NCBI GenBank assembly: GCA_021106755.1
Contig: JAIOTM010000364.1
Location: 1 to 20,198, forward strand
DNA length: 20,198 bases
From: Candidatus Cloacimonadota bacterium
GTDB lineage: Bacteria > Cloacimonadota > Cloacimonadia > Cloacimonadales > JAIOQZ01
Direction: 5' to 3'
The notes below the pieces were generated by a model that saw nothing but the letters and a program-made list of their open reading frames with translations, was not told the DNA's origin and did not search any database. The number at the start of each line of letters is the position of its first letter. Position 1 is the stretch's first letter. The translations under genes were made by a program, and so were the position numbers. This document shows positions 1 to 20,198 of the stretch, in pieces.

Positions 1-204
1 ACCTGAGCCTGACCGGATAATACATCTGAGGTTGGGATAGCAGTTCATAACCGACGAAGTCACCTTAGTGGCGGTTCTTACCAGCAGAATCATCACTTTA
101 TCACAATCAATATCGGGCGGAGAATGAAAAAAATGGTCAATCCGCAACTCTTTTGTACGTGCCGCGAAACCCTCCGGCATTGCATCCAGACAAACAGTGT
201 ACAT
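1..204 (-). CDS. D-2-hydroxyacid dehydrogenase (phosphoglycerate dehydrogenase-like), N-terminus only
   Basis: The 68 codons from the ATG at 204 down to the window edge are open and in frame. They encode the N-terminal substrate-binding part of the D-isomer-specific 2-hydroxyacid dehydrogenase family. The segment reading VRTATKVTSSVMNCYPNLR followed by IIRSGSG matches the family pattern of a V-R-(S/T)-x-T-K-V block, then 'P-N-L-(K/R)-x-I-x-R-x-G-x-G'. 3-Phosphoglycerate dehydrogenase (SerA, first step of serine synthesis) is the commonest member, but glyoxylate or other 2-hydroxyacid reductases look alike at this end. The NAD-binding domain and catalytic Arg/Glu/His lie outside the window. 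Its ATG overlaps the hldD stop by one base (TAATG), so it is probably translationally coupled and last in this run of genes. Confidence 0.8.
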   Translation of the reverse strand, partial: MYTVCLDAMPEGFAARTKELRIDHFFHSPPDIDCDKVMILLVRTATKVTSSVMNCYPNLRCIIRSGSG

Positions 205-1175
205 TAAAGGTACTTGTTATTGGTTAGCAGGTATTCCTGAATATAATTTTTAACCCCATCTTCCAGCGAAGTAAACTTGCAGGGGCAACCACTCTTTTCC
301 AGGGCGTCCATTTCAGCCTGAGTAAAGTTCTGGTAATGCTCATGCAAATCTGCGGGCATATCAATGTATTCGATACTGGCAGGTTTATCTAAGGCAGCAA
401 AAACAGCTTTTGCCAAATCGTTCCAGGTTCGCGCGATACCCGTACCCAAGTTGTAAAGCCCCTTGATTTCCGGATTATTGAGCAAGTACCACATTGTATC
501 TACAACATCTTTCACATAAATAAAATCACGTTGCTGATTGCCATCTTTCCAATCACTATGGTTAGATTTGAAGAGCTTTATCTTTCCGGTTTCCATAACC
601 TGATTATACGCTTTTATTACCATGCTCCGCATAGAACCTTTGTGGTATTCATTCGGACCATATACATTAAAGAATTTCAGCCCGGTAAGTAATTTCAGGG
701 CTTCGGTGCGGGTAGCCCATAAATCCATAAGTTGTTTGGAATATCCATACATGTTAGTAGGGTGAATTTGCATAGTCATTTCCGGGTCATCCGAGAAACC
801 AAGAGAACCATCCCCATAAGTCGCGCCGCTACTCGCATAGCAAAACCATGTATCATTCTTGATTGCCCATTCTGCTAACTCTTTGCTGTATTTGTAGTTA
901 TTCTCAAGCAAATATTCAGCGTTCCGCTCAGTAGTAGAAGAACAGGCACCCATGTGGAACATCGCGTCTATCGGGTACTTAAAAATGTTATCCATAACCA
1001 TTCGCAAAAACGTGTCTTTGTGTATATAATCGCTGAACTGTAGATTGACAAGATTTTTCCATTTATCACCTGTACCCAAATCATCTACGATGATGATGTC
1101 CTGAATTCCTTCATCGTTGAGCTTAGCCACCAGCGCGCTACCGATAAAACCAGCTCCTCCCGTAACTACAAACAT
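204..1175 (-). CDS. hldD: ADP-L-glycero-D-manno-heptose 6-epimerase
   Basis: This 323-residue extended short-chain dehydrogenase/reductase matches HldD (RfaD/WaaD), which epimerises ADP-D-glycero-D-manno-heptose to the L-glycero form used in the LPS inner core. The sequence shows an N-terminal Rossmann motif TGGAGFIG (residues 5-12), the family-specific block FHMGACSSTTE (about 73-83), a Ser (115/116) and the catalytic Y143-G-Y-S-K147, and the NVYGPNE segment with a following KGSM typical of heptose epimerases. Length is normal for the family (about 310-330). The start at 1175 has AAGGAG about 5 nt upstream, inside the end of rnhC, which it overlaps by 10 bp. The gene implies heptose-containing LPS, hence a diderm cell. 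The downstream dehydrogenase gene begins in its stop codon. Confidence 0.93.
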   Translation of the reverse strand: MFVVTGGAGFIGSALVAKLNDEGIQDIIIVDDLGTGDKWKNLVNLQFSDYIHKDTFLRMVMDNIFKYPIDAMFHMGACSSTTERNAEYLLENNYKYSKELAEWAIKNDTWFCYASSGATYGDGSLGFSDDPEMTMQIHPTNMYGYSKQLMDLWATRTEALKLLTGLKFFNVYGPNEYHKGSMRSMVIKAYNQVMETGKIKLFKSNHSDWKDGNQQRDFIYVKDVVDTMWYLLNNPEIKGLYNLGTGIARTWNDLAKAVFAALDKPASIEYIDMPADLHEHYQNFTQAEMDALEKSGCPCKFTSLEDGVKNYIQEYLLTNNKYL

Positions 1176-2101
1176 TGGTTCTCCTTTTTGCCTGAGAAAC
1201 TATTCTTGAAATGAAGTTTGGCAACTTCTTTCATTCTTTCTCTTGGCCAGTGCTGTAAGAATTCGTCGCCGGCTTCTGCTATTCCCGCACCCGCACCTCG
1301 GGGAAATTTCATGCCGAATTTTGTTGAGATACGCTTGATCCCCTGTAAAAAATGATAGCGGGCTAATATTGATGCCGCCGCTACGGCAGGATCAGATTCC
1401 GCTTTTGTCGCGGCTTTAATCTGTATCTTATTAGTATCTTTTATAGCGTTATTGAACCGGATGTTTTTCGCGAACTGATCAACTAAAGCTCCTTCAAAGG
1501 GCATCCGCTCCCTAAGTGAAACGATAGCTCTGGAGTGCATCCATGTGAGTAATTCGTTAAGCTTTTTGCCCTGATTGCGGAAGCTGTTGTATAAATCGTT
1601 ATATTTCTCCGGTTGCAGAGTTACTACTTCAATCCGCTCTCGGTAACTTCGATGCAATTCCCGCGCGATTGATTCTATCTGCTCTGCTGTACAACGTTTT
1701 GAATCTTTTACTCCGATTGTCAGTAAGTCGGGGATAATGGACTCCTCGACAACAAATCCGCAGGTAACGAGTGGTCCAAACACATCTCCCTTGCCGGATT
1801 CATCGGTGCCGCACCATGTTTTCCAATTATGAAGCCGTGGCTGAAAGAGGGTTGCAATAAATACGGCAAGTTTCACGTGTAACGTGCTCCCTTTCTTTTT
1901 ATCAATAATCCACGATAGTCCTTTTTTCTTTGAGTAATAGAAGGTCACTCCGCAAGAGCTATTCTCTTTTTCCAGCATAAGACGAATACCGTAGTTTATC
2001 GGTTTCTCATCGGTTAGTCGATAACCTTCCGTTTCGATACGTTCGAGAAATTTTGCGGTAGCTTTAAGTAGCTCTGAATTTGATACTTCTGTATAGTTCA
2101 T
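1166..2101 (-). CDS. rnhC: Ribonuclease HIII
   Basis: This 311-residue protein cleaves the RNA strand of RNA-DNA hybrids. Residues 1 to about 90 form an N-terminal extension of the size and position of the TBP-like substrate-binding domain that separates RNase HIII from HII. The catalytic domain then opens with GTDESGKGD (D100, E101), a HIII-type signature, followed by KDSK (132-135), the acidic D208 in VDQF and D237 in SDPAVAAASILAR, which are the probable metal-binding residues. Length fits HIII (about 300) rather than HII (about 200). The start at 2101 has AAAGG close upstream. Its stop lies inside the start of hldD, so the two are probably co-translated although their functions are unrelated. 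No type HI or HII gene is present in the window. Confidence 0.9.
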   Translation of the reverse strand: MNYTEVSNSELLKATAKFLERIETEGYRLTDEKPINYGIRLMLEKENSSCGVTFYYSKKKGLSWIIDKKKGSTLHVKLAVFIATLFQPRLHNWKTWCGTDESGKGDVFGPLVTCGFVVEESIIPDLLTIGVKDSKRCTAEQIESIARELHRSYRERIEVVTLQPEKYNDLYNSFRNQGKKLNELLTWMHSRAIVSLRERMPFEGALVDQFAKNIRFNNAIKDTNKIQIKAATKAESDPAVAAASILARYHFLQGIKRISTKFGMKFPRGAGAGIAEAGDEFLQHWPRERMKEVAKLHFKNSFSGKKENQCL

Positions 2102-2151
2102 TTACCTTTGCATCACTCCGTTTGATAATTTACAAGCTTTATGATTGTTTA

Positions 2152-2604
2152 TTAAATGTCAATATCTTCGAGTCGGTGCAACAACTCTTTACGCCACAAT
2201 CCGCCACTGAAGCCACCCAGTCCGTTTTTCGCTACAACCCGGTGACATGGAATAACTACTGGCAACGGGTTCGCGCCAACCGCGTTTCCAACAGCACGCG
2301 CACTACCCGAACGTCCAATGTTTCGAGCTATATCGCTGTAAGTTACTACTTTCCCGTAAGGAATCCGGCTACATTCCGTCCAGACCTGATGTTGGAAATT
2401 AGTGCCTTTAAGCTCAATCTGAAGTGAAAAATTAATCAGGTTTCCCTGAAAATAGCTTTGCAACTGCTCCGAGACAACTGAGGCGTAATTTTCTGGCTTC
2501 ACTTGCTGACGCGGTGGTTCATCAAGAAATTCCAGTCGAACTACTTTCTGATTCGTGATTGAAATGCCTATCCAACCCAAACTTGTCTGAAGATGATATA
2601 GCAT
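2152..2604 (-). CDS. ogt: Methylated-DNA--[protein]-cysteine S-methyltransferase
   Basis: This 150-residue protein is a suicide DNA repair enzyme that transfers alkyl groups from O6-alkylguanine to its own cysteine. The active-site motif PCHRV is at 119-123 (C120). The preceding helix-turn-helix segment has the usual Y-x-x-I-A element (YSDIA, 89-93) and the arginine finger in SARAVG (R103), followed by GNAVGANPLPVVIPCHRV. The C-terminal GGFSGG segment is standard. It is a short, single-domain Ogt/MGMT with a small N-terminal RNase-H-like cap and no AraC/Ada domain, so I do not expect Ada-type regulation. The start at 2604 has GGAGG 4 nt upstream. It sits 40 bp after tRNA-Arg and 50 bp before rnhC on the same strand. 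ogt and the C-terminal domain of ada cannot be told apart by name alone. Confidence 0.93.
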   Translation of the reverse strand: MLYHLQTSLGWIGISITNQKVVRLEFLDEPPRQQVKPENYASVVSEQLQSYFQGNLINFSLQIELKGTNFQHQVWTECSRIPYGKVVTYSDIARNIGRSGSARAVGNAVGANPLPVVIPCHRVVAKNGLGGFSGGLWRKELLHRLEDIDI

Positions 2605-2634
2605 CCAGCCTCCAGCTTATCGACCTGCCACTAT

Positions 2635-2643
2635 AAAAAAAAG
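2635..2643 (-). terminator. T8 tract immediately after tRNA-Arg
   Basis: On the minus strand the tRNA 3' end is followed by C then eight T. No separate hairpin stands before it, so if it terminates it would use the acceptor/T-arm helix of the tRNA as the stem. It might separate ogt-rnhC-hldD from tRNA transcription, or it might only guide 3' trimming. Assigned from base composition only. Confidence 0.35.
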
Positions 2644-2717
2644 CACGCCTGAAGGGATTCGAACCCCAAACCTCCTGATCCGTAGTCAGGTGCTCTATCC
2701 AGTTGAGCTACAGGCGC
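2644..2717 (-). tRNA. tRNA-Arg (anticodon ACG)
   Basis: On the minus strand a 74-nt cloverleaf begins GCGCCTG and ends CAGGCGT plus discriminator G, giving a 7-bp acceptor stem whose first pair is a G-U wobble. The D arm has TAGCTCAACTGGATAGAGCA, the anticodon stem-loop is CCTGA-CTACGGA-TCAGG with anticodon ACG (read as ICG for CGU/CGC/CGA Arg codons), and the T arm has GGTTCGAATCC. CCA is not encoded: the 3' flank is C followed by eight T (2635-2642). That T-run could end transcription just after the tRNA. It lies between hflX and ogt on the same strand. Confidence 0.96.
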
Positions 2718-3230
2718 ACATGGTTGATAAGAAAAATTTCACAGTATGATACGTCAAGAACATTCTAAAAAATATAATTCGTGTCAAGCAGATAATGGAA
2801 GTACACGCATACCCCCATTTTTTTCATTTCGGATGACCTTTGCCAACGTTTTTGCATTTCCTGAGCTAATTTCTATCTAATCAGCAAAGATTTAAGTTGC
2901 GGTAAATTTCTCCATACTTCGGGTTCGAAGTAGATTTTACGCCGTCACCACTCAGTTTGAAGAAATTTCCTCGCAATCTGCTTTTTTTCAAAAAAAGCAC
3001 ACAGAAAAAACTATTGGATCAGCAGACAAAGTTGCGAATAAAGACAGGATAAGAAATCCAATTATTCACGCCATAACAGACTTTATTCTATTGAATTTCA
3101 ATCGGTTGCAACGAATACTTTGCACCATGATGGGGGTATGCCTGCTTTTTTGAATTTCATTCAACGCTGGTTTTTCTGCCAACACTTTCAGCACTGAATA
3201 AACAGCGTTATTACTCGTGATAAGTTTCTT
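2718..3230. other. Non-coding gap between hflX and tRNA-Arg
   Basis: The 513-bp stretch has no convincing ORF on either strand. Most of it is occupied by an element bounded by inverted repeats (2804-3144, described separately). On the tRNA side, minus-strand TTGACA (2787-2782) and TTGACG (2757-2752) are possible -35 boxes for tRNA-Arg; no good -10 is visible at the standard spacing. On the hflX side there is a long-range AACGCTG/CAGCGTT inverted pair (3163-3209) without a T-run. Confidence 0.6.
2804..3144. mobile_element. Possible MITE-like element with 15-bp terminal inverted repeats
   Basis: CACGCATACCCCCAT (2804-2818) is matched in inverted orientation by ATGGGGGTATGCCTG (3130-3144): 14 of 15 positions pair and the inner 12 are perfect. 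The enclosed stretch of about 310 bp is non-coding and rich in small palindromes: TACTTCG/CGAAGTA with a 4-nt loop (2915-2932), GC-T7-C-A7-GC (2980-2998) and GAATAAAG/CTTTATTC (3036-3088). This size and layout fit a non-autonomous transposon-derived element. I see no target-site duplication and no transposase, so it could be old or simply a structured spacer. Confidence 0.4.
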
Positions 3231-4478
3231 TTATTCAGACTCCTGAATGAAGGCTTCGAAGCGTTTACAGGCTACTTTATCCATTTCAGCTATCATTTTC
3301 ACGCCGGAATCAAGATAAGATTTATCGGCTATGTAGGCTTCGTTGTGGACTCGTGAAGCCACATCCTGCTTATCCCAGGGAATAAATAACTCTACTTTCC
3401 GTGTATCGAAAAGCTCTTCATCTAATCGATTCAACAGGTGTTCCATGAAATCCCCGTACAGAGCGGAAAGCGCGATGCTGTCTGTATATATTTCTTCTAA
3501 AACAGCGGCGGGATATTCTGATTTATCGAGCTTATTTAACACATGCAGACGGTGTATATCTCCCGCGTCAATTTCCTGAAGAACGTTTTCCACCGTTTCG
3601 ATTTGCCGCTGATGATTCGGGTCGGCGATGTCTGTAACATGAAGTAGTAAATCGCTGTCAACCGTATCCTTGAGCGTTGCCCGGAACGAAGCTACTAACT
3701 CGTGGGGCAGATTAGCAATGAATCCGATTGTATCGGATAGCACTACCTGTCGCCCTTTGGGGGTTGTAATTCGTCGGGAACGGGATTCCAGAGTGGCAAA
3801 CAATTGATTTTTCACCAGTGAGTCTGCATTGGTTAACTGGTTGATCAAGGTTGATTTACCCGCATTCGTGTAACCTACAAGGCAAACTTTGGGGATAGAA
3901 CTACGCCGTTTTGAACGTGTATCATGGCGGACGGCAATGTGTTTCAATTCTTCCGAAACACGAACTATTTCTGCCGATATTCGCCGTCGATCAACTTCGA
4001 GTTGCGTTTCGCCCATTCCGCGACCAGCTGATGCCGTACCACCGCTACTTGATGAAGTTTTCCCAAAGTGAGACCAGAGTTTACGCAGGCGGGGCAACTG
4101 ATATTGCAACTCTGCCAGCTTAACCTGCAAGCGCGACTCTTTTGTTCCCGCGTGCTGATGGAAGATTTCAAGGATAATTTCGGTTCTGTCCGCTACTTCA
4201 ATCTCGAATCGTTTGCGGATATTGCGAGCCTGCGAGGGCGACAACTCGTTATCGAAAACGAGCAGTCCGATTTCCTCTTCCCGCATTTTTTCGGCGATTT
4301 CTTCCATTAATCCCTTGCCCGCATACGTTGCGGAATCTGGGTGTTTACGCTTCTGAATATATCGGGCTACTGGCTTAACGCCAGTTGTAAGAACAAGTTG
4401 CTCTAACTCATCGAGCGAGAGTTCGGCGGCTTTATTATCTGTTTCCAGATTTATACCTAATATTATTGCTTTTTTCAT
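3231..4478 (-). CDS. hflX: GTPase HflX
   Basis: This 415-residue protein is a ribosome-associated GTPase that splits stalled or damaged 70S ribosomes by binding near the peptidyl-transferase centre; some homologues give resistance to ribosome-targeting antibiotics. Residues 1-190 form the HflX N-terminal domain, including YAGKGLMEE, FDNELSPSQ, VADRTEIILEIF and the glycine-rich loop before GRGMGETQLEVDRR. The G domain has G1 GYTNAGKST (202-210), G2-region LFATL (226-230), G3 DTIGF (249-253), G4 NKLD (315-318) and G5 SAL (338-340). Length is at the usual size for the family. ATG at 4478 has TAAGGAG about 6 nt upstream. Upstream lies a leader with a tiny ORF, alternative hairpins and an intrinsic terminator (4514-4720), so expression is probably attenuation-controlled. 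Confidence 0.95.
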   Translation of the reverse strand: MKKAIILGINLETDNKAAELSLDELEQLVLTTGVKPVARYIQKRKHPDSATYAGKGLMEEIAEKMREEEIGLLVFDNELSPSQARNIRKRFEIEVADRTEIILEIFHQHAGTKESRLQVKLAELQYQLPRLRKLWSHFGKTSSSSGGTASAGRGMGETQLEVDRRRISAEIVRVSEELKHIAVRHDTRSKRRSSIPKVCLVGYTNAGKSTLINQLTNADSLVKNQLFATLESRSRRITTPKGRQVVLSDTIGFIANLPHELVASFRATLKDTVDSDLLLHVTDIADPNHQRQIETVENVLQEIDAGDIHRLHVLNKLDKSEYPAAVLEEIYTDSIALSALYGDFMEHLLNRLDEELFDTRKVELFIPWDKQDVASRVHNEAYIADKSYLDSGVKMIAEMDKVACKRFEAFIQESE

Positions 4479-4480
4479 AC

Positions 4481-4490
4481 AATCTCCTTA
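4481..4490 (-). promoter_or_regulatory. hflX ribosome binding site
   Basis: Minus-strand TAAGGAGATT ends 2 nt before the hflX ATG, with the AAGGAG core about 6 nt upstream. The U-rich stretch at 4560-4554 (UCUCUUU) could pair with AAGGAGA at 4489-4483 using one G-U pair. The leader could therefore affect translation as well as termination; this is inference. Confidence 0.6.
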
Positions 4491-4513
4491 TCTGTATTCC
4501 TCTTGACCAGTCG

Positions 4514-4547
4514 AAAAAAAGCCTGCGGAATTGGTCTCGCAGGCTTT
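4514..4547 (-). terminator. Intrinsic terminator (attenuator) in the hflX leader
   Basis: On the minus strand AAAGCCTGCG pairs perfectly with CGCAGGCTTT (10 bp) around a 10-nt loop and runs into seven T. It is a textbook Rho-independent terminator. It stands 35 bp upstream of hflX with no full-length gene before it, so its natural role is premature termination of the hflX transcript. Its loop carries GAGACC (4538-4533), which can instead pair with GGTCTC (4562-4557) upstream, a possible antiterminator. Confidence 0.85.
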
Positions 4548-4551
4548 ATAT

Positions 4552-4633
4552 AAAAAGAGACCGGTCCCGTCCGTGATGATGTTGTAGGCAGACCGATCTC
4601 AAAAATTATTGAAAGAGTCGATCGGCATCTACC
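4552..4633 (-). promoter_or_regulatory. Mutually exclusive hairpins of the hflX leader
   Basis: Reading the minus strand, segment 1 is GGTAGATGCCGATC (4633-4620, including the end of the leader ORF). Segment 2 is GAGATCGGTCTGCC (4600-4587), segment 3 is GACCGGTCTC (4566-4557) and segment 4 is GAGACC (4538-4533). 1:2 makes 12 pairs with a 2-nt bulge; 2:3 makes 10 continuous pairs with one G-U and is followed by TTTTT; 3:4 makes 6 pairs. Each segment can pair with its neighbour on either side, as in transcription attenuators. Confidence 0.7.
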
Positions 4634-4658
4634 AACGTAAGCGAAGCTTGTTGATCAT
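4629..4658 (-). CDS. Nine-residue leader peptide MINKLRLRW upstream of hflX
   Basis: The minus-strand ORF reads ATG-ATC-AAC-AAG-CTT-CGC-TTA-CGT-TGG-TAG. The SD AAAGGAG ends 8 nt before this ATG, as strong as the SDs of neighbouring genes; a nearer ATG at 4666 abuts the SD and stops after three codons. The peptide contains K4-L5-R6 and R6-L7-R8. Established knowledge: Arg/Lys-X-Arg/Lys ('+X+') tripeptides arrest macrolide-bound ribosomes, as in the ErmD leader peptide with its R-L-R. The stop codon lies in the first arm of the leader hairpins, the geometry expected for a ribosome-sensing attenuator. Alternatives are a Trp- or Arg-sensing leader, or an incidental mini-ORF. I infer a regulatory role and no function for the peptide itself. 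Confidence 0.7.
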   Translation of the reverse strand: MINKLRLRW

Positions 4659-4687
4659 GATGTCATCTCCTTTTTGCATATTTACTG

Positions 4688-4716
4688 CATGATTGATATG
4701 GTGGGATATGTGTCAA
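4688..4716 (-). promoter_or_regulatory. Possible promoter for the hflX leader
   Basis: Minus-strand TTGACA at 4716-4711 is a perfect -35 hexamer, 53 nt before the leader-peptide ATG. At 17-nt spacing the -10 would be ATCATG (4693-4688), a poor match, so only the -35 is convincing. Confidence 0.4.
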
Positions 4717-4753
4717 TGAAAATATTTGTCAGCAATTTTTCTGATGTCTGAAC

Positions 4754-4784
4754 CTTGATTTACTTGATTATCTTGATTTCTTGA
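4754..4784. repeat. Four phased CTTGA(TT) repeats in the divergent promoter region
   Basis: CTTGATT occurs at 4754-4760, 4763-4769 and 4772-4778, with CTTGA at 4780-4784, a period of 9, 9 and 8 bp. They lie between the divergent hflX leader and the lipoprotein-mfd transcripts and could be a protein-binding array or simple slippage. Confidence 0.5.
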
Positions 4785-4865
4785 AAGACAACAGGTGTCG
4801 GGCAAACCTTCATTCAGTCATTGCGATAGCGACAGCTTTAAACCGGATAATCTCCCATAATTCAT

Positions 4866-4887
4866 TTGACACCCTATCTGTTATAAT
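4866..4887 (+). promoter_or_regulatory. Possible promoter of the lipoprotein-mfd operon
   Basis: TTGACA (4866-4871) and TATAAT (4882-4887) are both perfect consensus hexamers, but only 10 bp apart. They cannot be one standard sigma-70 promoter. TATAAT alone, 28 bp before the lipoprotein ATG, is the more likely functional element. Confidence 0.4.
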
Positions 4888-4914
4888 CATCATGCCATCT
4901 CAAAGGAGATAAAC

Positions 4915-5406
4915 ATGAAAACAAAATTAGGATTGATTTTACTCGTAGCTTTATTGTTTATAGCTTGTGTTCCAAAAGAGGCGGCTGAGACTCAGGCTGT
5001 TGAGGATGATTCGCAAGCAGTAACCGAGCATCCACGTGCGGTAGCGGATTCTCTGACAGCGGAAGAAAGCGTTGCGGCTCTTGCTGCGGCAGAAAACTGG
5101 TTGAAATTCGTTGATAACAAACAGTGGGACGAAAGCTGGGAAAACGCGGCAGTAATAATTCAGAATCATGTGCCGAAAGAGCAGTGGAGTTCGAAGATGG
5201 TAGAAGCATTTACTCCTTTTGGCGATTGTGTCTCGCGGGAATTTCTAACATCTGTCTATAAAACGGAATTGCCGGGTGCCCCATTTGGCAAATATCTCAT
5301 AATACGTTATCGTTGCGAGTACAGTTCCAAAGCTAATGTAATTGAAACCGTTACTCCTATGTTTGAAAGCGGAGAGTGGAAAGTTAGCGGTTATTATATC
5401 AGATAG
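4915..5406 (+). CDS. DUF4019-family putative lipoprotein
   Basis: This 163-residue protein has a K-charged N-terminus, a hydrophobic run LGLILLVALLFIA and then C18, read as a type II signal peptide with lipobox LFIAC; Phe at -3 is less common but tolerated. Residues 20-50 form an acidic, Ala-rich linker. Residues 55-163 match DUF4019: a helix with W and D, DESWENAA, the SREF segment, T-x-LPGAP-x-G-(K/E)-Y, and the ending ETVTP...W(K/R)VSGYYIR. The family's function is unknown; members are usually exported small domains. AAAGGAG lies 7 nt before the ATG. mfd begins 12 nt after its stop, so they probably share a transcript, though I see no functional link. Confidence 0.88.
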   Translation: MKTKLGLILLVALLFIACVPKEAAETQAVEDDSQAVTEHPRAVADSLTAEESVAALAAAENWLKFVDNKQWDESWENAAVIIQNHVPKEQWSSKMVEAFTPFGDCVSREFLTSVYKTELPGAPFGKYLIIRYRCEYSSKANVIETVTPMFESGEWKVSGYYIR

Positions 5407-5418
5407 CATCAAAAATTC

Positions 5419-8400
5419 ATGCTGTACTCTTCTCTTAAAACGCATCTTGACGCATCCGCGTTTGTGCGGCAGTTTCGCGAGATAATTACTTCGGATGCCA
5501 GCGGCGTTCTGTTTTTCAAGCTGAATCGCTCTGTAAAGGCACTACTCGCTGTGGAAGCCCTCAAGCTTACCAATCGGGATGTCGTGCTTATAAGTGCCGA
5601 TGAGACCACCGCCGAAGATTATTTCGATGATTTGCATCTCGTAGCCGATTCTGGTTCTGCCTGTTTCCTACCCGATTTTGAAGTGCTTCCCTACGAAGAA
5701 CGTTCGCCGCATTATACGCTGAGAGCACAGAGAATAGCTACTCTTGCTACTACGTTTTCCAATAAACCAGCTGTGTATAGTCTGTCGGTGCGTTCTTTTC
5801 TGAGAAAGATTAACAGTCCGAAACTGTTCAGTAGCACAATTATCGATATTACTCGTAACAGCGAATACGACCCGGACAAACTAATCTCCGATTTGGTTGG
5901 TATGGGCTATCAGAACGAGTTTCAGGTTGGAAAAGTAGGGGATGTTGCCCGTCGGGGTGGAATAATCGACATTTATGCCCCCAATATGAAATACCCAATC
6001 AGAATAGAATTTTTCGGGGATGAAATCGACTCTTTACGCAGATTCTATATTACTTCGCAACGTTCATTCGGTGATGAGATTTCGACTGTGCGGATAATTC
6101 CTTCGCGGGAGTTTTCGATGCACGATATCGATACTAGTGAAGAGATGTGGGAAAAAGTACATAGAGATGGCTTTTACGAGGGGATTGAGCAGGATATGTC
6201 GCTTCTTCTACCTCAAACCGCACTTTTCTATGAATATCTCAACAACCCGATTATAATCTGCGATGAGTACCAGTATTTCTCTTCTTACTTCAAAGAACTG
6301 GCAGACGAAACCGGAAAGCTCTGGGTAAAAGCGAGAGAGAAGAACAAGTCTGCTCTGCTTCCGTCTCCCGATGACCTTTTTGCAGGTAAAGAACTGTTCG
6401 CTAAACTTCGTAAGAATCAGCGGGTGATTTATTTCGGGCAGTCTTTTTACGAAGGTGGCGAGATTGCTTATACCGTGGAAGCTCCTTTGCAATCGCAGAC
6501 CAACATGCACAGCGATTTGACTATGCTGGAGCAAAGCTTGAAGGAGAAGATAGAAGCAGGATTCAAAATTATTATCCAGTCCGATAATCGTAACCAGAGC
6601 AAGCGAATGCAGGAGTTACTGAGTGACTGGGCAGAGCACTTGCAATTCAACATTGGCGTACTGCACCAGGGATTTAATTTACTCGACGCGAAACTGGCTG
6701 TGTTTACCGACCATGAGATTTTCAGTCGCTACAAACGGCGAAAAACTCACTCCCGCTTCTCCCGCGACGAAGCTCTCGTAGATTATGAGTCGCTTAAGCC
6801 GGGAGACTATGTTGTTCATATTGACTACGGTATAGGTGTTTACGAAGGATTACGCCGGATGATGGTGGAAGGTGTGGAGATAGAGTGCCTTTCGCTACGC
6901 TATGCTGAAGATGATAGGGTTTATATTCCCACTTTCCAGCTTAGTATGGTGTCGCGTTTCGTTTCGGACGAAGGTTTTAAGCCAACAGTTCACAAGCTGG
7001 GCGGAAAACGCTGGGATCAGCAGAAAAGAACAGCCAGAAAGCAGATTGAAACAGTCGCTCAGGATATTGTTGATTTATACGCGGAAAGAAAAATTCGCAA
7101 AGGGATTCGTTTCGATTCAGATACTTTGTGGCAGACAGAAATGGAAGGTGCCTTTATCTACGAAGATACGCCTGACCAAACCCGCTCTACTCTCGAAATT
7201 AAAGAGGATATGGAATCCGATACATCAATGGAGCGACTGCTGTGTGGTGATGTTGGTTTTGGCAAAACGGAAGTGGCTATACGTGTAGCGTTCAAAGCTG
7301 TGCTGAGTGGCTATCAGGTGGCGATACTTGTGCCTACAACTTTGCTGGCAGAGCAACACTACTTCTCTTTTAAGGAGAGGTTAGCACAATATCCCATTAA
7401 CATTGCTATGTTCAGTCGGTTTCGTACTCCATCCCAGATTCGGAGAGAGCTTGTCCGGGTCGCTTCCGGGGATGTTGATATTGCTATTGGAACTCATCGG
7501 TTACTGTCTAAGGACTTCAAATTTAAGAGATTGGGGTTGCTGATAGTTGATGAGGAACACCGTTTTGGCGTTCGACACAAAGATAAAATTCGCAAGATGA
7601 AAACCAATGTGGATACTCTTTATATGTCCGCGACTCCTATCCCGCGGACGCTGAGTATGGCATTATCCCGCCTTAAAGAAATCTCCCTGATTCAGACTTC
7701 CCCTAAAGCACGTTTGCCAGTTCGCACTGTTATCGTTCCCTGGGACGAAGAAGTAATCAAAGACGCGATTTTGCGAGAAGTTGATCGCGGGGGGCAGATT
7801 TTCTTTGTTCATAACCGGGTTCAGACTATCGACAGCATTGCCATGATGTTACGTAAGCTTTTGCCGAGGGTAACGTTCCAGGTGGCTCACGGACAGATGC
7901 CGGAAAAGCAGTTAGAAGCCGTAATGATAGATTTTTCGGAACACCAGTTCGATGTTCTGGTAACTACAACAATAATCGAATCCGGTATCGACATTCCCAA
8001 CGCCAACACTTTACTGATTGACCGGGCAGATATGTTCGGATTAGCTCAGTTGTACCAGTTGCGGGGGAGAGTCGGGCGAAGCAATCGCCGAGCGTATGCC
8101 TACATGATGATTCCACCACGACTTACAGACATTGCCCGTAAACGTCTCGAAACATTGACCGAATACGATTATCTCGGTGCGGGATACCAGATTGCCATGC
8201 GCGATCTGGAGATTCGCGGGGCAGGAACGCTTCTTGGCACAAGGCAAAGTGGTGTGATTAACAGCGTTGGTTTCAATTATTACAACCAGTTGTTACAGCA
8301 GGCAGTGGAAAACGTTGAACAGAATCTTACCGCAGATTTGTGGGAAGAAGTAAAGCCGAACAAAGAGAAGCGCCTGCGTCTGGCAACCGACTACTATTTT

Positions 8401-8829
8401 CCCGAAGATTACATACCGGATGAAAAGACCCGCTTTACATTATATAAGAGAATGCTGGAGTTTAAGAAGCAGGAGCAGTTCGATGATTTGCAATTAGAAT
8501 TGAAAGATCGTTTTGGTAAGGTTCCGCTACCAGCACTCGAAGCGTTACGCTTTTACCGGATGAGGCTTTTATCAAGCGAGTCTATTTTGTCAACTTTCCA
8601 GATAAGGGGCGGCACAATACGTCTGGAATTTGATAATAAAAGTCTTCCCTCGCGAGACAAGCTCTATCAGATGGTTGGTGAATTTGATTACCCTGTAACA
8701 TTCGATACTGTTGGTAAACTGATTGTAAATTTTACAATCGATAAGAATACTCCGCCCGACCGCGAGGCTGTTTCAAAAGCTGCATCTGAGATATTGGAAT
8801 ATATACACGGGTGGAATAAAAAGAAATAG
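5419..8829 (+). CDS. mfd: Transcription-repair coupling factor
   Basis: This 1136-residue DNA translocase removes RNA polymerase stalled at lesions and recruits UvrA; the length matches E. coli Mfd (1148). The N-terminal third is the UvrB-like, UvrA-binding module (for example VLPYEERSPH). The RNA-polymerase-interacting domain starts near residue 462 with GDYVVHIDYGIG. The helicase core has Walker A GDVGFGKT (610-617), DEEH (711-714), SATPIPR (737-743) and a C-terminal motor lobe with TTTIIESGIDIPNANT and QLRGRVGRS. The translocation (TRG) region includes GAGTLLGTRQSG (about 934-945), followed by the C-terminal regulatory domain. No Shine-Dalgarno precedes the ATG; it starts 12 nt after the lipoprotein stop, which suggests translation by coupling. 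It could alternatively use an SD-independent start. Confidence 0.98.
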   Translation: MLYSSLKTHLDASAFVRQFREIITSDASGVLFFKLNRSVKALLAVEALKLTNRDVVLISADETTAEDYFDDLHLVADSGSACFLPDFEVLPYEERSPHYTLRAQRIATLATTFSNKPAVYSLSVRSFLRKINSPKLFSSTIIDITRNSEYDPDKLISDLVGMGYQNEFQVGKVGDVARRGGIIDIYAPNMKYPIRIEFFGDEIDSLRRFYITSQRSFGDEISTVRIIPSREFSMHDIDTSEEMWEKVHRDGFYEGIEQDMSLLLPQTALFYEYLNNPIIICDEYQYFSSYFKELADETGKLWVKAREKNKSALLPSPDDLFAGKELFAKLRKNQRVIYFGQSFYEGGEIAYTVEAPLQSQTNMHSDLTMLEQSLKEKIEAGFKIIIQSDNRNQSKRMQELLSDWAEHLQFNIGVLHQGFNLLDAKLAVFTDHEIFSRYKRRKTHSRFSRDEALVDYESLKPGDYVVHIDYGIGVYEGLRRMMVEGVEIECLSLRYAEDDRVYIPTFQLSMVSRFVSDEGFKPTVHKLGGKRWDQQKRTARKQIETVAQDIVDLYAERKIRKGIRFDSDTLWQTEMEGAFIYEDTPDQTRSTLEIKEDMESDTSMERLLCGDVGFGKTEVAIRVAFKAVLSGYQVAILVPTTLLAEQHYFSFKERLAQYPINIAMFSRFRTPSQIRRELVRVASGDVDIAIGTHRLLSKDFKFKRLGLLIVDEEHRFGVRHKDKIRKMKTNVDTLYMSATPIPRTLSMALSRLKEISLIQTSPKARLPVRTVIVPWDEEVIKDAILREVDRGGQIFFVHNRVQTIDSIAMMLRKLLPRVTFQVAHGQMPEKQLEAVMIDFSEHQFDVLVTTTIIESGIDIPNANTLLIDRADMFGLAQLYQLRGRVGRSNRRAYAYMMIPPRLTDIARKRLETLTEYDYLGAGYQIAMRDLEIRGAGTLLGTRQSGVINSVGFNYYNQLLQQAVENVEQNLTADLWEEVKPNKEKRLRLATDYYFPEDYIPDEKTRFTLYKRMLEFKKQEQFDDLQLELKDRFGKVPLPALEALRFYRMRLLSSESILSTFQIRGGTIRLEFDNKSLPSRDKLYQMVGEFDYPVTFDTVGKLIVNFTIDKNTPPDREAVSKAASEILEYIHGWNKKK

Positions 8830-8846
8830 GATTGGATTGTTTGCTA

Positions 8847-8873
8847 CATCATCTTGAGTATTCACAAGTGATG
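8847..8873 (+). other. Stem-loop just after mfd
   Basis: CATCATCTTG and CAAGTGATG form 9 pairs with one bulged T around an 8-nt loop, 18 nt after the mfd stop. No T-run follows, so it is not a canonical intrinsic terminator; it may protect the mRNA 3' end. Confidence 0.5.
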
Positions 8874-8892
8874 GTCTGTATGATGTTGGGAA

Positions 8893-8972
8893 ATTTAAGA
8901 TATGGGGGATATTTAAGAAAGAGCAGAGGTTAACAGCCATACTCTTTTCTTCATATCTTCAATATCTTAAAT
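8893..8972. repeat. 31-bp imperfect inverted repeat
   Basis: Arms 8893-8923 and 8942-8972 match at 24 of 31 positions when one is reverse-complemented. The outer 11 are perfect (ATTTAAGATAT / ATATCTTAAAT), and the 18-nt loop contains GTTAAC. It could fold as a long A/U-rich hairpin after mfd on either strand, or be the remains of an inverted-repeat element. Confidence 0.75.
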
Positions 8973-9000
8973 GTTTTCAATCCTGATTCAGACAAAAGAT

Positions 9001-9111
9001 TGTACTCTGTTGACTCTTGAGGTACTCCGCCCAAGACTGTAACCAGTTGACTCTTGAGGTACTCCGCCCAAGACTGTACTCAGTTGACTCTTGAGGTACT
9101 CCGACCCAATC
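9001..9111. repeat. Three tandem copies of a 37-bp repeat
   Basis: Units at 9001-9037, 9038-9074 and 9075-9111 share the invariant core GTTGACTCTTGAGGTACTCC (starting at 9009, 9046 and 9083) and differ at few positions outside it, mostly in the first eight bases and in the last nine of unit 3. Units 1 and 2 can form a small stem, CTTG(A)GG with CCCAAG. There are no variable spacers, so this is not CRISPR. Confidence 0.9.
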
Positions 9112-9233
9112 ATGATTCAGGCAATCACTCTTCATTGAAAAATGTTTAGATAATTTTTGTACATTTTAATTCTATACCTTTAAGCACGTTACTCTAACCC
9201 AAAATAAAAAACTTCAAGAAAAGAGGAAAATAA

Positions 9234-9239
9234 TTGACA
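9234..9239 (+). promoter_or_regulatory. Candidate -35 box of the tuf/ribosomal operon
   Basis: Perfect TTGACA lies in an A/T-rich stretch upstream of tuf. No good -10 is found at 16-18 bp (the bases there are all T); TATGAT occurs further on at 9270-9275. If transcription starts near here the tuf mRNA leader would be about 400 nt long. Confidence 0.35.
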
Positions 9240-9279
9240 ACATATCGTTCCTGTCATTTTTTGCCATTCTATGATTATT

Positions 9280-9355
9280 CAGGGATTTAACAATCCCGAA
9301 GTTTAATTTTCGGCCTGGGAAGGCCCGGTTTGGAGAATTTATCTTCCTAACCGGG
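9280..9355 (+). promoter_or_regulatory. Hairpin cluster at the 5' part of the tuf leader
   Basis: Three stems are visible: GGGATT-TAAC-AATCCC (9282-9297); GGCCT-GGGA-AGGCC (9312-9325), whose GGGA loop is of GNRA type; and CCCGGTT...AACCGGG (9324-9355) with an inner GGA/TCC. The second and third share two C residues, so they compete or shift register. The cluster is a candidate cis-regulatory RNA for tuf and the S10 operon; no known leader family is recognised. Confidence 0.55.
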
Positions 9356-9553
9356 TAGTTGAGCAACATAATCATTCTTGCTTAATGTCTTCTGCTGGGA
9401 AAACGAAATTGTAGATCTTTGTTCTTTAAAAAAGCCGCTTGATTACATTTTTGGTACAGGTTCAACCTTTATGTAGTATCCTTATCCGTGACTACAAACT
9501 TTAACAGGAAGTACGTGTACCGGGCATGAAAACAACAATAACATTGAAGATAA

Positions 9554-9636
9554 TCCGGCACCAGACCGGAAAGAAAAACTAATCAGGGAGAAAATCCCGA
9601 AGTAAAATCCGCCATAATCATAAATTATGACGGATT
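9554..9636 (+). promoter_or_regulatory. Hairpin cluster immediately upstream of tuf
   Basis: TCCGG/CCGGA (9554-9570), GGGA/TCCC with a GAAAA loop (9586-9598), and a 12-pair stem AATCCG-C-CATAAT / ATTATG-A-CGGATT with one mismatch and a 5-nt loop (9606-9636) precede the SD GAGGAGG (9651-9657). The last stem leaves the SD free as drawn, so alternative folds would be needed for repression. Confidence 0.6.
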
Positions 9637-9664
9637 ATAGTTCATTACTTGAGGAGGAATCACG

Positions 9665-10849
9665 ATGGCAAAAGAGAAATTTGTACGGACTAAACCGCAC
9701 GTGAACATCGGAACGATTGGTCACGTTGATCATGGTAAGACTACACTTACCGCGGCAATCACTCTTTACCTGAGCAAGAAAGCCGGCGCGGAGTTCCGTT
9801 CGTTTGACAGTATCGACAACGCCCCGGAAGAGCGGGAACGCGGTATAACTATCGCTACTGCTCACGTTGAATATGAAACCGACAATCGTCATTACGCCCA
9901 CGTTGACTGCCCCGGTCATGCCGACTATGTAAAAAACATGATTACCGGAGCCGCCCAGATGGACGGAGCGATTCTTGTTGTAAGCGCGGCAGATGGTCCT
10001 ATGCCTCAGACCCGCGAGCATATCCTGCTTGCCCGTCAGGTAGGCGTACCGGCAATGGTTGTATTTTTGAACAAAGCCGACTTAGTTGATGATGAAGAAT
10101 TATTGGAGCTTGTTGAGATGGAAGTTCGTGAACTTCTGGACGAATACGATTTCCCAGGCGATGAAATTCCAATAATCACCGGTTCCGCCCTTAAAGCACT
10201 TAACGCGGAGCCTGAAGGCGAAGAGATTGTACAGAAGCTTATGGACGCTGTAGATTCTTATATCCCGCTTCCCCCACGCGACACCGACAAGCCTTTTCTT
10301 ATGCCTGTCGAAGACGTGTTCTCAATACCTGGTCGTGGCACAGTAGCTACAGGTCGTATTGAGCGTGGTGTTGTAAAAATAGGCGAGAAGATTGAGCGTG
10401 TGGGAATCCGTGAAACTGTAATAACTACCTGTACAGGTGTTGAGATGTTCCGCAAGATTCTTGATCAGGGTGAAGCAGGCGATAATGTAGGTATCCTTCT
10501 TCGTGGTATGGCTAAAACCGACATCGAACGTGGTATGGTACTTGCCAAGCCAAAGTCAATTATGCCTCATACCAAGTTCATGGGCGAGACTTATGTGCTT
10601 ACCAAAGACGAAGGTGGTCGTCATAAACCATTCTTTACCGGCTATCGTCCTCAGTTTTACTTCCGTACAACTGACGTAACCGGAACGCTTACACTTCCCG
10701 AAGATATTAAAATGGTAATGCCTGGCGATAACGTATCTATCCAGGCTGAACTGATAACCCCAATCGCAATGGAGAAAGGTCTTCGCTTCGCTATCCGCGA
10801 AGGTGGACGCACTATCGGTGCCGGGGTTGTCGGTGATGTTGTTGAATAA
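9665..10849 (+). CDS. tuf: Elongation factor Tu
   Basis: This 394-residue GTPase delivers aminoacyl-tRNA to the ribosomal A site. The P-loop GHVDHGKT is at 19-26, followed by the switch-I RGITI region, DCPGHADY (G3), NKADLVD (G4) and GSALKALN (G5), then domains 2 and 3 with [12 protein letters not shown], the [20 protein letters not shown] block and the [10 protein letters not shown] ending. Length equals E. coli EF-Tu. SD GAGGAGG lies 7 nt before the ATG. It opens the ribosomal-protein cluster here, 18 bp before rpsJ. rpsL, rpsG and fusA, its usual upstream neighbours, are not present in the window. Confidence 0.99.
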
Positions 10850-10866
10850 TTCTGTGGAGGAAATCT

Positions 10867-11187
10867 GTGTCTAAGAATATGCAGAATCGAATTAGAATCA
10901 GATTGAAAGCCTATGATTACAGGCTGCTTGATAAATCTGTAGCGGAAATAGTTGAAAGTACGCGGAATACAGGTGCCAGAGTAGTTGGACCAGTTCCATT
11001 ACCTACTGAGCGTACCCTGTACACCGTGCTTCGGTCTCCGCATGTTGATAAAAAATCTCAGGACCAGTTCGAGATGCTGGTGCACAAGCGGTTGATTGAT
11101 ATTGTTAATCCAACGCCGCAGACAACTGGCGCGCTTAAGAAGCTCAGCTTACCAGCCGGTGTGCATGTAGAGATAAAGACTACTTAG
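10867..11187 (+). CDS. rpsJ: 30S ribosomal protein S10
   Basis: This 106-residue protein of the 30S head also acts in NusB-dependent antitermination. [16 protein letters not shown] at the N-terminus, GPVPLPT in the middle and [13 protein letters not shown] are diagnostic of S10. The start is GTG at 10867, with GGAGG 6 nt upstream; the next ATG (10879) is too far from that SD and would remove four residues. It is the first gene of the S10 operon and follows tuf by 17 bp. Confidence 0.98.
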
Positions 11188-11210
11188 TTTAAGGTTCAAA
11201 GGAGCTGAGA

Positions 11211-11834
11211 ATGATTGGATTAATTGGAAAAAAAATAGGCATGAGCCAGGTGTTCAACGAAGAGGGTAAAGTAACACCTGTTACCGTGCTGGAATGTGGT
11301 CCATGCCGCGTAATTCAACGGAAAAGCGTGGAAACAGATGGTTACGACTCGGTACAACTCGGTTTCGAGAAAATCGAAGAAAAACGTACTTCCAAACCAC
11401 TGGCAGGCCATTACAAAAAGCACAACAGCCCCACATACCGTTATGTTAAAGAATTCCGTCTGAAACTCTATAAAGATATTCAGGAAGGGGAAGAATTTAA
11501 CGTGAGTATGTTCCGGCCAAACGAACTGATTGAACTGACGGGAACTTCCAAAGGCAGAGGTTTCGCCGGCGTTATGAAACGTCACGGTATGCATGGTTTC
11601 AAAGCATCTCATGGTGTTCACGAATCTTACCGTGGTGGCGGTTCTATTGGTCAATGTGCAACTCCTTCCCGCGTTCATAAGGGAAAGAAGATGCCGGGTC
11701 GTATGGGTACTGATAGAGTATCTGTCAAGAACGAGCGTGTTATTAAAGTAGATGAAGAGAATAATCTTCTCTTTGTTGCAGGTGCGGTGCCTGGTCATCG
11801 TAACAGTATCGTTACACTTAAGAAAGAAATATAG
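11211..11834 (+). CDS. rplC: 50S ribosomal protein L3
   Basis: This 207-residue protein has the normal length for bacterial L3. It begins MIGLIGKKIGMSQVF and contains the conserved loop that reaches the peptidyl-transferase centre (SKGRGFAGVMKRHGMHG, GSIGQCATPSRVHKGKKMPGRMG). It initiates 50S assembly. AAAGGAG lies about 7 nt before the ATG. The Gln in GSIGQ is the site that is N5-methylated in many bacteria by PrmB; whether it is modified here is not visible. Confidence 0.98.
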   Translation: MIGLIGKKIGMSQVFNEEGKVTPVTVLECGPCRVIQRKSVETDGYDSVQLGFEKIEEKRTSKPLAGHYKKHNSPTYRYVKEFRLKLYKDIQEGEEFNVSMFRPNELIELTGTSKGRGFAGVMKRHGMHGFKASHGVHESYRGGGSIGQCATPSRVHKGKKMPGRMGTDRVSVKNERVIKVDEENNLLFVAGAVPGHRNSIVTLKKEI

Positions 11835-11842
11835 AGGTTATC

Positions 11843-12478
11843 ATGCTGCAGGCAAAGAAATTCTCTGCAACGGGTGAAGAAATCGGCAAGGTCGAACTTC
11901 CTGAAGCTGTTTTTGGCGTGGAAAGAGAGACTGGCGACCTAATCATCCATGAAGTGGTCAAAAAGTATATGGCCAACCAGCGACAGGGAACTGCTTCCAT
12001 AAAGACCCGTTCGGAAAAGAACGGAAGCACCCGCAAACTGTACCGTCAAAAAGGTACAGGTAGCGCGCGTGTTGGTAACAGACGTACAGTTATTCGTGTC
12101 GGTGGTGGTAGAGCTTTTGGTCCTAAACCGAAGGACTGGTCAAGCACAATCCCTAAAAAGAAGAAACGGTTAGCACTTAAACTTGCACTTTCGCATCGGG
12201 CGAAAGAAGGCAAGGTTTCAGTTATCGAGAAACTTGATTTCGATAAACCCAATACAAAAAAAGCCATTGATCTGATGTCTAAAATCAGTTCAGAAAGAGG
12301 CAATAAACTCCTGATCATCAGTGACAGCAATCACGACATCATCAAATCGTTTTCCAATATTGGCGATGTTTCAATGGACCGTGCTGATGGACTCTATGCC
12401 TATGAAATCCTCAAATGTAAAGAGTTATTCTTAACTGAAGAGGCATTGAAAAAGGTCGAGGAGGTATTCGGAAAATGA
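11843..12478 (+). CDS. rplD: 50S ribosomal protein L4
   Basis: This 211-residue protein has the lysine/arginine-rich extended loop (KLYRQKGTGSARVGNRRTVIRVGGGRAFGPKP) that lines the peptide exit tunnel; this loop is where macrolide-resistance changes occur in other bacteria. In E. coli L4 represses its own operon through the S10 leader; here the only long leader is the one before tuf, so any similar control would act there. The stop overlaps the rplW start as ATGA, a classical coupling signal. Confidence 0.97.
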   Translation: MLQAKKFSATGEEIGKVELPEAVFGVERETGDLIIHEVVKKYMANQRQGTASIKTRSEKNGSTRKLYRQKGTGSARVGNRRTVIRVGGGRAFGPKPKDWSSTIPKKKKRLALKLALSHRAKEGKVSVIEKLDFDKPNTKKAIDLMSKISSERGNKLLIISDSNHDIIKSFSNIGDVSMDRADGLYAYEILKCKELFLTEEALKKVEEVFGK

Positions 12479-12762
12479 AACACGAAAGACAAATCATCAT
12501 TGCTCCGCTGATAACGGAGAAAACAACCGCGCTGAGGAACAAGGATAACTCCTTCACGTTTGTCGTGAGCCTCAACGCTAATAAAATTGAGATTAAACAC
12601 GCAATCGAGCGTATATTCTCCGTTGACGTAGAACGGGTAAACACGATTCAGCAGCGCGGTAAGATGCGCCGTGTTCGTCGTGAACTCGGGAAACGTGCCG
12701 ACTGGAAAAAAGCCATCGTCACTTTACGTGCCGGGCAGAATATACCAGATTTCGAGATGTAA
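12475..12762 (+). CDS. rplW: 50S ribosomal protein L23
   Basis: This 95-residue protein sits at the exit of the peptide tunnel and docks trigger factor, SRP and SecYEG. Typical features are I-x-A-P-(L/V)-I-T-E-K-T near the N-terminus, ANKIEIKHAIERIF-x-V and the basic R-R-x-x-G-K-R-x-D-W-K-K-A segment. Its ATG overlaps the rplD stop by four bases; an SD-like GGAGG lies within the end of rplD. Length is usual for the family. Confidence 0.97.
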   Translation: MKHERQIIIAPLITEKTTALRNKDNSFTFVVSLNANKIEIKHAIERIFSVDVERVNTIQQRGKMRRVRRELGKRADWKKAIVTLRAGQNIPDFEM

Positions 12763-12773
12763 AGGAGTGACTC

Positions 12774-13607
12774 ATGGCTATTAAAAAGTACAAACCCGTT
12801 ACTCCGGCACAAAGATATAAAACAGGTTACACGTTCGAAGAAATTACCCGGACAAAACCGGAGAAATCGCTTCTTGAGCCGTTACATCAAAAAGCGGGAC
12901 GTAATAACCAGGGCAGAATCACTTGTCGTCATCGCGGGGGTGGCCACAAGCGTCACTACCGTATAATTGATTTCAAGCGTAACAAGCTTGATGTTCCGGC
13001 AAAGGTATTTTCGGTAGAGTATGATCCTAACCGTAGTGCCCGTATCTGTCTGTTACATTATGTAGATGGCGAAAAACGCTATATCCTTGCTCCGCAGGGA
13101 ATAAGTGTTGGAGACCAGATTCAGTCAGGATTGAAAGCACCTATCCGGGTAGGCAATGCCATGCCGCTGGACAGGATTCCTCTTGGCTCAATTGTTCATA
13201 ATGTGGAATTCAAACCGGGACATGGCGGACAGATTGCCCGTAGTGCCGGATCGTTTGGTCAGGTAGTAGCAAAGGAAGGCGGTTATGTTAATGTTAAGAT
13301 GCCGTCTAACGATGTTCACCGCCTGCGTAAAGAGTGTTACGCCACCCTCGGTCAGGTAGGTAACCTGGAGCATAATCTGATTTCATTGGGTAAAGCAGGT
13401 CGCAAGCGTTGGATGGGAATTCGTCCCACAGTTCGTGGCGTTGCCATGAACCCGCATGATCATCCGATGGGCGGTGGCGAAGGTAAAACCTCTGGCGGTG
13501 GTCATCCCGTTTCACCATGGGGTGTTCTTGCTAAAGGTGGTAAGACACGTAGGAAACATAAGTACTCCGATAAGTACATCATCAAATCGGAAAAGAAGAA
13601 GAAGTAA
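12774..13607 (+). CDS. rplB: 50S ribosomal protein L2
   Basis: This 277-residue protein is needed for subunit association and peptidyl-transferase activity. The conserved blocks are [19 protein letters not shown] near residue 45, the SH3-like middle segment, and the C-terminal [32 protein letters not shown]. It includes the histidine in [12 protein letters not shown] that corresponds to the functionally important His229 of E. coli. AAAGGAG precedes the ATG by 7 nt. Confidence 0.98.
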
Positions 13608-13622
13608 GGGAAGGTTGATAAT

Positions 13623-13886
13623 ATGGCTCGCTCAATAAAGAAAGGACCATTTGTAGATGACCATCTGCAAAAGAAAGTCGACATACTGAACGAAAGCAAC
13701 AAGAAGCAGGTTATTAAGACCTGGTCGCGTCGCTCAACTGTTCTCCCGGAATTCATCGGACACACCTTTTCCGTTCATAATGGCCGCAAATTTGTGCCTG
13801 TGTATGTCTCCGAGAATATGGTGGGACATAAGCTGGGTGAGTTTTCACCTACGCGTACATATCGCGGACACAAAAAGAAGAAATAA
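13623..13886 (+). CDS. rpsS: 30S ribosomal protein S19
   Basis: This 87-residue protein forms a complex with S13 in the 30S head near the A site. MARS(I/L)[10 protein letters not shown] at the N-terminus, [17 protein letters not shown] and [18 protein letters not shown] at the C-terminus are diagnostic. The start ATG is preceded by GGAAGG. It lies 15 bp after rplB. Confidence 0.98.
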
Positions 13887-13901
13887 CGGAAGGAATGTCT
13901 C

Positions 13902-14270
13902 ATGGAAGCTATAGCAAAAGTTAAAAGTCTGAGAGGTTCAGCCCGGAAAGCACGATTAGTGCTTGATCAGATTCGCGGCAGGAATGTTATTGAAGCCCAG
14001 AATATACTGACGTTTTCGAAGAAGCGTGCAGCGAAGGCTATTGCCAAATTGCTTAATTCCGCCATTGCCAACGCAACCAGTAAAGAAGGCAAAGCGGATA
14101 TTGAGCACATGACAGTTTTCAAGGCATTTGCGGATGATGCCCAGATAGACCGCCGTTGGCGTATGCGTGCCCATGGCAGAGCTACTATTGTTCGCAAGCG
14201 TAACTGTCACATCACTATCGGCGTTTCCGACGCTCATGCAGAAGGAGGAACCCTTGGGTCAGAAAGTTAA
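13902..14270 (+). CDS. rplV: 50S ribosomal protein L22
   Basis: This 122-residue protein has the tunnel-lining beta hairpin (about RRWRMRAHGRATIVRKRNCHITI), the second site besides L4 where macrolide-resistance changes are known. The N-terminal half shows S-x-R-K-A-R-L-V-L-D-x-I-R-G. Its last 17 bp overlap the start of rpsC, in which the rpsC SD is embedded, so the two are translationally coupled. Confidence 0.97.
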   Translation: MEAIAKVKSLRGSARKARLVLDQIRGRNVIEAQNILTFSKKRAAKAIAKLLNSAIANATSKEGKADIEHMTVFKAFADDAQIDRRWRMRAHGRATIVRKRNCHITIGVSDAHAEGGTLGSES

Positions 14271-14898
14271 TCCCATTATCTTCAGAATCGGAATAAACAA
14301 AGAAGCGGATTCTGTCTGGTTTGCTACTGGAAAAGAATACGTCAGCAATCTGATTGAAGATCAAAAAGTACGGAACTACCTGTTCAAGCGGCTTGAAAAC
14401 TCTATGGTATCGAAAGTTCAGATTTTCCGTAAAGTCAACTCAATCAATCTCGATATCCATACAGCCCGTCCGGGACAGGTTATCGGTCGGAAAGGCTCAG
14501 AAATTGAGGCTCTCCGTAATGAGTTAAACGTATTACTTAATAAAGATCGTAAGGTTCCTGTTACTGTTTTCATCAATATTCATGAAATCAAGAAACCGTG
14601 GCTCAGTGCTAAACTGATTGGCGGAGATGTCTCTCGTCAGTTAAAAGATCGGATATCGTTCCGCCGGGCCATGAAAATGGCTATGCGTAACGCGATGCGT
14701 GACGGTGCGGAAGGTATTAAGATTCAATGTGGTGGACGCCTGGGTGGAGCAGAAATGGCTCGTACGGAACGGTACAAGCAAGGACGTACCCCTCTGCATA
14801 CACTGCGTTCGGATATTGACTACGCCTTGACGGAATGTCAGACGACTTACGGGATTATTGGTATCAAAGTGTGGATTTACCGGGGTGAAATCCTGTAA
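14254..14898 (+). CDS. rpsC: 30S ribosomal protein S3 (TTG start)
   Basis: This 214-residue protein is at the mRNA entry site of the 30S subunit. I place the start at TTG 14254: the protein then begins (M)GQKVNP as in almost all S3 proteins, and AAGGAGG lies 5 nt upstream (14242-14248). A longer in-frame ORF from ATG 14167 would add 29 residues unlike S3 and lies wholly within rplV, so I reject it. The KH domain carries the GxxG loop in PGQVIGRKGSEIE, and the C-terminal domain has GRLGGAEMARTE. Overlap with rplV is 17 bp. Confidence 0.96.
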   Translation: MGQKVNPIIFRIGINKEADSVWFATGKEYVSNLIEDQKVRNYLFKRLENSMVSKVQIFRKVNSINLDIHTARPGQVIGRKGSEIEALRNELNVLLNKDRKVPVTVFINIHEIKKPWLSAKLIGGDVSRQLKDRISFRRAMKMAMRNAMRDGAEGIKIQCGGRLGGAEMARTERYKQGRTPLHTLRSDIDYALTECQTTYGIIGIKVWIYRGEIL

Positions 14899-14925
14899 TC
14901 CACGGGATTTGATAAGGAGCAAACA

Positions 14926-15345
14926 ATGTTAGCACCAAAAAAAGTTAAATATAGAAAAAAGCAAAGAGGTCGTCGTACTGGCTTGTGTTACCGAGGCAGC
15001 AATGTCGATTTCGGTGATTACGGATTGATAGCTACTACGAATGCCTGGTTAACAAGCAGGCAGATTGAAGCTGCCCGTGTTGCGATTACCCGTACAATGA
15101 AACGTCAGGGAAAAGTCTGGATTCGAATATTCCCGGACCATCCCGTAACGCAGAAACCAGCCGAAACCCGTATGGGTAAAGGTAAAGGTGCCCCGGAATA
15201 CTGGGTAGCTGTTGTGCGTCCCGGACGTATCATGTTTGAAGTAGATGGTGTCGATGCAGATGTGGCGAAAGAGGCGTTCCGCCTGGCTGGTCATAAGTTG
15301 CCGGTAAAGACTAAAATGGTTGCCCGGGAAGGAGTCGAAGTATGA
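14926..15345 (+). CDS. rplP: 50S ribosomal protein L16
   Basis: This 139-residue protein organises the tRNA-binding face of the 50S subunit. It starts ML-x-P-K-(K/R)-x-K-(Y/F)-R-K-x-Q-R-G-R and contains the ARVAITR and (K/R)-x-W-I-R-I-F-P-D-x-P-V-T-x-K-P-A-E-x-R-M-G-K-G-K-G blocks. AAGGAG precedes the ATG. The stop overlaps the rpmC start as ATGA. Confidence 0.98.
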
Positions 15346-15554
15346 AAATGCGCGAACTCAGAGAACTCGCAGACCAGGAATTAATTGATAAGATAGAGGA
15401 TATCCGGGTCGAGTTGTTCAATCTTCGCTTTCAGAAGGCTCAGAACAGGCTTGAGAATCCTAACCGCATCCGCGTTCTTAAAAAAGACCTGACTCGCATA
15501 TTTACGCTTCAGACTGAACGTAAATCAGACCAGGCAGAGTCAACAGAGAGGTAA
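15342..15554 (+). CDS. rpmC: 50S ribosomal protein L29
   Basis: This 70-residue protein near the tunnel exit contacts L23. It is two helices with the usual M-R-E-L-(R/S)-E-L start and the [10 protein letters not shown] block, then an N-x-x-R-I-R-x-L-x-K segment. The ATG at 15342 overlaps the rplP stop and has AAGGAG 7 nt upstream; an ATG two codons later would restore the commoner MRELREL start but has poorer spacing. The C-terminal tail is slightly longer than usual. Confidence 0.95.
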
Positions 15555-15556
15555 TC

Positions 15557-15814
15557 ATGGCTGCAACAGCAAGAAAAGTAACTAAAATCGGTATTGTTGT
15601 CAGCGATAAAATGGACAAGACCGCCGTTATAGAAGTAAAACGGCAATTTATCCATCCGCTGTATAAGAAAACCGTGCGAAAGCATAAGAAATTCAAAGCG
15701 CATGATTCCGAAAACGAATGCCACATCGGCGATGTTGTGGAAATCCAGGAATGCCGCCCCCTCAGCAAGGATAAGCGGTGGACTGTTTCGAGGATCATCG
15801 AGAAGAGTAAATAA
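15557..15814 (+). CDS. rpsQ: 30S ribosomal protein S17
   Basis: This 85-residue OB-fold protein binds 16S rRNA early in assembly. [22 protein letters not shown]-x-x-K-K-F-K-A-H-D and [21 protein letters not shown] are diagnostic. GAGAGG at the end of rpmC serves as SD; the genes are 2 bp apart. Confidence 0.97.
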
Positions 15815-15826
15815 GGAGTACCGAAA

Positions 15827-16195
15827 ATGATACAGGCACAAACAATAGTAACTGTCGCTGATAACTCCGGTGCTCGCAAAGCAACATGTATAAAGGTGTT
15901 GGGCGGAAGCAAGCGTAAATACGCTAGTATCGGCGATATTATCGTAATTGCTGTTAAAACCGCCACTCCAACCGGTAAAGTGAAGAAAAAAGCGATTGAG
16001 CGTGCGGTAATCGTGCGTACAGCCAAAGAGATTCGTCGTGCGGACGGTTCTTATATCCGTTTTCAGGATAACGCGGTTGTAATCCTTGATGAGCGTAACG
16101 AGCCAGTGGCAACCCGTATTTTCGGACCCGTAGCTCGTGAGCTAAGGGAAAAACACTTCACCAAGATAATCTCACTGGCGCCGGAAGTGATTTAA
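15827..16195 (+). CDS. rplN: 50S ribosomal protein L14
   Basis: This 122-residue protein is at the subunit interface, where the silencing factor RsfS binds. [18 protein letters not shown] at the start, the VLGGS(K/R)-x-(K/R)-Y-A block, and the D-N-A-x-V-(I/L)-(I/L) and [11 protein letters not shown] segments match exactly; length is the family norm. SD AAGGAG precedes it, and its own stop codon lies within the SD of rplX. This is normally the first gene of the spc operon, but no promoter or terminator separates it from rpsQ here. Confidence 0.98.
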
Positions 16196-16202
16196 GGAGA
16201 TT

Positions 16203-16529
16203 ATGATGAATAATAAGAAGAAGATGAGAATCAGAAAAGGCGATACAGTCGTTGTCATCTCCGGAAGCTATAAAGGCGTAAAAGGTGCAGTTCTCAAGAG
16301 TTTTCCCGAAGAGCAACGTGTAATCGTGGAAAAGGTCAATTTCATCAAGCGTCATGTCCGCCCGAACCCTAACAACCAACAGGGTGGTATTGTGGAAAAA
16401 GAAGCTCCGATTCATGTCTCAAACGTGCGATTGTTTAATTCCCGCACAAATGAAGTGACTCGTCCGGTTTGGCGTAAGAAGGGAGACAAACGTGTCCGCT
16501 TATGTCGTAAAACCGGGGATGAAATGTAA
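16203..16529 (+). CDS. rplX: 50S ribosomal protein L24
   Basis: This 108-residue protein helps start 50S assembly. A KOW motif lies near the N-terminus ([19 protein letters not shown]), followed by [11 protein letters not shown] and the [16 protein letters not shown] block. Two adjacent ATG codons (16203 and 16206) compete; the SD GGAG ends at 16199, so the second ATG (spacing 6) is probably used as well as or instead of the first (spacing 3). Confidence 0.96.
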
Positions 16530-16540
16530 GGAGAGATGGC

Positions 16541-17092
16541 ATGAACCGAATGAAAGAAAAATATAAAAGCGAAATCATGTCGCAGTTGATGAAACATTTT
16601 GAATTTAAAAATGTGCATCAATTACCAAAACTGGAAAAGATAATCGTGAGTATGGGTGTTGGCGAAGCAACGCAAACTAAGGTTTCGTTAGACCATGCCG
16701 TTAAAGATATGACCCAGATAACTGGTCGTAAACCTATAGTCACGAAAGCACGGAAATCCATTTCAAACTTCAAGTTGCGTCAGGGTATGCCAATTGGCTG
16801 CAAAGTAACGCTTCGCGATGAAGTAATGTACGAATTTCTGGATCGTCTTATTACTATCGTTATACCGCGTGTCCGCGACTTCCGTGGATTATCCAACGAA
16901 TCTTTTGATGGACGTGGTAACTATTCGATGGGAATCAAAGAGCAAACTGTTTTTCCTGAGATTGTATATGACAAAATCGACAAAATCCGGGGTATGAACA
17001 TCTCTATTGTAACCACCGCCAATTCCGATGAAGAAGGAAGAGAGCTTCTCCGCTTGTTCGGTATGCCGCTCAAACGGGATGTACAGGAGTAA
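16541..17092 (+). CDS. rplE: 50S ribosomal protein L5
   Basis: This 183-residue protein of the central protuberance binds 5S rRNA and P-site tRNA. It shows K-x-x-(K/R)-I-(I/V)-V-(S/N)-M-G-V-G-E-A, then I-T-G-(R/Q)-K-P-(I/V)-x-T-K-A-(R/K)-K-S-I, F-K-L-R-x-G-M-P-I-G-x-K-V-T-L-R, and P-R-V-R-D-F-R-G-L. The start at 16541 gives M-N-R-M-K; an internal ATG at residue 4 is possible. rpsN starts 3 bp after the stop. Confidence 0.97.
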
Positions 17093-17095
17093 TAT

Positions 17096-17281
17096 ATGGC
17101 TAAGAAATCACTTGTTGTAAAACAAAAAAGAAAGCAAAAATTCCAGGTCAGAGAATATTCGCGTTGCCAGCTTTGCGGCAGGTCAAGAGCGTATATGCGT
17201 GATTTCGGTGTTTGTCGTTTATGCTTCCGCAAGTTAGCATCAAACGGACTGATTCCCGGAATCCGAATGGCTAGTTGGTAG
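17096..17281 (+). CDS. rpsN: 30S ribosomal protein S14, zinc-binding type
   Basis: This 61-residue protein is the short type Z S14, with a zinc ribbon formed by C24-x-x-C27 and C40-x-x-C43, followed by F-R-x-L-A-x-x-G-x-I-P-G-x-x-x-A-S-W. The longer C-minus form is about 100 residues and lacks the cysteines. AGGAG overlaps the end of rplE. In other bacteria with both forms, zinc limitation switches to the C-minus paralogue; whether one exists here cannot be seen in this window. Confidence 0.97.
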
Positions 17282-17291
17282 TGGAGGAAGT

Positions 17292-17705
17292 ATGAGTATA
17301 AGTGATCCTATTGCCAATGCGTTAACCAAAATTCGCAATGCTTATTCCGCGAAACACAGGAGTGTCCTTGTTACGCATAATAATATTGTGGAAGCGTTAG
17401 TAAAGATTCTGGACGAAGAGAATTTCGTGAACAATTACGATACTATCGAGCGCGATCCGTCCAAAAAGTTTTTCAGTAAAATGATATATATCAATCTCCG
17501 CTATACCAGCGGCGGACAGCCCGTAGTCAGAGGTTTGGAGCGCGTAAGTACTCCGGGTCGTCGGGTTTATGTAAACGCCAACCATATTCCATCTGTGTTT
17601 AACAACACCGGATGTGCCATTATCTCCACCAGCCGTGGTGTAATGGTTGACCGTCAGGCGCGCAAAGAGCACGTAGGCGGCGAATATGTGTGCAAGGTGT
17701 GGTAA
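17292..17705 (+). CDS. rpsH: 30S ribosomal protein S8
   Basis: This 137-residue protein binds the central domain of 16S rRNA and in E. coli represses the spc operon. D-P-I-A-(N/D)-x-L-T-(K/R)-I-R-N-A near the N-terminus, the S-x-P-G-R-R-V-Y segment and the C-terminal ISTS-(R/K)-G-V-M-x-D-(R/K)-x-A-R block are diagnostic. The inner stretch around N47-N61 is a little longer than in E. coli, giving 137 rather than 130 residues. SD GGAGG. Confidence 0.97.
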   Translation: MSISDPIANALTKIRNAYSAKHRSVLVTHNNIVEALVKILDEENFVNNYDTIERDPSKKFFSKMIYINLRYTSGGQPVVRGLERVSTPGRRVYVNANHIPSVFNNTGCAIISTSRGVMVDRQARKEHVGGEYVCKVW

Positions 17706-17717
17706 CAAGGAGGAACC

Positions 17718-18293
17718 GTGTCAAGAATAGGTAAAATACCAGTTTCCGTACCAGCAGGCGTAACTGTTTTGATTAATGGACAGCATGTCAGCGTTAAAGG
17801 CAAGCTGGGTGAACTGACATACACAATGTGCGAAGGTATTTCGGCAGTCCGGGAAGCGGACTCAATTGTTGTCCGGCGTACCGATGACACTCGCGATCAG
17901 AAGTCTAAGCACGGGCTTACCCGCGCGCTTGTAAACAACATGGTTACAGGCGTAAGCAAAGGCTTTGAGAAAGAGTTGCAAGTTATCGGAACCGGTTATT
18001 CCGCGAAAATCGTAGGTCCCTGGCTGAAATTGAGTCTGGGCTATTCCCACGATATTCTGCTGGAAGTTCCGAAAGACCTGAAAGTTGTCACTGAAGATGT
18101 TCCCCGTACACGCGGTTCAAAAGCCGAAGTACAGGCTATTATCACAGTGAATGGAATTAACAAAGAAGATGTGGGTAAATTTTCCGCTGAAATTCGTCGG
18201 TGTCGTCCACCGGAGAACTACAAAGGTAAAGGTATCCGCTATAAAGATGAGTACGTTCGGATTAAACCGGGTAAAGCCGGAGCCAGCGCGTAA
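17718..18293 (+). CDS. rplF: 50S ribosomal protein L6
   Basis: This 191-residue two-domain protein lies near the factor-binding site. It begins (M)SRIGKIP-(V/I)-x-(V/I)-P-x-G-V and includes the G-L-T-R-A-L-(V/L)-x-N-M-V-x-G-V-(S/T)-x-G-F block; the second domain contains P-E-x-Y-K-G-K-G-I-R-Y. The start codon is GTG at 17718, with AAGGAGG upstream. The C-terminal GKAGASA tail is slightly extended. Confidence 0.97.
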   Translation: MSRIGKIPVSVPAGVTVLINGQHVSVKGKLGELTYTMCEGISAVREADSIVVRRTDDTRDQKSKHGLTRALVNNMVTGVSKGFEKELQVIGTGYSAKIVGPWLKLSLGYSHDILLEVPKDLKVVTEDVPRTRGSKAEVQAIITVNGINKEDVGKFSAEIRRCRPPENYKGKGIRYKDEYVRIKPGKAGASA

Positions 18294-18307
18294 TCAGGAG
18301 CAGATTA

Positions 18308-18697
18308 ATGATAAAATCAATAACCAGGATAAAATCGGATGCACGGAACAGGCGGCGTAAAGCTATTCGCAAGTTTATGAACGGTGATGCTGATCGTCCT
18401 CGTCTTGCGGTGTTCCGTAGCAATAAGAATATATACGCCCAAATCATCAATGATGAAACTGGCAAGACAATCGTAAGCATGTCAACCATGAGCAAGGACG
18501 CTGATCTCAAAAAAGAGATGAAAAAATGCGAGCAGAGTTTCGCAATCGGTCTTGCCCTCGGTAAAAAAGCTGTGGAAGCCGGCGTTAAACATGTCTGCTT
18601 CGACCGCTCCGGGTTCAGGTATCATGGTCGTGTGAAACAACTGGCAGATGGCGTGCGTAAAGCGACGTCCGAAGCTGGTATCAAGGACTTTGTCTAA
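18308..18697 (+). CDS. rplR: 50S ribosomal protein L18
   Basis: This 129-residue protein binds 5S rRNA together with L5. The basic N-terminus (R-x-R-R-K-A-I-R-K) leads to R-P-R-L-A-V-F-R-S-N-K-N-I-Y-A-Q-I-I-(D/N)-D, and the C-terminus has C-F-D-R-S-G-(F/Y)-R-Y-H-G-R-V and the A-D-G-(V/A)-R-(K/E)-A block. AGGAG lies 8 nt before the ATG. Confidence 0.97.
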   Translation: MIKSITRIKSDARNRRRKAIRKFMNGDADRPRLAVFRSNKNIYAQIINDETGKTIVSMSTMSKDADLKKEMKKCEQSFAIGLALGKKAVEAGVKHVCFDRSGFRYHGRVKQLADGVRKATSEAGIKDFV

Positions 18698-18710
18698 GTA
18701 AGGGGGAGCC

Positions 18711-19250
18711 ATGATGCAAAAAAGAAGACAACAACATGTTCAGGAATTTGAAGTTGAAAAAATCATCGATACCAACCGCGTTTCCAAGGTTGTTAAGGGT
18801 GGTCGTAATTTCAGTTTCAGCGCGACTGTAGTAGTCGGTAATAAAAACGGTAAAGTCGGTATCGGTTATGGAAAAGCTAACGAAATCGTAGATGCAATTC
18901 GCAAAGCTAAAGAACGTGCTGGCAAATCGTTGTTTATTGTTCCCATTGTCCACGGAACGATACCCCATGAGGTTAAAGCCAAATACAGTGCCAGCAAGGT
19001 GCTGATGAAACCCGCCGCTCCCGGTACGGGAATTATAGCTGGTGGACCAATGCGTGCTATTATGGAAGCCGCCGGGATTGAAAATATCCTGACAAAGTCC
19101 ATGGGCTCCAACTCCACTGTTAATGTTGTGAAAGCAACAGTTGTAGGACTTAAGAGTCTGCGCACGGTTTATGATGTCGCTCGTCTTCGCAATAAGACAG
19201 TTGGCGAGATTACCGGGCAGGTTATGAAGGAAGCAGGAAATGAAGCTTAA
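18711..19250 (+). CDS. rpsE: 30S ribosomal protein S5
   Basis: This 179-residue protein helps decoding accuracy. The double-stranded RNA-binding N-terminal domain has the loop V-(S/N)-K-V-V-K-G-G-R-x-F-S-F where spectinomycin-resistance changes arise in other bacteria, and G-K-V-G-x-G-x-G-K-A-x-E; the C-terminal domain has A-P-G-T-G-(I/V)-I-A-G-G-x-(M/V)-R and S-x-G-S-x-(N/S)-x-x-N-(V/M)-V-(K/R)-A. Two ATGs open the ORF (18711 and 18714). Its last 11 bp overlap rpmD. Confidence 0.97.
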
Positions 19251-19419
19251 AGTAACACAAACTGGAAGCATCGTAGGTCGCAAGAAACCACAGGTTCTGA
19301 CTATTAAAGCGTTGGGACTGGGCAAAATTGGCCGTAGCCGCGTTCATGAGGATACTCCTCCAATTCGCGGTATGATTAAGAAAGTAGTCCACCTTGTTTC
19401 GGTGGAAGAAGTTAAATAG
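19240..19419 (+). CDS. rpmD: 50S ribosomal protein L30
   Basis: This 59-residue small gene starts at ATG 19240, overlapping the end of rpsE by 11 bp, with AAGGAAGCAGGAAATG upstream supplying a weak SD. The protein begins [15 protein letters not shown] and continues with [14 protein letters not shown], the core L30 signature, ending in a beta strand [11 protein letters not shown]. The length is normal for bacterial L30, and its place between S5 and L15 is the usual one. Confidence 0.96.
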
Positions 19420-19433
19420 TAAGGAGAAGGGTT

Positions 19434-19886
19434 ATGAATCTGCACTCACTGAAAGGACCCGGGAACCGAAAAAATAAAAAGCGGCTTGGTAAAGGTCACG
19501 GCACAGGCTGGGGCGGAACTGCCGGTCGCGGACATAAAGGACAGAAATCACGTTCCGGTGGTAACATCCCTGTATGGTTTGAAGGCGGTCAGATGCCTAT
19601 TCAACGCCGATTACCCAAACGTGGATTCAAAAACAGATTTCGGATTGAGTACCGAATCGTAAATTTATCGGTTCTGGAAAAACTGGAAAGCATAGAAGTC
19701 AACATCACAATGATGGAAGAAGCTGGTATCCTTAAAAAGACCAGCAAGACAAAAATCACGCCTGTAAAGATTCTGGCTGGTGGTAGCGAGGAATTCACAA
19801 AGCGGATGGTTGTTAAAGCCAATGCGTTTTCCAAAGCCGCTATTCAGATAATTGAGAAAAACGGCGGTAAGGCGGAGGTAGTTTAA
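19434..19886 (+). CDS. rplO: 50S ribosomal protein L15
   Basis: This 150-residue late-assembly protein threads a long basic N-terminal arm through 23S rRNA. It begins M-x-L-H-x-L-K-x-x-x-G-x-(R/K)-(K/R) and has the glycine-rich K-R-L-G-K-G-x-G-(T/S)-G-x-G-x-T-(A/S)-G-R-G-x-K-G-Q-K-(S/A)-R block, G-x-(I/V)-x-x-x-F-E-G-G-Q-M-P-x-(Q/Y)-R-R-L-P-K-R-G-F, and a globular C-terminus ending KNGGKAEVV. SD AAGGAG. Confidence 0.97.
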   Translation: MNLHSLKGPGNRKNKKRLGKGHGTGWGGTAGRGHKGQKSRSGGNIPVWFEGGQMPIQRRLPKRGFKNRFRIEYRIVNLSVLEKLESIEVNITMMEEAGILKKTSKTKITPVKILAGGSEEFTKRMVVKANAFSKAAIQIIEKNGGKAEVV

Positions 19887-19887
19887 A

Positions 19888-20198
19888 TTGCTTGATAGAA
19901 TCTCCAATATTTTCAAAGTTCCGGATCTGAAACGCAAGATACTCTATACTGCGTTTATTCTGATTATCTACCGCCTCGGTAGCTTTATTCCTACACCAGG
20001 AGTCAACGCATCGGTTCTTCAGGAGATTTTCAGTACTAAGAGTAACACGCTTTTCGGCATGTACGACCTGTTTGTAGGCGGTAAGTTCAAGCTTGCTTCC
20101 ATCTTCGCTTTGGGTATAATGCCCTACATTACTTCGTCAATTGTGCTTCAGCTTCTTGCTAGAATTATACCATATTTTGTGAAATTGAAAAAAGACCC
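19888..20198 (+). CDS. secY: Protein translocase subunit SecY, N-terminal part
   Basis: The ORF is open from TTG 19888 to the window end (103 full codons). I choose TTG because GGAGG lies 9 nt upstream, at the end of rplO, and the first codons give L-L-D-R-I-S-N-I-F-K-V-P-D-L-K-(R)-K-I, the usual SecY start. The cytoplasmic N-helix and first transmembrane segment (ILYTAFILIIYRLGSFIP) are followed by PTPGVN, the plug/TM2 area FVGGKFKLASIFALGIMPYITSSIVLQLL. SecY is the pore of the Sec translocon. The rest of the protein is outside the window. Confidence 0.96.
   Translation, partial: MLDRISNIFKVPDLKRKILYTAFILIIYRLGSFIPTPGVNASVLQEIFSTKSNTLFGMYDLFVGGKFKLASIFALGIMPYITSSIVLQLLARIIPYFVKLKKD

Follow-up and report, generated by a model that had tools for sequence, protein, structure and literature searches.

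At one locus of an uncultured bacterium of the phylum Cloacimonadota, the gene for the ribosome-splitting GTPase HflX follows a nine-codon ORF and a terminator. The locus lies in a stretch of 20,198 nucleotides (contig JAIOTM010000364.1, positions 1 to 20,198; here called the window), and it raises the question of whether the ORF is translated as a sensor that decides if hflX is transcribed. We conclude, with a probability of roughly 0.7, that hflX in the window is under a ribosome-sensing uORF transcription attenuator, and ribosome-targeting drugs plausibly induce it. The computed basis consists of the parts of the leader, their recurrence, alternative pairings and a resistance-like neighbourhood in relatives; translation of the mini-ORF, arrest, the inducer and the direction of the switch are inferred.

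The hflX Locus and Its Leader

The window HflX scored 281 bits against chain 8vkw_4, 250 against 8a57_D and 239 against 5ady_6 in phmmer searches, and the closest other protein found was 51% identical. The genome carrying the window (G000) has two hflX copies, the window gene in clade A and a clade B copy on G000:C454. These clades are from a tree made of Cloacimonadota copies (Listeria sequences are not among its rows), which splits the hflX genes of the phylum into clade A (25 rows, support 100/99) and clade B (8 rows, 100/100). The window gene starts with an ATG at position 4478 (minus strand), and the 436 nt of intergenic region ahead of it are shared with a divergent DUF4019 gene. The latter (window 4915-5406) encodes a lipoprotein-like N terminus and lies just before mfd.

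The initial annotation had described a nine-codon ORF with a good Shine-Dalgarno sequence (SD) ahead of hflX, flanked by a TTGACA box upstream and an intrinsic terminator downstream, and this agrees exactly with the sequence; the K-L-R and R-L-R tripeptides that it reported in MINKLRLRW were likewise borne out. The codons are ATG ATC AAC AAG CTT CGC TTA CGT TGG TAG (4658-4629, minus strand). Four downstream segments can be paired in alternative ways (Table 1). The 2:3 hairpin could act as a weak terminator on its own, and segment 4 together with segment 3 is a possible candidate antiterminator, as judged from a perfect pairing of 6 bp.

Table 1. Coordinates of hflX and of the parts of its leader in the window.
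Feature	Coordinates	Strand	Description and basis
Putative promoter of the hflX leader	4689..4716	-	TTGACA 4716-4711, spacer 16, AATCAT 4694-4689; consensus match
SD of the mini-ORF	4667..4672	-	AAGGAG; sequence
Leader mini-ORF	4629..4658	-	MINKLRLRW and stop; K-L-R residues 4-6, R-L-R residues 6-8
Segment 1	4620..4633	-	GGTAG (ORF end including the stop) and GCCGATC from 2 nt past the stop; pairs with segment 2
Segment 2	4587..4600	-	GAGATCGGTCTGCC; pairs with segment 1 or segment 3
Segment 3	4557..4572	-	GGACGGGACCGGTCTC, then TTTTTATAT; pairs with segment 2
Segment 4	4533..4538	-	GAGACC; lies largely within the loop of the terminator and could pair with GGTCTC of segment 3
Intrinsic terminator	4514..4547	-	AAAGCCTGCG, 10 nt, CGCAGGCTTT, then T7; hairpin in sequence and folding
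SD of hflX	4484..4489	-	AAGGAG; sequence
hflX, 415 aa, clade A	3231..4478	-	TIGR03156, 395 bits against a cut-off of 217

The putative promoter has a weak -10 box (AATCAT, 4/6 of the consensus), and a promoter scan of positions 4300-5000 returned 2 sites against a shuffle mean of 2.0, i.e. no excess. The terminator is absent from the promoter/terminator scan because the latter admits loops of 3-8 only. In an Rfam search of the window and six leader loci, only a tRNA exceeded the threshold, and the leaders gave sub-threshold matches only. Segment 3 with its U-run (TCTCTTTTT, 4552-4560) matches the mini-ORF SD by complementarity (4665-4673), and in part also that of hflX (4484-4489), so that a translational layer is possible.

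Recurrence of the Mini-ORF in the Phylum

The window region alone gives little reason to believe in the mini-ORF, as an equally good one was present in 4.3% of dinucleotide shuffles. We therefore rely on the relatives. A protein search of 124 phylum genomes yielded a clade A set of 69 hflX genes (above about 315 bits), whose upstream regions were examined for mini-ORFs with an ATG start and an SD match of at least 6 bases. One gene begins at a contig end and yields nothing (G003). According to the script, 55 of the other 68 lie less than 200 nt from the next upstream ORF, and 13 have longer gaps. Eleven of these 13 were tested; the two exceptions are G025, in which the ORF of the exporter extends into hflX, and G098 (201 nt). 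Based on shuffles, one would expect 0.23 regions with an SD mini-ORF among the 11. In fact, eight were observed, or 8/12 if G098, a miss, is included. Spurious ORFs shorten the script gaps of at least two more genes outside the tested set (G015, 500 nt, with a GTG-start leader, and G079, 254 nt).

The eight regions span four families (f1, f2, f8 and f9) and contain two same-genus pairs (G012/G018 and G009/G020). The mini-ORF of G033 belongs to another leader class, so that seven of the eight are of the window's kind; two of these seven (G012 and G018) are without a clear terminator. The evidence for the mini-ORF is thus weak from the window alone and strong because of the relatives, and chance is an unlikely explanation for it.

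As a control, 61 upstream regions of at least 200 nt were collected from the same genomes by simple script gene calling (20 stretches of G000, G002, G009, G020 and G101, plus the window). Only four contained a mini-ORF, all of them hflX leaders (G000, G002, G020 and G101), against none of the 57 other regions in this sample. Leaders do exist outside the sample (for example, at the ABC exporter of G000:C5), and the true background is therefore not zero.

Most clade A hflX genes do not have such a leader. This applies foremost to family f10, where no ATG mini-ORF of at least 4 codons with an SD match of at least 6 bases was found at the hflX genes of 46 genomes, the long upstream regions of G010, G021 and G044 included. 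Among the hflX loci of named records, a mini-ORF was present in 1 of 26, which has the leader of G002, and in none of the 25 from records titled other than Cloacimonadota. A DNA search of the 124 genomes with the window leader found no convincing homologue. The match in G045 (E 3.1e-4) was the start of an ordinary gene and at chance level over 124 genomes, and the second-best match (G011, 8.4e-4) was at chance level as well.

Leaders of Exporter Operons in Family f8

In family f8, leaders with this arrangement stand in front of ABC-exporter operons, and ABC-F, GNAT and hflX genes are present in some of these operons as well. An exporter-type ABC transporter gene was found upstream of clade A hflX (hflX-A) in 7 of 18 f8 genomes (G015, G019, G025, G029, G031, G097 and G098), the distance being several hundred bases in two cases. 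ABC-F genes lie upstream of hflX-A in G091, G092 and G093, all three above the cut-off of a ribosomal-protection-like model, and one gene further up in G095. GNAT genes are present upstream in G095 and G099. No f8 exporter reaches the cut-off of a named NCBIfam model, and we therefore regard them as putative drug exporters only.

An SD mini-ORF and a terminator are also found ahead of the first exporter gene in f8 (the exporter leader scan covered 30 of 49 genomes with an exporter homologue). Three of these mini-ORFs encode R-L-R peptides (MINFTGRLRNN in G097, MNNFTGRLRNN in G031 and MMNFTVRLRNN in G019), and in all three operons hflX follows the exporters. A fourth R-L-R leader (G096) has a peptide identical to that of G031, a genome of the same genus, and the contig ends there.

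An RNA covariance model (R1) spanning segment 2 to the terminator was trained on 11 exporter leaders (alignment A3). It found 27 rows in the phylum at E <1e-3, all in f8, and an SD mini-ORF starts 90-140 nt upstream in 26 of them, 15 of these 26 outside the training set. The remaining row (G097:C29, E 1.1e-4) is a false positive, an ordinary terminator located where a gene ends. No mini-ORF was seen at the weak rows in G081, G007, G121 and G067 (E >1e-3). The first long ORF behind the 26 leaders is an exporter in 23 cases, hflX in G101 and another ORF in G091, with a contig end in G096. In seven genomes (G104, G015, G092, G025, G097, G031 and G019), hflX-A follows the exporter genes and shares contig and strand with them, and in G101 it comes directly after the leader; in the remaining genomes, hflX-A was either located on a different contig or not detected. 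The G101 hflX leader was not used for training and was recovered at E 7.6e-8.

R1 had no match in G000 at E 0.1 or better. Since there is also no convincing DNA homologue, the window leader is an architectural relative only. It has the same order of parts: an SD mini-ORF, segment 1 not more than 6 nt past the stop, segments 2 and 3, and a terminator.

Alternative Pairings of the Leader RNA

Segment 2 can form either of two helices. In the window, the 1:2 and 2:3 duplexes have energies of -17.0 and -20.1 kcal/mol, and none of 100 shuffles was as good. The test looks for a stretch that pairs with both a post-stop segment and a downstream one, and scores the weaker duplex against shuffles. Across 19 leaders, with related rows and with the boundary of G002 set by eye, no shuffle out of 100 was as good in 17 leaders, and one was in G033 and G083.

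Covariation supports both helices in f8. In an alignment of 24 leaders (A4), 99% of cells were paired in 1:2, with double changes in 5 of 8 pairs, and 97% in 2:3 and the terminator, where 11 of 21 pairs were changed on both sides. In each case, 0/500 shuffles were as high on four of five measures, and 1/500 on the number of pair types. One set of segment 2 bases thus serves two helices, a hallmark of attenuators. Segment 1 begins 3-6 nt past the stop in 24 leaders and 2-6 nt past it in five hflX leaders (29 measured), which ties the switch to the ribosome reaching the stop codon.

The antiterminator is not supported in the same way, as 83% of cells in the relatives were paired in 3:4 and covariation did not go beyond shuffles (99/500 as high). 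Equilibrium folding of the window leader with ribosome masks left the terminator in place in every ribosome position tried. In 18 leaders, pairing of the terminator 5' arm hardly followed the ribosome, except in G020.

Leader Peptides

The peptide is not consistent among stand-alone hflX leaders. In addition to MINKLRLRW of the window, these encode MINLSITAIVKVRSN in G002, MNSILIRHL and MNNILNTQK in f9, MFNINTI and MFIIYN in f2, and MINTMKGRNTKVAIT in G101. The sequence varies between families. Arg/Lys-X-Arg/Lys is present in three of the seven, the window's included, and is thereby ruled out as their common feature. Conservation of Lys/Arg-X-Arg in the mini-ORF, proposed as a check in the initial annotation, thus does not extend across families because the peptide differs among them. 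MINKLRLRW is moreover so basic that the tripeptide alone is weak evidence in the window. The two f2 leaders (L012 and L015) have an SD mini-ORF before hflX and no clear terminator behind it; regulation there may be at the level of translation.

A second peptide class, R-x-P-x-G (for example MINIFKNRVPQGTSA), is found ahead of ABC exporters in one Cloacimonadota family (L223-L248). Of 26 f8 leaders, four belong to the R-L-R class, and two (G080 and G101) were excluded from the codon table because both motifs are absent. In the remaining 20, aligned from the stop, Arg is present at -9 in 18 peptides, and Pro at -7 and Gly at -5 in 19 each, with all three in 17; they are all from one family, and several are near-identical. 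Codons at these positions vary synonymously (AGA/CGG, CCA/CCG/CCT, GGC/GGT), and neighbouring positions vary freely. The synonymous changes point to selection on the peptide. To our knowledge, an R-x-P-x-G arrest motif has so far not been described. R-L-R occupies -6 to -4 from the stop in four leaders (three of one genus), as does K-V-R in G002, and lies one codon further on in the window.

Other leader classes were also seen. Longer leaders of 32-35 codons precede ABC exporters in f1, f3, f4 and f13 (L219 at about 1430-1590; L215, L192-L196, L214 and L216). Most of them have a CGTCCG-like stretch near the ORF end that is complementary to the terminator 5' arm, and several of these stretches could pair with the SD side as well. 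The G000:C5 exporter leader is of such another class: codons 26-28 of its 33-codon ORF pair with the terminator 5' arm (0/300 shuffles as good). For the same type of pairing in G001, G003, G004 and five f13 genomes, 2 to 27 of 300 shuffles were as good, the arms being picked by eye in 7 of the 9 cases. A second conserved f8 leader (L152-L159) has an AAGGAGG-type SD, encodes a peptide like MTEFTKRFS followed by the stop, and has its stop codon spanned by a hairpin (TTCAGC..TAGCTGAA) with changes on both sides in G099a and G103. It precedes hflX, GNAT, kinase-like or other genes, sometimes behind an ABC exporter, a position that resembles the place of MsrDL in the mefA/msrD operon. A dispersed hairpin repeat (CCGGTTCC..GGGAACCGG; query 97-146 of L005:1221-1390) occurs in many places in the f8 genomes.

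Possible Mechanism and Alternative Explanations

RNA polymerase would first make a leader RNA with the nine-codon ORF. A ribosome at a stop codon covers about 11 nt downstream, so ribosomes that run freely to the stop would cover most of segment 1 and leave segment 2 free for segment 3; with 2:3 paired, transcription would end at the terminator and hflX would not be reached. Arrest or failure of leader translation would shift the equilibrium of the 1:2 and 2:3 helices, the terminator would be bypassed (perhaps because segment 3 pairs with segment 4, which lies in the terminator loop), and HflX would be made. The likeliest inducers would be ribosome-targeting drugs, macrolide- or lincosamide-like ones acting via R-L-R. 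In the f8 leaders, a ribosome arrested at codon -5 would leave segment 1 free. In the window, one arrested at Leu7 would shield GGTAG and reach just into GCCGATC, and with arrest at Leu5 GCCGATC would stay accessible. Because a ribosome arrested by R-L-R would cover the GGTAG part in the window, unlike in the relatives, it is uncertain in which direction the switch works there. By analogy, bypass on arrest appears likelier because known cases behave in this way.

The peptide itself might be irrelevant. The mini-ORF would then sense translation in general rather than a drug, and any drop in initiation or elongation would uncover segment 1. The stand-alone hflX leaders argue for this, as they keep an SD and a short ORF and not the peptide, two of the seven peptides have only 6-7 residues and no basic motif, and the stop-proximal segment 1 is kept in all five hflX leaders measured. 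The f8 exporter leaders argue against it: R-x-P-x-G keeps a constant spacing to the stop, with synonymous changes in its codons, and R-L-R is kept in four leaders, both of which speak for selection on the peptide. We consider such a general sensor unlikely.

Very improbable, in our judgement, is a constitutive terminator or an element that acts by structure only (a thermosensor or a small RNA), with an incidental mini-ORF. The terminator is indeed stable in every computed state, but the SD mini-ORF recurs in several families at a fixed distance to segment 1. Even less credence is given to an amino-acid starvation attenuator, in which Arg, Leu or Trp codons (CGC, TTA, CGT, TGG) would stall the ribosome when charged tRNA is short. 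Trp-type attenuators have an architecture that resembles the window leader, and 4 of its 9 codons are for Arg or Leu and one is for Trp. However, leaders in other families show no abundance of these residues, and hflX encodes a ribosome-rescue factor and is not a biosynthetic gene.

Relation to Known Leaders

Attenuation of hflX by a uORF is already known in kind. Listeria monocytogenes hflXr (lmo0762) has an R-L-R uORF attenuator, rli80, whose induction by drugs was established by genetics (PMC6310831). The window shares with it the presence of two hflX copies, one of them behind a short R-L-R uORF and an intrinsic terminator. The alternative RNA structures of rli80 have a predicted counterpart in the 1:2 and 2:3 pairings of the window, which may act on the terminator. 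The Listeria peptide has 14 residues and is from Firmicutes, whereas the window peptide has nine and is from Cloacimonadota; induction by lincomycin and erythromycin was shown for Listeria hflXr (PMC6310831) and is a plausible prediction for the window leader. The uORFC-6-1 motif, a uORF with a conserved Arg-Leu-Arg before hflX that is predominantly from Bacillales, resembles the window leader by its description (PMC8632094). The novelty claimed in the initial annotation was therefore too strong, as R-L-R uORFs ahead of hflX had been published from Listeria (PMC6310831) and Bacillales (PMC8632094). Compared to known hflX attenuators, segment 1 of the window lies mainly behind the ORF rather than inside it. 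We found no uORF on hflX outside Firmicutes, and no case from Cloacimonadota, in the open-licence PubMed Central literature. What is new is that the case comes from a Gram-negative-type phylum, that exporter operons are linked to related leaders, and that R-x-P-x-G peptides occur among these.

MefA is an exporter. MsrD is an ABC-F protein, and responses to drugs were measured for the mefA/msrD and ErmDL leaders (PMC10314930). ErmDL (MTHSMRLR; MTHSMRLRFPTLNQ) and MefAL (MTASMRLR) have R-L-R at residues 6-8 (PMC10314930), as does MINKLRLRW. The mefA/msrD operon has one attenuator at its head (MefAL) and a second inside (MsrDL), like some f8 operons; mefA/msrD operons are streptococcal, and hflX is not named in them in the text available (PMC10314930). 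RAPP-type arrest peptides, in which Pro comes two residues after Arg as it does in R-x-P-x-G, are thought to regulate protein-localization genes (PMC10951233), whereas the R-x-P-x-G leaders head ABC-exporter genes.

Together, the above observations partly uphold the leader-peptide attenuator with R-L-R that had been proposed for hflX: recurrence, pairings and resistance-like relatives (ABC-F, ABC exporter, GNAT) favour it, and the peptide is not conserved among the stand-alone leaders. Beyond the window, we see about even odds that Cloacimonadota control a resistance regulon of ABC exporter, ABC-F, GNAT and HflX genes by attenuators that sense ribosomes; the regulon would form one operon in one family and be split in others, with hflX having its own leader. 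At least two arrest-type peptides would serve it, R-L-R and R-x-P-x-G, the latter halting the ribosome just short of the RNA switch, and the window would be a stand-alone R-L-R member in which a stalled ribosome calls its own rescue factor. If this is true, drug-inducible leader-peptide attenuation of ribosome rescue would extend beyond Firmicutes to a deep Gram-negative-type phylum, and would coordinate efflux, ribosome protection and ribosome splitting. R-x-P-x-G would be a new arrest motif, testable in cell-free systems, and its peptides would offer a route to the natural drugs that these uncultured bacteria meet.
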